64,000 nt of DNA from Flavobacteriales bacterium (GCA_023382455.1 JAHDVX010000004.1:17922-81921); one strand, 5' to 3'. Positions 1 to 64,000 are shown, numbered from the stretch's first letter. Translations and numbers: made by a program. The notes: a model not told the origin generated them from the sequence alone.

Positions 1-252
1 TGCCCCACACACTGGCGCGAGCATCAATGCGCGTGCCTGAACGCCTTACCCACTCCGCCTACACCCCATCGACCTCAAACTCCGAATCTGGGCCGGAGGG
101 GGTACACACAAGCCTGTTCCATCGTTGACCGGCCCCGGACGGAATGGATCCCGGAGAGGTGGGGATTGGGAGGGCGGGAGTTATGGCGGAGGGGAAAAAC
201 GAGTCCTTCAAGGCTACTCGTACAGCAATAGGAAATTGAGGCAAGGAGTCCC

Positions 253-351
253 TCAATCTGCGTTGAACTCCCCCGCCAGCATCTCCGCCTGTTTCAGCAC
301 CAGGTCGGTGGCCAGCTTCTGCATGTCGGGCGCCTGGTCGTGAGGTTTCAT
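253..351 (-). CDS. small ORF (32 aa, MKPHDQAPDMQKLATDLVLKQAEMLAGEFNAD) overlapping res stop (ATGA)
   Basis: Manual translation; start codon overlaps the res stop codon by 4 nt, suggesting translational coupling. Confidence 0.35.
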   Translation of the reverse strand: MKPHDQAPDMQKLATDLVLKQAEMLAGEFNAD

Positions 352-3300
352 TCCGCGGCCCCGTGTTCCATTGCGAACGCCTCCACCTTCTCCATACCAT
401 CCGCCTCGATCATGGTGGTGCCGATCGCCTCGAAATGCTTTTTACCACAATCGATCTTGCCACGCTCCTTGGGCCGCAGGTCGAACAGGCCGATGCCGCC
501 TTTGGATTCCACCACGAAGAAGAGCTTCTCCTCCCGGTCATCCTTCCACAGCACGGCCCAGTCCGGGTTGTAGGTGCCCAGTGGGGTGTCGATCTTGAAC
601 CAGTGCGGGAGCTTGGTGTAGACCGAGATGTTGTTGCTCTTCTCGAACTCCAAGGCCAGCTTCGACTCCACGGCGGAATCGTAGATGACGTGTTCCAAGG
701 GGGACTTCCTGCTCGCTTGCAGGTTGCTCTTCAGGTAGCCGAAAAGCTCTTCGTTCTTGAACAGTTCCTGGCTGTAGTACTCTGCATCGCCGATCTTCTT
801 GTACTGGATGCCGTCCACGATGTGCAGGCGCATCTGGTCGTTGATGATGTCGATGGCACTTTCGATGAACTTTTGCGGATTCGCCTTGAAATAAGGCAGC
901 TTGTTGGTGCCGGTGAGGATCCGAACGATGGACCGCCGCGTCAGCTGCGTCTCGTTCTGGATGTAGGTCACGATATCCGGTAAAGCCTGCGGCTGGTCGT
1001 CCAAGGCGGTGATGTACGTGCCCTGCTCTTCGTGGACCACGCCACCGATGGTCAGGCGAATGTCCGCCTTGGTGTAGACCAACTTGCCCCGGCTCACGGT
1101 AAGCCTGTCATCCAGGGCCTTGATGCACTCGTTCACCAGCTTGTCCGCATCGAACTCCACGTGGAAGGTGGTCTTGTACTTTACACGCTCCCACAGTTCC
1201 TTGAACTCCGGGCTTTCCAGCACGCGCTTATTCAACTTTACTTGTTCGCGCTTCTCGCCGTCCTTGATCTCCAGTTTGCCGGCCGCATCCTTCAGCTTGG
1301 AGGCTAGCTGGTGGAACACGTGGAGGTTCTCCATGTAGGCCTCCGGCAGTTTCAAGGTGCCCGCCTTCAGGTCGGCGCGTAGCTTGTCCTGCACCTTGCC
1401 CTGGGCGTTGAGGTAACCCTGTTGGGCCAGGTACCCGAAGAGGGCTTCGGAGGCCTGCTGGCCCAGGTACACCGGCTTGTTGTCCTCCATGGCCAGCACC
1501 ACGTTGTTGAAGCTGTGCGGCTCCAGCCTGCCGAACACGATGCCGGTCTCCTTCTCCATTTCCTTCTGCAGGTTGTCCACGAAGTCCTTGTAGCTCTCCG
1601 TGGCCATTACGGTGAGGATGTTCGTCTCCTGTCCGTACACCCGATCGCCCTTCTGGTCCACGCAAAGGCGAAGGCCCCGGCCGATCTCCTGCCGGCGGTT
1701 CACATCCGATCCACCGGCCTCCTTCAGCGTGCAGATCTGGAATACATTGGGATTGTCCCAGCCCTCGCGCAAGGCCGAGTGCGAGAAGATGAAGCGGAGC
1801 TTGCTATCGAAACTAAGCAGGTCCTCTTTGTCCCGCATGATCAGGTTGTATGTCAACTCCTCAAGCTTGGCTTCGGAATTGACGTCGGTACTCCGTCTAC
1901 CTTCATAGCGCCTGTCGATGGAGAAGTAGCCACCGTGCACCTCGCCGGCGGCAACGTCCGCATCCGTGATCTCACCGAACAGGCTGGCATACTTCGGCAG
2001 GCGCATGGCACGCTTGTACTCCTCTTCGAAGATGTCCGCGTAAGGACCGTTCGCTTTGTTCCCTTCTTCATCGTAGTGCCTGTAGTTGGCCACCTTGTCA
2101 ATGAAGAAGAGGCTGAGCACCTTGATGCCTTGCGGGTTGTACACCAGCTCCTTGTTCAGGTGCTCCTCGATGGTCTTGCGGATCAAGGCCCGGCGCACCT
2201 GGGTGTCGTCCACATCGCCGATGCTCTCGCCCAGCTTGATCACCTCGTTGCGACTGGTGAAGCTGATGTACTCCTCGCCCGGCACCGCATGGATATGCTC
2301 GATGATGAAGCCCTTGTATTCGACGCGCCGGGTCAGTTCCTCCAGGTCGGTATTCTGCTTCACCGTCTTCTTCTTGCGTTCCACGGTGCCCTTGTCGAAC
2401 ACGGCCAGTTCCAGCTGTGCTTCAGGCATGCCCTTCTTCAGGTTCACCTTCACCAACTTGATGTAGGCCTGGTTGTTCACGCCCTGCGCGGTCACCGAGC
2501 CTACCTCGATCTGCTTCACCAGTTTCTGCTCGTAGGCATCCACCGCGTTCAGCTTGTACATCAGGTTCACCACCTCCTTATGGGTGGCGCTGTAGCGGAT
2601 CACGGCCATGGGGTTCAGGCCCTTCACGGCCTTCTTGGCCAGGGGTGTTTTCATGGCCCGTTGCGGCTCGTCCACGTACACGATCGGGGCTGTGTTCGCG
2701 ATCAGGTCAAGGGGCTTGTAGCCCAGGCTGTCGTTGTAGCGGTGAATGATGTTCTCCTTCTTGTTCTTGGTGGGGTCCTCGAAGCTCTTGCGGAACGCAT
2801 CGATGTTGATCACCATGATCTCCAAGCCCGGGTTGGTGGCGAAGTCGCGCACCTCGTTCAGCTTGCCGCTGTCGTACACGAAGAAGTTATAGCGCAGGTT
2901 GTCGTACAGCTCCCGCAAATGCTCCTGGGTGATCTTCAGCGACTTGTACACGCCTTCCTTGATGGGGATGGACGGCACTACGATGATGTGCTTGCTGAAG
3001 CCGTAGCGCGTGTACAGCTCCAGGATGGTGCGCAGGTACACATAGGTCTTGCCCGTACCGGTCTCCATCTCCACGGTGAAGTCCAGGGCTTTGCGGTCCA
3101 CTTCGCTGGGCTCCGAGGGCTTCAGGCCATTGGCCAGCTGGATGTGCTGCACGTTCTCCAAGATCTTGCGGTCGCCCAACAACAGCCGGTTGCTGTAGCC
3201 GATCTCGGTGAATTCCATGGCGTGCGCCTTGGCCAGGAACTCCGGGGAGTACACGGTGAAGTTGCTCTCGCACTTCTCCTGCCCCTGGAAGATGCCCACG

Positions 3301-3356
3301 ATGCTACGGATGGCGGCTTGCTGGTGGGGGAGGGCGCTTTCGAATTGGATCTTCAT
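348..3356 (-). CDS. res: type III restriction endonuclease Res subunit (DEAD/DEAH helicase + PD-(D/E)xK nuclease)
   Basis: Walker A-like ETGTGKT, DEPQ box, C-terminal YNPDWAVLWKDDREEKLFFVVESKG nuclease motif; adjacent Mod gene in the same operon. Confidence 0.93.
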   Translation of the reverse strand: MKIQFESALPHQQAAIRSIVGIFQGQEKCESNFTVYSPEFLAKAHAMEFTEIGYSNRLLLGDRKILENVQHIQLANGLKPSEPSEVDRKALDFTVEMETGTGKTYVYLRTILELYTRYGFSKHIIVVPSIPIKEGVYKSLKITQEHLRELYDNLRYNFFVYDSGKLNEVRDFATNPGLEIMVINIDAFRKSFEDPTKNKKENIIHRYNDSLGYKPLDLIANTAPIVYVDEPQRAMKTPLAKKAVKGLNPMAVIRYSATHKEVVNLMYKLNAVDAYEQKLVKQIEVGSVTAQGVNNQAYIKLVKVNLKKGMPEAQLELAVFDKGTVERKKKTVKQNTDLEELTRRVEYKGFIIEHIHAVPGEEYISFTSRNEVIKLGESIGDVDDTQVRRALIRKTIEEHLNKELVYNPQGIKVLSLFFIDKVANYRHYDEEGNKANGPYADIFEEEYKRAMRLPKYASLFGEITDADVAAGEVHGGYFSIDRRYEGRRSTDVNSEAKLEELTYNLIMRDKEDLLSFDSKLRFIFSHSALREGWDNPNVFQICTLKEAGGSDVNRRQEIGRGLRLCVDQKGDRVYGQETNILTVMATESYKDFVDNLQKEMEKETGIVFGRLEPHSFNNVVLAMEDNKPVYLGQQASEALFGYLAQQGYLNAQGKVQDKLRADLKAGTLKLPEAYMENLHVFHQLASKLKDAAGKLEIKDGEKREQVKLNKRVLESPEFKELWERVKYKTTFHVEFDADKLVNECIKALDDRLTVSRGKLVYTKADIRLTIGGVVHEEQGTYITALDDQPQALPDIVTYIQNETQLTRRSIVRILTGTNKLPYFKANPQKFIESAIDIINDQMRLHIVDGIQYKKIGDAEYYSQELFKNEELFGYLKSNLQASRKSPLEHVIYDSAVESKLALEFEKSNNISVYTKLPHWFKIDTPLGTYNPDWAVLWKDDREEKLFFVVESKGGIGLFDLRPKERGKIDCGKKHFEAIGTTMIEADGMEKVEAFAMEHGAAE

Positions 3357-3367
3357 GGGTCCGGGGG

Positions 3368-4315
3368 TCAGTGGTCGAAGGTCATGCCCACCCGCTGGGC
3401 CTTGTTTGCGATAAGTTCATTCAGCCGGGCCCGCATGTTCTCCGGGATGAAACTGCCCGCGATCAGCGCGGGCCATTGGCCCATGCCTTCCTGGATCCGG
3501 GCGAACAGGTTGTCCCGTGCTTTCCCCGGGATCACACCGTTCATCGCGGCATCGAAGTCATTGCGGTCCAGCTTGCGCTTGCGCCCGTTGAGCGTGAGCG
3601 CAAGGTCCTCTTGGTCTTCGGGCACCAAAAGCTGGCTGGAGACAAGGTCGTAGGCGGGTGCGAGCTGATGGTTCCCCGCAGTGGGAGCGTGGAGCGAGAA
3701 GTTCTTCAAGTGCATATCGCTGTTGCCGATGAGAAAGCTGAAAAGCACCTGCTCGAAATAGCGCACCAGGTCCAACAAGGGTTGCTTGCTGTGCGCCTGG
3801 ATCAGCTTGGCCACCTGCTCATGCGAGCCCTTGTACTTGTCTTCGGTGAGCCGCTCGCTGAGCTGGCAGAAGTCCTCCATGGCGACCTTGCGATCCCCGT
3901 CCCGATCGATCCGGCGGGTGATGTAGCACAGCGCCCCGTCCTGCAAGGCGATCAATCCGAAAGGGACCGTTGGCATGCCGCATGCCAACGCCATGTTCAT
4001 GCACAAGGCCTCCAGCTCGGGCATGCGCGGATACTTCGCATAGGGCGCCTTCAGGATGTACTGCCCCTCCAAAGCGCCTACGATGGTGAGCCGGGGCGGG
4101 CCATCCTTTCCTTGCCAGTGCAGCGAGAGTTTGGGTTGCACGCCCGTAAGCGTGGCATGGGTGGCCATCCATTCCGCGGCCACCCGTTCCAGATCGGCGG
4201 TGGCATAAGCCAGCTCAGGGACCACCTTGCTGCCGAACAAGCGCATGGCGCACGCCGCATGGTACCCACCGGACTGCTTGCCCAACGGGCGATGACAGCT
4301 GAGGCAATTAGCCAT
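3368..4315 (-). CDS. HipA C-terminal-domain kinase (HipT-like toxin)
   Basis: TGVQPKLSL, ILKAPYAKYPRMPELEALCMNMA and GNSDMHLKNFSL motifs typical of HipA-family kinases. Start set at M15 of the ORF, overlapping the hipS-like stop as ATGGCTAA. Confidence 0.88.
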   Translation of the reverse strand: MANCLSCHRPLGKQSGGYHAACAMRLFGSKVVPELAYATADLERVAAEWMATHATLTGVQPKLSLHWQGKDGPPRLTIVGALEGQYILKAPYAKYPRMPELEALCMNMALACGMPTVPFGLIALQDGALCYITRRIDRDGDRKVAMEDFCQLSERLTEDKYKGSHEQVAKLIQAHSKQPLLDLVRYFEQVLFSFLIGNSDMHLKNFSLHAPTAGNHQLAPAYDLVSSQLLVPEDQEDLALTLNGRKRKLDRNDFDAAMNGVIPGKARDNLFARIQEGMGQWPALIAGSFIPENMRARLNELIANKAQRVGMTFDH

Positions 4316-4631
4316 CGGGGGCGGGTTTGATGCTGACGTTGCCGATGCAGTCCTCACAATAGGCCAGCAGCAGGCCGAAACGATCCCTGGGATCCGCCTT
4401 CCAATTCGAGGTGGCCACCTCCAGCAGCCAGCCTTCGGGGATCAGGCCGTCGAAGAAGGGGAACAGGGTCTTGGACTCGAACGGTGCGGATCGCCGGGGC
4501 AGGGTCAGGCTCACCGGCGGTGCCCCGGCAAGTTGCACATAGGCCGGGTGGTAGGTGAAGCGATAGCCCGTGTCGGTCTCTTGCAACACACCGGCCTCCC
4601 GGCCATCCACCGAAACACGCGCCGACCTCAT
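4308..4631 (-). CDS. HipA N-terminal-domain protein (HipS-like, stand-alone)
   Basis: 107 aa; FTYHPAYVQLAGAPPVSLTLPRR...FFDGLIPEGWLLE pattern of the HipA N-subdomain 1 encoded separately from the kinase. Confidence 0.85.
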   Translation of the reverse strand: MRSARVSVDGREAGVLQETDTGYRFTYHPAYVQLAGAPPVSLTLPRRSAPFESKTLFPFFDGLIPEGWLLEVATSNWKADPRDRFGLLLAYCEDCIGNVSIKPAPDG

Positions 4632-4855
4632 GGCTCGTATGCCTGGTTGAGCGGAATCGGCCCCAGCCTATGGCCGAAGAAGGCAAGCAACAGATCCACC
4701 TTTTCCATGTGCAGGTTGGGTTTGCCTTGCTCCACGTCGCGCACCAAGCGCAGCCCCACCCCGGCAAGATCGGCCAGTTGCGCCTGTGTGAGCTTGCTTG
4801 CCTTGCGCCGCTCTCGCAGGAAGCTGGCTGTTGGATTGTTCTTATCACGAACCAT
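4628..4855 (-). CDS. XRE-family HTH regulator (HipB-like antitoxin)
   Basis: FLRERRKASKLTQAQLADLAGVGLRLVRDVEQGKPNLHMEKVDLLLAFFG HTH_3; 4-nt ATGA overlap with the downstream hipS-like gene. Confidence 0.9.
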   Translation of the reverse strand: MVRDKNNPTASFLRERRKASKLTQAQLADLAGVGLRLVRDVEQGKPNLHMEKVDLLLAFFGHRLGPIPLNQAYEP

Positions 4856-4858
4856 GCC

Positions 4859-4956
4859 TATACCATTTCAGGTATAAAAGTAGGAAAATCTGAGGTTGTA
4901 TACCTATTCAGGTATAATTTGGTTTCAAAAAGCGTGGTCATACCTGTACGGGTATA
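4859..4956. promoter_or_regulatory. Three operator-like palindromes TATACC-N6-GGTATA upstream of hipB
   Basis: 4859-4876 TATACCATTTCAGGTATA; 4899-4916 TATACCTATTCAGGTATA; 4939-4956 CATACCTGTACGGGTATA; start-to-start spacing exactly 40 bp. Confidence 0.85.
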
Positions 4957-5105
4957 TTATAGGCCAGCACCATCCCCCGCATTTCCTTGGCCCGCTCGCT
5001 GGTGGTGAGCAGCATGCCCACGTTAAGCACCGCCCGGAACGTGAAGACCCCCAACTGGCTGATCTTGGATACGCTAACCCATTCATTACCAAAATCCTTG
5101 GTCAT
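4938..5105 (-). pseudogene. truncated CDS remnant (55 aa: MTKDFGNEWVSVSKISQLGVFTFRAVLNVGMLLTTSERAKEMRGMVLAYNIPVQV)
   Basis: Manual translation; protein-like sequence runs into the hipB operator region and stops there; family not assigned with certainty. Confidence 0.45.
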
Positions 5106-5153
5106 CGGTTCATCAGGTTTAGGCGTTGGTCTGTATGGGATAACCCTCCATCC

Positions 5154-7094
5154 TCACACACTCCTTACCTCCGTTACCCCATACCGCTTCAGCGTCTGCA
5201 CCGCGTTGGTCTTCTCCACATCGGTGAAACCGTTGTCGCGGAAGATCACGCGGCAGGTCTCCGGCTTCAGCTCCTCCTTCCATTGGCCGATGCCTTCGGC
5301 TACGGCGTTCGTGATCTGCTCGGCCAGGCACAGGAACAGGGCGCCGCTGCCCACATTGTACACCGTGCGCTTGGCAATGGTGCGTTCCTCGATGGGCAGC
5401 GTAAGGTCCAGGCCGTACTTCAGCAACACCTCGTAGAGCACATCGGCTTCGGTGCGGTCCGGCTTGATGTTCTCGGCGGCGCTCAGCAGGTTCTCCTGCA
5501 TCCGCTCAGGGTCGCCATCCCAGGCGTTGATGTTGCTGCTGTCCAGCTTGAAGACCCGGAAACCGATGTCCAGCTTGGCCAAGCGCTCCTGCTTCTGCTT
5601 CAGTTCCTCTTCCTCTTCTTCAGTGCGCACCGCTTTGGCCTCAAGCGCGTTGATCGACGCCTCCAATTCACTCACAATCTTCTTGCCTGCGCGACGGATG
5701 CGCTCCTTGCCGATCTCGGCTATCGTCTTGTAGCCCGCCTTGTACGCCTCGCTTTTGGCATCGGTAGGCTCGGGCAGTTGCACTTGGATGTGCTGGCGCT
5801 GGCCCCCATCCTCGGCGTTCAGCTGCATCACGGCGTGGGCGGTGGTGCCGGAGCCGGAGAAGAAGTCCAGGACTAGCCCTTCACTCGCAGAGATTCTCAT
5901 TAGCACTTCAATCAACTCGACAGGTTTCGGTGTCTCGAACACCGCTACACCTCCAAATAGCTCCTTCAAATCATTCTTGGCTATCTCCGTGGTTGAAACA
6001 TCCTTTGCAAACAACATTGATTCAGGGGTAAGGCCTCGATCCTTTGATTCCAAATAGGTTTTCACCCTAGGAACACCATTGCCCGTTTTACCGAACCAAA
6101 TTCTATTGTCGTCAATCGCCTCTTGCATTACTTCTTTAGTATAGAGCCAACATCTGCCACTTTCTAACTCGTGCTGCTTTCCGTTGGGCGCAGTCAACGT
6201 GTAAAATTGTGAAGGTGTCGCATGCCCTGCTTGTGCTGTCGCCGGATCTGACTTCCACGGACCTCGGGGGTCATTGTCTGGATTCTTATAGTTCGCAAGA
6301 GCTTTTTCGCTCATTGGTAATTGGTACAATGCCTTCTCATTATGATCACTTCTACGGAAGCATACGATATAGTCATGTCTATTTGAGACCACCTTTCGAT
6401 TCTCTCTATTCGTCCGTTTCTCCCATATGAAATTGGCCACGAAATTGCCTTCTCCGAATACGTCATCAGCCACACTCCTAAGACTGCTCAACTCGTTGTC
6501 ATCAATAGAGATGAAGATCACCCCATCCTCCCGCAGCAGGTTCCTCGCCAGCCGCAGCCGGGGGTACATCATGTTCAGCCAATTGCTGTGGTAGCGCCCG
6601 TCGGTATCGCTGTTCGTGCTAAGGGAGTTGCCTTCGCTGTCCACTTGGCCGGTAAGTTCCTTGTAGTTACGCAGGTTGTCGCGGTAGTTGTCCTTGTATA
6701 CGAAGTCCTTCCCGGTATTGTAAGGGGGGTCTATGTAGATCATCTTCACCTTTCCCGCGTAGCTCTTCTGCAGCAGCTTCAGTACCTCCAGGTTGTCGCC
6801 TTCGATGTAGAGGTTCTTGGTATTGGCCCAGTCCACGCTTTCCTCGGGGGCAGGGCGCAGGGTGCCGGTGCTGGGCTTGTGGGCCTCGCGGCGGGCCTGT
6901 GCCTTGCCCGCCCAGGTGAAGCGGTAGAATTCCTCGCCGGTCTCCACCTCGTTGCCCAGGATCTCCTGCAATGCCTTGAAGTCCACCTTGCCTTCGGCCA
7001 CCACCTCGGGGAAGAGCTCCTTCAGCTTGGCGATGTTGGCGGCCAGGAGGTCGGCGCTATGGCTTTCGGGGTCGGTGGCGGTGATCTTTTCCAT
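5154..7094 (-). CDS. mod: type III DNA methyltransferase Mod (adenine-specific)
   Basis: DPPYNTGKDF catalytic motif and LDFFSGSGTTAHAV AdoMet motif; start set at MEKITATDPESHSADLL within the ORF 5154..7139. Confidence 0.93.
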   Translation of the reverse strand: MEKITATDPESHSADLLAANIAKLKELFPEVVAEGKVDFKALQEILGNEVETGEEFYRFTWAGKAQARREAHKPSTGTLRPAPEESVDWANTKNLYIEGDNLEVLKLLQKSYAGKVKMIYIDPPYNTGKDFVYKDNYRDNLRNYKELTGQVDSEGNSLSTNSDTDGRYHSNWLNMMYPRLRLARNLLREDGVIFISIDDNELSSLRSVADDVFGEGNFVANFIWEKRTNRENRKVVSNRHDYIVCFRRSDHNEKALYQLPMSEKALANYKNPDNDPRGPWKSDPATAQAGHATPSQFYTLTAPNGKQHELESGRCWLYTKEVMQEAIDDNRIWFGKTGNGVPRVKTYLESKDRGLTPESMLFAKDVSTTEIAKNDLKELFGGVAVFETPKPVELIEVLMRISASEGLVLDFFSGSGTTAHAVMQLNAEDGGQRQHIQVQLPEPTDAKSEAYKAGYKTIAEIGKERIRRAGKKIVSELEASINALEAKAVRTEEEEEELKQKQERLAKLDIGFRVFKLDSSNINAWDGDPERMQENLLSAAENIKPDRTEADVLYEVLLKYGLDLTLPIEERTIAKRTVYNVGSGALFLCLAEQITNAVAEGIGQWKEELKPETCRVIFRDNGFTDVEKTNAVQTLKRYGVTEVRSV

Positions 7095-7182
7095 GGTAAA
7101 GGTGGCAGGCAGAAAGAACATGGGCCATGGTGTGAGCACGGCCCGGGACCAGCGTGTGGGGCGGTGAATTTAGGGGCTGGGA

Positions 7183-7590
7183 TCAACTACCCTGTTGGTA
7201 GGTCCAGCCCCGTTGCTCAGCGTGGGCGAGAAGCAATATCCGTACATCCTTCTGCACCTGTGCGGTCAGGTGGAGTTGGTCCACACTGACATGCCCATCG
7301 AAGGGGTTGTTGTCCTCGATCTCTTGCAAGACGTCGAGCCCCAGTTCATCCTTCACCTTCGCGATCTCTTTGGGCGTGACCGAGAATGAACCGATCGACT
7401 TGTAGCCCGATTCGGTGTGATTCAGGTACGCATCCTCCGGGGTCCACTTATCTCCGTTGTACAGGCTCAGTTTTCCCATGTCCTTCTCAAAAAGTTCGAA
7501 GACTTGCCGAGTAGGCCGACCTTCCTTCAAAAAATTCGGATGGACCTGTCGATGAAGCAGCGTATCCTCTTGCATCGGCCAACTATTCAA
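7183..7590 (-). CDS. small conserved uncharacterised protein (RQVHPNF...GKLSLYNGDKWTPEDAYLNH pattern)
   Basis: 135-aa ORF with an 8-nt overlap with the upstream partner gene; resembles a recurrent small protein family seen in accessory loci (from memory). Confidence 0.7.
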   Translation of the reverse strand: MNSWPMQEDTLLHRQVHPNFLKEGRPTRQVFELFEKDMGKLSLYNGDKWTPEDAYLNHTESGYKSIGSFSVTPKEIAKVKDELGLDVLQEIEDNNPFDGHVSVDQLHLTAQVQKDVRILLLAHAEQRGWTYQQGS

Positions 7591-8707
7591 TGCCGGAAGT
7601 ACGCAACGCCTCGATCAGCCATTTGCGATCGGCATCCTGGTCCAACGATATGGTCTTCTCTGTCGAGCGCCGAATCTTGAGGTCAAGCGAATGATAGACC
7701 CCCTTCCTGTCCATAGGATCCACCTCCAGGGTAATGTCGAACGCCTCGTTGTCCCATTCCAAGTTCACAAGACCTTGAGGATTGGGATAGATGCTCGGGT
7801 TCTTGGTCAGGCTGTAGAACTCATCGATACACTTGGACAGCATATCGATCGCGGCGGGGTCATAGGCGCTACCATGTCCATCGAACCATCCCGGCTTCAG
7901 CGCCTTCAGGCTTTCCAGTTGCCACTGGATGTCCAAGGGTTCCAGAATGTTCAATTGCCCCACCGAGACAATGCTCTTGGGTGTATCGAACGAATTGAAC
8001 CGGATGCTGCCCGCGATCATCACCGGCTTCTTCGCCCCCTTGGGCTCCTCAGCGAAGGCTTCGAGGAAATCCGCGTAGAGGTCCGGGCTCACCGGACCAG
8101 CGAGCTTCTTCTTGCCGACCCTCAGCTCAAAGGTCATTTTTTCCTTGTTCAGGTCAATGATCTCGCCGAGGATGCGTGCATCCTTGGTATAGTCCTTGTC
8201 CTTGGAAAGGCCGACCAATAGCTTCTTCCTACCCTCCGGGGTGAACTTGGCTTTTTGCGGTGCCGATGGGGCGAATTCGACGAATTCATCAGCTTGCAAG
8301 GACGAGCCGAAGCGCTCCAGCAGCAATAGGATCTCGGCGGGCAGCACTTCGCTGGGATCCCCGCCAACCTCCATGGCATGAATGGCCTCGGTCAATTTAC
8401 GGGGCGCTTCCGTGAAGTAATCGTGGTACGGCGCTGGGAACAGGCCGGTATTGGGGCTGATCAATTCCGTTTGAGGCACCGCGCTTCCTTCGCCGATCGC
8501 GGTCAGTCCATAACTGATCCCCTTGTAGAAATTCTTGGGCACCCGCTTGCGTTCGGGGTGTTCCTGCAAGTAGAGCCATCGCGCTATCTCGTTATTGATC
8601 TTCTCCAAGGCTTGAAGGTCGTCCAGGAACTCGAATGGCAGCGTATGCTCCTTGAAGCGTTCCCCCACGAAACGGGGAGAATAGATCTTATCCCTGTGCT
8701 GCTCCAT
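7583..8707 (-). CDS. uncharacterised 374-aa protein with C-terminal LKPGWFDGHGSAYDP...YPNPQGLVNLEWDNEAFDITLEVDP domain
   Basis: Long ORF in the operon direction, overlapping the 135-aa gene. Confidence 0.75.
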   Translation of the reverse strand: MEQHRDKIYSPRFVGERFKEHTLPFEFLDDLQALEKINNEIARWLYLQEHPERKRVPKNFYKGISYGLTAIGEGSAVPQTELISPNTGLFPAPYHDYFTEAPRKLTEAIHAMEVGGDPSEVLPAEILLLLERFGSSLQADEFVEFAPSAPQKAKFTPEGRKKLLVGLSKDKDYTKDARILGEIIDLNKEKMTFELRVGKKKLAGPVSPDLYADFLEAFAEEPKGAKKPVMIAGSIRFNSFDTPKSIVSVGQLNILEPLDIQWQLESLKALKPGWFDGHGSAYDPAAIDMLSKCIDEFYSLTKNPSIYPNPQGLVNLEWDNEAFDITLEVDPMDRKGVYHSLDLKIRRSTEKTISLDQDADRKWLIEALRTSGIE

Positions 8708-8781
8708 GTTGCCGAAACGATATTACCAACTTCCGTGGTGCCTCTTCCGATCCGCGGGGTTAAATATCCTCAAGACCGTGC

Positions 8782-9546
8782 TCATTCCCGCCCAAGGGTC
8801 CTTCTCAGGGCCTCCTGCTCCGCACGCCGCTGCTGAATATCCGTGTTCACTGCCACCTGCTCGCGCAGGGGCAGGTCCTTGGTGGCCTTGGCCCGCAAGA
8901 CCTTGATCTCGGCTTCGAGTGCATCGATCCGTTGCAGGGTGGCGAGGTCCTCTGCGCTGCGCACGGCAGGGCGGTCGCGGAACACCCCCGTCTGTGCAGC
9001 GGCCCGGCATTGCACCACCGCCTGCATGTACCCGCCATAGAGGGTGCGGAGGTCGGTCTTGTCCAGCTGGGCAAAGCGCAAGGCCTGGTGGAAGGCCTGG
9101 GCCACTGCATCCGCGTAGAGCAGGGAGAGCACCGGCGTGTTCACGCTGGCCTCCAGGGTGCGCTTGCTGGCATCGTTCTGGTTGATGCGCTTGGTGCTTG
9201 CGTTCACCAGGTAGTTCTCCCGGTCGTACACAAAGAGCAGCACCGGATAGGGCACATACTTCTGCACCAGGTCGGCCACCTTGGTGCCGGTGCGCTCCAC
9301 CCGTTCAAGGCGTAGTTGCACCGCGAACACTTGCACCTCCTCGTAGCTGTAGGTATCGCTCGTGAAGGCAGGCACCTGAGCTGCCCGGATGCTGGCCAGC
9401 CAGTCCATTTGGTCGATACCCTCGTTCAGGAGCTTCTTTTCCGCTGCGGTGAGCGAAAAGTGCTTCAGGAAAAAGGCCTTGGTGAGCCTCTTCTGGATGA
9501 GGCAGCGCTCCGGCAGTTGCAGGATGTCTAGAATGAGCTGGCTCAC
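8782..9546 (-). CDS. DUF4391 domain-containing protein
   Basis: 254 aa; position next to the SF2 helicase with ATGA overlap and an EEVQVFAVQL...VPYPVLLFVYDRE pattern fit DUF4391. Confidence 0.7.
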   Translation of the reverse strand: MSQLILDILQLPERCLIQKRLTKAFFLKHFSLTAAEKKLLNEGIDQMDWLASIRAAQVPAFTSDTYSYEEVQVFAVQLRLERVERTGTKVADLVQKYVPYPVLLFVYDRENYLVNASTKRINQNDASKRTLEASVNTPVLSLLYADAVAQAFHQALRFAQLDKTDLRTLYGGYMQAVVQCRAAAQTGVFRDRPAVRSAEDLATLQRIDALEAEIKVLRAKATKDLPLREQVAVNTDIQQRRAEQEALRRTLGRE

Positions 9547-12500
9547 TTGATCACGAGGTAGGCCACCAGTTCCAGTTCACCGCTTTCCGCCAAACTCTTG
9601 GGTTGCAGGGTGGTGCCGCCCGGTGTGGCCAGTGAATCGAGCCCAACTTCCTCCTGCACCTCCACCACTTCGGCCATGGCCTTCTTCAGCAGCGCCCGGT
9701 AGGCCTCCATCTTCTTCCCGCCCCCGGTCTCCTTGTCGAAGGCCGCCACCAGCTTGGGCAGCACCTTGTCGTTGCCCATGCACAGCTTCCGGAAGTAGTC
9801 CAAGGCAGCACGGGTTTGGCGGGCGGTGAGCATATCGCTGCCATCGGCGCTCAGGTACACCAGGAAGTAGGGATAGAGGATGTTGTTGCGCAGACGCTCG
9901 GTGAAGGCGTTGGTAATGTCCTTGAGACAGAAAATCACGCCGGGCTTGATCGTCTCCAGGTTGCTCTGTACTACGGCATAGGAGGCCGGGGGGATGTTGT
10001 TGAGCGTTTCCAGCTCCGCGTCGGTGCTCTTCTCCAGGTCGATCTTGAAATCGTTGAAGGTGAGGTCGGTGATGGAGATGTTGCCATGGACGTCCTCCAT
10101 GTCCATCACCTGGTCCTGCAACTGCTTCAGCTGCCGTTTACGGTACTCCAGGTCCTGCATCTCCCGGCTGTTGCCGCTGATGATGTTGTCCTCGCCGGTG
10201 GCGGACACATCCAGCATCACCATGCGGCCTTGCACGCGTGCCACCAGGTCGATGAAGCTGTCCAGCTCCATGCTGGGGAAGAAGTTCACGAGCTGGATCT
10301 TCTCGTTCACCGAACCGATGCGGTCGATACGCCCAAAGCGCTGGATGATGCGCACCGGGTTCCAGTGGATGTCGTAGTTCACCAGATAGTCGCAGTCCTG
10401 CAGGTTCTGCCCCTCGCTGATGCAATCGGTGCAAATGAGCACATCGATGGCATTGGTCTCGTCGGGGAAGATCTCGTTGCGCTTCTTGCTCAGCGGACTG
10501 AAGTGGGTGAGGATGGTGTTCAGGTCCGCCTTGCACCCGGGCATGTTGGTCTTGTTGATGCCCGTGCCTGTGACCAGCGCACTGTAGAGCCCATACTCGG
10601 TGTATAGCCATTGTTCCAGCTCGCGATGCAGATAGGCGGCGGTGTCCGCGAACGCGGTGAAGACGATGACCTTCCTGTTGTTGTCGTTGATGGGCTGTGC
10701 GATCTTCTGCGCGATCATCTCCTTCAGCTTTTCCAGCTTGGCATCGCGGCTCACATCGATCAGCTTGATGCTGGCCATCAATTTGGTGAGCTTATCTCGA
10801 TCCAGCTTCAGGTCCTGTTTCCAGCGGATCAGGTCCAGGTCCTGGATCAGCACCTTGGTCTTTCCGCCCACGAGCAGGTCGCTCAGTTCGGTATCGTCCG
10901 GGTCGATGTCGGCGATCTCGATGTCATCACCCACCTCGCCGGTCTGGTGGTCCTCCAGCTGCTTCAGGTTCTTGTCGATCAGGTCCAGCAGGCTTTGGAT
11001 GGTGAGCTTGAAGGCGTGGATGGAGCTCTCCAGGCGCTTCAGCAGGTTCACCCGCATCAGGTAGATGAGGCTTTCCTCGCGATCCGCCTGCTTGAACACG
11101 GTACCGCGTTCGGTGAGCACGGCATACTTGGCCTCATAGGCCGGCTGCTTGTCCGGCCTGACGTACTGTAGCGGTTGGTAGTAGGCCAGGCTCAGCGTAC
11201 TGATCTCGTCGTAGATCTCCCCGATGTCCTTGAACTTGTTCTGGGTATCGATCTCCGGCTTCACGGTGATCGGTACCAGGCGTTCAGGGAACTTCCCGAT
11301 ATCCGCCATGTCGTAGTACTTCTCGATGTGCTTGCGCGAGCGTGCGATCGTGAGCATGTCGAGGATCTTGAAGTAGGCCCCGTCCAAGTCGTCCAGCAGG
11401 GTCTGCACCTTCAGTTTGTCCGGGTCGGTGTCCCGGTACCACTTGGTGAACTTGCGCTGGGCCTCGCGCATGATCTGCGCGATGCTATCCAGGCCATGGG
11501 GTCGAAAGGCACGGTCGTCGCCCTCGGTGATGAAGGCCACCTGGTTCTTCAGGTCGTTCATCTTGTTGTTCACCGGGGTGGCGCTGAGCATGAGGACCTT
11601 GGTGCGCACGTTGGCCCGGATCACGTCGTTCATCAGGCGCTTGTAGCGCGTCATGCCCTCGCGCCGCTGGGGGTTGTTGCGGAAGTTGTGGCTCTCATCG
11701 ATCACCACCAGGTCGTAGTTCCCCCAGTTGATCATCTCCAGATCGATGTCGCCGCTCTTGCCCTTGTCGCGGCTTAGATCGGTGTGGTTCAGCACATCGT
11801 AGTTGAAGCGGTCGTGCGCGAGGATGTTGCGCCGGTCGTTAAGCTGGTAGATGGTCCAGTTTTCCCGCAGCTTCTTGGGGGCTAACACCAGGATGCGATC
11901 GTTGCGCAGCTGGTAGTACTTCATGACGGCCAGCGCTTCGAAGGTCTTGCCCAAGCCCACGCTGTCCGCAATGATGCACCCGCCATAGGTCTCGATCTTC
12001 TGGATGGCGCCGATCACGGCGTCCTTCTGGAAGTTGTAGAGCATGTGCCAGATGCGGGAATCCTTCAAGCCCACCTGTTTGAGCTTCTGGTCGGCCCGCT
12101 CACTGATGGTGGAGTAGTGGAAGATCTCCCGGATGCAGTACTTGTAGATGGATTCCCCGCTGTTGCTCTTCACACCCAACTGCAGGAGCTCGGTCACCTT
12201 GTCGTTGAGCACTTCGCGGCTGTTGTTCCAGGCATGGCTGAAGAGTGCGAGGTACTGTTCGCTGCCTTGTTCAAAGGCGCTCACAAGCACCGGTGCCGGG
12301 CTGCTCGCCTTGCCCAGCCCCACGGCGTCCAAGTTGGCCGGAGTAAGCAGGAACGTCTTCAACAGATCGCCGGTCTGCACCAGGAGCAAGTTCTGGTTGG
12401 CCACGCCCCCCTTGCGGACCTGGAACTTGTCTTCCAACAGCCCCAGAACTTGTTGGATGCGATACCGGCGGTCCAGCTCAAGGTTGAGCGGTGCTTCCTT

Positions 12501-12755
12501 CGCGTCCTGGATCAACTGGAACGGCACATCCTCGAAGCTGTCGCTCAACAAGACCTTCACGCTCGCTGCGCCCTTGAGCGTTCCGATCAGCTCGAACAAG
12601 GCAAAGGCGGTGAAATAGTTGCAGGCCAAATAGACCTTGGAATTGGCCGTTATCGCGCTCTTGAGCTCGTCGAGCAGCAGGGTGGAACGGTTGTCGATGA
12701 TTTGCATGGTGCGGCCCAATGGCATTTGTTCAGTGCCCTCCTTCTTGTCAGCCAC
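9543..12755 (-). CDS. SNF2/SF2 helicase with N-terminal PLD-like region
   Basis: DSVGLGKT, DESH, SATP, QRFGRIDRIGS helicase motifs; N-terminal phospholipase-D-like segment. Confidence 0.88.
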   Translation of the reverse strand: MADKKEGTEQMPLGRTMQIIDNRSTLLLDELKSAITANSKVYLACNYFTAFALFELIGTLKGAASVKVLLSDSFEDVPFQLIQDAKEAPLNLELDRRYRIQQVLGLLEDKFQVRKGGVANQNLLLVQTGDLLKTFLLTPANLDAVGLGKASSPAPVLVSAFEQGSEQYLALFSHAWNNSREVLNDKVTELLQLGVKSNSGESIYKYCIREIFHYSTISERADQKLKQVGLKDSRIWHMLYNFQKDAVIGAIQKIETYGGCIIADSVGLGKTFEALAVMKYYQLRNDRILVLAPKKLRENWTIYQLNDRRNILAHDRFNYDVLNHTDLSRDKGKSGDIDLEMINWGNYDLVVIDESHNFRNNPQRREGMTRYKRLMNDVIRANVRTKVLMLSATPVNNKMNDLKNQVAFITEGDDRAFRPHGLDSIAQIMREAQRKFTKWYRDTDPDKLKVQTLLDDLDGAYFKILDMLTIARSRKHIEKYYDMADIGKFPERLVPITVKPEIDTQNKFKDIGEIYDEISTLSLAYYQPLQYVRPDKQPAYEAKYAVLTERGTVFKQADREESLIYLMRVNLLKRLESSIHAFKLTIQSLLDLIDKNLKQLEDHQTGEVGDDIEIADIDPDDTELSDLLVGGKTKVLIQDLDLIRWKQDLKLDRDKLTKLMASIKLIDVSRDAKLEKLKEMIAQKIAQPINDNNRKVIVFTAFADTAAYLHRELEQWLYTEYGLYSALVTGTGINKTNMPGCKADLNTILTHFSPLSKKRNEIFPDETNAIDVLICTDCISEGQNLQDCDYLVNYDIHWNPVRIIQRFGRIDRIGSVNEKIQLVNFFPSMELDSFIDLVARVQGRMVMLDVSATGEDNIISGNSREMQDLEYRKRQLKQLQDQVMDMEDVHGNISITDLTFNDFKIDLEKSTDAELETLNNIPPASYAVVQSNLETIKPGVIFCLKDITNAFTERLRNNILYPYFLVYLSADGSDMLTARQTRAALDYFRKLCMGNDKVLPKLVAAFDKETGGGKKMEAYRALLKKAMAEVVEVQEEVGLDSLATPGGTTLQPKSLAESGELELVAYLVIK

Positions 12756-12798
12756 GGGCCGAAGACCACGGCAGGCAGGTTGCGGCGATATTTTTTGG

Positions 12799-12825
12799 GG
12801 ACCACCGGTCCATGATACGTGGTCC
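12799..12825. promoter_or_regulatory. inverted repeat GGACCAC-N13-GTGGTCC upstream of the helicase gene
   Basis: Perfect 7-bp arms 44 bp upstream of the helicase start. Confidence 0.4.
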
Positions 12826-12928
12826 TAGGCGCGTGAAAATAGGAGCGGAATCGGGAAAGGGCCAATTGAGGTAAGGATTCAATTCGCCAATAGCCCGCAC
12901 GGATCAAGCGGACATCAGCCAAGCCAAC

Positions 12929-13090
12929 TCACCACTCATCCCGCATACGCCTTACCTCCTCCAAAGCCCATTGGTCCATGCCGGGGATGGTGCCAGCGAA
13001 CTTCCGCACGTCGGGCAGCTGGCGCTTGGGCTTCGTGGGCACGCTCTTGCGGCCCACTCGTATCGGGTTATCGGAATCCTTGGTCGACAT
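12929..13090 (-). CDS. small antitoxin-like protein (53 aa)
   Basis: Manual translation MSTKDSDNPIRVGRKSVPTKPKRQLPDVRKFAGTIPGMDQWALEEVRRMRDEW; no toxin ORF downstream. Confidence 0.5.
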   Translation of the reverse strand: MSTKDSDNPIRVGRKSVPTKPKRQLPDVRKFAGTIPGMDQWALEEVRRMRDEW

Positions 13091-13114
13091 GGCTTGCGCA
13101 ATCCACCAGTCACG

Positions 13115-14005
13115 TCATTCAGCTGCGCTTCCTTCCTCACCCTTCAGGCCGCGCGCATCGCGTTTGTCCAGCTTTAGCTTGGGCTTGGCCTGCTTCAGGC
13201 GCTTCTCCACCTTCTTGATGTGCTCTGCTGGCGGGATGTTTTCCGGCAAGGTTCCGCCGATGCGTCGGATAGCGTCGCGCACTTCCCGGCCCACTTCCTC
13301 GTGGGTGCGTATGGCCTGTTGCTCGGTGTGGACGCCTTCACGGGCCAGCTTGTCGCGCGTCTGCGTCATGCGGAACTGGTTGGCCGCAAGCTCGGTGGCA
13401 TTCATGCGGTCCAGCAGGTTTTCCTTTTCGGCTATGCCCTTGCGCCGTTTGATCTGCTCGTTGCCGATACCGCCATAGAGGCCCTTGTAGCCCGCATCAT
13501 GGAAGATGCCGAACATGCGGCCATGTACTCCAGCCTGTTGCGCTGCCCCGCTTAGGGCCTTGAACTCTTCGGCAGTCTGCTTGCGGATCTCCAACCTTTC
13601 TTTGTCGGCGGCCAATTGGTCGGTGATCTCTTGGCGGCGTGCCTGAACGATGAAGTACTGTTGCGCCAAGGCTATCTCCGGTTTGCGCGGGTCGCCGTTG
13701 ATGGCAATGAGGTAGCAGGCAAAGCGGGAGAGGTGGAAGTCGTCCACCACTTGCACGGCACCCTTGCCGCCGGTTATCGGTTTGCCGGCGCCGGCAAAGT
13801 GATTAAGTGGCTGATTGCCAGACTCCTCACAGGATGCCATGGCCCGCTTTATGGCCTGTTGGAAACGGCGCCACTGATCGTAGCCCATCAGGGGTTGCAG
13901 GTCGCGGGCACTCCAGTATTCGGCACCGTATGCGTTCACCTGTTTCAGGCTTTCGAAATCGGCAGATGGGCTGCCCGGGGGACTGCTCAGTTCTTCGGTA
14001 GTCAT
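13115..14005 (-). CDS. dinD: DNA damage-inducible protein D (DinD)-like protein
   Basis: EYWSARDLQPLMGYDQWRRFQQAIKRAM...DDFHLSRFACYLIAINGDPRKPEIALAQQYF BRO/DinD pattern; start at MTTEEL. Confidence 0.88.
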   Translation of the reverse strand: MTTEELSSPPGSPSADFESLKQVNAYGAEYWSARDLQPLMGYDQWRRFQQAIKRAMASCEESGNQPLNHFAGAGKPITGGKGAVQVVDDFHLSRFACYLIAINGDPRKPEIALAQQYFIVQARRQEITDQLAADKERLEIRKQTAEEFKALSGAAQQAGVHGRMFGIFHDAGYKGLYGGIGNEQIKRRKGIAEKENLLDRMNATELAANQFRMTQTRDKLAREGVHTEQQAIRTHEEVGREVRDAIRRIGGTLPENIPPAEHIKKVEKRLKQAKPKLKLDKRDARGLKGEEGSAAE

Positions 14006-14081
14006 GACTTTATGAAGATAGCCTTTTCCGGGATCGTGGCTTGGATGCCCGAAGCCGGAAATGCCATGTTCCTGCTGGCCT

Positions 14082-14226
14082 GCGTTGCGTGAGCGATGGC
14101 AGCGGCGGCCCGGTGTGGCGCCGTGCCAACAGCGCACGGAGCGAGGAGGCTGCGAGGGACGAGCAGACCCCGGAGCCCGATGCGATGCGGCACGGCACAA
14201 GCCGGCCACAGCGGACAGCGCGACCC
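14082..14226. repeat. hairpin repeat, copy 1 (inverse orientation relative to copy 2 at 23036-23122)
   Basis: Ends GCGTTGCGTGAGCGATGGCAGCGG ... CACAGCGGACAGCGCGACCC match the reverse complement of copy 2's terminal boxes; inner GCCGTGCC/GGCACGGC stem. Confidence 0.6.
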
Positions 14227-14290
14227 TGCGCGCGGCTTGGCGGGTGGGAGAGGGGCACGCCCTACACCCTACGAACCCCGAACCACGCCA

Positions 14291-15901
14291 CTACGCACTA
14301 CCCACCGGATCATACATGTACCCCTTCACCGCTGCGGCCAGGTCTTCCGGCTTGGGTTCCGTGGCCAGGCCCGCGCGGTAGGCCTCCTCGGCGATGGCGG
14401 TGCCGATGGCGCGGGAGATGGCGCGGATGGCGGGGAGGCGCGGGTAGAGGGCGCCGTGCCGCAGGTCGGCTTCCTCCACGCTGTGGGCCAGGGTGCGCGC
14501 GGCGAGGAGGAACATGGCGTCGGTGATGTGGCGTGCGCCGGAGACGAGAGCGCCGAGACCGATGCCGGGGAAGATGTACGCGTTGTTGCCCTGTCCGGGG
14601 CGGAATTCCCGGCCTTCGTAGTGCACCGGTGCGAAGGGACTGCCGCTGGTGAAGACGGCGCGGCCGCCGCTCCAGGTGTAGGCCTCCTCGGCGGTGCACT
14701 CGGCGCGGCTGGTGGGGTTGCTGAGGGCGAAGATGACGGGGCGCTCGTTGAGGGCGGCCATCTTTTCGATCACGGCCTGGTTGAAGGTGCCGGGGCTGCC
14801 GGTGGCGCCGATGAGCACGTGGGGGCGCACGGCATCCAGCGCGTCCATGAAGGGCATGGGCGGCAGGGGCTGGGCGAAGCGGCGCTTGTGGTCGTTGAGG
14901 TCGGTGCGGCCTTCCACGATGAGGCCCTTGCTGTCCACGAAGCAGAGGCGGGCGCGGGCTTCCTCGGGGGTGAGGCCCTCCCCGATGAAGGCGGAGCGCA
15001 TGAGGTCGGCGATGCCGGTGGCGGCGGAGCCCGCGCCGAGGAAGAGTACGCGCAGGTCCTTGAAGGGGATGCCGGTGATGCGGGTGGAGGCGTGGATGCC
15101 GGCGAGGGCCACGGCGGCGGTGCCCTGGATGTCGTCGTTGAAGCAGCAGGCGCGGTCGCGGTATTTCTCCAACAGCGTGTAGGCGTTGGGGGTGGAAAAG
15201 TCCTCGAACTGGATCAGGGTCTTGGGGAAGCGGGCCTGCACTGCGGTGATGAACTCGTCCACCAGCTGGAAGTAGGCTTCGCCGGTGAGGCGCGGCTGGG
15301 GCCAGCCGAGGTAGTAGGGGTCGCTGCGCAGGGCCTCGTTGCCGGTGCCCACGTCGAGGGTGATGGGCATGCACTGGTGCGGCCGGATGCCGGCGGCGGC
15401 GGTGTAGATGGCGAGCTTGCCGATGGGGATGCCCATGCCGTTGGCGCCGAGGTCGCCCAGGCCCAGGATGCGCTGCCCGTCGGTGACCACGATCACGCGG
15501 ACGTCGTCCTCCGGCCAGTTGGCGAGCACTTCGGCGATGCGGCCGCGGTGGTCGGGCGTGATGTAGCAGCCCTTGGGCCGGCGGAAGATGTGCGCGAATT
15601 CCTGGCAGGCCTGGCCCACGGTGGGGGTGTAGATCAGGGGCATGATCTGCTCGATGTGGCGGATCACCACGGCGTAGAAGAGGCGCTCGTTGCGGTCCTG
15701 CAGGGAGTTGAGCAGGATGTAGCGCTCCAGGTCGTTCTCCTTGCGGCGCAGGCCCTCCATCACGCGGTCCACCTGCTGCTGTTGGGTGGCCACGGCGTAG
15801 GGCAGTAGGCCCTCCAGTCCGAGGGATCGGCGTTCCTCACGGGTGAATTCCACGGAGCGGTTGATGGCGCCGTCGAGGAGGATGTCGCGTCCTTTTTTCA
15901 T
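14291..15901 (-). CDS. NAD-dependent malic enzyme
   Basis: LIYTPTVGQACQ, ILGLGDLGANGMGIPIGK, FNDDIQGTAAV, FLGAGSAATGIA motifs; start at MKKGRDILL inside the longer ORF. Confidence 0.95.
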   Translation of the reverse strand: MKKGRDILLDGAINRSVEFTREERRSLGLEGLLPYAVATQQQQVDRVMEGLRRKENDLERYILLNSLQDRNERLFYAVVIRHIEQIMPLIYTPTVGQACQEFAHIFRRPKGCYITPDHRGRIAEVLANWPEDDVRVIVVTDGQRILGLGDLGANGMGIPIGKLAIYTAAAGIRPHQCMPITLDVGTGNEALRSDPYYLGWPQPRLTGEAYFQLVDEFITAVQARFPKTLIQFEDFSTPNAYTLLEKYRDRACCFNDDIQGTAAVALAGIHASTRITGIPFKDLRVLFLGAGSAATGIADLMRSAFIGEGLTPEEARARLCFVDSKGLIVEGRTDLNDHKRRFAQPLPPMPFMDALDAVRPHVLIGATGSPGTFNQAVIEKMAALNERPVIFALSNPTSRAECTAEEAYTWSGGRAVFTSGSPFAPVHYEGREFRPGQGNNAYIFPGIGLGALVSGARHITDAMFLLAARTLAHSVEEADLRHGALYPRLPAIRAISRAIGTAIAEEAYRAGLATEPKPEDLAAAVKGYMYDPVGSA

Positions 15902-15987
15902 GGATGATCGGCGAAAGGTACCGGAGATCAGGTGCGAAGGTCCGTGGGGCTCGGGTATTAGAAGCAGGGTGGATGACCCTTGGAATT

Positions 15988-16022
15988 TCATCCGTGTCCA
16001 TCCGTGTTCATCCGTGGTGGAA
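15988..16022. repeat. TCATCCGTGTCCATCCGTGTTCATCCGTGG intergenic repeat, copy 1
   Basis: Near-identical to 18352-18386 and 19938-19971. Confidence 0.8.
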
Positions 16023-16026
16023 AGCC

Positions 16027-17742
16027 CTACCAGCCGCCACCGCCACCGCCGCCGCCGCCGCCGCCCGAGGAACCACCCCCACCCGAGCCGCCGCTGCTGG
16101 AGGGTGGCGTACTGGAGGAGGACACGCTGCTGCCGAACGAGGAGTTGAGGTGCGAGGAGAACGAGCCGAAGTTGCCGATCGAACCGTTGTACCAGCCGGG
16201 GCGGTAGCTCGGGTTCACCACGGCACGGGCGATGAGGTCTTGGAAGCGTTCGCCCCAGATCTCCTCCACGCCGAACGCGATGGCGTAGGGCAGGTATTTC
16301 TCGAAGACCTCGGGCGTCATCGCGGGCGGATTGAAGTACTGGAGCTGCTTCTCCTCCGCCGTGCTGAGGTACATCTTGAAGCCTTTGAGCTTGGCGCGCA
16401 AGGCCAGCTTTTCGATGCTGGGTTTGCGGATCAGGCGGGCGTAGGTGAAGAAGAGGATCAGATTGGCCGCGACGAAGCCGCCGAAGAACAGCAGGTCGTA
16501 GTCGCCATCGAAGGAGGCGTGCAGCACCAACAGTGCGATGACGCCGACGATGAGGGTGAACAAGGCAAGGAGCCAGAACTTCCAGTTGTTGCCCTTGGAG
16601 ATGAAGCCGCTCCACTGGTCGCGCAATTTGCCGCGGAAGGCGCTGGCCATGCTCTGCACGCTCGGGTCATAGCTGCCGGTGATCTCGAAGCTGTCCGACC
16701 CCGATCCGAACATGTGGTTCAGCAGTTCCTGCTCCTCACGCGGCAGGCCGGAGCCGGGCTTGAGCTTCTCGATGGTGTAGGTCTCCTTGGTGATCAGGCC
16801 GAGCAGCATCTTCTCCTTCTCCTCGCTGATGCGGATGTAGCCTTTCACGGCGAGCGCGATCATGGCCGGTGTGATCAGGCTGTTGTCGGCGCTGCCGTTC
16901 ATCACCATGCCGGCGGAGGCGGGCGAGAGTCCATCGGGCGGCTCGAAGAGGGGGATCACCACGGGGCTGTCGGGATCGCGGCCGTGGCGGAACCAGGTGA
17001 TGAAGTAGTAGAGCAGCAGCAGCAGGGTGATGCCCCCGCCCACGAGCCCCAGGGCGTAGCGCTCGAAGAAGGTGGGCGGCGGCGGTTCGGCCACCACGCC
17101 CTTCTGGAAGCCCACCGCCACGGTGAGGCCCTCGAAGTAGCCCAGGGCGCGGCCGGTGAACCGCACCGTGTGCCCGTCGATGATGGAATCCGAACAGGCA
17201 TGTTCCGTGGAGCCCGCCACACCCGTGTAGCAGGCTGTCTGCCGCACCTGGGCCGCTTCCGGCAGGTGGATCAGCGCCGAGATGCTGTCCACGCCGAAGT
17301 TCCAGCCGTTGCCGTTCACGTTCCAGTAGATCTCGTCGAAGTCGGGGTAGAAACCCACCTGGCCCTCCGTGGTGTAGGTGATGCGGTACTGGTAGTCGCC
17401 GGGCTGGAGGTACACGTCCTTGTCGCCCACGTAGAGCACGAAGTCGTCGCCCTCTTCGGCGGTGTGGTGGGGCGACTCTTGGCCGCCCATCAGCACCTCG
17501 GAGTATTCGTACTTCACCCGGTGGGTGCGGCCGTTGTGGTCCGTGAAGCTCATCGGTAGCCGCCGCACGATACCGCGCTTGAACTCGACGCCCTCGGCGT
17601 GGATGCGGATGTCCTCCTTCACCGTGAGGCGACCGTCGGCCGCTACCGTGAGGTCGGTATGGAAGGCGATGATCCGCTCCGATTGAGCGAAGGCCGCCAG
17701 CCCGAAGGCTAGCGCGATCCCGAGCAGTACGTGCCGCATCAC
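16027..17742 (-). CDS. DUF2207 family membrane protein with poly-Gly C-terminus
   Basis: N-terminal extracellular domain, TM segments, C-terminal GGSGGGGSSGGGGGGGGGGGW; next to lemA. Confidence 0.9.
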   Translation of the reverse strand: MMRHVLLGIALAFGLAAFAQSERIIAFHTDLTVAADGRLTVKEDIRIHAEGVEFKRGIVRRLPMSFTDHNGRTHRVKYEYSEVLMGGQESPHHTAEEGDDFVLYVGDKDVYLQPGDYQYRITYTTEGQVGFYPDFDEIYWNVNGNGWNFGVDSISALIHLPEAAQVRQTACYTGVAGSTEHACSDSIIDGHTVRFTGRALGYFEGLTVAVGFQKGVVAEPPPPTFFERYALGLVGGGITLLLLLYYFITWFRHGRDPDSPVVIPLFEPPDGLSPASAGMVMNGSADNSLITPAMIALAVKGYIRISEEKEKMLLGLITKETYTIEKLKPGSGLPREEQELLNHMFGSGSDSFEITGSYDPSVQSMASAFRGKLRDQWSGFISKGNNWKFWLLALFTLIVGVIALLVLHASFDGDYDLLFFGGFVAANLILFFTYARLIRKPSIEKLALRAKLKGFKMYLSTAEEKQLQYFNPPAMTPEVFEKYLPYAIAFGVEEIWGERFQDLIARAVVNPSYRPGWYNGSIGNFGSFSSHLNSSFGSSVSSSSTPPSSSGGSGGGGSSGGGGGGGGGGGW

Positions 17743-18293
17743 GAGAACTTCACGTTGGGTACCGCCTTCTCCTCCGGGCTGTCCAGCTCGAAGAACGCCG
17801 CCTTTGCGAAGTGGAACATGTTGGCCACGATGTTGCTCGGGAACGATTCGATCAGCGTGTTCTGCTCGCGCACGGTGCCGTTGTAGTAGCGCCGCGCCTT
17901 CTCCAGGTCACCTTCGATCTGCCCCAGCTGCGTTTGCAGGTTAAGGAAGTTCGTGTTCGCCTTCAGCTCCGGGTATTGCTCCGCCACGGCGATCAGCTTC
18001 ATCATGGCGGTGCTCAACTGTTTCTCCGCCGCCTGCTGGCCCTCGATGGTGGTGGCCTGCTGCGCTGCGGCCCGCGCGCGGGTCACGTTCTCGAAGGTCT
18101 CGTTCTCGTGCGCCGCGTAGCCCTTTACCGTCTCCACCAGGTTCGGGATCAGGTCGTGCCGCTTCTTCAGTTGCACGTCGATGCCGCTCCAGCCTTCGGC
18201 CACGAGGTTCTTGAGCTTCACCAGTTTGTTGTAGATGGCGATGCCGTAGAAGGCCAGCAGCACGACAGTGGCGAGGAGAACGAGGAGGATCAT
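17739..18293 (-). CDS. lemA: LemA family protein
   Basis: IYNKLVKLKNLVAEGWSGIDVQLKKRHDLIPNLVETVKGYAAHE and ARRYYNGTVREQNTLIESFPSNIVA. Confidence 0.95.
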   Translation of the reverse strand: MILLVLLATVVLLAFYGIAIYNKLVKLKNLVAEGWSGIDVQLKKRHDLIPNLVETVKGYAAHENETFENVTRARAAAQQATTIEGQQAAEKQLSTAMMKLIAVAEQYPELKANTNFLNLQTQLGQIEGDLEKARRYYNGTVREQNTLIESFPSNIVANMFHFAKAAFFELDSPEEKAVPNVKFS

Positions 18294-18351
18294 GGGAGGG
18301 GGATTGGATGATCGAATGTAGGGGAAGGATCGGGGTAACGGCCCATGGATC

Positions 18352-18386
18352 TCATCCGTGTCCATCGTTGTTCATCCGTGGTGGAA
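18352..18386. repeat. TCATCCGTGTCCATCnTTGTTCATCCGTGG intergenic repeat, copy 2
   Basis: See copy 1. Confidence 0.8.
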
Positions 18387-18619
18387 GGCCACGTGCAAGG
18401 CGCATAAGATCGGATAGCCGGTAGTTCACGAAGATGCACTGAATGGTGCAAGTTCGGAGCTGAGGCTCGCGGATTGGTGCGAGTGGTATGCCTGTGTGCT
18501 TGTTGGTCCGATTCGCGCCGGTTGGTAGTTCTTCATGGCCAGTTCCGCATGTCAACCAATGTTCTATTGTCACGCCCGGGAAAGTGGACCTGCTTTGTAG
18601 CGATCTGAAACCACACATC

Positions 18620-19564
18620 ATGAACCATCGCACACTCCCCTTCTTGCTCGCCAGCATTCCCTGTTTTCTCGTCATGAACAGCAATGCGCAAGTAGTGCTC
18701 CTATACGGCAATCAGTTCCTCACACCGCTGGACACGCCTTCCATCGCCACCTGGTGCCAGCAGGACTTCAGTCCGGATCCCGTGAACAGCCTTTGGGGTG
18801 GCACCGGTTCGGGTACGTCTTCCGGTATCTTTCAGAATACACAAACCGTGGAAACCATACTCGTCACAGGTCCCGCTGACATTTATGATGACCCGAGTGG
18901 CATTGGTGGCGATTATTCCATCGGCATGTTGAACACGACCTTTGGTGATAAGCTTGGTCTTTTGCTCGATACCGAAGGGCGTCCGTTCGTGAATGTGGCC
19001 ATGGACCTGTCAGCGATCAATACCACCTGTGGCGGCCCCTTGCCTATGGATACTGCGGTATTTCTCCTGGAGGTTTTGGATGCTCCGGGTGGGATCTTCA
19101 ACCTTGGTGGCACCGCCATCCTTGATGCAGACACCCTGACCGGTAAAGGGCCGAACGTGGACGACTTTACCTTCAACTGGGAACATGCGGAAGGAAGCTT
19201 GGACGTATCTGGATCCATCGATGGCATGGTGGGAATTCGCATCACCCTGATACGTTCGGGCTATGCCTCCTTCGATAATCTCTACATCCAAGCTTCTCAG
19301 GACCCGGTGTTCAGCGCGATCCATGAGGAACGCCTCCAGAACCTTGAGGCCTTCCCCGTGCCTTGCGCTGGTCGTTTGAGCATCACCGGCCTGGCTCCTG
19401 GACAGTATCCGGCAACCATTCACTCCATCACAGGCAATGTGATCGCATCCCTGATCACCGACACGGATGGGACGATCGATGTGTCCAGCCTTGCACCCGG
19501 CAGCTATCTACTCCGCTTGAACAATGGAACAATGAGCAGGGTCGTTCGCTTCGTTCGGCAATAG
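18620..19564 (+). CDS. secreted protein with T9SS C-terminal sorting domain
   Basis: Signal peptide at MNHRTLPFLLASIPCF; C-terminal domain ending LRLNNGTMSRVVRFVRQ. Confidence 0.75.
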   Translation: MNHRTLPFLLASIPCFLVMNSNAQVVLLYGNQFLTPLDTPSIATWCQQDFSPDPVNSLWGGTGSGTSSGIFQNTQTVETILVTGPADIYDDPSGIGGDYSIGMLNTTFGDKLGLLLDTEGRPFVNVAMDLSAINTTCGGPLPMDTAVFLLEVLDAPGGIFNLGGTAILDADTLTGKGPNVDDFTFNWEHAEGSLDVSGSIDGMVGIRITLIRSGYASFDNLYIQASQDPVFSAIHEERLQNLEAFPVPCAGRLSITGLAPGQYPATIHSITGNVIASLITDTDGTIDVSSLAPGSYLLRLNNGTMSRVVRFVRQ

Positions 19565-19652
19565 GAGCAAAGCGGATCACCACCACCACGTCCGGGATTG
19601 CAACGCGGGCGTGGTGGTCACTGCGGTGATCGGTGTAGCGGTCGGAATGCCA

Positions 19653-19682
19653 ATGGACCACGGATACACAGCGATGCACCGG
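19653..19682. repeat. ACCACGGATACACAGCGATGCACCGGGATA - diverged, inverted member of the CCGTG repeat family
   Basis: Reverse complement TATCCCGGTGCATCGCTGTGTATCCGTGGT resembles copies 1-3. Confidence 0.5.
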
Positions 19683-19708
19683 GATAGGGTCTAATGTCGA
19701 TCGGGGCT

Positions 19709-19909
19709 ATTGTGACGGCACTCATGTTCCGGACGTTGAACGCTAATGGCGACCCGTTATACTTGAGGGAGGTGATCTTGGTGCGAGGGTGCAAGAGTGC
19801 GAGGGCCGGGACCTTGTTCCTCTTTCCCTCTTTCACGCTTGCACCCTTTCCTCTCATGGCAAGCGGATCCTGGATAATCGTCCAATGCAATGATGCCGGG
19901 TCAATAAAG
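19709..19909. repeat. ~200-bp dispersed intergenic repeat, copy A
   Basis: Aligns over its length with 26045-26252. Confidence 0.85.
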
Positions 19910-19937
19910 GGCAGCAGGATCGGATGGACCTGGCATT

Positions 19938-19971
19938 TGATCCGTGTCCATCGGTGTTCATCCGTGGTTGA
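19938..19971. repeat. TGATCCGTGTCCATCGGTGTTCATCCGTGG intergenic repeat, copy 3
   Basis: See copy 1. Confidence 0.8.
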
Positions 19972-19992
19972 TGCCCACCGGATCCTGGGCGG

Positions 19993-20069
19993 TCACAAGT
20001 TCTGATCAAGCTTCTTCACCATCGTCAAGATCGTCGCTCCCTCTGTACAGCGGGAGCCACCGTTTCCCC
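19993..20069 (-). pseudogene. detached second copy of the paaZ 3' end (ATILTMVKKLDQ...)
   Basis: Reverse strand GGGGAAACGGTGGC..GCGACGATCTTGACGATGGTGAAGAAGCTTGATCAG encodes the same residues as the paaZ C-terminus; frame broken by a 20-nt segment. Confidence 0.85.
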
Positions 20070-20103
20070 CGCATTGCCCGCCGGAGCATGGCGTAGGCGG
20101 GTC

Positions 20104-20697
20104 TCATTCACCTTGCCCACCAGCGCTTCCGCCTTTGCGCACCTTGTACAAGCGTTCGCTGAAGCCCCCATTCTCCTCGAAATCGTGCCCCAGTCGTTGC
20201 AGTTGCCGGTCGATCATGGCCTTGGCCACATTGGCCAGGATGCTCCCGATGTTGCCTGCGATCTCTGCCACGGAACGTTCGGGGTGCTGCTTGTTCATCG
20301 TTCCGGCCCAGCGGATCAGGCTGTCCACTTCCTTGTGCCGTGCATCGATGAGCGCTTGGCGCATGGGGTCGTCGCTCGGCCATTCCTTCAACTTGTTCTG
20401 GCGGAGGAAGGCCTGGTAGTCCTTGCGTAGTTCGGTGAGGCTGGCCTTGGCCACGTTCGTCAGGTTCATCTCCAGCTTCTTCGACGTTGCGCTGAACACG
20501 CTGCCTTCGGCCACGTTGCGGCTTCCGCTGCGCGCGGCCTGCACCATCTGGTCCTTGGTGCGGCTGCCCGGTTCGATGAACTTTTTGACGAACCGGTCCG
20601 TGAAGTCGAACAGTAACTCGGCCACCTGGTAGCCCACGAGCTTTTCAAAGCCGCCGTTCTTGGGAAAAACCTTGCTATTGGGTGGGCGCTCGGGCAT
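20104..20697 (-). CDS. four helix bundle suffix domain-containing protein
   Basis: GGFEKLVGYQVAELLFDFTDRFVKKFI...RSGSRNVAEGSVFSATSKKLEMNLTNVAKASLTELRKDYQAFLR pattern of the four-helix-bundle (23S IVS-type) family. Confidence 0.88.
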   Translation of the reverse strand: MPERPPNSKVFPKNGGFEKLVGYQVAELLFDFTDRFVKKFIEPGSRTKDQMVQAARSGSRNVAEGSVFSATSKKLEMNLTNVAKASLTELRKDYQAFLRQNKLKEWPSDDPMRQALIDARHKEVDSLIRWAGTMNKQHPERSVAEIAGNIGSILANVAKAMIDRQLQRLGHDFEENGGFSERLYKVRKGGSAGGQGE

Positions 20698-20731
20698 GGC
20701 TGCAAGGTAGGCAGCCTGCCGCACTCCTTCG

Positions 20732-20782
20732 GGTGGACGGGGTGGACCGCGTACTGCGGCACCCGGTCCACCCCCGTCCACC
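20732..20782. repeat. hairpin GGTGGACGGGGTGGACCG / CGGTCCACCCCCGTCCACC
   Basis: 18/19-bp near-perfect arms, 14-nt loop, between paaZ stop and the four-helix gene start. Confidence 0.8.
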
Positions 20783-20803
20783 AGTGCGGCTGGCTTGCGG
20801 GTG

Positions 20804-22870
20804 CTATTTCTGATCCAACTTCTTGACCATGGTCAAAATGGTAGCAAGGGCGACTGTTTCCCCAGTTTCGTCAACGACGTCGACGAGCCACTTTACTATC
20901 CCCCGCGCCACATCCGCCCCCTTCGGCGAGTCGGCGGTCTTCGGCCGCTTCTCCTGGTCGAGCTTCTCGCGGCAGGTGAACTTCACCTGGATGGTGCTGC
21001 CCGGGTACACCGGCTTCAGGAAGCGGCACTCCTCGATGCCGTAGTTGAGCAGCACGGGGCCCTTCGGCGGGTCCACGAAGAGGCCGGCCGCCCGCGAGAG
21101 GATGAAGTAGCCGTGCGCCACGCGGCCGGTGAAGGGGGTGCCATCGAGGCTGTTGGCGTCCATGTGGGCGTAGAAGCGGTCGCCGCTGAGCGCGGCAAAG
21201 TCCTCCACGTTCTGCAGCGTCACCAGGTGCTTCTCGGTGATCAGCGTGTCGCCGATGTTCAGCTCCTCGAAGTGCAGGCGGAAGGGGTGCTGCTCGGTGA
21301 TGTGGTACCTGGCGCCCTGCTGGTACTGCTGGGTGAGCGCGGTGATGCCGGTGGGGCTGCCCTGGATGGCGGTGCGCTGCAGGTAGTGGAGCACGCCGCG
21401 CTTGCCGCCCATCTCCTCGCCGCCGCCCGCGCGGCCGGGGCCGCCGTGCACCAGCGTGGCCAGGGGCGAGCCGTGGCCGGTGTTCTCCTTGGCCATGTCG
21501 CGGTTCAGCACCAGCATGCGGCCGTGGTGGCTGGCGGCGCCCCACACGAACTGCTGGGCCGTCTTGTCATCGTACGTGGCGATGGTGGCCACCAGCGAGC
21601 CCTTGCCCAGCTTGGTGAGGGCCACGGCATCGTCCAGGTCGGTGTACGGCATCAGCGTGCTCACCGGACCGAAGGCCTCCACGTTGTGGCTCTGCTGGTT
21701 CTTCCAGGGATCGGGGTTCAGCAGTAGGATGGGGCTCATGAAGGCGCCCTTCTGCACATCGGCCCCGGTCACGTTCACACTGTCCAGGTCGCCGTACACC
21801 ACCTGCGAGGCCTTGAGCAGTTCGGCCAGCGCGCGCTTCACTTCCTCGCGCTGCGCCTTGCCCGCCAGCGCGCCCATGCGCACACCTTCCGCACGCGGAT
21901 CGCCGATCACGGTGCTGCCGAGGCGCTTGCCCAGGGCGATCTGCACGTCCTCGATCAGGTTCTGCGGCACCAGGATGCGGCGCGCGCCGGTGCAGCGCTG
22001 CCCGCACTTCAGGGTGATCTCGCGGCCCACCTCCTTGATGAAGAGGTCGTACTCCTCGGTGCCGGGCACGGCGTCCGGCCCGAGCACGATGGCGTTGAGG
22101 CTGTCGGCCTCCATGTTGAAGGGCACGCTCTCGTCGATGAGGCGGTCGTGGCGCTTGAGCATGCGGCCGGTGCTGGCGCTGCCGGTGAAGGTGACCACGT
22201 CCTGGTGCATCACGTGGTCGAGCAGATCGCCCGCGCTGCCCACGATCAGCTGCAGCGCGCCCTCGGGCAGGATGCCGCTGGCGATGATGTCCTTCACCAT
22301 GGCTTCGGTGAGGTAGCTGGTGACGGTGGCGGGCTTCACCACGGCGGGCACGCCGGCCATCCAGTTCACGGCGCACTTCTCCAGCATGCCCCAGATGGGG
22401 AAGTTGAAGGCGTTGATGTGCACGGCCACGCCCTCCTTGGGCACCATGATGTGGTGGCCGATGAAGGTGCCGGTCTTGCTGGTCTTGATGGCCTCGCCGT
22501 CCACGTAGAAGGGCATGTTGCCCAGGGTGCGGCGCAAGCTGGCGTTGGCGAACAGGTTGCCGATGCCGCCCTCGATGTCCACCCAGCTGTCGGCCTTGGT
22601 GGCGCCGGTCTTGTAACTGATGGTGTAATACTTGTCCTTGCGCTCCATCAGGTACAGGGCCAGGGCCTTCAGCATGCGCCCGCGCTCGGGGAAGGTCATC
22701 TTCCGCAGCTTGGGTCCGCCCACGGTGCGGGCGTAGTGGAGCATGGCGGCGAAGTCGAGGCCGCCGGAGGAGGTGGTGGCGATGAGCTCGCCGGTGCTGG
22801 CGTCGAGGAGTTCGGCTTGTTTCCCGGTACCGGCCACCCATTGGCCGGCGATGTAGTTCTTCAGTTGCAT
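20804..22870 (-). CDS. paaZ: bifunctional phenylacetic acid degradation protein PaaZ (aldehyde dehydrogenase + MaoC-like hydratase)
   Basis: N-terminal ALDH domain (MQLKNYIAGQWVAG...) fused to MaoC domain (FAALSGDRFYAHMD...). Confidence 0.95.
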   Translation of the reverse strand: MQLKNYIAGQWVAGTGKQAELLDASTGELIATTSSGGLDFAAMLHYARTVGGPKLRKMTFPERGRMLKALALYLMERKDKYYTISYKTGATKADSWVDIEGGIGNLFANASLRRTLGNMPFYVDGEAIKTSKTGTFIGHHIMVPKEGVAVHINAFNFPIWGMLEKCAVNWMAGVPAVVKPATVTSYLTEAMVKDIIASGILPEGALQLIVGSAGDLLDHVMHQDVVTFTGSASTGRMLKRHDRLIDESVPFNMEADSLNAIVLGPDAVPGTEEYDLFIKEVGREITLKCGQRCTGARRILVPQNLIEDVQIALGKRLGSTVIGDPRAEGVRMGALAGKAQREEVKRALAELLKASQVVYGDLDSVNVTGADVQKGAFMSPILLLNPDPWKNQQSHNVEAFGPVSTLMPYTDLDDAVALTKLGKGSLVATIATYDDKTAQQFVWGAASHHGRMLVLNRDMAKENTGHGSPLATLVHGGPGRAGGGEEMGGKRGVLHYLQRTAIQGSPTGITALTQQYQQGARYHITEQHPFRLHFEELNIGDTLITEKHLVTLQNVEDFAALSGDRFYAHMDANSLDGTPFTGRVAHGYFILSRAAGLFVDPPKGPVLLNYGIEECRFLKPVYPGSTIQVKFTCREKLDQEKRPKTADSPKGADVARGIVKWLVDVVDETGETVALATILTMVKKLDQK

Positions 22871-22901
22871 GGGGCGAAGGTAAAGGCGCACCGAAACCAT
22901 A

Positions 22902-22949
22902 CATGGACGGTGATGGACGCTGCTTCAGGCGCGTCCATCACCGTCCATG
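22902..22949. repeat. perfect 19-bp inverted repeat CATGGACGGTGATGGACGC-N10-GCGTCCATCACCGTCCATG
   Basis: Arms are exact reverse complements; 31 bp upstream of paaZ ATG. Confidence 0.9.
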
Positions 22950-23035
22950 GAAATCCATTGCGAACAGCCTGGTTATATGGACGTATTTTCTTTTAGGCGT
23001 GCCCCGGCCTACTTCCCGCAGGCCCGCCAAGGGCC

Positions 23036-23122
23036 GGGTCGGGCTATCCGCTGCTACTCCTCGCCGCCCGGCGTGGGGCCGGGCGGCTGCGGGGTATCCG
23101 CTGCTATCCCTCACGCGAACGC
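23036..23122. repeat. hairpin repeat, copy 2 (GGGTCGGGCTATCCGCTGCTACTCCTC...CCGCCCGGcgtggggCCGGGCGG...TATCCGCTGCTATCCCTCACGCGAACGC)
   Basis: Direct-repeat TATCCGCTGCTAnYCCTC boxes around a GC hairpin; partner at 14082-14226. Confidence 0.7.
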
Positions 23123-23144
23123 CCGCTCTCTGTATTTTCCACCC

Positions 23145-25139
23145 ATGAAGCCTCGGCTGGCGTTCCTGGTGGTCATTGGGGGCTTGGCGGCCACTGGGCC
23201 GCTGCTCGCGCAGGACACCACCCTGCTGCCGGAGATCCGCCGGGAACTCGCCATCGCCACCGACGATACGGCGCGTGCCGAGGCCTTGGCGCGCATCTGC
23301 TTCAACCTCATCCAGTCCGACCCCGACAGTGCCCGGTGGTATGGCGATATGGCACTCGCCCTGGCCCAACGCACCGGCAACCCCAAAGCCTTGGGCGATG
23401 CCTGGAACAACCTCGGCTGGCTGGATGCCCAATACGGCCGTTTGGACAGCGCGCAGGCCCGGTTGGAGCGGGCCCTCGTCCTGTTCAAGCGTGTGGGGAA
23501 CCCGGCCTATGCCTCGGTCTCGCTGTCCAACATGGGTTGGCTGGCCAACAAGCGCGGCGATAGGGTGGGGGCCCTCCGGCATTTCCAAGCGGCGTTGAAG
23601 CAGAGCGAAAGCGTGCAGGACAGTGCTTCCACTTCCATCCTCCTGTATTCCATCGGCACCACCTACCGCCAGATGGGCGATTTCAAGGTGGCGATGGCGT
23701 ACATGGGGAAAGCGCTCGCCATGGAGCGCGCCCTGGGCCGCCCTTCCAAGGTGGCCGCCTGCCTGATGGGCATCGCCAACATCGCGCTGGAACAGGGCGA
23801 TACGGCCAAGGCGTTGGCGCATTATGAACAGGCCTATCCGCTCTCGGTGGCGCAGGGTGACCTGTTGGGCGCCGGGCTGGCCCAGGAGAACATGGGCAAC
23901 CTGTATCTCGGCAACAGGCCCACGCTGGCACTGGACCATTATACCAAGGCCTTGAAGTTCTATCGGGAGGCCGGTAGCGACGCGGACATGGCCTACCTGC
24001 TGCTGGGCATGGCCCAGGCCAAACAGGGGCAAGGGCGCTTGGCGGAAGCCCGGTCCGACCTGGTGCAGGGCCGGACCTTGGCCATCGCCACCGGCAGCAC
24101 CGCCCTGGTGATGGATTACGAGAAGGCCATGGGGGAACTGGCCGGGCAGCTGGGCGACGGGCCCGGCGCGGTGGCCCACTTCCAACGCTACGTCCATCTG
24201 AAGGACAGCCTGCAAGGCGCGGACACGCAACGCGAACTGGCCCGCCTGCGCACGGCGTTCGAGACCGAGCGCAAAGAGAAGGACAACCAACTGCTGCGCG
24301 CGGAGAACCGCGCCCAACAGGAACGGATCCGCCAGCGCAACATCCAACTCTACGGCCTGGTGGCCCTGGCCGTGCTGGCCCTGCTGGCCGCCTTGTTGTT
24401 CCGCCGCAACTACCGCCAGAAACGCCGCCATGCCGAGGTGCTGGAAGGGCTGAACCGCCGCCTGGAGGCCAGCAACGCGGAGATCAGCGAGATCAACGCG
24501 CTGCTGGAAAGCCGCCTGTTGCGCAGCCAGATGAACCCGCACTTCATCTACAACGCGCTGGGCAGCGCCGTGGACCTCACCGATGCGGGCCGCACCGCCG
24601 AGGCCGCCGATTACCTGCGCGGCTTCGCACGCCTGCTGCGCATGGTGCTGGACCACAGCGTGGACGATACCGTGGGCGTGGAGGACGAAATGGAGTTCCT
24701 GCGGCAGTACCTGCGGCTGGAGGCCGTACGCATGCCGGGCCTGGCCTGGAGCGTGGAGGCGGAGCAGGCCTTGCTCGAGGAGGATGCCGCCGTGCCCGCC
24801 CTGATCGTGCAGCCCTTCGTGGAGAATGCCCTGCTGCACGGACTGGCGCCCAAGGGCAATGATCGAAAGCTCGAGGTGCACTTTGCACAGGCGGACGGCC
24901 AAGTGGCCTGCACCATCACCGACAATGGCGTGGGCCGGGCCTTCGGACGATCCGGATCCGGGACAGCGGGCCACCGCTCCTTGGGGATGCAGTTGACCCA
25001 AGAGCGGGTGCGGCTGCTGGCGCGCCGCATGGGCGGCCCGGAGCATATCCGCGTGGAGGACCTCACCGGGCCGGACGGGGCGCCCGCCGGTACCCGGGTG
25101 GTGCTGCAGTTGATCCCGGGAACCCCGCGTGCTTCCTAA
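23145..25139 (+). CDS. TPR-containing LytS-type sensor histidine kinase
   Basis: TPR repeats, single TM, LLRSQMNPHFIYNALGSAVDL His_kinase motif, HATPase C-terminal. Confidence 0.92.
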   Translation: MKPRLAFLVVIGGLAATGPLLAQDTTLLPEIRRELAIATDDTARAEALARICFNLIQSDPDSARWYGDMALALAQRTGNPKALGDAWNNLGWLDAQYGRLDSAQARLERALVLFKRVGNPAYASVSLSNMGWLANKRGDRVGALRHFQAALKQSESVQDSASTSILLYSIGTTYRQMGDFKVAMAYMGKALAMERALGRPSKVAACLMGIANIALEQGDTAKALAHYEQAYPLSVAQGDLLGAGLAQENMGNLYLGNRPTLALDHYTKALKFYREAGSDADMAYLLLGMAQAKQGQGRLAEARSDLVQGRTLAIATGSTALVMDYEKAMGELAGQLGDGPGAVAHFQRYVHLKDSLQGADTQRELARLRTAFETERKEKDNQLLRAENRAQQERIRQRNIQLYGLVALAVLALLAALLFRRNYRQKRRHAEVLEGLNRRLEASNAEISEINALLESRLLRSQMNPHFIYNALGSAVDLTDAGRTAEAADYLRGFARLLRMVLDHSVDDTVGVEDEMEFLRQYLRLEAVRMPGLAWSVEAEQALLEEDAAVPALIVQPFVENALLHGLAPKGNDRKLEVHFAQADGQVACTITDNGVGRAFGRSGSGTAGHRSLGMQLTQERVRLLARRMGGPEHIRVEDLTGPDGAPAGTRVVLQLIPGTPRAS

Positions 25140-25148
25140 ATTCCCGGC

Positions 25149-25883
25149 ATGATCCGGACCTTGGTGGTGGACGATGACCCGTGCAACCGTGACTACTTGA
25201 TCCGGGTGCTGCGCCAACATGCTGGCGTGCAGGAGGTGCAGCAGGCGTCCAACATCGCCGATGCCGCATCCGCCATCGCCGCCTGCCCGCCCGACCTGCT
25301 CTTCCTCGATGTGGAGATGCCCGGCGGCAGCGGCTTCGACCTGTTGTCCCAATTGGGCAGCTGGCCCTTCGGCGTCATCTTCACCACGGCCTTCCAACGC
25401 TACGCCATCCAGGCCATCCGCTTCAGTGCCTTCGACTACCTGCTGAAGCCCGTGCAGCCCGATGAGCTGGAGGCCGCGCTCCAGCGTTTCCGGGCCCATC
25501 GCCACGCCATGGACCACCAGGCGCGGCAAAGCCAGCTCCTCATCAACATCCGCCAGGATGACGGCCTGAAGCTCAAGCTCACCCTCACCCGCGGCGACCG
25601 CACCTTCTTCGTGCCGCCCGCCGACATCAGCCATTGCACGGCCGATGACAACTACACCGACCTCCACGCGTTCGACGGCCAGCGCTTCACCTCGGCCCGC
25701 ACCCTGAAGGACTACGAGGAGATGCTGCTGCCCTTCGGCTTCCTGCGTATCCACCGGTCCAACCTGGTGAACCGGCAGGCCGTGGCGCATGTGGAGGAAG
25801 GCCACGTGGTGCTGCGCGGCGGCCAACGCGTGGAGCTGAGCCGCCGCAAGCGCGACGAGGTGCTGCGGGCACTGGCATCGTGA
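25149..25883 (+). CDS. LytTR-family response regulator
   Basis: VDDDPCNRDYLIRVL receiver, FLDVEMPGGSGFDLL, C-terminal LytTR domain. Confidence 0.95.
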   Translation: MIRTLVVDDDPCNRDYLIRVLRQHAGVQEVQQASNIADAASAIAACPPDLLFLDVEMPGGSGFDLLSQLGSWPFGVIFTTAFQRYAIQAIRFSAFDYLLKPVQPDELEAALQRFRAHRHAMDHQARQSQLLINIRQDDGLKLKLTLTRGDRTFFVPPADISHCTADDNYTDLHAFDGQRFTSARTLKDYEEMLLPFGFLRIHRSNLVNRQAVAHVEEGHVVLRGGQRVELSRRKRDEVLRALAS

Positions 25884-26044
25884 CCGTTCCTCATCACCGC
25901 GATGACCTTGTCCTGTGCCGCCCAATGGTCCACCAACCTGGCCGCGCCGATGCGGGCCACGGCCATGCATGACGAATACGCCGGTTGGCTGGTCACCGCG
26001 GGGCAGAAGGTCTGGACCGCAAGGTTCGTCATGGCCCGATAGTG

Positions 26045-26252
26045 ATTGTGCCGGCACTCATGTTCCGGGCGTTGAACCCTTGTGGCAACTCGTTACACTT
26101 GAGGGAGGTGATATTGGGTGCGAGGGTGCAAGAGTGAGAGGGCCGGGATCTGGTCACTCTTTCTCTCGCACCCTTGCACACTTGCACCCTTTCCTCCCAT
26201 GCCTAGCGAATCCTGGAAAATCGTCCAGTGCAATGGCCGGATCAATTATTGG
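26045..26252. repeat. ~200-bp dispersed intergenic repeat, copy B
   Basis: Aligns with 19709-19909; contains imperfect GGGTGCGAGGGTGCAAGAGTGAGAG / CTCTCGCACCCTTGCACACTTGCACCC hairpin. Confidence 0.85.
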
Positions 26253-26453
26253 GACCATTCTCGGGCGGAACTCACGGGAATGAAGCCCGTATTCCTTGAT
26301 CTTCATGGGTTGACGTTCCATTGAGGGGACTTGCTCCAAAGAGGGGCTGGATCCGGGATAGGCAGGTGACCGGGGCCCGGTTTTCATGGGGCGCCGTTGG
26401 AAACTTGATCGATATCCTGAAACTTAGCCCTTGGCCATCCGTATCTTTCCTCA

Positions 26454-27986
26454 ATGAAATTCCTTCTGGCGATGGCACGCCCGGTTTGCCGGGCCGGCTG
26501 GATGGGCCTGGTTGCCTTCGGTGGTTCCGCTACCGCGCAATCATGGGTTTGCGATTCACCGATCATGACCGACCGGAGTGCCGTTGAAAGCTATACAGTG
26601 CAAACCGTTGGTTTTGCCTATTGCGCGCTCCCGGAGTGCGAGGTGGCCGGAGATACCCTCCACATGAACGTGTACATCCCGGCGACCATGAAAGGTTCCA
26701 CCCCGAAACCGGATCGCTTCCCTTTGCTGGTCTTTTTCACTGGTGGGGGGTTTTGGCAGGGCAACTTCAATATCCCTCAATGGCCCGAAGCATTTGTCAA
26801 GAGAGGGTTCGTGGTGGCCACACCACAGTACCGCCTGGGTTGGGACCGCAACAATGACGGCGTGATCGACAGTCTTGATTTTTCCCCGGACATCGTTTCC
26901 GGCCATTGTGAGGGCAATGCGAAATCCTTGATGCGGGCCGTGATGCGCGGCTATTTGGATGCACATGCCGCCATCCGCTTCCTTTTGGGCAACCCCGATT
27001 CCTACCCGGTGGACCCCGAACTTATTTATGTGGGCGGCCCCAGTGCCGGCGGCACCCTGTCCATGACGGCGGCTTTTTCCTCCTGGGAGCAGTTGGAGGC
27101 CTATTGGGCTACTTTTTCAGGAGGACTGCCGTATGAGGTGGGGCCATGCGATATGCGGTACAGCGTCCGCTCCTGCCCCTTGTTGGGGCCTGATGTGACC
27201 GAGCCTTACCATATCCGGGGCGTGGTCAACTGTTGGGGCCAAGTCGTCATGGACCCCGCACTGGAAGGTGATCCGGGCGCCGTTGACCTATACTCCGCGT
27301 ACGCTACCGGTGATTTCGTGAGCCCTCCCGATGTGGGCCGCATCCTCAGCTGCCCCGATTATCCATACGGCATGGGCGGCAAGGCCATGCATGCACGTCT
27401 GGTGGAATACGGGCATTGCGTGAAGACCATGGAGGACCCCGACGCCAGGCACAAGACCGTTTTCCTTTCCGATGAGGACACCCTGTACGATGATGTGGTG
27501 TACCCACTTTCAGTGCAACGGGGCGAGCGGGCGCGTTTTATTGCAGCACAGGCCTCTTGCCTGTTCAAGAGCAGCATATGCGGTACCCCCTGTACGGATA
27601 CCACCATCTTTCTGGTGGACGAGCCCTCCGATTGGCTGCGGGCCTACTACGTTGTGAACGGAACCGCGAACGGCGAGCCCGGTGGATGTGAAGATGACGG
27701 TACCGCCCGGTTCCTGCCCATCTTACCAGGGGAAGGTTTTTCCCGCCACGATCTCTTGGTTTGGCCGAATCCCAGCCCGGGCGGCCCGATGTCCGTTGCT
27801 TGGAATAGCAGCACCCGCTTTGGCGATTGCATCGTGACCGATGTCAGTGGGCGGGTGGTCTTTAGCGGCACCGTCGCAAATCGTAGTACCCCGTTTTCCT
27901 CCTTGGGGTTGGACAATGGCCACTACCTCGTGCGGGTGGATGATCGTGACAACACCTACACGACGCGCTTCGTCGTGTTCCGATAG
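26454..27986 (+). CDS. secreted alpha/beta hydrolase (carboxylesterase-like) with T9SS sorting domain
   Basis: GGPSAGGTLSM nucleophile elbow; C-terminal VWPNPSPGGPMSV...NTYTTRFVVFR tail. Confidence 0.85.
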   Translation: MKFLLAMARPVCRAGWMGLVAFGGSATAQSWVCDSPIMTDRSAVESYTVQTVGFAYCALPECEVAGDTLHMNVYIPATMKGSTPKPDRFPLLVFFTGGGFWQGNFNIPQWPEAFVKRGFVVATPQYRLGWDRNNDGVIDSLDFSPDIVSGHCEGNAKSLMRAVMRGYLDAHAAIRFLLGNPDSYPVDPELIYVGGPSAGGTLSMTAAFSSWEQLEAYWATFSGGLPYEVGPCDMRYSVRSCPLLGPDVTEPYHIRGVVNCWGQVVMDPALEGDPGAVDLYSAYATGDFVSPPDVGRILSCPDYPYGMGGKAMHARLVEYGHCVKTMEDPDARHKTVFLSDEDTLYDDVVYPLSVQRGERARFIAAQASCLFKSSICGTPCTDTTIFLVDEPSDWLRAYYVVNGTANGEPGGCEDDGTARFLPILPGEGFSRHDLLVWPNPSPGGPMSVAWNSSTRFGDCIVTDVSGRVVFSGTVANRSTPFSSLGLDNGHYLVRVDDRDNTYTTRFVVFR

Positions 27987-28033
27987 GATGGTGGCGGGCG
28001 GACGCTTCATCGGCAGCCTGTCTCAGTGGTGGA

Positions 28034-29815
28034 TCACTCGTGGTGCCTTGGGCAGTGCTCGCACCGGTCATCCCCGATGATCTCGTAGGCCCGCTTCACG
28101 GCCATCATGGTGCTGGTGAAGCGCACCTTCTGCTCGCGGAATACCTCGGCCTTCAGCAGGTCGGAGCCCGTACGCTGCATCATTGCAAACAGGTCGTCGT
28201 TCACCCCGCAGAGGATCACCTCCACACCTTCGTGCTCCACCCGCCGCACGAAATCGTTCAGCAGGTGCAGGCAAACGGCATCCGGGTTCCGGGCACGCTT
28301 GAGGCGCAGCACCAGCACCCGCGTTCCCGGGGTCAGCCGCCGCTCGATCGTCTGGAAATGGCCTTCCAGCGCGGTGGCGCTGCTGAAGAACATTTCCCCT
28401 TCAAGGCCGAAAATGAGGATGCGCCCGCAGGCCGTGTCGCCGGGCAGCCGCTCGGTGACGAGCTGTTCCGAGGTGGTGGTGAATTCCGAGAGCAACATGC
28501 GCCCAGCGCGGGGCACGGCCAACAGGAAGGAGAGGAAGACACCGATCAACACGCAGAATTCGATGGAGATGAACACGGCGGAAAAGGCCGTGGCCAGCAC
28601 AATGCCGGCGTCGAACTTCGAGGCACGCAAGTGGTAGCGCAGCGCTTTGGGGTCGATCAGCCGGAAACCCGTGACGATGAGGATGCCGGCCAGGCCCGCT
28701 TTCGGGATGAACTCCGCCAGGTCGGCGAAGAGCAGCACGATCAGCGCATCGCGGATCAGCGCCACCGCGGCGGCGGAGAAGATGCCCGACCACTGCGTGC
28801 GGGCCCCGGCCTGCACGTTGATCGCCGATCGGGTGATGGAACCCGAGCCGGGGATCCCGTTGAACAGGCCGGCGCCCAGGTTGGCCAAGCCTTCGGACAA
28901 GCAGGTCTGGTTCAGGTCCAAGCGCTGGTTGGCCGCATTGGCGATGCTCTTCGACATGGCGATGGCCTCCAGCAGGCCCAGGGTGCCGATGGCCAATGCC
29001 GCAGGCGCCAGCTCCCGTGCCAAGGCCAGGTCCACATGGGGCACATGGAAGGAGGGGAGCTTCGCGGGGATCTGCCCCACCAAGGCCACGGATCCCTGCT
29101 GCCAAAGCCAGGAAAGCAACGATATGGAGATCACGGTGACCAGCAGTTCGGGGAACAGGCGCCAGCCCAGCCGCCGCTTGGCCCAGCGGAGCCCCAGCAG
29201 CAGCGCCATGGAGGCGAGGCCGATGGTCAAGGTGGCCGGGTCCACGGCTCCACCCTCCGTCATCGTATGCCAGAAACGGATCACGAAGGGTTCGTGCGCA
29301 TCCCCCTTGTACCGCAGGCCAAGCAGGTTCTTCAGCTGGTCCATGATCAGCAGCACCGATGCACCTGCGGTGAAACCGACCACGACGGAGTGGGAGATGT
29401 AGCGCGTGAGGTCACCGATCCGGGCCAACGCGATCATTACTTGAAGGGAGCCGATCAGCAGGGCCAGCACCAGCACGGCGTTGAATTTGGCCGCCAAGGG
29501 GATCATGGCCGTGGCTGACAGTACGGCGATGGAGATGGCGTTCGTGGGGCCGTTGATCAGCTGGCGGCTGCTGGCGAAGAAAGCCCCGATGGCCGTCATC
29601 ACGATCGCCGTGTACAGGCCGTATTCCGGCGGTACGCCCGCCACCAGTGCGTAGGCCACGGCTTGGGGCACGGCCACGGCCGCCACGGAAAGGCCGGCCA
29701 ACAGGTCCGCCCGGGCCGCGGCACTGTCGTACTTGCGCAGGCTGTCCAGCGCGGGGAAATACCGCCACCAACCCTGGGGGTACTGATCGAGCCTATGGGC
29801 GGTGGTCTTGGGCAT
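28034..29815 (-). CDS. SulP family inorganic anion transporter with STAS domain
   Basis: LAGLSVAAVAVPQAVAYALVAGVPPEYGLY; GAGLFNGIPGSGSITRSAINVQAGARTQ; C-terminal STAS. Confidence 0.95.
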   Translation of the reverse strand: MPKTTAHRLDQYPQGWWRYFPALDSLRKYDSAAARADLLAGLSVAAVAVPQAVAYALVAGVPPEYGLYTAIVMTAIGAFFASSRQLINGPTNAISIAVLSATAMIPLAAKFNAVLVLALLIGSLQVMIALARIGDLTRYISHSVVVGFTAGASVLLIMDQLKNLLGLRYKGDAHEPFVIRFWHTMTEGGAVDPATLTIGLASMALLLGLRWAKRRLGWRLFPELLVTVISISLLSWLWQQGSVALVGQIPAKLPSFHVPHVDLALARELAPAALAIGTLGLLEAIAMSKSIANAANQRLDLNQTCLSEGLANLGAGLFNGIPGSGSITRSAINVQAGARTQWSGIFSAAAVALIRDALIVLLFADLAEFIPKAGLAGILIVTGFRLIDPKALRYHLRASKFDAGIVLATAFSAVFISIEFCVLIGVFLSFLLAVPRAGRMLLSEFTTTSEQLVTERLPGDTACGRILIFGLEGEMFFSSATALEGHFQTIERRLTPGTRVLVLRLKRARNPDAVCLHLLNDFVRRVEHEGVEVILCGVNDDLFAMMQRTGSDLLKAEVFREQKVRFTSTMMAVKRAYEIIGDDRCEHCPRHHE

Positions 29816-30008
29816 GGGTGGATATCCCACAAATGGGGGCGGGAACAGCTGCGATGGAGGAGGCTGTCATACGCCGAACGGGCGAACGACGTTCCGTGGC
29901 GAAAATAGCCGCGGGTCCCAAGCGCAAGGAGCTGTTCCACATTCGCCGCTTCGTTTTTGAAGAAAACCCGTTCTTGGTCACCAGGAACGCCAGTCGGCTT
30001 CCGCTGGG

Positions 30009-30042
30009 GCTTTTCGGCACCTTCTGTGCCCAGGACTGGACT
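30009..30042. repeat. partial copy of tRNA-Leu 3' end plus downstream flank
   Basis: GCTTTTCGGCACCTTCTGTGCCCAGGACTGGACT matches 30135-30168 with one mismatch. Confidence 0.85.
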
Positions 30043-30112
30043 TCCCTTCGCTGCGCCATGCTCCGCTCGGGACAGGCTTCTCGCCAGTCTGGTCCACGGC
30101 GATGCCGTGAAC

Positions 30113-30141
30113 GGAAAAGCCCCGCTTTCGCGAGGCTTTTC
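30113..30141 (-). terminator. Rho-independent terminator after tRNA-Leu
   Basis: Minus strand GAAAAGCCTCGCGAAAGCGGGGCTTTTCC stem-loop with T-rich end. Confidence 0.75.
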
Positions 30142-30152
30142 GGCACCTTCGG

Positions 30153-30236
30153 TGCCCAGGACTGGACTCGAACCAGCACGCCGGTTAAGGCACTACCCCC
30201 TCAAAGTAGCGTGTCTACCAATTTCACCACCTGGGC
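30153..30236 (-). tRNA. tRNA-Leu (anticodon GAG)
   Basis: Minus strand GCCCAGGTGGTGAAATTGGTAGACACGCTACTTTGAGGGGGTAGTGCCTTAACCGGCGTGCTGGTTCGAGTCCAGTCCTGGGCA; long variable arm; acceptor stem pairs. Confidence 0.95.
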
Positions 30237-30275
30237 AAGGGGCCGCAAATATAGCCGCCTGTTCCATAGGTGGAA

Positions 30276-31592
30276 CTACTCCTTCACAAAGCGGGAAACC
30301 AAGTGGCCGCTCACCGTGGAAACATGGACCACGTAGGTCCCCGGCGAAAGCTGCGAAATGCCCACGGTTCCCGGCCCTTGGCGAATGGCCACCGTGCGGC
30401 CCAAGGCATCCTTCACCTGCACCAGCGCTTCGTTGTACCCGGAAGGAAGGGTGATCTCCAATAGGTCCGTGCAGGGATTCGGCGACAACCCGATGGGCGG
30501 GGCTACCGGTTCCGCCATGCCCGTGTTGCAGTCCAAGGAGTTCATGTACTGCCAGATCTCGTTGTCCAGGATGATGGAAACGCTCGGCGTGTTCGGGTCA
30601 GGGTCCGGGTCGTTGCCCAATCGCACCAGGACCAGGTTCTGGCTGGGCACCACGTTCAGCAACTGGTTGTTCTTGCCCAGGCCGCAGAACATATCGGCGG
30701 GGGCATCCGGCATGGCCGGTCCGGCGAAAACGAATTGGCTCTGCGGTAGCATGAAGCTGGGCTGGCCGTTCAGCCACCACAGGTAGCCGTAGCTCAGGTT
30801 CAGGTTTTGCGAGGGGTGGGTGGCATCCTGGAAAAAGGCCGTGTCGTGCAGGATGGTGTCCGTATCCCAGATCATATGGTTCAGGGCCAGCAGGCCGAAC
30901 CGCGCCATGCTGCGCGCCGTGCTGAAATATAGTTCCAGGTCGCCGAAGGGAAACCAGAAACCGTCCATCCCAATGGGGTTCCGGAGCTTGTTGTTGAAAT
31001 AGGTGGTGTAGGATTGTCCCGTGGCACTCGTCACCACGTCGCCGAGCAAGGTGTAAGGCGCATTGTGGTAGGCCCAGCGCGTGCCGGGATCGGCCAGGTA
31101 GGAAAGGCAGGAGGGATCGGTGCAGTCCGAGTTGGTCACGCCATCATCCAGGCCCGTGGTCATGGTCAATTGGTGGCGTACGGTGATCAGCTGCTCCTGG
31201 GCCGGGGTCTCCGAGGTCCAACCGGCCCCGAGGTAGGTGCTGGTGGGCATGTTGATGTCCAGGTAACCCTCCTCCTGGGCGATGCCCACCAGGGTGCTTT
31301 TCAGCGTCTTGCCCGCGCTGGCCCAGTACCACAGGCTGTCCTGCGTGAATGTGCCGAAGTAATGCTCCAGCACGATCTTCCCGTCCTTGAGTACGATGAA
31401 GGCCTGTGTATTCTTCACTTCCAGGAAGGCGTACAGCGAATCGATGCGGTCCTGGCACCAGCCCAGCGTGGCGGGGTCGGTGGTTTCCCAGGAGCTGCCC
31501 GCCACGGCGGGTGGAAAGTAGAGGTCCTGGGCCCGAAGCGTGCAGGAGAACGCGGCACAGGCCGCTACGGTCAATGCGAAGGGGGCATGCAT
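30276..31592 (-). CDS. serine hydrolase (class C beta-lactamase family) with T9SS sorting domain
   Basis: YWASAGKTLKSTLVG (SxxK), YHNAPYTLLG; C-terminal SGHLVSRFVKE. Confidence 0.9.
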   Translation of the reverse strand: MHAPFALTVAACAAFSCTLRAQDLYFPPAVAGSSWETTDPATLGWCQDRIDSLYAFLEVKNTQAFIVLKDGKIVLEHYFGTFTQDSLWYWASAGKTLKSTLVGIAQEEGYLDINMPTSTYLGAGWTSETPAQEQLITVRHQLTMTTGLDDGVTNSDCTDPSCLSYLADPGTRWAYHNAPYTLLGDVVTSATGQSYTTYFNNKLRNPIGMDGFWFPFGDLELYFSTARSMARFGLLALNHMIWDTDTILHDTAFFQDATHPSQNLNLSYGYLWWLNGQPSFMLPQSQFVFAGPAMPDAPADMFCGLGKNNQLLNVVPSQNLVLVRLGNDPDPDPNTPSVSIILDNEIWQYMNSLDCNTGMAEPVAPPIGLSPNPCTDLLEITLPSGYNEALVQVKDALGRTVAIRQGPGTVGISQLSPGTYVVHVSTVSGHLVSRFVKE

Positions 31593-31659
31593 GGCAGTTT
31601 GGACGCACAGTCCCCGAAAAGGTTCAATGCACCCGATCGGGATCCAACAGTCGATTGGG

Positions 31660-32217
31660 TCACTCGGGCAGCTTCAGCTTGTTGATCCGCACCAGCGGCC
31701 CGGGGCACATGTTGGTATGGCAGGCGGCGCAGGTGGCCACCAAGGTGTTGAACACCCCGGTGCGTTCCTTCGCCGGCACGGTGTAAAGCCGGTCCAGGTG
31801 GACCAGCCAGGCCTGCGCGTAGGGGTCGAAGGTCTTGTGGTCCACCATGTTGGGCGTGGGCTCCTGTTCACGGAGCTTGCGGAAGTGCTCGGGAAAGGGG
31901 AGAAGCCCACCACCAGCAACCAAGCGCACCCGCGTGGAATCGGTGAAGGCGGCCATCTGCCGCATCATCAGCGCCATCGGGCTGGTGGCCGGCGGTTCGC
32001 CCTTCACGATCCGCACTTCAGGCGCAGGTGGCGGCTCCGGCACCGGCGGAGCGGGTGATGTGTATACCGGCTCCGGATGCTTCTCCGCAATCGCGGCGGC
32101 CACCGCTGCGGTCGCCTCCGGCTGCCTGGACGAACAGGCGTGCATCAACACAAGCAGAAGGCCCAAGGCCGCCATGGCGAGGCCTCGTTCATGCATGGAT
32201 CGGCTGGGTTTGTTCAT
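31660..32217 (-). CDS. lipoprotein with single CxxCH haem-binding motif (cytochrome c-like)
   Basis: Lipobox-like LLVLMHACSS; ATCAACHTNM. Confidence 0.7.
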   Translation of the reverse strand: MNKPSRSMHERGLAMAALGLLLVLMHACSSRQPEATAAVAAAIAEKHPEPVYTSPAPPVPEPPPAPEVRIVKGEPPATSPMALMMRQMAAFTDSTRVRLVAGGGLLPFPEHFRKLREQEPTPNMVDHKTFDPYAQAWLVHLDRLYTVPAKERTGVFNTLVATCAACHTNMCPGPLVRINKLKLPE

Positions 32218-32284
32218 CTTCGCCTGACAAGCTGGCCGGAAGTGATCGCGGCCCGAAGATCGTTCAGGATCGCCGAACATAAGC

Positions 32285-33025
32285 ATGCCGCTGCCACAGC
32301 CCATTGACCATGACCGCCGCCGGGTGCTTACCGCCCTGTTCCTGCCGGCCATTGGCGTGGGCCTGCTCTGGATCATCCTCGCCTTCGACCAGGTGTTCGA
32401 TCTGGACCTGGCCCGCTTCGGGATCTACCCGCGTACGTTGAAGGGACTGCGTGGCATCGCTTTCTCACCGTTGATCCACGGCGGCATGGAGCACCTCTTC
32501 AACAATAGCGTGCCCTTGCTGGTGTTGGGGTGGATGATGGTCTATTTCTACCCGAAGGCCAGCGGCCGGGTGCTTTGGGTGAGCTGGCTGGCCACTGGGC
32601 TCTGGGTGTGGGCCATGGGGCGCGAAAGCTTCCACATCGGGGCCAGCGGTATTGTTTATGCCTTGGCAGGCTTCGTTTTTTTCAGCGGGGTCATCCGCAG
32701 GCGGATCGCGCTCATGGCCGTGTCGCTCATCGTGGTGTTCCTCTACGGCAGCATGTGGTGGGGCGTGTTGCCCCTGGAGCCGGCGGTCAGTTGGGAAAGC
32801 CACCTCTTCGGGGGCGTGGTGGGCAGCCTGATGGCCTGGTTCTACCGGAAACTGCCACCCGCCCATGTGCCGCCGCCAAGGGTGGAAGAGGAGGATGAAG
32901 AGGAAAAAGAGGAGGAAGGACCGTCCGATGGCGATCCCGGCGATGAACACGTGCCACCGCCCGTGCCCCCCGCCGATCCGGACTTGCCGTTCTACGATCC
33001 TTCCCGGACCAGCAGCACATGGTGA
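32285..33025 (+). CDS. rhomboid family intramembrane serine protease
   Basis: SPLIHGGMEHLFNNSVPLL and HIGASGIVYALAG catalytic motifs. Confidence 0.92.
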   Translation: MPLPQPIDHDRRRVLTALFLPAIGVGLLWIILAFDQVFDLDLARFGIYPRTLKGLRGIAFSPLIHGGMEHLFNNSVPLLVLGWMMVYFYPKASGRVLWVSWLATGLWVWAMGRESFHIGASGIVYALAGFVFFSGVIRRRIALMAVSLIVVFLYGSMWWGVLPLEPAVSWESHLFGGVVGSLMAWFYRKLPPAHVPPPRVEEEDEEEKEEEGPSDGDPGDEHVPPPVPPADPDLPFYDPSRTSSTW

Positions 33026-33073
33026 AGCATTGCTTCACCGGTCAATACTTCATGCCCCGGTCTTCTTGTCGCC

Positions 33074-36010
33074 TCACTCCTCGCACTCGATCAGCAATTC
33101 GTCCAGGAACATCCACGTGGTGTCACCCGCGCCGTAGTGCCAAGGCGGGCAGGGGCCTGCGTTCTTCGCGATCAGCTTGATGTAGCGGGCCTGCTTGTTC
33201 AGCGCGTCCGTCATCATTTCCTGGTGCAGCGTGCCATCCGCGTTACGCGGCACGGTGTTGGCCACGGTGGCGCTGCTCCAGGTACGGCCGTTGGTGCTCC
33301 ATGCAAACTGCACTTCCGCAGGGAACCAGATCCATGAGCGCTCGTCCTGCAGCGCGCTCAGGCCAAGGCGCTTCACGGTCTTCACGCTGCCCAGGTCCAC
33401 TGTGGCGGTCACATCCGTGCCCCGGTAACCCTGCCAGCCGCCGGTGCGCCAGTCGTGCGCCCCGCGGATACCGTCGATCAGCGCCATTTCGCCCGCTGCC
33501 GCGTATTGCGACGACCATTCACTATCCACCCGGATGGTGCGTTCGGGGTCGATCAATGTGTAGCGGGCAGTGATCACGTGGCCGGTCTCGCGGGCGTCGG
33601 CCGCCATGGCTTTCACCGTGGTGGTGCTGCTGATGGTGAACGGCGCCGTGTAGCGCACGCTGTTGCGCGTGGGCGTGCTGCCGTCCAGCGTGTAGAAGAT
33701 GGCATCCGTGGGGCGAAGCGTGCCCAGGGTGATCTGCATCGGGGTGGTGAAGGCGGGTGCCGAGGCGGTGATCACCGGTGAAGAAGGCGGGTAGTGGGCT
33801 TCAGCATCATCCATGCCGGGCGCCGGTTTGTATGCCTGCAACGGCGGAACCTCCCTGTCGTTAGGGCGCCACATCGGCGTGAGCTCGATCTGCAGGTCCA
33901 TGCCGTTCATGAGCGCGGTATACGGCAGGTTCCCCAAGCGGCCGCGCTGGCCGTTGAGCGCGGTGGAGCGGATGAGCCGCGCACCTTCGAGGATCCCGGT
34001 GCAGCGCACGTTCACTTTTTTACCGTCGGGCAAATGGATCCGGTAACTGTGGAACAGCGGCGCCTGCAGCTCGAACTCCGGATCGCCCGGCGCGATCTGG
34101 TACAGGCCCAGGGCACTGAGCACGTACCATGCGCTCATCTGTCCGCAGTCCTCGTTGCCGATCAGGCCGTCCGGCGTGTCGTGGTAGAACTCCGCCAGGA
34201 TACGGTCCACCGTTTGCTTCGCCTTGTCCGGCCTGCCGAGCCGGCCATACATCCAGGCCATGGCGTGGCTGGGCTCATTGCCGTGGGCATACTGGCCGAT
34301 CAAGCCGCTGATGTCGCTCTGGTCGCGGCCGGTGGTCTTGGAGCTCGCGCTGAAGAGCTCATCGAGCCGCTGCTCCAGTCCGCCATGGCCCGCTTCGCGC
34401 AAGGCGCGGTCAAGCCCCTCCACGTCCTGCGGCACGAAGGCCGAATAGTGCCAGCCGTTGGCCTCGGTGTAGTCGAAGTTCACCTCGTAGGGGTCGAACG
34501 GCGATTTGAAGCCCCCGTTGTACCGCCCGCGGAAAAAGCCGGTCTCCCGGTCGAACACATTGCGCCAGTTCGCGGCGCGGTTGAAGAAGGCGGAGGCCAG
34601 GCTGTCCTTGCCCATGGCCTGCGCCATCCGGGCGATGCACCAGTCGTCGTAGGCGTATTCCAGCGTACGGCTCACGCTTTCGCCCTGGTCCTCACTGCTG
34701 ATGTAGCCCTGGGAGCGGTAGGCCATCAGACCCGGCTCATCGCGCATGGCGCTGGCCACCATGGCCTTGAGCGCCAGCTCCGCATCGAAGCCGCGGATGC
34801 CTTTGATGTAAGCGTCGGCGATCGCGCTCACACTGTGGTAGCCGATCATGCAGTCCGTCTCGTTGCCCCATAGTTCCCACACCGGCAGCCGCCCGCCCTG
34901 CTGGTATTGAAGCAGGAAGGTGTTGATGAAGTCGTTGGTGCGGTCCGGCTCCAGGATGGTGAACAGCGGATGCTCCGATCGGAAGGTGTCCCACAGGCTG
35001 AACACGGTGTAGACATCGTGCTTGGCGCTATGCACCTTGCCGTCGTGGCCGCGGTACTTGCCGTCCACATCGTTGAAGAGGTAGGGCACCAGCAGGCAGT
35101 GGTACAGCGCCGTGTAGAAGATGCGTTGCTGCTCCGGCGTTCCTCCGAGCACCTCGATGCGGCCCAGCTCCTTGTTCCAGGCTTCCTCGGCCTGCAGCCG
35201 CACCGCGTCGAAATCCCAGCCCGGCACCTCGGCCTCCAGGTTCTTGCGCGCTCCTTCCACGCTCACGGCACTGATGCCCACCTTCACCACCACATCCGCA
35301 CTGTCGGAAGGCAGGATGATCACGGCCTTGGTGCTGTCGGATAGGCCCGGGTCCATCAGCACCTTGTCGCGGTTGATATGGATGCAGAAGAAGAGGCGCT
35401 GGTCGCGGGCCCAGGAGCTGCTGCGCCGCTCGCCGCAGATCTCGTTCGGGCCGGTTTGCCGGATGGAGCTGGCCAGCAGTTTGTCGCGGTGGCGCAGGTC
35501 CAGCACGATGGAGCGTTCATCGGCCTTGGCGAAGCGGTAGCGTTGCACCCCGACGCGTTTGGTGGCGGTGAGCTCCACGTCCACATTCGGGTCATTGAGA
35601 TGAACGCGGTAGTAGCCAGCGTGGGCAGCTTCGCGTTTGTGCGAGAACCGGGAGCGGTATTCCTTCGGCTCGGTGGTGCGTCCGCCGCTGAGCGGCATGA
35701 GCAGCACATCGCAGAGGTCCGAAACGCCGGTGCCGCTCAGGTGGGTTTGGCTGAACCCGTAGATCAGGCTGTCGCTGTAGTGGTAGCCGCCGCAGCCGTC
35801 CCATTCCTGCGGATCGGTGCGGGTGTCGGGGCTGAGCTGCACCATGCCGAACGGCACGCATGGCCCGGGGAAGGTATGCCCGTGTCCGCCGGTGCCCACG
35901 AATGGGTTCACCAGCTCCGTGGCATAGTTGGCGGCCCAGGTGGTGGTGTCCTGCGCCACAAGCGCCAAGGGAAGGGGCAGCAGCAACAGCGTAAGGCATC
36001 GGAGGTCCAT
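33074..36010 (-). CDS. GH92 family glycosyl hydrolase with C-terminal chitobiase/F5-8-type domains
   Basis: VNPFVGTGGHGHTFPGPCVPFGMVQLSPDT and GNEDCGQMSAWYVLSALGLYQIAPG motifs. Confidence 0.95.
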   Translation of the reverse strand: MDLRCLTLLLLPLPLALVAQDTTTWAANYATELVNPFVGTGGHGHTFPGPCVPFGMVQLSPDTRTDPQEWDGCGGYHYSDSLIYGFSQTHLSGTGVSDLCDVLLMPLSGGRTTEPKEYRSRFSHKREAAHAGYYRVHLNDPNVDVELTATKRVGVQRYRFAKADERSIVLDLRHRDKLLASSIRQTGPNEICGERRSSSWARDQRLFFCIHINRDKVLMDPGLSDSTKAVIILPSDSADVVVKVGISAVSVEGARKNLEAEVPGWDFDAVRLQAEEAWNKELGRIEVLGGTPEQQRIFYTALYHCLLVPYLFNDVDGKYRGHDGKVHSAKHDVYTVFSLWDTFRSEHPLFTILEPDRTNDFINTFLLQYQQGGRLPVWELWGNETDCMIGYHSVSAIADAYIKGIRGFDAELALKAMVASAMRDEPGLMAYRSQGYISSEDQGESVSRTLEYAYDDWCIARMAQAMGKDSLASAFFNRAANWRNVFDRETGFFRGRYNGGFKSPFDPYEVNFDYTEANGWHYSAFVPQDVEGLDRALREAGHGGLEQRLDELFSASSKTTGRDQSDISGLIGQYAHGNEPSHAMAWMYGRLGRPDKAKQTVDRILAEFYHDTPDGLIGNEDCGQMSAWYVLSALGLYQIAPGDPEFELQAPLFHSYRIHLPDGKKVNVRCTGILEGARLIRSTALNGQRGRLGNLPYTALMNGMDLQIELTPMWRPNDREVPPLQAYKPAPGMDDAEAHYPPSSPVITASAPAFTTPMQITLGTLRPTDAIFYTLDGSTPTRNSVRYTAPFTISSTTTVKAMAADARETGHVITARYTLIDPERTIRVDSEWSSQYAAAGEMALIDGIRGAHDWRTGGWQGYRGTDVTATVDLGSVKTVKRLGLSALQDERSWIWFPAEVQFAWSTNGRTWSSATVANTVPRNADGTLHQEMMTDALNKQARYIKLIAKNAGPCPPWHYGAGDTTWMFLDELLIECEE

Positions 36011-36110
36011 GGGCCGAAATTAGGGCTTGGTGTTCGCGTGGGCCGGGCGCGGGTTGCACCGCCCTCGCCGGTCCGTTCATGCCGTCATCGCAAGGCCGTG
36101 TCAGCCCCGT

Positions 36111-36215
36111 CGTCATCGCGAGACCTTTTCGGCCGAAGTGATCTTCAATTTCCTCGCCGGGCCCCAATGGACGATCGCTTCCCAACTGTCGAATGCACAT
36201 CCGCTCGCGATGACG
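36111..36215. repeat. intergenic inverted-repeat element with CGTCATCGCGAG / CTCGCGATGACG ends
   Basis: Perfect 12-bp terminal inverted repeats spanning 105 bp. Confidence 0.8.
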
Positions 36216-36281
36216 GAGGGCAGTAGCTGAATGCACACTCACCAATTCCCCGTAGTTTCGATCCCCCCGACCTCTTCACGC

Positions 36282-38726
36282 ATGCCCCTGTCCACCCGCA
36301 CCCTGGTTCTGTCCTTCATCCTGCTCGGATCCCACGCCGTTTCAGCGCAACCCTACCAGTTCGGTTGCCACTACTTCCGTACCCATCCCGGCACGGCGCC
36401 GGTGCCCACGGCTGAGCAGCGGGAGCTGATCGACGATATCATCGCGCGCAGCGATACCTTCAACATCCTTCACTACGACATCGCCATCGACGTCACCGAC
36501 TACACGGGGCAGCAGCTGAAAGCCGCCACCACGGTGACCTACACGCCGCTGATGGCGGGCCAGGACTTCATCCGATTCGAGCTCATGGGGCTGGAGGTGG
36601 ATTCGGTGACCTCGCCGCAAGGCCTGCTGGCCTTTGCGCACGACGGACAGACCCTGCGGGTGGACTTCGCCGCGCCGCCGGCCATGGGCGATACCGGGGC
36701 GCTCACCGTGCATTACCACGGCCACCCGGAGCGCGACCCGGAGTGGGGCGGCTTCTACTTCGAGAGCGGCTACATCTACAACCTGGGCATCGGCCTCAGC
36801 AGCATTCCGCCCAACTTCGGCAAGGTGTGGTACCCGTGCTTCGACTCCTTCGTGGAGCGGGCCACGTACACCTACCACGTGAAGAGCGCGGGCACCTTCC
36901 GCGCCCATTGCCAAGGCGACTTCCTGGGGGAAACGGCCCTGGGCGGCGACACCGTGGTGCGCACATTCACCATGGACCAGGACATCCCCACGCACCTCTC
37001 GGCCATCGCCGTGGCGGACTACCGGGACAGCAACCTGGTGCACACCGGCGCGTACGGCGACATCCCCGTGCGCCTCACGGCCAAGCCCTCCAAGCTCAAC
37101 GCCATGGTGGACAAGTTCGCCGACATCGGCGGGGCCATCGACGCCCTCGAGTTCTGGTACGGCCCCTACGGCTGGCAGCGCGTGGGCTACGTGCTCACCA
37201 CCGACGGCGCGCTGGAGATCCCCACCAACATCGCCTACCCGGACTTCATGACCTCGCAGGGGCTCTTCGAGAACCGGGGCCTCTTCTCCCACGAACTGGG
37301 CCACCATTGGTGGGGTGACATGGTGACGCCGCTCACCCAGCAGGACATGTGGCTGAAGGAAGGGCCGGCGGAGTACAGCGGGCACCTGGTGGAGGAATGG
37401 CTCTTCGGGGAGGAGGTCTTCCAGAACGTGGTGCGGGACAACCACTACTACGTGCTGCGGCAGGCCCACGTGCAGGACGGCGGCTTCCAGCCCCTCTCGC
37501 CCATGCCCGACCCGTACATCTACGGGCTCACCACCTACTACAAGGGCGCCTCGGTGATGCACAACCTGCGGGGCTACTTGGGCGACACGCTGTTCCGCCA
37601 GGGCATGCAAGACGTGCAGGTGCAGCACGCCTACGGCAACCTGGACGCGGCGGGTTTCCGCGATGCGCTGGAAGCCAGTACGGGATACGACCTGGACCCG
37701 TTCTTCGACGGGCAGGTGTTCGCCCCCGGCTTCTCGGTGTTCGTGGTGCAGTCACTGGCGGCACAGCCTTCCGGCGGAAGCTGGGCGGTGGACCTCGTGG
37801 TGAAGCAGAAGCTGCGCGGAACGGACGTTTTCCATGAGGCGGTGCCGCTGGATATCACCTTGGTGGGGGCCGACGGGCAACGCCAGGAGTACCGCGAGCC
37901 GGTGGGCGGCGAGTACACGGCACTGGCCCTCAACTGCGCCTTCGAGCCGGTGAGCGCCATACTGAACGGGCACGGCAAGTTGAACCAGGCGCGCACGGAC
38001 ATTGAGCGCACGCTGTTGCCGGGCGTAGCGCTGTCGGGGTCCCAGCCGCGGGTGGACTTCCGCCTCACGGTGGAGGAACTGGCCGACACGGCCACGGTGC
38101 GCATCGAGCACATCTGGGCAGCGCCGGAGGCCGACATGCTCGGGGCGGGTGTAAGCGAGATCTCCGGCACGCACTACTGGATCGTGGACGGGCTGTGGCC
38201 CGCAGGCACGCTGCTCAGCGGACGGGTGAGCTACGCGGCCCAGCCCACTTACTCGCTGGACCACGACATGCTGGGCACGGACGAGTCGGGCGTGATGCTG
38301 CTCTACCGCGCGAACGCGTTGCAGCCGTGGGAGGTTTACGCGCATCAGACGGTGAACGCGAACATCCTGACCAACGGCACGGGCTACATCGACATCGACA
38401 CGCTGCTGCAAGGGCAGTATGCCTTCGGCAAGGGCGTGTTCACGGGCATCGCGGCGATGGCTCCCTTGCCTACGGGGCTGCAGGTGCAGCCGGTGCCGGC
38501 CAAGGATCGGCTCACGGTGCACGGCCTGGCAGGCGTGGCCGGCCCGGTGCGGCTGGCCGTTTTCGATGCGCGCGGCGCGCAGGTGCTGGAACGGTCGCTG
38601 GTGCCTGCTGTGGATGGCCGTGCGGAGCTGGACGTATCGGCGCTGGTGCCTGGGACGTACGTGCTTCGGGCCACGGCGGCCGGTGGCGCACCGGCAGGCC
38701 GTGCCTTCTTCCTGGTGGCCCGGTAG
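36282..38726 (+). CDS. M1 family metallopeptidase with T9SS sorting domain
   Basis: HELGHHWWGDMVTP zinc motif; C-terminal VQPVPAKDRLTVHG... tail. Confidence 0.92.
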   Translation: MPLSTRTLVLSFILLGSHAVSAQPYQFGCHYFRTHPGTAPVPTAEQRELIDDIIARSDTFNILHYDIAIDVTDYTGQQLKAATTVTYTPLMAGQDFIRFELMGLEVDSVTSPQGLLAFAHDGQTLRVDFAAPPAMGDTGALTVHYHGHPERDPEWGGFYFESGYIYNLGIGLSSIPPNFGKVWYPCFDSFVERATYTYHVKSAGTFRAHCQGDFLGETALGGDTVVRTFTMDQDIPTHLSAIAVADYRDSNLVHTGAYGDIPVRLTAKPSKLNAMVDKFADIGGAIDALEFWYGPYGWQRVGYVLTTDGALEIPTNIAYPDFMTSQGLFENRGLFSHELGHHWWGDMVTPLTQQDMWLKEGPAEYSGHLVEEWLFGEEVFQNVVRDNHYYVLRQAHVQDGGFQPLSPMPDPYIYGLTTYYKGASVMHNLRGYLGDTLFRQGMQDVQVQHAYGNLDAAGFRDALEASTGYDLDPFFDGQVFAPGFSVFVVQSLAAQPSGGSWAVDLVVKQKLRGTDVFHEAVPLDITLVGADGQRQEYREPVGGEYTALALNCAFEPVSAILNGHGKLNQARTDIERTLLPGVALSGSQPRVDFRLTVEELADTATVRIEHIWAAPEADMLGAGVSEISGTHYWIVDGLWPAGTLLSGRVSYAAQPTYSLDHDMLGTDESGVMLLYRANALQPWEVYAHQTVNANILTNGTGYIDIDTLLQGQYAFGKGVFTGIAAMAPLPTGLQVQPVPAKDRLTVHGLAGVAGPVRLAVFDARGAQVLERSLVPAVDGRAELDVSALVPGTYVLRATAAGGAPAGRAFFLVAR

Positions 38727-38734
38727 GCGGCCGC

Positions 38735-39649
38735 TCACCCTCGGCCGGCCTTGGCCCTGGGGTGGAAGCGCATGATGTTGCTGCGCAGGTACTCGCGGTC
38801 CAGGTGGGTGTAGATCTCCGTGGTGGTGATGCTGGCGTGGCCGAGCATCTCCTGCACGGCGCGCAGGTCGGCGCCGCCCTCCACCAGGTGGGTGGCGAAC
38901 GAGTGGCGGAAGGTGTGCGGGCTGATCGATTTGCGGATGCCCGCCTTGGCGGCCAGGTCCTTCACCAGCTTGAACACCCACACGCGGGAAAGTGCCGCAC
39001 CGCGGGCGTTGAGGAAAAGAATGTCCTCGGCGTCGGGCTGAACAGGCAGGTGCAGGCGCTCATGGCTGCGCCACACCTCGATGCGCCCAATGGCCTGCGG
39101 CCCGATGGGCACCAGGCGCTCCTTGTCGCCCTTGCCCATCACGCGGATGAAGCCTTCGCCCAGGTGCAGGCGGCTGATGCGAAGACCGCACAGCTCGCTT
39201 ACGCGCAGCCCGCAGCTGTAGAGGGTTTCCAAGATGGCCTGGTCGCGGTGGGCCAGGGGCCTGGAGAGGTCGATGGCGGCGATCATGGCATCGATCTCCT
39301 CCAGGTGGAGGAAGTCCGGCAGATGCCTGCCGGTGCGCGGGCTTTCGAGCAGCTCGGTGGGGTCCTGGTCCAGGCGGCGCTCCCTGCGCAGCTGCTTGTA
39401 GAAGCCGCGGATGGCGCTGGTGAGGCGGGCCTGGCTGGTGGCCTTCAGGCCGCGCTTGGCCTGATCGGTCACGAAGGCTTGAAGGTCCTCCAGCTGCAGG
39501 GCTTCCGGCAGCAGGGGCGGTGTGTGGCCCTCGGCGAAGTTGCGCAGTTTGGCCAGGTCGCGCAGGTAGGCGGCCACGGTGCGTTCGCTCAGGCCGCGCT
39601 CCAGGCGGAGGTGCACCCGGAAGTCGGTGAGGGCCTGCTTCCATGCCAT
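38735..39649 (-). CDS. xerD: site-specific tyrosine recombinase XerD
   Basis: SPHTFRHSFATHLVEGGADLRAVQEMLGHASITTTEIYTHLDREYLR. Confidence 0.95.
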   Translation of the reverse strand: MAWKQALTDFRVHLRLERGLSERTVAAYLRDLAKLRNFAEGHTPPLLPEALQLEDLQAFVTDQAKRGLKATSQARLTSAIRGFYKQLRRERRLDQDPTELLESPRTGRHLPDFLHLEEIDAMIAAIDLSRPLAHRDQAILETLYSCGLRVSELCGLRISRLHLGEGFIRVMGKGDKERLVPIGPQAIGRIEVWRSHERLHLPVQPDAEDILFLNARGAALSRVWVFKLVKDLAAKAGIRKSISPHTFRHSFATHLVEGGADLRAVQEMLGHASITTTEIYTHLDREYLRSNIMRFHPRAKAGRG

Positions 39650-39714
39650 GGGGCAAAGATCTTGCGCGGGCCAGTGCCTCCAACGCGGGGGAATCGCCAC
39701 TTTTGCGCAACGCC

Positions 39715-40140
39715 ATGCACATCCGCATCATCAACGGCCCCAACTTGGACCGGTTGGGCGAGCGCGAGCCGGAGCACTACGGCACGGAGCCTTTTCCGGC
39801 GTTCCTGGAACGCTTGCAAGCCGCGTACCCGGCGCACCGGATCAGCCTGTTCCAGAGCAACCACGAGGGGGAGCTGATCGAGGCGCTGCGCGCGGCGGAC
39901 GGCCCGGACAGCGGGGTGGTGCTGAACGCGGGGGGCTACACGCACACGAGCGTGGCCATCCGCGATGCGCTGGCGCTGATGCGTGCGCCGGTGGTGGAAG
40001 TGCACGTGAGCAACGTGCTGGCACGCGAGGAGTTCCGGCACCGCTCGCTTACGGCGGTGCACTGCGTGGGGGTGATCTCGGGCTTCGGGCTGGAGGGTTA
40101 CCGCCTGGCGGTGGATCATCTGGTGCGTCGCGCCGGCTGA
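39715..40140 (+). CDS. aroQ: type II 3-dehydroquinate dehydratase
   Basis: MHIRIINGPNLDRLGEREPEHYG; NAGGYTHTSVAIRDAL; EVHVSNVLAREEFRHRS. Confidence 0.97.
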   Translation: MHIRIINGPNLDRLGEREPEHYGTEPFPAFLERLQAAYPAHRISLFQSNHEGELIEALRAADGPDSGVVLNAGGYTHTSVAIRDALALMRAPVVEVHVSNVLAREEFRHRSLTAVHCVGVISGFGLEGYRLAVDHLVRRAG

Positions 40141-41165
40141 TTGAATGCGGCGGGGTCCAGGTCGGTGAAGCGGCGCCAGCCCAGGATGTAGCGGTCGTAG
40201 GCGATGCTGCGGTGGTACATGCCCGTGAGGTCGGGGTTGCGCTCGGCGCGCCGCAGGCGCCCGCGCTCCCGCACCAGGCGCGGCATCCAGCGCAGGAAGC
40301 GGCGGTGGGCGCGGCCCACCTGCCAGGCATGCGCCGCGTGGCCCTCGGCCAGGAATTTGAGCGCCGCGAAGACATCGAGGGTGAGGCGGTGCACGATGCG
40401 GGCGTAGATCCAGCGCGAGTTCAGGTGCTTGGTGAGGACGGCGAGGCTGTTGCGGAAATTGAGGTAGGTCTTGCGCGGGTCTCCGTAACCGAGGGCGCCG
40501 CCGCCCACGTGGTGCACGGCCACGGCGCTGGTGTAGCCGATGCGCCAGCCCTGGCGGCGCAAGGTCCAGCAGAGGTCGATCTCCTCCATGTGCGCGAAAA
40601 GCGCCTCGTCGAAACCGCCGGCACCATGGAAGGCCTCGGCACGCACCATCAGGCAGGCGCCGGTGGCCCAGAACACGTCGCGGTCATCGTTGTACTGGCC
40701 GTGGTCCTCCTCCGTCAGTTCAAAGATGCGTCCGCGGCAGAAGGGATACCCGTTGCGGTCGATGAACCCGCCGGCGGCACCGGCATGCTCGAAGGTGTTC
40801 GGGTTGCGGTGGCTGAGCACCTTGGGCTGGCAGGCAGCCATGTCGGGCCGGGCCTCCAGGTGCGTGCGCAGGGCGGCGGCCCATCCGGGCGGCACCTCCA
40901 CATCGGAGTTCAGCAGCACGTAGTACTTGGCCTGGACCTGCTTCAGGGCGGCGTTGTAGCCTCCGGCGAAACCGGTGTTGGCGGGCATGGCGATCACCTC
41001 GGCCTGGGGCGCGTTGCGGCGCAGCCAATCCAGGGAGTCGTCGGTGCTGCCGTTATCGGCCACGATCACACGGGCATCGCTCCCGGTGTTGGCCACCACG
41101 CGCGGCAGGAACTGCTCCAGCCAGCGCCGGCCGTTCCAGTTCAAGATCACCACCGCCGTGTCCAT
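40116..41165 (-). CDS. glycosyltransferase family 2 protein
   Basis: VVILNWNGRRWLEQFLPRVV, ADNGSTDDSLDWL, LLNSDVEVPPGW. Confidence 0.95.
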   Translation of the reverse strand: MDTAVVILNWNGRRWLEQFLPRVVANTGSDARVIVADNGSTDDSLDWLRRNAPQAEVIAMPANTGFAGGYNAALKQVQAKYYVLLNSDVEVPPGWAAALRTHLEARPDMAACQPKVLSHRNPNTFEHAGAAGGFIDRNGYPFCRGRIFELTEEDHGQYNDDRDVFWATGACLMVRAEAFHGAGGFDEALFAHMEEIDLCWTLRRQGWRIGYTSAVAVHHVGGGALGYGDPRKTYLNFRNSLAVLTKHLNSRWIYARIVHRLTLDVFAALKFLAEGHAAHAWQVGRAHRRFLRWMPRLVRERGRLRRAERNPDLTGMYHRSIAYDRYILGWRRFTDLDPAAFNQPARRTR

Positions 41166-41303
41166 TCCGCCATTTCGTGCTTTGCGTGCCGCGCAAAAAT
41201 GGGGAAGAACCCTTGGCTGGTCATGTGAAAAAATGGTGCAATGGCGACCGAGTGCCGGAGCACGGGCCGGGATGCGACCATGCGAATGCCCGGCCCGTGA
41301 ACC

Positions 41304-43754
41304 TCACCGGGGCCTCCGGCTGCCGGAGGAACCGCCGCTGCCGCCATGGCTTGGCGTGGTGCTGCGCCCGGGGGAGGAAGGAGCCGGGCGCGTGGAGGGC
41401 GCCGACCGGGTGGGGGCGGAGGGTGCCACGGTGCGGGGTGCGCGGGGCGCCGGGGCGGTGGATGGTTGGCGGTCGTTCTGGTAACCGCGGTAATCATCCA
41501 CGCGCTGCTCGCCGCGCATCCGCTCGCGCTGGATCTCGCGCGGGTCCGGCTGGGCGGGCCGTGAGGGCTCGCGCACCGCGGGTGAGGTCGGCTGTGTGCC
41601 GGGTGCGGTCCTGCCGGGTGCGGCGTTGCTACGGTCCGTACCCCGCGTATCACCGGCCTGCGGCGTGCGGTTTCCGGGCTGTGTTACCGGCCGCCATTGG
41701 CCATCGCGCAACTCCTCCGTGCGCCCTTGCTCGATGCGGTACACGTTCCCTTGGCGGTCCGTGAAGTGGTCGCCCGCTATCACCCGTCCGCCGCGGGTCG
41801 CGTTGTCCCTGGCGGCAGTTGGCACCGTTCCGGCCGTACCCCGGGTGGCAGGCCTGGCGGCGATGGTGGTGGGGGTGACGCCCCTGGTCCGGTGGTTGGT
41901 GTAGAGGTCGGTGGTGCGGGCAGGGCTCACATCGGTGAGCCGACCGGTGGTGCCGGTACGCTGGGCCATGCCTGGCCGGTGGCCGTAGTAGCCGCCGTAG
42001 TGGCCCGGCACGTAGTGGCCGTGCCAATAATGGTCATGTCCGTACCAGGTGGCGATCGGCGGGCAGTAGGCGTAGGGCCCCCACCAACCCCAGGAGTAGG
42101 GCCGGTAGTAGCCGTAGTAGGTCCAGCCGGGGTAGAACCAGTTGAATCCCCAACGGGCACCGAATCCCCAGCCGTACCAGGGGTTGTAGGTGAAGCCGAA
42201 GCCCCAGGTGTAAGGCCGCGGGTACCAGTAGTGGCTGTGCCACGGCTCGTAGTAGAAGCCGGTGCCGTAGATCACGGTGCCGCCCTGCACGTAGGAGCCC
42301 AGGTATCCGGGGGTGTAGCCGATGAAGACCACGTCCGGCGTATGGTCGTAGATGTAGACGTAGCGCACGCGGTAGTTGGGGTCGGAGGGCGGTATGTCGT
42401 TCACCTCGCCGGGCACGCGCGTGCTCACGGTCCAAGGCCCGTCGGGGGTATCGCCCTCGAACCAGACGGCGTTGTCCACCACATAGTAGCGTCCGTGGAT
42501 GCGCAGCACCGTGGTGCTGGCGTTGGCGGCGGCGAAGACGTCGGTGCCGGCGATGCGGCGGAACTCGGGTGCGCCGTCATAGGTCACGGTCACCGTGGCA
42601 GTGCGGCGGTCCACCTGGGCGGTTTGCGGGATGCTGGCGTCACGGACGGCCTCGCGGGCCTGGTCGGTGCCGGCCACGTGGGCCAGGATGCCGTCCTTGG
42701 CGGAGCCTTCCGGCACCTGGGCGAAGCCGGCGGGCAGCGCATCGGGCGCCACATAGCGCCAAGGGCCGTTGCGGAGGTCCTTGGTGGCATACCAGCGTCC
42801 GGAGGCGAGCAGGTAGTATTCCTGCGTGGGGATGTCCAGGAAGAGGTCGTTGTCCGTGTTGGTCACGTACATCAGCGAACTGTTGCTATAGGGCTCGAGT
42901 TGCGGAGGCCCGTTGAGGTCCAGCAGCACGGCGGGCTTGGTGGAAACCACCACCTCGGGCACCAGCCCCTGCGGGCGCTCGGCCGTGTAGGAGCTGTCCA
43001 CCTTGGCGGCAAGTTGCTGCAGGTAGGCGGGGGCTTTGGATTCATTGGTCCAAGGGCCGGTGGCGGCGGGAGCGCTGTACCAAAGGCCGGAGCCGTATAG
43101 CCAGTAGGCCTTGCCGTCCACGCACACCAGGAAGAAGGGCGTGTTCACCACCCGCTCCACGTTGGGTGCGGAAGCGGCATAGACCGGGTCGTTGTTGATC
43201 TCCGCGGCCTTCACAGGGGAGAGCACGGGATTGCCGTCGATGTAGAGCAGGATGCCGGGCTTCTCGCTGTAGATGATCTCGGGCGGCGTGTTGTTGTAGC
43301 CGTTGTCCGCCTGTTTCTCCTGCTCGAGTGCGGCCACCAGCCAGTCGATGTCCACCGGCGGGGCGTTGCGCGCGATGCCCTCGGAGAGCATGGCGATCAC
43401 CCGTGATCGTTCGGCCTCATCGGTGATGCCCGGGAAGCGGGCATCGGTCACCTTGAAGCTGGAGAGGGTGCCCATGCGGGTGGAGCGGTCCACGGCGAGC
43501 AGGCCGTTTCCCCAGATGGCGCCGAACAGCGGGCTGCTGTCCTGCGGGCGCTGGAGCGCCACGGCGGCACGGGCGGTGAAGCTGGTGCCGTCGAAGGATT
43601 CGGGCTGGGGCTTGAACACCTGCACCTGGTCCTGGCCGGAAGTGAAGACCAAGGGCCAATTATCGGACCGTTCCTGGGCGTCAATCCGTGGCGTGATCCA
43701 CAGGGCTGCCGCGATCATGGCGATCCGCTGGAGGGTGAAGCTTGCTCGGTTCAT
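41304..43754 (-). CDS. large secreted protein with Tyr/Trp/Gly-rich middle and Pro/Arg-rich C-terminus
   Basis: Signal peptide; YYEPWHSHYWYPRPYTWGFGFTYNPWYGWGFGARWGFNWFYPGW; no confident family. Confidence 0.75.
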   Translation of the reverse strand: MNRASFTLQRIAMIAAALWITPRIDAQERSDNWPLVFTSGQDQVQVFKPQPESFDGTSFTARAAVALQRPQDSSPLFGAIWGNGLLAVDRSTRMGTLSSFKVTDARFPGITDEAERSRVIAMLSEGIARNAPPVDIDWLVAALEQEKQADNGYNNTPPEIIYSEKPGILLYIDGNPVLSPVKAAEINNDPVYAASAPNVERVVNTPFFLVCVDGKAYWLYGSGLWYSAPAATGPWTNESKAPAYLQQLAAKVDSSYTAERPQGLVPEVVVSTKPAVLLDLNGPPQLEPYSNSSLMYVTNTDNDLFLDIPTQEYYLLASGRWYATKDLRNGPWRYVAPDALPAGFAQVPEGSAKDGILAHVAGTDQAREAVRDASIPQTAQVDRRTATVTVTYDGAPEFRRIAGTDVFAAANASTTVLRIHGRYYVVDNAVWFEGDTPDGPWTVSTRVPGEVNDIPPSDPNYRVRYVYIYDHTPDVVFIGYTPGYLGSYVQGGTVIYGTGFYYEPWHSHYWYPRPYTWGFGFTYNPWYGWGFGARWGFNWFYPGWTYYGYYRPYSWGWWGPYAYCPPIATWYGHDHYWHGHYVPGHYGGYYGHRPGMAQRTGTTGRLTDVSPARTTDLYTNHRTRGVTPTTIAARPATRGTAGTVPTAARDNATRGGRVIAGDHFTDRQGNVYRIEQGRTEELRDGQWRPVTQPGNRTPQAGDTRGTDRSNAAPGRTAPGTQPTSPAVREPSRPAQPDPREIQRERMRGEQRVDDYRGYQNDRQPSTAPAPRAPRTVAPSAPTRSAPSTRPAPSSPGRSTTPSHGGSGGSSGSRRPR

Positions 43755-43927
43755 GGTATGAAGACTTGTTGGCCGTTGATCAACCGGCCAAGATCCGTGC
43801 CAGTTTCGGCATTGGCAGCGGCCAGGGTGAAGTGGTGCTTCAAATGGTCCTATCAGGCGGTTTCACGGCCTGCCGAAAGGACGGGGAAGAGGCCTGTAGG
43901 TTTGATCCAGCACGGGCCGGAGGCCGT

Positions 43928-45409
43928 TCAGCGACGTTCGAGGCAGGCCACGTTCTCCACATGGGCGGTGTGGGGGAACATGTCCACCGGCTGCACGGCG
44001 GCGACGCGGTACAGGTCGTTGAGCAAGGCCAGGTCGCGGGCCTGGGTGGCGGGGTTGCAGCTGACGTAGACCACGCGGGGCGGGGCCATCTCGCGGATCC
44101 GTTGCACCACGGCCTCGTGCATGCCGGCGCGTGGCGGGTCGGTCACCAGCACATCGGGCTTGCCGTGGCGCTCGATGAAGCCGGCATTGAGCAGGTCCTT
44201 CAGGTCGCCGGCCTCAAAGGCCACGTTGCCGATGCCGTTGAGCCCGGCATTGGCGTGGGCATCGGCGATGGCCTCGGGCACGATCTCCGCGCCGGTCACG
44301 TGGGCGCAATGGCGCGCCAGGAAGAGGGAGATGCTGCCCGCCCCGCAGTAGAGGTCGTACACGCGCTCATCCCCCCTCAGCTTGGCCCAGTCGCGCACCA
44401 GCTCGTACATCGCCAGCGTCTGCGCGGGGTTGGTCTGGAAGAAGCTCTTGGGCCCGATGCGGAACCGCAGCGGGTCGAAGCCGGCATCGGGCAGCTGCTC
44501 GATGATGTGGTCCCGGCCGTGGAATACCTGGATGTCCAGGTCCCAGATGGTGTCGTTCTTCTTGGGGTTGATGCACCAAAGCAGTGCGGTGATGCCGGGA
44601 AACTCGTGGAGGATCGCGGAGAGCAATGCTTCGCGCGCGGGGGTGTCCTCATGGCCGAAGGCCAGCAGCACCATGGTCTCTCCGGTGGTGGTGGTGCGGA
44701 TGGTGAGCGTGCGCAACCAGCCCTGGTGTTGCCGGATGTTGTAGTGGTCCAGTCCGTGCTTGGCGGAGTAGGCGCGGATGAAGTTGCGGATGGCGTCGCT
44801 GGGCTCGGGCTGCAGCCAGCATTCGCTGATGTCGAGCACCTTGTCGAAGCGCCCGGGCAGGTGGTAGCCCACGGCCTTCCGTTCGTTGATGCGCCCTCCG
44901 GCCGCGAGCTCCTCCTGCGTGAACCAGCGCTGGTCGCTGAAGGTGTACTCCAGTTTGTTCCGGTAGAAACGGGTGGCTTTGGCGGCCAGCGTCGGTGGCA
45001 CCTCGGGCAGCTCCAGGCCGCCGATGCGTTCCAGATTGTCGATCACCTCCTGCCGTTTCCAGTCGGTCTGCGCGGCGTATTCCAGGTGCTGCCAGGTGCA
45101 CCCCCCGCAGGTGCCGAAGTGCTTGCAGAACGGCACGGCCCGTTGCGGCGAGGGCGTGATCAGGCGCTCCACCCGGGCCTCTGCCAGGTTTTTCTTCTTG
45201 CGGGTGATCCGCAGGTCGGCCACATCGCCGGGCACGGCGCCTTCCACAAATACCACCAGGCCGTCCACCTTGGCCAAGGCCTTTCCCTTGGCGCCCACGC
45301 CGGAGATGGCGGCACCTTCCAGCACGGGCAGTTCCTTGGGGACATGTCGGCGTGGCGGCCGCCCGTGGGCGCGGCCCGGTGCAAGTCCTTCGGTGGTGCG
45401 GTCTTCCAT
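43928..45409 (-). CDS. rlmD: 23S rRNA (uracil(1939)-C(5))-methyltransferase RlmD
   Basis: CKHFGTCGGCTWQHLEYAAQ Fe-S cluster motif, DLYCGAGSISLFLA, TDPPRAGMHEAV, YVSCNPATQARDL. Confidence 0.95.
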   Translation of the reverse strand: MEDRTTEGLAPGRAHGRPPRRHVPKELPVLEGAAISGVGAKGKALAKVDGLVVFVEGAVPGDVADLRITRKKKNLAEARVERLITPSPQRAVPFCKHFGTCGGCTWQHLEYAAQTDWKRQEVIDNLERIGGLELPEVPPTLAAKATRFYRNKLEYTFSDQRWFTQEELAAGGRINERKAVGYHLPGRFDKVLDISECWLQPEPSDAIRNFIRAYSAKHGLDHYNIRQHQGWLRTLTIRTTTTGETMVLLAFGHEDTPAREALLSAILHEFPGITALLWCINPKKNDTIWDLDIQVFHGRDHIIEQLPDAGFDPLRFRIGPKSFFQTNPAQTLAMYELVRDWAKLRGDERVYDLYCGAGSISLFLARHCAHVTGAEIVPEAIADAHANAGLNGIGNVAFEAGDLKDLLNAGFIERHGKPDVLVTDPPRAGMHEAVVQRIREMAPPRVVYVSCNPATQARDLALLNDLYRVAAVQPVDMFPHTAHVENVACLERR

Positions 45410-45435
45410 GGCCGGGATCAAACGGGCGTCCGTCC

Positions 45436-46065
45436 TCACTGTTTCTTGAATTTCCCGGCTTTCCAGGCTTGCACGAACTGGGCCCAGGCGATGGGGTTGA
45501 AGAGGTTCACCGTGGGGGCCATGCCCTGATTGTAGATGCGCGTGTTCTCCATCGCCACCTGGTAGTGTGCGGCCAGGCCGGCATCGGGCGGCAGGTTTTC
45601 CATCCGCTGCATGGCCTCGGCGGAGTTCAGGTGTTTCAGGGCGCGCTGGTAGTCGTCATCCGAGAGCGAGAGCGCGAGGAAGGCTTCGCGGAACTGCTCC
45701 TTGCTGGGCCAAGGATACACTTCGAGGGGCCGCAGCATCACGGTGTCCGGTGTGAGCACGTGGATCATGGAATACTTGCTTTCGTGCAGCGAATCGGGGA
45801 TGGCGTACTGGCCGCGCTTGAAACCCACGGCGGCGAACTCAATGGTGTCGCCGGCCTGGGCCACGAAGCTGAAGTAGCCGTACACGTCGCTGATGGTGCC
45901 GCGGTAGCTGCCGCGCGTGAGAATGCTGGTGAAGGGTACGGGTTCCAGGCTGTCGCCGGTGACCACCACGCCGCTGAACTGGACCAGCTTGCGGTCCTTG
46001 GGCTGTTGCGCCCGGACGTGGCCGCAAAGAACGAGGAGCAGGGAAAGGGCGAGGATCAGGCGCAT
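45436..46065 (-). CDS. secreted protein with carboxypeptidase-like regulatory domain
   Basis: MRLILALSLLLVLCGHVRAQ signal; FSGVVVTGDSLEPVPFTSILTRGSYRGTISDVYGYFSF. Confidence 0.8.
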   Translation of the reverse strand: MRLILALSLLLVLCGHVRAQQPKDRKLVQFSGVVVTGDSLEPVPFTSILTRGSYRGTISDVYGYFSFVAQAGDTIEFAAVGFKRGQYAIPDSLHESKYSMIHVLTPDTVMLRPLEVYPWPSKEQFREAFLALSLSDDDYQRALKHLNSAEAMQRMENLPPDAGLAAHYQVAMENTRIYNQGMAPTVNLFNPIAWAQFVQAWKAGKFKKQ

Positions 46066-46160
46066 GGCACAAAAGTAGCGGTGCGGGGGTGCACCATCCG
46101 CCAAAAGACATGCCACCACCGTGCTTGGTGCCGTATGCCCTGCGCGAATACCTTGGCGGC

Positions 46161-47225
46161 ATGATCCACTCTTTCCGCATCCCTGCGATCGTGTTCGCCC
46201 TCGCTGGCCTGGCCTCCGCGGCCATGGCGCAGATCACCATCACTTCGGCGGACATGCCCATGGCCGGCGACACGGTGCGCTTCCGCAACAGTGCCACCAC
46301 GGCGGACATGGCCGATACGGGCCCCGGCCACCAATGGGATTTCAGCGGTTTGCAGCCCCTGGCCGAAGGAGCGGACACGGCGGTGACCGTGGGCAGCACG
46401 CCCTTGCTCTACCAATTTTTCTTCAACAACGCACTGCTCTATCCGCAGCACAAGGCGGACTTTGCCATGCGCGGCCCGGCCATCGGGGCGCAAGGCGTCA
46501 CCGTGGAGGATCTGTATGATTACTTCAAGTCGAATTCCGCGGGGTTCCGGAACGTGGGTTTCGGGGCCACGATCAACGGCCTGCCCTCCTCGGTGCAGCG
46601 CGACCCCGTGGATTGGATCTACCGGTTCCCGTTGAACTACGGCGACCAGGACAGCTCGTTCAGCCACTTCCAGATCGCGGTGCCCACGCTGGGCTACTAT
46701 GGCCAGGACCAGTTGCGCCGCAACGAAGTGGACGGCTGGGGCACGCTCATCCTTCCGGCGGACACCTTCCAAGTGCTGCGGGTGAAATCGCGCATCGAGC
46801 GGACCGATACGGTGTACATCGAACAGTTCGGCATCGGCTTCGCCTTGCCGGTACCGGAGATCGTGGAGTACAAGTGGCTCGCCCCGGGCATGGACGAGCC
46901 GGTGCTGCAGGTCACCAACATGGGTGGTGCCAACACGCTGGTGCGCTTCTTCCATGCCCCGGAGGACATCACCACGGCGGTGTTTCCACCGGCTGCTTCG
47001 GAGGGGATGAAGGTTTGGCCGAACCCCGCGGACCGCCTGATCCACGTGGACGGATACGGGCCCGGCATACTGGAACTGCGTGCAGCCGATGGCCGGTTGG
47101 TACGTTCCATGGAAGTACATGGCCAGGGAACGGCAGTGCTTGATGTGGGCGGTCTGGCCCCCGGCACCTACCTGCTTCACCACGCCGTGGGCGGGAAGGA
47201 CAGGCGGGTGCTGATCATGCCGTGA
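46161..47225 (+). CDS. secreted protein with T9SS sorting domain
   Basis: Signal peptide MIHSFRIPAIVFALAGLASAAMAQ; C-terminal VWPNPADRLIHVDG...RRVLIMP. Confidence 0.85.
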   Translation: MIHSFRIPAIVFALAGLASAAMAQITITSADMPMAGDTVRFRNSATTADMADTGPGHQWDFSGLQPLAEGADTAVTVGSTPLLYQFFFNNALLYPQHKADFAMRGPAIGAQGVTVEDLYDYFKSNSAGFRNVGFGATINGLPSSVQRDPVDWIYRFPLNYGDQDSSFSHFQIAVPTLGYYGQDQLRRNEVDGWGTLILPADTFQVLRVKSRIERTDTVYIEQFGIGFALPVPEIVEYKWLAPGMDEPVLQVTNMGGANTLVRFFHAPEDITTAVFPPAASEGMKVWPNPADRLIHVDGYGPGILELRAADGRLVRSMEVHGQGTAVLDVGGLAPGTYLLHHAVGGKDRRVLIMP

Positions 47226-47814
47226 GCATGGTTTGGCGATGGGCCGCCATGGCGGCCTCGATGCCGGTCCGGTTTGCATCACACCATTGCTGCACGGCGG
47301 CCGTGTCGCCGCGATGCACGGCCCCGATCGCCGGATGCCGTTCCTCCTGCGGGCCGATGAGGGTCAGAAGCACCTGCCGCCCCAAGTCCGCTTCCCGCTC
47401 CAAGGGGCTTCCGTCATGCACGGGCGTACGCATCAGCACCGCGCGCGATCCGTACTGCCAGGCGAAGGCGGCCACGTACCGGGCCTTGCCCAGGATGCCT
47501 GTGCCGAAGCGCTTGGCCTGGGGCAGATGGCCCACTTCGTGTGCCAGGTGAAGCATCCATTTCCAGGTGGATCGCAGGCTGCCGTCGCCCAGGAAAGCGG
47601 GGTCGAACCAGATCCCGGTGAACCAGATGGTGCGCCCGACAGTGATGGCGCCGCCACGGTGGTAGCGGTACCACGGGGCCCGCAGCCAATTGCGCCGGGC
47701 GGGACGGATGCGTGCCTCGCCGAGCAGTGCCGTATCCACGCCACTCACGGCATGCAACAGGTGGATCGCCGCCGGGGTGAGCGAACCGTCCGCATGCAGC
47801 GGTGGCACGGCCAT
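47215..47814 (-). CDS. hypothetical protein with HEVGH metalloprotease-like motif
   Basis: MLHLAHEVGHLPQ...LEREADLGRQVL. Confidence 0.65.
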   Translation of the reverse strand: MAVPPLHADGSLTPAAIHLLHAVSGVDTALLGEARIRPARRNWLRAPWYRYHRGGAITVGRTIWFTGIWFDPAFLGDGSLRSTWKWMLHLAHEVGHLPQAKRFGTGILGKARYVAAFAWQYGSRAVLMRTPVHDGSPLEREADLGRQVLLTLIGPQEERHPAIGAVHRGDTAAVQQWCDANRTGIEAAMAAHRQTMLTA

Positions 47815-47816
47815 GG

Positions 47817-48308
47817 TCAAATGAGCTTGATACCGTACATCTTGCACAGCCAGGCCAGTTGCCCGGCATGTCCTGCTTCGTGCCGGATGGCATGGGTCAC
47901 CAGGTCGCGCACGTTGGAGCCGATGGCCGTCAACTTCGTTTGGTTCGGGGCTTCGAGTGCAGCGGCGTCCAAGGTGGCCAGGTGGTCCATCGCTTTTTGG
48001 TGCACGCGGTGGAAGGTGTCCTGGACCTCGGTGAAGGGCGGGCACTCCTCCGGGGGCAGACCGCCCGCACCCAGGGTGAAATGCTTGGCCCAGCTGAACT
48101 TCTCGAACGGCCCGCCCGTGGCGGCGAGGAGCAGACCATTCTCGGTGACCGCCAAATGTGCCACGGTCCAGAACACCGTGTTGAAGGGCTTGCCCGCCAC
48201 CTCGAACCGGCGGTGCGGGTCCTGGCCCTTGAGGGCGTTCAGGTGGAAGAGCGTCCATTCGCGGGTGCGCTCCATCATGTGCCGGAGCACATGGGCTTCA
48301 TTGGTCAT
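47817..48308 (-). CDS. DinB family protein
   Basis: NTVFWTVAHLAVTENGLLLAATG...VTHAIRHEAGHAGQLAWLCKMYG. Confidence 0.8.
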   Translation of the reverse strand: MTNEAHVLRHMMERTREWTLFHLNALKGQDPHRRFEVAGKPFNTVFWTVAHLAVTENGLLLAATGGPFEKFSWAKHFTLGAGGLPPEECPPFTEVQDTFHRVHQKAMDHLATLDAAALEAPNQTKLTAIGSNVRDLVTHAIRHEAGHAGQLAWLCKMYGIKLI

Positions 48309-48377
48309 GGCCATGGGTTTCGTGCAAAGGAAAGCGGCGGGTGGGACTTGGTGAGGCCGGCCCAGTACATTCGCCGC

Positions 48378-49457
48378 ATGGCCGGCAGCACATTCGGAAA
48401 GCTCTTCCAGCTCACCACGTTCGGGGAAAGCCACGGCCCCGCCATTGGCGGTGTGGTGGATGGCTGCCCGGCGGGCCTGCGGGTGGATGAATCGGCGGTG
48501 CAGGCCGAGCTGGACCGGCGCCGGCCGGGGAGCACGCCCTTGGGCACCACGCGCCGGGAGGCGGACACCGTGGAGTTCCTCAGCGGCCTGCTGGAGGGCG
48601 TCACCTTGGGAACGCCTATCGGCTTCATTATCCGCAACGCGGATGCCCGCCCTGCGGACTACGGCCACTTGCAACAAGCCTACCGGCCGGGCCATGCCGA
48701 CCTCACCTGGGAGCAGAAGTTCGGGATCCGCGACCACCGCGGCGGAGGCCGTGCCAGTGCGCGGGAAACGGCGGTGCGCGTGGCCGCCGGGGCACTTGCC
48801 CGGCAATTGCTGGCTACTGGGGGGATCCAGGTGCGCGCATGGGTGAGCCAAGTGGGGGAGGAGCGCCTGCTGAAGCCGTGGCAGGAACTGGACCTGGAGG
48901 CGGTTTACCGCAGCGATGTCCGTTGTCCGGACGAACCGGCGGCGGCGCGCATGGAGGCGTTGATCGGGCGAGTGCGGCGCGAGGGGGATACCCTCGGTGG
49001 GCGGATCTCCTGCGTTGTCCGCGGCGTGCCGCCGGGCCTGGGCGAGCCGGTGTTCGACAAGCTACATGCGGACCTGGCAAAGGCCCTGTTCAGCATCAAT
49101 GCGGTGAAAGGCGTCCAGTTCGGCAGCGGCTTCGACGCCATTGCCATGCGCGGTTCGGCGCATAACGATGCCTACGTGGCCAAGCAAGGCCGCATTGGCA
49201 CGGCCACCAACCGCAGCGGCGGCATCCAGGGCGGCATCAGCAATGGGGAAGCCATCGAGTTCGATGTGGCCTTCAAGCCGGTGAGCACCTTGCTGCGCCC
49301 GCAGTCCAGTGTGGACAGCCAAGGCAACGCGGTGATGCTGGAGGGGAAAGGCCGACACGACCCCTGCGTGGTGCCGCGGGCCGTGCCCATCGTGGAGGCC
49401 ATGGCCTGCCTGGTGTTGGCGGACCACCTGCTGCGGCAGCGCACGGCGCGGGTCTGA
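48378..49457 (+). CDS. aroC: chorismate synthase
   Basis: MAGSTFGKLFQLTTFGESHGPAIGGVVDGCPAG; GIRDHRGGGRASARETAVRVAAGA. Confidence 0.97.
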   Translation: MAGSTFGKLFQLTTFGESHGPAIGGVVDGCPAGLRVDESAVQAELDRRRPGSTPLGTTRREADTVEFLSGLLEGVTLGTPIGFIIRNADARPADYGHLQQAYRPGHADLTWEQKFGIRDHRGGGRASARETAVRVAAGALARQLLATGGIQVRAWVSQVGEERLLKPWQELDLEAVYRSDVRCPDEPAAARMEALIGRVRREGDTLGGRISCVVRGVPPGLGEPVFDKLHADLAKALFSINAVKGVQFGSGFDAIAMRGSAHNDAYVAKQGRIGTATNRSGGIQGGISNGEAIEFDVAFKPVSTLLRPQSSVDSQGNAVMLEGKGRHDPCVVPRAVPIVEAMACLVLADHLLRQRTARV

Positions 49458-49463
49458 TCCCGG

Positions 49464-50963
49464 TCACTCCAAGGCCGGCTGCGCCTTGCGCTTTTCCAAG
49501 GCCTTGATCAGCTCCACCATTTGGTCCGGCTCCAGCTGCTTGGCCACGATCTTCCGCTCCCGGTCCAGGAGGAAGTAGCGCGGCGTGCTGTACACGTCCC
49601 AGGTATCCGCGTAGTTAAGGCTCTCGATGGTGGTGTACTTGGGGATGAACTTCCAGGAGGCTTTCTTGGCCTCGTTGAACACGTGCCAGGTGAGGCCCAC
49701 GTTGGTCCAATCCAGGTGGTTGTCGCGGATGAACTTCTTCCAGTCGTGGAACAGCGTACTGTCGGTGGCCTTGGCCACGGCGAACACGCCCACGTCAAGG
49801 GGTTTGAGCTTGGTCTTCCAATCCTCGTGGATCACGGGCAGCACCTTCTTGCAGTGGCCGCAATGCGGGTCCCAGAAGATGACGAGCACGTACTTCTCGG
49901 GCATCTTGTAGTAGCTGAGCCAGTTGGCCTCGGTGGTGTCCGGCAGGATGATGTCCTTGCCCTGTGCACCGATGACCAGCGGTGCCTGCTTGCGGGCACG
50001 CTCGCACAGCTTGTCCAATTTCTCCTCGGTCATCCAGGTGGCGCGGCTCTTGGCGCCTTCCTTGGGGCAGTAGTAGGTCTGGGCCATGTGGACGAACACC
50101 GCGTCCATGCCCATGATGTCGCTGGTCTCGTACTTGTAGGTGATGGCGTTCACGGCGAACTTGAAGAGGTCGCCGCCGTCGTCCATGCGGCGGATCAGGT
50201 CATCGGCGTACTTGTTGATCGTGTCCGGCACCTGGGGGATCACCTTGCCGATGTACTCGTCGAACTTGTTCTGGAACACAGGGGTGCGCAGGTTGCGCGG
50301 GTCCCGCAGGTCGGTGTTGTCCCAGAAGTGTGCGCGGTGGTTGTAATAGGAGGCGGCGCTGTCCAACGTGCCGTCGGCCTTGCGCACGTCGGTGTTCGCC
50401 GGGGGCATGCTCATGCGCACGATGCTGGCCACGAAGGTGCCGGGGTTCTTGGCAACGAGGTCCTTCTGGTACGAAGTCACCAAGGTGTCGAGCTCCCTCA
50501 GCTTCGTTTTGAGGCGCCCTTTCTCGATGGGGTCGACAGCAGATTCGATCTTCCTGCCCACCTCATCGGCCTCCACCTTCTTTTCCGCCAGGAAGCGCAC
50601 GTACTCTTGGAACAGCGTGTTCTCCACGGACCGTTGCACGGTGAGGTGCTTGTTCAGGTCGATGGTGTCGCTTTTCATCTCCACCACCGGTTCGTTCACG
50701 ATGAACTCGAAGTATTTGGGGCCGGGCACCACCAAGGCATACACGCCGGCCTTGTATCCGCTGGGCCGTTGGAAGATGCTCACCCCCTTGGCATTGGCCA
50801 CGGTGGTGTCCGCGTAGTACAGCTTGTTGCCGTAGTAGTTGGCCAGGTAGATGGTGTCGTGCGCGGTGCCCTCGATGGTGAACTGCAGGCGGCGCTTGTC
50901 CTGCGCCGACCCGTTCAAGGCCGCGAGCATGGCGGCCAGGACGATGAGTTGTTTGTGCATCAT
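49464..50963 (-). CDS. thioredoxin-like protein (DUF5106-type)
   Basis: VLVIFWDPHCGHCKKVLPVIHEDW; N-terminal DUF4369-like region. Confidence 0.85.
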   Translation of the reverse strand: MMHKQLIVLAAMLAALNGSAQDKRRLQFTIEGTAHDTIYLANYYGNKLYYADTTVANAKGVSIFQRPSGYKAGVYALVVPGPKYFEFIVNEPVVEMKSDTIDLNKHLTVQRSVENTLFQEYVRFLAEKKVEADEVGRKIESAVDPIEKGRLKTKLRELDTLVTSYQKDLVAKNPGTFVASIVRMSMPPANTDVRKADGTLDSAASYYNHRAHFWDNTDLRDPRNLRTPVFQNKFDEYIGKVIPQVPDTINKYADDLIRRMDDGGDLFKFAVNAITYKYETSDIMGMDAVFVHMAQTYYCPKEGAKSRATWMTEEKLDKLCERARKQAPLVIGAQGKDIILPDTTEANWLSYYKMPEKYVLVIFWDPHCGHCKKVLPVIHEDWKTKLKPLDVGVFAVAKATDSTLFHDWKKFIRDNHLDWTNVGLTWHVFNEAKKASWKFIPKYTTIESLNYADTWDVYSTPRYFLLDRERKIVAKQLEPDQMVELIKALEKRKAQPALE

Positions 50964-51029
50964 GCCAAAAGTAGGAGGGTGCCCGGGTCACCGGCGCCTG
51001 TTAACGATCCTTTATGACAAGGGCAGCCC

Positions 51030-52625
51030 TCAGGCTTGGAGCGTCTTGAACTCGTTGGTCAGGTGGAAGGTGATCTCGGGGTTGTTTCTGCGCTCCAACT
51101 CCAACATGTATGCCGAAGGTGCCATGAACACGGGATTGTCGTCCTTGTCCCGCACGATCTGGGTGGACTTGATGCGGATGAAGGCCTCGAGCGCCGCAGG
51201 GTCGTCGCTGGTAAGCCAGCAGGCCTTGTGCGCTTGGATCATCTGGAAGGCGCAGGAGGCGCCGTACTCGTGCTCCAGGCGGTAGCGGATCACGTCGAAC
51301 TGCAGTTCGCCCACACAGCCCACCACCTTCTTATTGCCGGGTTGCTGGGTGAAGAGCTGCGCCACACCTTCCTCGGTAAGCTGGCTGATACCCTTGTCGA
51401 GCTGCTTGCTGCGCATGGGGTCCAGGTTCACCAGTTCGCGGAAGAGCTCCGGGGAGAAGGAGGGAATGCCGCGGAAGCGGAAGATGGAGCCCCCGGTCAG
51501 CGTATCGCCGATCTTGAGGTTGCCGGTATCGAACAGGCCGATCACATCACCGGGCCACGCCTCGTCCACCAGGGATTTCTGGGCAGCCAGAAAGGTGGTG
51601 GGGTTGGCGAAGCGGACCTCCTTGTCCAGGCGAACGTGGTGGTAGAAGGTGTTGCGCTTGAACTGGCCGGAGCAGATGCGGAGGAAGGCGATGCGGTCGC
51701 GGTGGTTGGGGTCCAGGTTGGCGTGTATCTTGAACACGAAGCCGCTGAACTCCGGGTTCTCCGGGCGCACCAGGCCCATGTCCGTCTCGCGTGGGCCCGG
51801 GGGCGGGGCGATGCGCACGAAAGTGTCCAGCACTTCGCGCACGCCGAAGTTGTTGAATGCACTGCCGAAGAACACGGGTGCCACGTGGCCGTTGCGGTAG
51901 GCTTCCTGGTCCAGCGGGTCGTACACGCCGTTCACCAGTTCCACGTCGTTGCGCAGCTCGGTGGCGGCATCCGCGCCGATCAACGCGTCCAAGCGCAGGT
52001 CCGCCAGGTCCTTGATATGCTCACTTGCGGCCTCCTTGCGGGATTTGCCGGCCTCGAAGAGGCGCAGGTCATGGTCATAGAGGTCGTACACGCCCTTGAA
52101 GGTGGCGCCCACGCCGATGGGCCAGCTGAGGGGCCGTACGCGGATGGCGAGCTTCTCCTCCAGTTCATCCAGCAGGGAGAAGGGGTCGAGGCCTTCGAGG
52201 TCGAGCTTGTTGATGAAGACGATCACGGGCGTGTTGCGCATGCGGCACACCTCCATGAGCCGTTCGGTCTGGGGTTCCACGCCCTTGGTGGAGTCGATCA
52301 CCAGTACCACGCTGTCCACGGCGGTGAGCGTGCGGTAGGTATCCTCGGCGAAGTCGCGGTGGCCGGGCGTGTCCAGCAGGTTCATCAGCACACCCTCGTA
52401 GCTGAAGGTCATCACCGAGGTGGTCACCGAGATGCCGCGCTGGCGCTCGATCTCCATGAAGTCGCTGGTGGCGCCCTTGCGTATCTTGTTGCTCTTCACC
52501 GCGCCGGCCGTCTGGATGGCGCCGCCGTACAGGAGGAATTTCTCCGTCAGCGTGGTCTTGCCCGCGTCGGGGTGGCTGATGATGGCGAATGTGCGCCGCT
52601 TGGCGATCTCCTGCTGCTGGGCCAT
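51030..52625 (-). CDS. prfC: peptide chain release factor 3
   Basis: [59 protein letters not shown]. Confidence 0.97.
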
Positions 52626-52710
52626 GTGATGAAAAGGGCGCAAATTTAGCTCTTGGCCTGGCCTCACCGGCCCGGTGTACATTCGCACCTTTCCCTTTCC
52701 AGGCCCTGAG

Positions 52711-54324
52711 ATGAAACATGTGTCCCTGTCGCTCCCCTTATTGCTTGCCATGCCGGCGATGGCCCAAATGAACCCCGTGCAGTTGGAACTCCGGCCTTGG
52801 GCCACGGGCCTTTCGGGACCGGTGTACGCCACCCACGCCGGCGATGGGCGCTTGTTCGTGGTGGAGCGTGCGGGCCGGATCCGCATCGTGACGGACAGCA
52901 TGCAGGTGCAGCCCGGCTATTTCCTCAACATCACCGACCGGGTGAACGACGGTGGGGGCGAGCAGGGCTTGCTGGGCCTGGCCTTCGACCCGGAATACGC
53001 GCAGAACGGATTCTTCTATGTGAACTACATCCATGGAAGCGGAAACGGAACCAGCCGGATCTCGCGCTTCCAAGTGACCGCCAACCCCGACTCGGCCGAC
53101 CCGGCCAGCGAGACCGTGCTCTACACCCTGCCGCAACCGTACTCCAACCACAACGGCGGCTGCCTGCAGTTCGGCCCTGACGGGTACCTCTACTGCGGCT
53201 TCGGCGATGGCGGCAGCGGCAACGACCCGGAGAACCGCGCACAAAACCTGGGCAATGCCCTGGGCGATATGATCCGCATCGACGTTTCGCAGCACAACAG
53301 CACCTATGCGATTCCACCGGACAATCCATTCGTATCGGCACAGGACACCCTGCCCGAGATCTGGGCCAGCGGCCTGCGCAACCCGTGGCGCTTCAGCTTC
53401 GACCGCCTGACCGGAGACCTGTGGATCGGCGACGTGGGGCAGAATGCTTGGGAGGAAGTGGACCACTGGCCGGCCACGAACGGGGGCGGCGCCAACTTCG
53501 GATGGCGCTGCCGCGAAGGGTTCGTGCCCACCCCGAACGTGAGCCAGTCCGGCTGCGCCGCACAAGGTCCGTTCGTGGACCCCGTGGCCGTTTTTAATCA
53601 TGGCACACAAGGTTGGTGCTCGGTGATCGGCGGGTACGTTTACCGCGGAACGGAGTTTCCCCGCCTTCAAGGCCTTTACATCTTCACCGATTACTGCAAC
53701 GGCGACTTCCTTTCCCTGGGGGCGGACCATGCGCTGGACACCCTGCTGATGACCGGCAACTACGGGTACTCCGGCTTCGGCGAGGACGTGGCCGGCGAAC
53801 TGTACATCACCGACGTGGAGCACGGAACACTGCACAAGGTGGCCGATGCGTGCCCCATGCCCGACCCCGTGATCAACTTCGATGGGGAAACACTATCCTG
53901 CGATGGCGGAAACGGCTGGCAATGGTTCCTGGACGGCGAACCCATTCCCGGTGCCAATGCCCAGGACCTGGCGCCCGTGGCCAACGGCACCTACCAGGTA
54001 CGCACGAACCTCGGCGATTGCCAGTTGTGGTCCAACGAGCTGGTGGTCACCAATTTGGGCATCACGGAGCAGGGGGCGTTCAGGCCGAAGGTGTACCCGC
54101 AACCTGCCCGGGACCGCTTGGAAGTGCGGCACGATGGACCCAAGCCAAGGTTCCACGTGGATGTACTGGATGCATCGGGCCGTGGCGTCCTCCGCCTGGA
54201 ATGGCCGCGGGCAGCGGCGGTTCTCGCGATCGATGCCTCCGGCCTGCCCGCAGGCGCGTACGTGCTGCGGGGCACTTCGGCGGACGGCGTTGGCTGGAAC
54301 CTGCCGGTGGTGGTGGAGCATTGA
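52711..54324 (+). CDS. PQQ-dependent sugar dehydrogenase with T9SS sorting domain
   Basis: [80 protein letters not shown]. Confidence 0.93.
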
Positions 54325-54384
54325 TCACCGAAGCGCTTGTCGCATTCGGCATCCCAGCGGTGCGGCCGTTATCTTCGCCGCCCG

Positions 54385-54930
54385 ATGGAGCCACTGATCC
54401 TGTTGGAGGGTGCGGCGTTCGGCCTGACGGTGAAACGCCTGTGCCACCAGTTGATCGAGGACCGTGGCCACTTGGGCGACACGGCGCTGATCGGCCTGCA
54501 GCCCCGGGGCGTGCTCTTCGCGCGGCGCCTGCGCAGCGAACTCCTGCGGATCACCGGGGAGAAGCAGATCACCTACGGGGAGCTGGACATCACCTTCCAC
54601 CGCGACGACTTCCGCCACCGGCCCGTCACCGCCATTCCCGGCACCACCGAATTGGACTTCAGCCTGGACGGGCGCCGGGTGGTATTGATCGATGACGTGT
54701 TGTACACGGGCCGCACCATCCGCGCCGGGTTGGACGCCATGCTGGCCTTCGGCCGCCCGCGCTCCGTGGAGCTCATGGTGCTGGTGGACCGGCGCTTCAG
54801 CCGCGAACTGCCCATCCAGCCCGACTACACGGGGCAGCACGTGGACAGCATCGGTGACCAGCACGTCACCGTGGAATGGCAGGAAACCGATGGCGTGGAC
54901 CGGATCTCGCTGAAACACGTGGCCCGATGA
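54385..54930 (+). CDS. pyrR: bifunctional pyr operon regulator/uracil phosphoribosyltransferase
   Basis: VVLIDDVLYTGRTIRAGLDAM PRPP motif; pyrB overlaps downstream (ATGA). Confidence 0.95.
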   Translation: MEPLILLEGAAFGLTVKRLCHQLIEDRGHLGDTALIGLQPRGVLFARRLRSELLRITGEKQITYGELDITFHRDDFRHRPVTAIPGTTELDFSLDGRRVVLIDDVLYTGRTIRAGLDAMLAFGRPRSVELMVLVDRRFSRELPIQPDYTGQHVDSIGDQHVTVEWQETDGVDRISLKHVAR

Positions 54931-55880
54931 GCGAAGCCTTGAGCACCAGGCACCTGTTGGGGATCGACGATCTCTCGGCCGCCGACATTGAGCTGATCTT
55001 CCGCACGGCCGACGGCTTCAAGGAGGTGCTGTCGCGCCCGATCAAGAAAGTGCCCTCGCTGCGCGACACCACCATCGCCAACATCTTCTTCGAGAACAGC
55101 ACGCGCACGCGCATCAGCTTCGAATTGGCCGAGAAGCGCCTGAGCGCCGACGTGGTCAACTTCAGCAGCGGCACCAGCAGCACCAAGAAGGGCGAGACCC
55201 TGGTGGATACGGTGAACAACATCCTGGCCATGAAAGTGGACATGGTGGTGATGCGCCATGCCGATCCCGGTGCCGGGGTCTTCCTGAGCCGCCACGTGGA
55301 CGCATCCATCGTGAACGCGGGCGACGGCACGCACGAGCACCCCACCCAGGCGCTGCTCGACGCGTACAGCATCCGGGAGAAGCTCGGCCGTGTGAAAGGC
55401 GTGAAAGTGGCCATCGTGGGTGATATCCTCCACTCGCGCGTGGCCCTGAGCAACATCCTTTGCCTGCGCAAGCTCGGCGCGGAGGTCACCCTCTGCGGGC
55501 CGGCCACCCTGATGCCGCGCCACGCCCGCGACCTCGGCGTGCATGTTTCCCACGACCTGGACGAGACCCTGCGCTGGTGCGACGTGGCCAACATGCTGCG
55601 CATCCAGCTGGAGCGGCAGGGCGGCGACGGCATCACCAACTTCCCCTCGCTGCGCGAATACGCCATGCTCTTCGGGCTGGACCGCAAGCGCTACGAGGCC
55701 ATCGGCAAGGAGATCACCATCATGCACCCGGGCCCCATCAACCGGGGGGTGGAGATCACCAGCGACGTGGCGGACGGGGCGCACAGCATCATCCTCGACC
55801 AAGTGGAGAACGGCGTGGCCGTGCGTATGGCCGTGCTTTTCCTGCTGGCCGGCGGGCCGGGCCGCAGCGCGCGATCGTGA
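54927..55880 (+). CDS. pyrB: aspartate carbamoyltransferase catalytic subunit
   Basis: FFENSTRTRISFELAEKRL, HPTQALLDAYSIREKLG. Confidence 0.97.
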   Translation: MSEALSTRHLLGIDDLSAADIELIFRTADGFKEVLSRPIKKVPSLRDTTIANIFFENSTRTRISFELAEKRLSADVVNFSSGTSSTKKGETLVDTVNNILAMKVDMVVMRHADPGAGVFLSRHVDASIVNAGDGTHEHPTQALLDAYSIREKLGRVKGVKVAIVGDILHSRVALSNILCLRKLGAEVTLCGPATLMPRHARDLGVHVSHDLDETLRWCDVANMLRIQLERQGGDGITNFPSLREYAMLFGLDRKRYEAIGKEITIMHPGPINRGVEITSDVADGAHSIILDQVENGVAVRMAVLFLLAGGPGRSARS

Positions 55881-55949
55881 GCGGGAGTTTTCCACCGGGG
55901 GATGCGTGATAAATCATGCCGGCCGGTGCTGGCCGTTCCGGTGCCTGAT

Positions 55950-55957
55950 TATCTTTG
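55950..55957 (+). promoter_or_regulatory. TATCTTTG -7 box upstream of the STAS gene
   Basis: Exact TAnnTTTG. Confidence 0.5.
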
Positions 55958-55984
55958 ACCGCAAGGCTGGCAAAAGCTTAGCAC

Positions 55985-56359
55985 ATGAACTTCACCATTA
56001 CGAACAAGGACAAGTACACGCTTGTGGTCTCCAATGTGGACAAATTGGACACCACCTGTGCGCCCGAGCTGAAAAGCGAGCTGGTGTACCTGAACAAGAC
56101 AAACGTGCGGAACATCATCATCGACCTGGGAAAGACGCGCTATTGCGACAGCTCCGGGCTGAGCGCCCTGTTGGTGGCCAACCGCCTGTGCAAGGGCGTG
56201 AACGGCACCCTGGTGATCTGCTCCCTGCAAGAGGCGGTGATGAAGCTGGTGCAGATCAGCCAGCTGGAAAGCGTGCTCTCCATCACGCCCACGGTGCAGG
56301 AGGCCGAGGACCTGCTCTACATGGAGGAGATCGAGAAGGATGTGAGGAAGGAGGATTAA
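55985..56359 (+). CDS. STAS domain anti-sigma factor antagonist
   Basis: IIIDLGKTRYCDSSGLSALLVANRLC. Confidence 0.92.
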   Translation: MNFTITNKDKYTLVVSNVDKLDTTCAPELKSELVYLNKTNVRNIIIDLGKTRYCDSSGLSALLVANRLCKGVNGTLVICSLQEAVMKLVQISQLESVLSITPTVQEAEDLLYMEEIEKDVRKED

Positions 56360-56374
56360 GCACCACGCCACTAC

Positions 56375-57133
56375 ATGAAGAAACTACTGACCCTTGCGGG
56401 CCTTCTGGCCTGGGGTGCCGGAGCTTATGCCCAGTGCATCCCGAACCAGCTTTATGCCGACAGCGTCTACGGCGTGTGGCCGGACACCTTGGAGAATTTT
56501 GCCCCCGGCTTCGTCGGAACGCCCTACTCGGATACACTAAACCTGCTGGTGCCGGCCGATGCCGGGCTGATCGACCCCTTGTTCACCGGTTTCACCATTG
56601 ACTCGGTGGCCATGAACAGCCTGACGGGCCTGCCCCCCGGCATCTCCGTGATCTGCAACTCACAAACAGGCGCCCCGTGCACCTACATGCCTTCCCAAGT
56701 GGGCTGCGGGCTGCTGGAAGGAACGCCCACGCAGGCGGGCACCTTCGACATCGTGATTAATGTGACGGCCTATGTGCAGCTTTTCGGCAGTACGCAGGCC
56801 ATCCCGCAGCCGTTCACGGGCTATTCCATCACCATCACGGACGGGAACACGGCCGTGTTGAGCCCGGCACCGGCCAAGTTGGGCGGGGTGCAGAACGTGC
56901 CGAATCCCTTCGCGGACCGCACCACCATCGAATTCAGCCTTTCCAAAGCAGCACCGGCCCGGGTGAAGGTGTTCAATTTCGTGGGCGAGGAACTGTGGCA
57001 GCGCAGCATCCAAGGGCGCGCGGGCGTGAACCGTGTGGCGTACGAAGCGAACAACCTGGAGAACGGCATGTACATCTACCACGTGGAGGCGGCAGGCAGC
57101 ACCTACACGGGCCGGATGATGGTCAACCGTTGA
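56375..57133 (+). CDS. secreted protein with T9SS type A sorting domain
   Basis: Signal peptide; VPNPFADRTTIEFSLSKAAPARVKVFNFVGEEL...GRMMVNR. Confidence 0.9.
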   Translation: MKKLLTLAGLLAWGAGAYAQCIPNQLYADSVYGVWPDTLENFAPGFVGTPYSDTLNLLVPADAGLIDPLFTGFTIDSVAMNSLTGLPPGISVICNSQTGAPCTYMPSQVGCGLLEGTPTQAGTFDIVINVTAYVQLFGSTQAIPQPFTGYSITITDGNTAVLSPAPAKLGGVQNVPNPFADRTTIEFSLSKAAPARVKVFNFVGEELWQRSIQGRAGVNRVAYEANNLENGMYIYHVEAAGSTYTGRMMVNR

Positions 57134-57156
57134 CATGGACCCTGTCCGAACGTTGA

Positions 57157-57183
57157 GAGCCCCCGTGTACGCGGGGGCTTTTC
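57157..57183 (+). terminator. Rho-independent terminator
   Basis: AGCCCCCGTGTACGCGGGGGCTTTT. Confidence 0.85.
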
Positions 57184-57196
57184 ATTTTGCCCGGCC

Positions 57197-58117
57197 ATGC
57201 GTTTCGAGGTGACCACCCTGGGCACCGGCGCCGCACTGCCAGCCCGCGGGCGCTATCCCTCCGCACAGCTGCTCAATATCCATGAGCGCCTGTTCCTGAT
57301 CGACTGCGGCGAAGGCACCCAGGAGCGCCTGCGCATGGCCCAAGTGAACATGGGCCGCATCGAAAGGGTCTTCATCTCGCACATGCACGGGGACCACTAT
57401 CTGGGGCTCATGGGGCTTATCAGCAGCCTGCACCTGCTGGGCCGTACCGCCCCATTGGGCGTTCATGGGCCGCGGGAGCTCCGCGAGGTGATCGAAGTGC
57501 AGCTCCGGGCCTCCGGGACCTACCTCCGCTACCCGCTGCATATCCAGCCCGTGGAACATGTGAGCGGTGCAGTCGTTTTCCGCGACAACCAAGTGGAAGT
57601 GACCGGGTTGGCGCTGCGCCACCGCGTGGAGTGCACCGGCTTCCTTTTCCGCGAGATGCCCGGCCCCCGAAAGCTGCTGAAGGAGAAAGTGGCATCCATT
57701 CCGCACTACGCGCGCCAAGGGGTGAAGATGGGCGGTGACCTGGTGCTGCCCGACGGCAGCGTGGTGCCCAACTCGGAACTTACCGCCCCGCCACCGCCTC
57801 CGCGCAGTTACGCCTATTGTTCGGACACGGCCTACGCGCCCGAGCTGGTGCCCTTCCTGCGCGGCACGGACCTGCTCTACCACGAGGCCACCTTCTCCGA
57901 GGCCCTCGCGGCCCGGGCCAAGGAGACCATGCACAGCACCGCACGCCAGGCCGCCACCTTGGCCCGTGATGCCGGCGTGGGGCAGCTGATGTTGGGGCAT
58001 TTCAGTTCGCGGTACAAGGATGTGTCCGTCCTGCTTCATGAGGCCACCGAGGTCTTTCCGGAAACCCTTTTGTCCGAGGAGGGCAGCACTTTCCAGGTAG
58101 GAAGGCCGCACCTGTGA
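57197..58117 (+). CDS. rnz: ribonuclease Z
   Basis: LIDCGEGTQERLR, SHMHGDHYLGLMGLI. Confidence 0.96.
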   Translation: MRFEVTTLGTGAALPARGRYPSAQLLNIHERLFLIDCGEGTQERLRMAQVNMGRIERVFISHMHGDHYLGLMGLISSLHLLGRTAPLGVHGPRELREVIEVQLRASGTYLRYPLHIQPVEHVSGAVVFRDNQVEVTGLALRHRVECTGFLFREMPGPRKLLKEKVASIPHYARQGVKMGGDLVLPDGSVVPNSELTAPPPPPRSYAYCSDTAYAPELVPFLRGTDLLYHEATFSEALAARAKETMHSTARQAATLARDAGVGQLMLGHFSSRYKDVSVLLHEATEVFPETLLSEEGSTFQVGRPHL

Positions 58118-58160
58118 GCCCGTGCATTGGGGTTCGGGCCGATCACCCTAAATTCGCCCT

Positions 58161-58183
58161 CTGTTTAGGATCATTCTAAACAG
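58161..58183. promoter_or_regulatory. operator-like palindrome CTGTTTAG-N7-CTAAACAG upstream of the LuxR regulator
   Basis: Perfect 8-bp arms, 10 bp upstream of ATG and just downstream of a TAAATTCG -7-like box (58149-58156). Confidence 0.65.
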
Positions 58184-58193
58184 TCGGACCCGA

Positions 58194-58868
58194 ATGCTTA
58201 TCAAGACCTTGCTGGCGGACAAGAGCGAGCTCACCTTGGTGGGCCTGCGCGCCATCCTGTCGCCCGTGGAGCGTATCCAGATCGTGGGGGAGGCCCGTGA
58301 TGCGGGCCAGATGCGGAAGATGATCGATCGCCTGGCACCGGACGTGGTGCTGATCGACCACACGGCGGAGGGCTTCGGCGCGGAAGCCGTGCGTGATGCA
58401 CTGCGCCGCGAACCGTCCACGCGTTTCATCGCCATCACCCCGGACCCCTCGCACGTGGCCCTGATGAGCGCGCTCCGTGCCGGGGTCTGCAGTTACATCA
58501 AGAAGGATTGCGGCCGCAACGAGATCATTGATGCGGTGCTGCACACGGGCGATGGCCAGAAGTTCTTCTGCGGGAAGATCCTGCGGGCCATCCAGGCCGC
58601 CTCGTTGGACGTGGACAACCTGTTCGATCAAGACCTGGGCTGCGAGCCGGTGACAGTGAGCGAGCGCGAGGCGCAGATCATCTCCCTGATCGCCGAAGGC
58701 TGCTCCTACACCCGCATTGCCGAGCGCCTGTGCCTGAGCGCCCACACGGTGACCACGCACCGCAAGAACATCATGCAGAAGCTCGGGGTGAACAACACGG
58801 CCGCGCTGGTGCTCTACGCCGTGAAGCACGGCCTGGTCAGCCCCAACAAGTTCCTCTTCAACGCGTAG
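58194..58868 (+). CDS. LuxR/NarL-family response regulator
   Basis: Receiver-like N-terminus; VSEREAQIISLIAEGCSYTRIAERLCLSAHTVTTHRKNIMQKLGVNN. Confidence 0.93.
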   Translation: MLIKTLLADKSELTLVGLRAILSPVERIQIVGEARDAGQMRKMIDRLAPDVVLIDHTAEGFGAEAVRDALRREPSTRFIAITPDPSHVALMSALRAGVCSYIKKDCGRNEIIDAVLHTGDGQKFFCGKILRAIQAASLDVDNLFDQDLGCEPVTVSEREAQIISLIAEGCSYTRIAERLCLSAHTVTTHRKNIMQKLGVNNTAALVLYAVKHGLVSPNKFLFNA

Positions 58869-58905
58869 CTTGGGCGCCGAAGTCCGCTGTACAGGCAGCG
58901 ACACG

Positions 58906-59760
58906 ATGCCCTTGTTGATCGGTGATATCGGAGGCAGCAGTTCGCGCTGGGCCATGGTGGCCGGCGTTCGCACGCATATTTGGCAGGACCGCTTCCCCGG
59001 CTTCAACCCGCTTACCGGTGATCCGTTGCCGCTGCAGCAGCAGTTGCGCGAGGTCATTTCGCCTCATCTGCCCAAGGACGTTGGTGCCCTGGAGGTGATG
59101 GCCTACGGGGCCGGATGCGGCGCACCGGCCCGGGCACAGCGCCTGCGCGATGCACTCCTGGCGGTGTGGCCGGATGCACGGATCCTGGTGGGCACGGACC
59201 TGTTGGGGGCGGCACACGGGCTGTATGGCAATTCCAGCGGCGTGGTATTGATCCTGGGAACCGGCATGAACGCGGGCTACTACGATGGCGCGCAGGTTCA
59301 CGCGCGGATGCCGTCGCTTGGTTACATCCTGGGCGATGAAGGCAGCGGTGCCGACATCGGCAAGCATGCCCTGCATGATGCGCTATACGGGCTGATGCCC
59401 GCACCGGTGTTGGCTGACATGCTGCCTGGCGGCTCCGGTCTGCCGGATATCCTGCAAGCGGTGTACAGGTCAACCGGTGCGCAAGCCTACGTGGCCTCCT
59501 TCACCGGGGCGCTGGCGCGCCATGCCGGCGAACCGTACGTGCAAGGCCTGGTGGCTTCCCGCTTTGATGCGCTGGCACGTGTGCTGCAGCGGTTCCATCC
59601 GCCGCCGGAGCTGGGCGAGGTACGCGCCACGGGTTCGGTGGCGCACGGCTTCCGGGATCTCCTGCAGGAGGTGTTCTCCCGCCACGGCATCCGGGTCAAG
59701 GGCGTGGAGCAAGACCCTTTGCAGGGCTTAGTGGCCTTTCATGCGCAACAGCGCGGCTGA
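58906..59760 (+). CDS. BadF/BadG/N-acetylglucosamine kinase-like ATPase
   Basis: MPLLIGDIGGSSSRWAMV; VLILGTGMNAGYYDG; GYILGDEGSGADIGKHAL. Confidence 0.9.
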   Translation: MPLLIGDIGGSSSRWAMVAGVRTHIWQDRFPGFNPLTGDPLPLQQQLREVISPHLPKDVGALEVMAYGAGCGAPARAQRLRDALLAVWPDARILVGTDLLGAAHGLYGNSSGVVLILGTGMNAGYYDGAQVHARMPSLGYILGDEGSGADIGKHALHDALYGLMPAPVLADMLPGGSGLPDILQAVYRSTGAQAYVASFTGALARHAGEPYVQGLVASRFDALARVLQRFHPPPELGEVRATGSVAHGFRDLLQEVFSRHGIRVKGVEQDPLQGLVAFHAQQRG

Positions 59761-62068
59761 GGCCGTCCGGGCCGAGCACCAGGTGTTGAAGGTCACGGAA
59801 GGCGTGCTGGTTGCTGGCCGAGCCGATGGTGTTCAGCACCATTTTGCGCTCCAGCGCGGTGAGGTGCCAGCTGAGGCTGATCTCGCCGTCATCCTGAAGC
59901 CAAAGCTGCAGGTCCACGATGTCCAGGGGCACGGGCATCCAGGCGTCGGCGGTCTTCACCGCGAGGTCGTAGTCCTGGTCCTGGACCTTCACCACGTTGT
60001 TGTAAATGTTCCCGAGCGGTTCGGTGAGCCGGTCGATCAGGTTGCCTCCCACCACCTTCACGGCCAGCTCCCGTTGCTTGTCGCGCATTTGGATGACCAC
60101 CACGCGCCCCACGTTGTCTTTCAGCCAGTGGCGGAAGGTGTAGAGGAAGGAGAGCGTGGTGCGGTAGCCGAAATTGTCGCGCACACCGGCGTCCATCACC
60201 CGCATTTTGGGCTTGCTGGGCAAGGTGACCACCGGGGTGACATAGGGGAACGTGGCGCTCATGCGCAGGGCGCTGGTCAGCTTCAGGTTGCCGGGATCCT
60301 GGCCGGCAAAGAGGCGCATGTACTCGATGCTTTCCGGTTCGGTGGCCGCGATCACGGGCTGGTCGGGCCGGATGTTGGTGAGGTAGGATACCGGCAGTGC
60401 ACTGATCAACAGCCGCCGGCCATCGTTGAGGATCGAGGGGCTGATGACCATCATGGGGGTCTGCGCCATGCGCTCGGCGGCGGCCATGCTGGAGATGGGC
60501 ACGGCGAACAGTCCGTCGGTGAGCTCATCCAATCGGGATTCGAATGCGCCGCCGCGGTCCAGGGTGTAGCTGCGGCCCTGGAATTGCACATCGCGGTAGC
60601 GGATGAACATATCGTTGGTGACCAGGCTGAAGGCGATGGGGTTGAGGATGTCCGCGGCCATGCGCTCCAACGGCACGGGCGTGTCCGGGCTGAGCGGCCC
60701 GCCGCGCCGAGCTTCCAGGTCGAGCTGGCGGTAATAGGCGGCACCGATCAGGCCGCCGCTGCTGCCGGTCATCAGGGCGGTGCGCTGCATCAGGCTTCCG
60801 CCCAGCAGGCTGTCGGCCACTTGCAGGCCCCGGAAGGTCCACAGCATGGCGCGGGAGCCGCCGCCACTGGTGTTGATGATGATGAGCGGGGGCTTCTCCC
60901 CAGCGTGTGGCAGTGCGCTGTTGGCGGCCAGCCAGCGTTCCAAGGTGACCAGGTGCTCCTGCGCATCCCGCCTTGCGGTGGCGGAATCCGTGGCCAATGC
61001 GTGGATCACCTCGCGGGTGTACGGCGCCGGCGCCGTGGTGTAGTTGGGCCCATAGGCCTGCGCATCGGCCAGGAACTTCTGCGTGCGGGTGCTCAGCAGA
61101 TGCAGCGTCAGGAACAGGACAGCTACCAAGGTGACCATCCATCCCTTCATCCAGCTGGTAAGGGCGCTGAAGAGCAGCAGCAGCATGGTGAACAGCAGGA
61201 AGGCGCTGGCCCCTGCGGGGATGGCGAAGAAGGAGACGTCGCTGAAGGCGCCCAAGGCGAGGAACACCACCACCACGGCAATGCCGAAGATGCTGCCGTT
61301 GATGTGGTTCTGCCAGAGCACCGCGCGGAGCAGTTCCTTCTGGTAGTGCATGCTGCTGCGGGCGAGGGCGATGCGCGGCGGCCAGGTGAGGTAGGTCTCC
61401 ACGCGCCATTTGCGCGCACGCTGCTGGCGCCTGAGCCAGCGGCTGGCCTTGCGCTGCTGCAAGCGCTGGGGCGGCACCGCGGGAATGATGTCCTCCATGA
61501 CGGGTTCCGGGCGGAACGTGTCCTCATGGCGCGCCATCATCTGGTGCACGTCCATGTTGGTCCGTGTGAAGTACACCAGGGCCAACAGCAGGAAAAGGCC
61601 GATGCCGATGAGGAACCCCAGCAGGTGCACCGCCACGTCGCCGGCCGGCACGAGCTCCTTGTACAGCTGCAGGCGCGCGGAGCACCACAGGTAGGTGAGC
61701 ACGAAGGCCGCCGGGATGATCCCGTTGTTGATGTTGAACTTCAGGAAAGGGCGGGCCAGCGTGGCCACGAATGGGAAGCGGTAGGCGTGGGCGGTGTAGG
61801 TGAACAGGTTGAAGGCCGTGATGAAGCCGCCCACGGAAAAGCCCAGCATCAGGAAGGACCAGATGTTGGCCGAACCGAAATACTCCGGGTAGAGGAAGAC
61901 GTACGGAATGCCATACTTGAGCCCCACGCCCTGGGTGATGTACCCGAAGAGGAGCAGCCAGCTAAGGAGCGTCAAGTGGTTCTTCTTCAGGTGAAGGACC
62001 AGCAGCTGGAACGGGAAGAAGAACAGCACACGATCCCTGAATTGGAGGATGCGTGTCTTGGTGATCAT
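59696..62068 (-). CDS. patatin-like phospholipase with N-terminal transmembrane region
   Basis: INTSGGGSRAMLWTFRGLQ, MTGSSGGLIGAAYYR, MDAGVRDNFGYR. Confidence 0.88.
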   Translation of the reverse strand: MITKTRILQFRDRVLFFFPFQLLVLHLKKNHLTLLSWLLLFGYITQGVGLKYGIPYVFLYPEYFGSANIWSFLMLGFSVGGFITAFNLFTYTAHAYRFPFVATLARPFLKFNINNGIIPAAFVLTYLWCSARLQLYKELVPAGDVAVHLLGFLIGIGLFLLLALVYFTRTNMDVHQMMARHEDTFRPEPVMEDIIPAVPPQRLQQRKASRWLRRQQRARKWRVETYLTWPPRIALARSSMHYQKELLRAVLWQNHINGSIFGIAVVVVFLALGAFSDVSFFAIPAGASAFLLFTMLLLLFSALTSWMKGWMVTLVAVLFLTLHLLSTRTQKFLADAQAYGPNYTTAPAPYTREVIHALATDSATARRDAQEHLVTLERWLAANSALPHAGEKPPLIIINTSGGGSRAMLWTFRGLQVADSLLGGSLMQRTALMTGSSGGLIGAAYYRQLDLEARRGGPLSPDTPVPLERMAADILNPIAFSLVTNDMFIRYRDVQFQGRSYTLDRGGAFESRLDELTDGLFAVPISSMAAAERMAQTPMMVISPSILNDGRRLLISALPVSYLTNIRPDQPVIAATEPESIEYMRLFAGQDPGNLKLTSALRMSATFPYVTPVVTLPSKPKMRVMDAGVRDNFGYRTTLSFLYTFRHWLKDNVGRVVVIQMRDKQRELAVKVVGGNLIDRLTEPLGNIYNNVVKVQDQDYDLAVKTADAWMPVPLDIVDLQLWLQDDGEISLSWHLTALERKMVLNTIGSASNQHAFRDLQHLVLGPDGLSRAVAHERPLSPAKGLAPRP

Positions 62069-62146
62069 GGCTTCAACGGATGGCGCGTGCTTCAGGCAAG
62101 ATACGCGCGATGCGCATCCGGCCGTCAGGCACGTATACGCGATCCG

Positions 62147-63835
62147 TCAAAGTTTGGCCAAGGTGGCCTCCATCACCTCCTTCTCGGTCTGCTCGGCCCG
62201 TGCCTTCAGGGCTTCGGCCTCCTGCATCACGGTGCGCTGGAATTCCGCGTCATCGAAGCCCTTGAAGTTGGTGCGCACATTGAGGTAGGCCGCGAGGGCC
62301 CCGGTGCGGGCACACATCACGCCCACGCCCGCGTCGCTCACGCTGCTGGGCATGCCGATGCTCGCCATGGCCTGTGCCACCTCCATGCTGGCCACGCACA
62401 CGCGCAGGGTCTCCAGCGGCACCAGGATGGCGCCCTTGGTGGCCTCGTGAAGGGCGGTCTTGCGCGCCTGTTTCTCCTCGTCGCTTCCCTTGGGCATCTG
62501 CAGGGCCTGCATGATCCGCTCGTAGGCCCGGGTGTCCTCATCCACCAGTTGAAGCAGGCGCACGCGGTAGCGTTCGGCCTTCTCCGCCCAGGCGCTGAAC
62601 TCTTCCCAACGCTCGTCCCAGCCGCGCTTGTTGGCGCTGAGGTTGGCCACCATCTGGCCCAGGGCCGCACCCATGGACCCCACAATGGCCGCCACCGATC
62701 CACCACCGGGGGCCGGCGTTTCGCGTGCGGTCTCCTCCGTGAAGCGGGTGAGGCTCAGGTTCACCAACGGACTTGCGGCCTCATCCTCCAACTGGTACTC
62801 GATCACCTTCTTGCGCGGGTCGAACGGGGCGAGGTCGTCCAGGCCGAGTGATTTCACGGCGATGTGGATCTTCTCGCGCTCGCTGATCCCCAGGCTGCGC
62901 TGCTGCTTGAGCAGGTAGTGGTCCGCAGCGTCCAACAGGGCTTGCTTGGGGATCAGGCCCACGAGCTCGCTGCCGGTGACGCGGATGCCGCGCTCCTGTG
63001 CGCTCTTGCACGCCTCGTCGAAGGCCACATGCACCGGGGTGACGTCGATGTCGTTCAGGTTGAGCGAGAGCTGTGCGATGCCATACTCCTCGATGAACCA
63101 GCCGATACCCTTCACGGCCTTCAACTTGCCGGGGATGTGCACGGGATTGCCCTGCGCATCGGTGACCACCTTGCCGGTGAGCTTGCCGCCCTCGCGCTTC
63201 ACCCGGCCACTTTCGCGGATGTCGAAGGCGATGGCGTTGGCGCGGCGGGTGCTGGTGGTGTTCAGGTTGATGTTGTAGGCGATCAGGATCTTCCGGGCGC
63301 CCACGGCGGTGGCGCCGCTGCGGCGTACGCTTTCGTTCCATGCGCCAGGGCCGAAGTCCGGCTTCCAGGCAGGGTCGGCCAGTTTCTTCTCCAGCCCTTC
63401 GTACTCCCCGGCGCGGTTGTTCGCCAGGTTGCGGCGCTTCTCCTCGCGGGCCGCGGCCTCGTAGGCGTACACGGGGATGCCGAGCTCGCGCCCGATGCGC
63501 TCGCCGAGCTGGTGGGCGTAGGGCACCAGTTCTTCCAGGGTGATGCCGCTGATGGGCACCAAGGGGCACACGTCGGTGGCGCCGAAGCGCGGGTGCTCGC
63601 CGTGGTGGGCGCTCATGTCGATCAGCTCCTGCGCCTTCTTCACCAGGCGGAAGGCCGCTTCGCACACGGGGCCGGGCTCGCCCACGAAGGTGATCACGGT
63701 GCGGTTGGTGGCTTTTCCGGGGTCCACGTCGAGCAGGCGTACGCCTTCCACGGTCTCCACCACGGCGGCGATGGCGTCGATCTTCGCCCGGTCACGGCCT
63801 TCGCTGATATTGGGAACACATTCAATGATGGGCAT
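62147..63835 (-). CDS. ftcD: bifunctional glutamate formimidoyltransferase / formimidoyltetrahydrofolate cyclodeaminase
   Basis: MPIIECVPNISEGRDRAKIDAI; HPRFGATDVCPLVPISG; C-terminal cyclodeaminase TPAPGGGSVAAIVGSMGAALGQMV. Confidence 0.95.
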   Translation of the reverse strand: MPIIECVPNISEGRDRAKIDAIAAVVETVEGVRLLDVDPGKATNRTVITFVGEPGPVCEAAFRLVKKAQELIDMSAHHGEHPRFGATDVCPLVPISGITLEELVPYAHQLGERIGRELGIPVYAYEAAAREEKRRNLANNRAGEYEGLEKKLADPAWKPDFGPGAWNESVRRSGATAVGARKILIAYNINLNTTSTRRANAIAFDIRESGRVKREGGKLTGKVVTDAQGNPVHIPGKLKAVKGIGWFIEEYGIAQLSLNLNDIDVTPVHVAFDEACKSAQERGIRVTGSELVGLIPKQALLDAADHYLLKQQRSLGISEREKIHIAVKSLGLDDLAPFDPRKKVIEYQLEDEAASPLVNLSLTRFTEETARETPAPGGGSVAAIVGSMGAALGQMVANLSANKRGWDERWEEFSAWAEKAERYRVRLLQLVDEDTRAYERIMQALQMPKGSDEEKQARKTALHEATKGAILVPLETLRVCVASMEVAQAMASIGMPSSVSDAGVGVMCARTGALAAYLNVRTNFKGFDDAEFQRTVMQEAEALKARAEQTEKEVMEATLAKL

Positions 63836-63922
63836 GGGGAATGGTATGATTGGGCCGCGAAGGTACAGGTGCCCACGGACGGGCTGCGAGATCTCTTCGC
63901 CCCGGTAATGGCGCACGCCGGG

Positions 63923-64000
63923 TTACTGCCCGTGCGGCAGCACCATGCTCGCGCCATTGTTCAGCAGGTGGAGGAACACGCTGGTCCAGATGGACCCGGA
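63923..64000 (-). CDS. C-terminal fragment of a protein ending SIWTSVFLHLLNNGASMVLPHGQ (possible CPBP-family protease), cut by the window edge
   Basis: Open frame from window edge to TAA; HLLNN motif near C-terminus. Confidence 0.5.
   Translation of the reverse strand, partial: SGSIWTSVFLHLLNNGASMVLPHGQ

Follow-up and report, generated by a model that had tools for sequence, protein, structure and literature searches.

WHO-like displacement of the ends of paaZ and carB in an uncultured Flavobacteriales genus

Introduction

How does a conserved metabolic gene come to have two 3' ends? In the genome of an uncultured Flavobacteriales bacterium (G000; 3.43 Mb, 51 contigs), paaZ is followed on its 3' side by a hairpin, a four-helix-bundle suffix gene and a detached second tail, in that order. 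The window analysed here is the whole stretch of 64,000 nucleotides that holds this locus (G000:C4:17922-81921). A preliminary description attributed the arrangement to a mobile element defined by the four-helix gene, which would have inserted into the end of paaZ and supplied a recoded tail of its own. The observation is confirmed, being real and bigger than first described: gene ends in the genus are displaced and recoded, the displacement recurs with changing cargo, filled sites have empty counterparts, and the ends of the affected genes have lost the species history. The interpretation offered with it is partly supported.

Genomes and gene calls

The genomes compared are mostly MAGs, and the close relatives are mostly Flavobacteriales or Bacteroidetes, a few with implausible species labels. 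Gene calls in the scans are simple ORF calls. The pattern recurs across independent assemblies, including the single-contig genome G009 (displaced head, dehydrogenase tail) and the near-complete genomes G003 and G059.

Structure of the window locus

Table 1. Features at the 3' side of paaZ in the window.
Feature	Position	Strand	Remarks
paaZ, host gene	20804..22900	-	ORF list; TIGR02278, E 1.2e-268, 893 bits; likely start is the ATG at 22870
Recoded tail joined to paaZ, codons ~667-698 and stop	20804..20899	-	Synonymous changes only; rare codons
Long hairpin between paaZ stop and four-helix gene	20713..20800	-	Fold -66.9 kcal/mol, z -7.75
Four-helix-bundle suffix protein gene (cargo)	20104..20697	-	TIGR04258, 51.7 bits; ORF can start at 20781
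Displaced native paaZ tail, degraded, ~codon 675 to end	19995..20108	-	nhmmer, 38.7 bits
29-nt palindromic insert inside displaced tail, CGCCTACGCC..GGCGGGCAATGC	20071..20099	-	Same insert in the displaced tail of G004
Second small palindrome breaking up displaced tail, TCCCGCTGTACAGAGGGA	20037..20054	-	

The detached tail lies where it had first been described, downstream of the four-helix gene, and extends further than was recognized, to ~20108 (Table 1); the TGA stop of the four-helix gene falls within its junction, GAATGAGACC. The CCCGCC/GGCGGG hairpin that had been placed after the detached tail is in fact the palindrome at 20071-20099, which lies inside the tail and breaks it up, and the small palindrome reported within the tail is present. 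The long hairpin occurs as a single copy in 400 kb of the window genome. A dispersed repeat of ~53 nt (around ATCCGTGTCCATCGGTGTTCATCCGTGG) was also noted at 18340-18392 and 19926-19978, with a third copy near 15963-16026.

The differences between the two tails are silent. As originally stated, all are synonymous, with 10 of the 17 comparable codons changed and none non-synonymously; relative to the native tail of G007, the attached tail of the window has 20 changes in 28 comparable codons, again with no non-synonymous change. Between G000 and G009, synonymous identity drops from 0.89 for the paaZ body to 0.24 for the final 32 codons. These 32 codons have a mean log adaptiveness of -1.20, compared with -0.15 for the paaZ internal mean, and a GC3 of 0.62 compared with 0.95 in the rest of the gene. 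Their codon adaptation is the lowest among 194 gene tails, which bears out the earlier remark that the fused tail is atypical in its codons. The detached copy is the native tail, as had been supposed: its 36-nt core is 97% identical to the attached tails of G009 and G007, and relatives without the insert have the detached type joined to paaZ.

Recoding beyond the expectation from codon usage was significant for the window (P 0.0017, relative to the G007 tail) and also in G040, G059 and G042; it was not significant in G005, G015, G016, G021, G018 and G004, nor for the window tail relative to its own short displaced tail. Being significant in some genomes and not in others, excess recoding is therefore not a general law.

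At a 36-nt threshold (29/36), paaZ was the sole gene with a downstream copy of its tail among ~250 gene tails in ~400 kb of the window genome, and the upstream and antisense controls of this test gave no matches. A remnant of a second paaZ/maoC paralogue, named at the outset as a reading that would undo the proposal, can be excluded: the displaced pieces are 3' (or 5') ends near the attached paaZ, several per array, and full-length paaZ is single per genome among the matches listed, apart from fragments on split contigs.

Recurrence of displaced paaZ tails

A profile search with the paaZ tail detected displaced tails in 14 of the 29 genomes of the genus, a count that takes no account of relatedness (G018, G042 and G059 appear to have one event in common). 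The tails lie downstream of paaZ on the same strand, in arrays of up to five in tandem; G016 and G021 have four displaced tails each, and weaker traces are present in G049 and G019. By a stricter test on named records, displaced tails were found at 8 of 21 loci in the genus. At 53 loci from other genera, there were none.

Many genomes have a displaced tail that resembles another genome's attached tail more closely than their own. For G040, identity of the displaced tail is 100% over 87 nt with the attached tail of G060 and 75% with that of G040 itself; for G059, it is 97% with the attached tail of G007 and 76% with that of G059 itself. Where a genome lacks a displaced copy, its attached tail is mostly native-type, and clearly recoded tails sit with a displaced copy. 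Exceptions are G017, in which the displaced copy is 98% identical to the attached tail, and G001 and G003, which have native-type attached tails beside short or degraded displaced tails. Displaced paaZ tails recurrently start at codon 669, at the motif RTGAAG, which often holds the cargo's own TGA stop and which the recoded tails have lost (GTA AAG, GTC AAA).

Pairs of empty and filled sites were found at both paaZ and carB. The attached tail of G044 and the flank that comes after it recur in G042 as the displaced tail with its flank. Similarly, G051 and G003 have a tail end, leader and four-helix gene in common, a unit that joins paaZ directly in G051 and is separated from it by newer cassettes in G003. 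At carB, a tail, a hairpin and a reversed four-helix gene are joined directly in G022 and displaced behind other DNA in G010 and G049. These pairs indicate that the native end and its neighbour were pushed away by insertion, and the proposed displacement of the native tail is thereby upheld.

In relatives, reverse-transcriptase-like and IS110-like proteins, as judged by eye, were noted downstream of paaZ (L140 of G039, ORF at oriented 9174-9920, and L134 of G044, ORF at oriented 5443-6456).

Other targets and the history of gene ends

Displaced carB tails are present in 9 of 17 genomes, with lengths of ~27 to 519 codons; they often start at codon ~904, the full range being codon 418 to 910. 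In G009, an acyl-CoA dehydrogenase gene has one displaced tail, beyond two opposite-strand genes. Nor is the 3' end the sole target, as had been thought. The 5' end of paaZ is affected too: at least 8 genomes have a paaZ head on the upstream side of the attached gene, in most with cargo between, and the head of the attached gene differs from it. Among ~755 genes (1.2 Mb, two genomes), the clear displaced ends were the paaZ tail of G000, the paaZ head of G009 and the acyl-CoA dehydrogenase tail of G009, and the antisense controls of this repeat scan gave no matches. That every gene in the genus behaves so is excluded; the other matches look like repeats or paralogues, and three clear cases indicate that the targets are few and specific.

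In G054, L135 encodes two related proteins of ~290 aa (by eye; oriented 336-1205 and 1578-2465) in consecutive cassettes that separate displaced paaZ heads from the attached one, and L241 contains a 519-codon displaced carB fragment without stops (oriented 14452-16029). Another very long displaced carB end is that of G012, where the C-terminal half of the gene lies at a contig end (L252, contig C69).

Across 22 genomes, synonymous-codon identity in paaZ is 0.79 in the core, 0.45-0.68 in the last 100 codons and ~0.6 in codons 30-90, and amino-acid identity at the 3' end remains high despite the synonymous drop. In carB, synonymous identity is reduced at both ends. The correlation of distances in end windows with those in the core is low (r 0.21-0.27 at the 3' end and 0.22 at the 5' end of paaZ; 0.03-0.27 at the 3' end of carB), and windows inside the genes mostly reach r 0.4-0.8. 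Among 18 gene families, a small control set in which some families are probably shadow ORFs, the tail deficit is largest for paaZ (-0.28) and third largest for carB (-0.17).

Marks of exchange between genomes

The displaced tail of G004 contains the identical 29-nt insert at the identical codon position as that of the window, next to a different cargo. This insert has one copy in 400 kb of the window genome and none in 400 kb of G009, and the single copy excludes a dispersed palindrome as the source of the shared insert. A second variant, ATCACGGAA, is common to the displaced tails of G003, G004 and G021. At the amino-acid level, the recoded tails are still of the type found in their clade (KW...ALA or KF...AIA), a point against distant donors. 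A search for a donor with the recoded tail of the window found none, the nearest match being 85% (G040, itself recoded) and ~80% outside the genus. Among the plasmids and viral contigs searched, none had a gene end plus cargo; like the missing donor, this counts against an explanation by cassette transfer. ComEC is present, and as it is common in bacteria it proves nothing about DNA uptake.

Cargo and the four-helix gene

The cargo between tails comprises four-helix genes, a 133-aa family, lipoprotein-like and LprI-type genes, Fic and an HNH nuclease, in addition to DUF6036 and genes with no Pfam match. Many cargo genes are anti-phage or toxin-antitoxin genes, and cargo families are common to arrays of different genomes in different contexts; the 133-aa protein, for example, has 78% identity between its copies in G003 and G021. 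The larger genes on the downstream side of paaZ match a type I restriction system (G040), a type II methyltransferase (G018), a type III system (G060) and, downstream of the paaZ array of G059, a short Argonaute with a TIR-type partner (PADLOC pAgo_I, Aga_TIR; L127:9233-12076). In G018, G042 and G059, the insert adjoining paaZ consists only of the recoded tail and ~41 nt. The start of the cargo often overlaps the stop codon of the tail before it (TGATG, ATGA, TAATG), and these overlaps suggest, from the sequence, that tail and cargo may be translationally coupled.

The assignment of the window cargo to the four-helix-bundle proteins stands, with TIGR04258 (51.7, cut-off 40) and TIGR02436 (24.1, cut-off 24) above their cut-offs and Pfam PF05635 (IVP; 23.8, cut-off 33.8) below; PDB and PHROG searches with the protein gave no match. 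The gene is neither in 23S rRNA nor beside a diversity-generating reverse transcriptase, and sits between paaZ and the displaced tail. Four-helix genes lie beside paaZ in G000, G001, G003, G049 and G051, following native-type tails in G001, G051 and G049. The expectation that one might also be found by the displaced end of another host gene was borne out at carB, where they lie beside the gene or its displaced tail in G003, G010, G017, G022 and G049. The sequences cluster by locus (~80-95% within the paaZ copies, 59-71% between paaZ and carB copies), and at both loci the host stop and the four-helix gene are separated by a hairpin, in either four-helix orientation. However, the proposal that the gene defines the element is not supported. 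In other genomes, the inserts at this site have unrelated cargo or no gene, and the four-helix gene at carB was already next to the native tail and was displaced along with it. It is a frequent guest, unnecessary for displacement.

Four-helix suffix genes also directly follow dinB (DNA polymerase IV), as a conserved pair, in G003, G005, G007 and G009 (L146, L148, L149 and L151). No displaced dinB tails were seen with these genes.

Discussion

Homologous recombination is favoured as the means of spread because neither a nuclease shared by the cassettes nor a tyrosine recombinase at the arrays was found. Among 14 genomes searched for PF00589, none had a match at the paaZ or carB arrays, the nearest on the paaZ contig of G000 being ~16 kb from paaZ. 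We consider the chances evenly balanced that gene-end cassettes spread by recombination through two arms of homology. A cassette would consist of a synonymously recoded paaZ 3' end with its cargo, the window representing one unit of an array. On entry within the last paaZ codons, the body of the recipient gene would join the recoded end, leaving PaaZ intact, and the recipient's own end would shift downstream of the cargo. The conserved gene body would provide the left arm and the displaced native-type tail the right arm, with DNA probably taken up from related species. Repeated entry could then build tandem tails and cargo, the newest adjoining the gene, and cargo may be co-expressed with the host gene. 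Recoding would prevent recombination between the two copies, which would delete the cargo, and cassettes with too similar an end would be lost. A variant in which attached tails evolve to avoid their own displaced copy is unsupported, as they are no more different from their own than from those of others (shuffle P 0.97).

Counting against two-arm recombination, the recurrent displaced starts (codon 669 of paaZ, ~904 of carB) go beyond the need of plain recombination. In paaZ, their recurrence at RTGAAG, a motif absent from the recoded tails, fits true homing, in which a sequence-specific nuclease, encoded in some of the cassettes or at another place in the genome, would cut the native end near codon 669, and repair with a cassette-bearing copy as template would install a recoded, cut-resistant end with its cargo. 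The geometry of the arrays and the pattern of 3' diversity are identical to those of the homing WHO elements (PMC7282813), and an HNH nuclease is among the cargo of G042 and G059. Nevertheless, homing seems unlikely here: the window cassette and most others have no nuclease, few arrays have the HNH protein, which is encoded there on the opposite strand, insertions also involve the 5' end of paaZ, and carB displaced starts fall anywhere in codons 418-910.

The variable displaced start would also be accounted for, together with the recoded attached end and the cargo abutting the displaced tail, by one-sided homology-facilitated illegitimate recombination, in which foreign DNA is anchored in paaZ, its other end is joined without homology and the recipient tail is left behind. 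The process is known in transformable bacteria (PMC3240628). As the general process it is improbable, since the joint would be expected anywhere downstream, yet repeatedly lies inside the last codons of the same gene, and since displaced tails with common derived marks are found in different genomes with different cargo. It could perhaps have been the founding event of each lineage, with two-arm recombination spreading the cassettes.

Integrase-type elements with attachment sites in gene ends, since reduced to cargo, have a precedent in e14 at icd of Escherichia coli, where the insert likewise brings a replacement 3' end with single-base changes, 12 in the described case, and the native end is displaced (icdC) (PMC4759930). 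However, e14 uses site-specific recombination at 11-bp repeats (PMC4759930), whereas at paaZ and carB the displaced starts vary, though with codon 669 recurrent in paaZ, both gene ends are in use, inserts can extend as little as 41 nt past the tail, and the arrays of the 14 genomes showed no tyrosine recombinase; such an origin is very improbable. That insertion into gene ends is the work of an element defined by the four-helix gene, as first proposed, is barely credible even with such genes beside paaZ in five genomes and beside carB or its displaced tail in five, because most arrays have none, cassettes without this gene effectively refute it as a general engine, and the sequences group by locus, with the carB gene displaced rather than inserted.

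Gene ends are also the site of module exchange in orphan rhs/CDI systems, in which new modules enter the 3' part of a gene and older ones are displaced downstream. There, the gene's own C-terminus changes, whereas the cassettes at paaZ and carB keep the protein end and change codons alone. Integron gene cassettes are arrayed as well; their small cargo genes lack promoters, and toxin-antitoxin and defence genes are among them. Unlike in integrons, no integrase was found at the paaZ and carB arrays, and the repeats are the ends of housekeeping genes.

The WHO elements at FBA1 in Torulaspora and Lachancea provide a conserved metabolic gene with a diverged 3' end in place of the old one, which is left downstream, with tandem clusters and conflicting 5' and 3' histories, and the displaced fragment has been proposed to act as a second homology arm (PMC7282813). 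Replacement of the 3' end, displacement, tandem clusters, excess synonymous diversity at the 3' end and conflicting history are all present at paaZ/carB. WHO elements encode their own homing endonuclease and home in meiosis (PMC7282813); an intein-derived zinc-finger endonuclease of the WHO type was not seen in the cargo (four-helix in the window; LprI, Fic, HNH, DUF6036 or no Pfam match in others). Unlike in WHO clusters, the cargo varies, with four-helix, restriction, short Argonaute, toxin-antitoxin and lipoprotein genes, and insertions occur at the 5' end as well. The architecture, WHO-like gene-end displacement in a bacterial genus with no recombinase found in the inserts, is shown directly by the sequences; the mechanism proposed for it is an inference.

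More broadly, and with somewhat less than even confidence, we propose a class of recombinase-free bacterial mobile cassettes bounded by recoded ends of housekeeping genes (both ends of paaZ, and carB). Such cassettes would spread between species by homologous recombination and build arrays of defence and other genes with the host protein unchanged, as a natural counterpart of a recoded rescue copy. If this is right, cassettes move without an enzyme of their own, through a silent rewrite of the gene in which they land, and some housekeeping-gene ends with a history unlike that of their middles would be explained. The genus would then offer a bacterial parallel to the yeast WHO elements that is directly testable. 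Defence genes cluster at hot spots, often without an integrase to explain them; here, each insertion leaves behind the old end of the host gene as a readable record.
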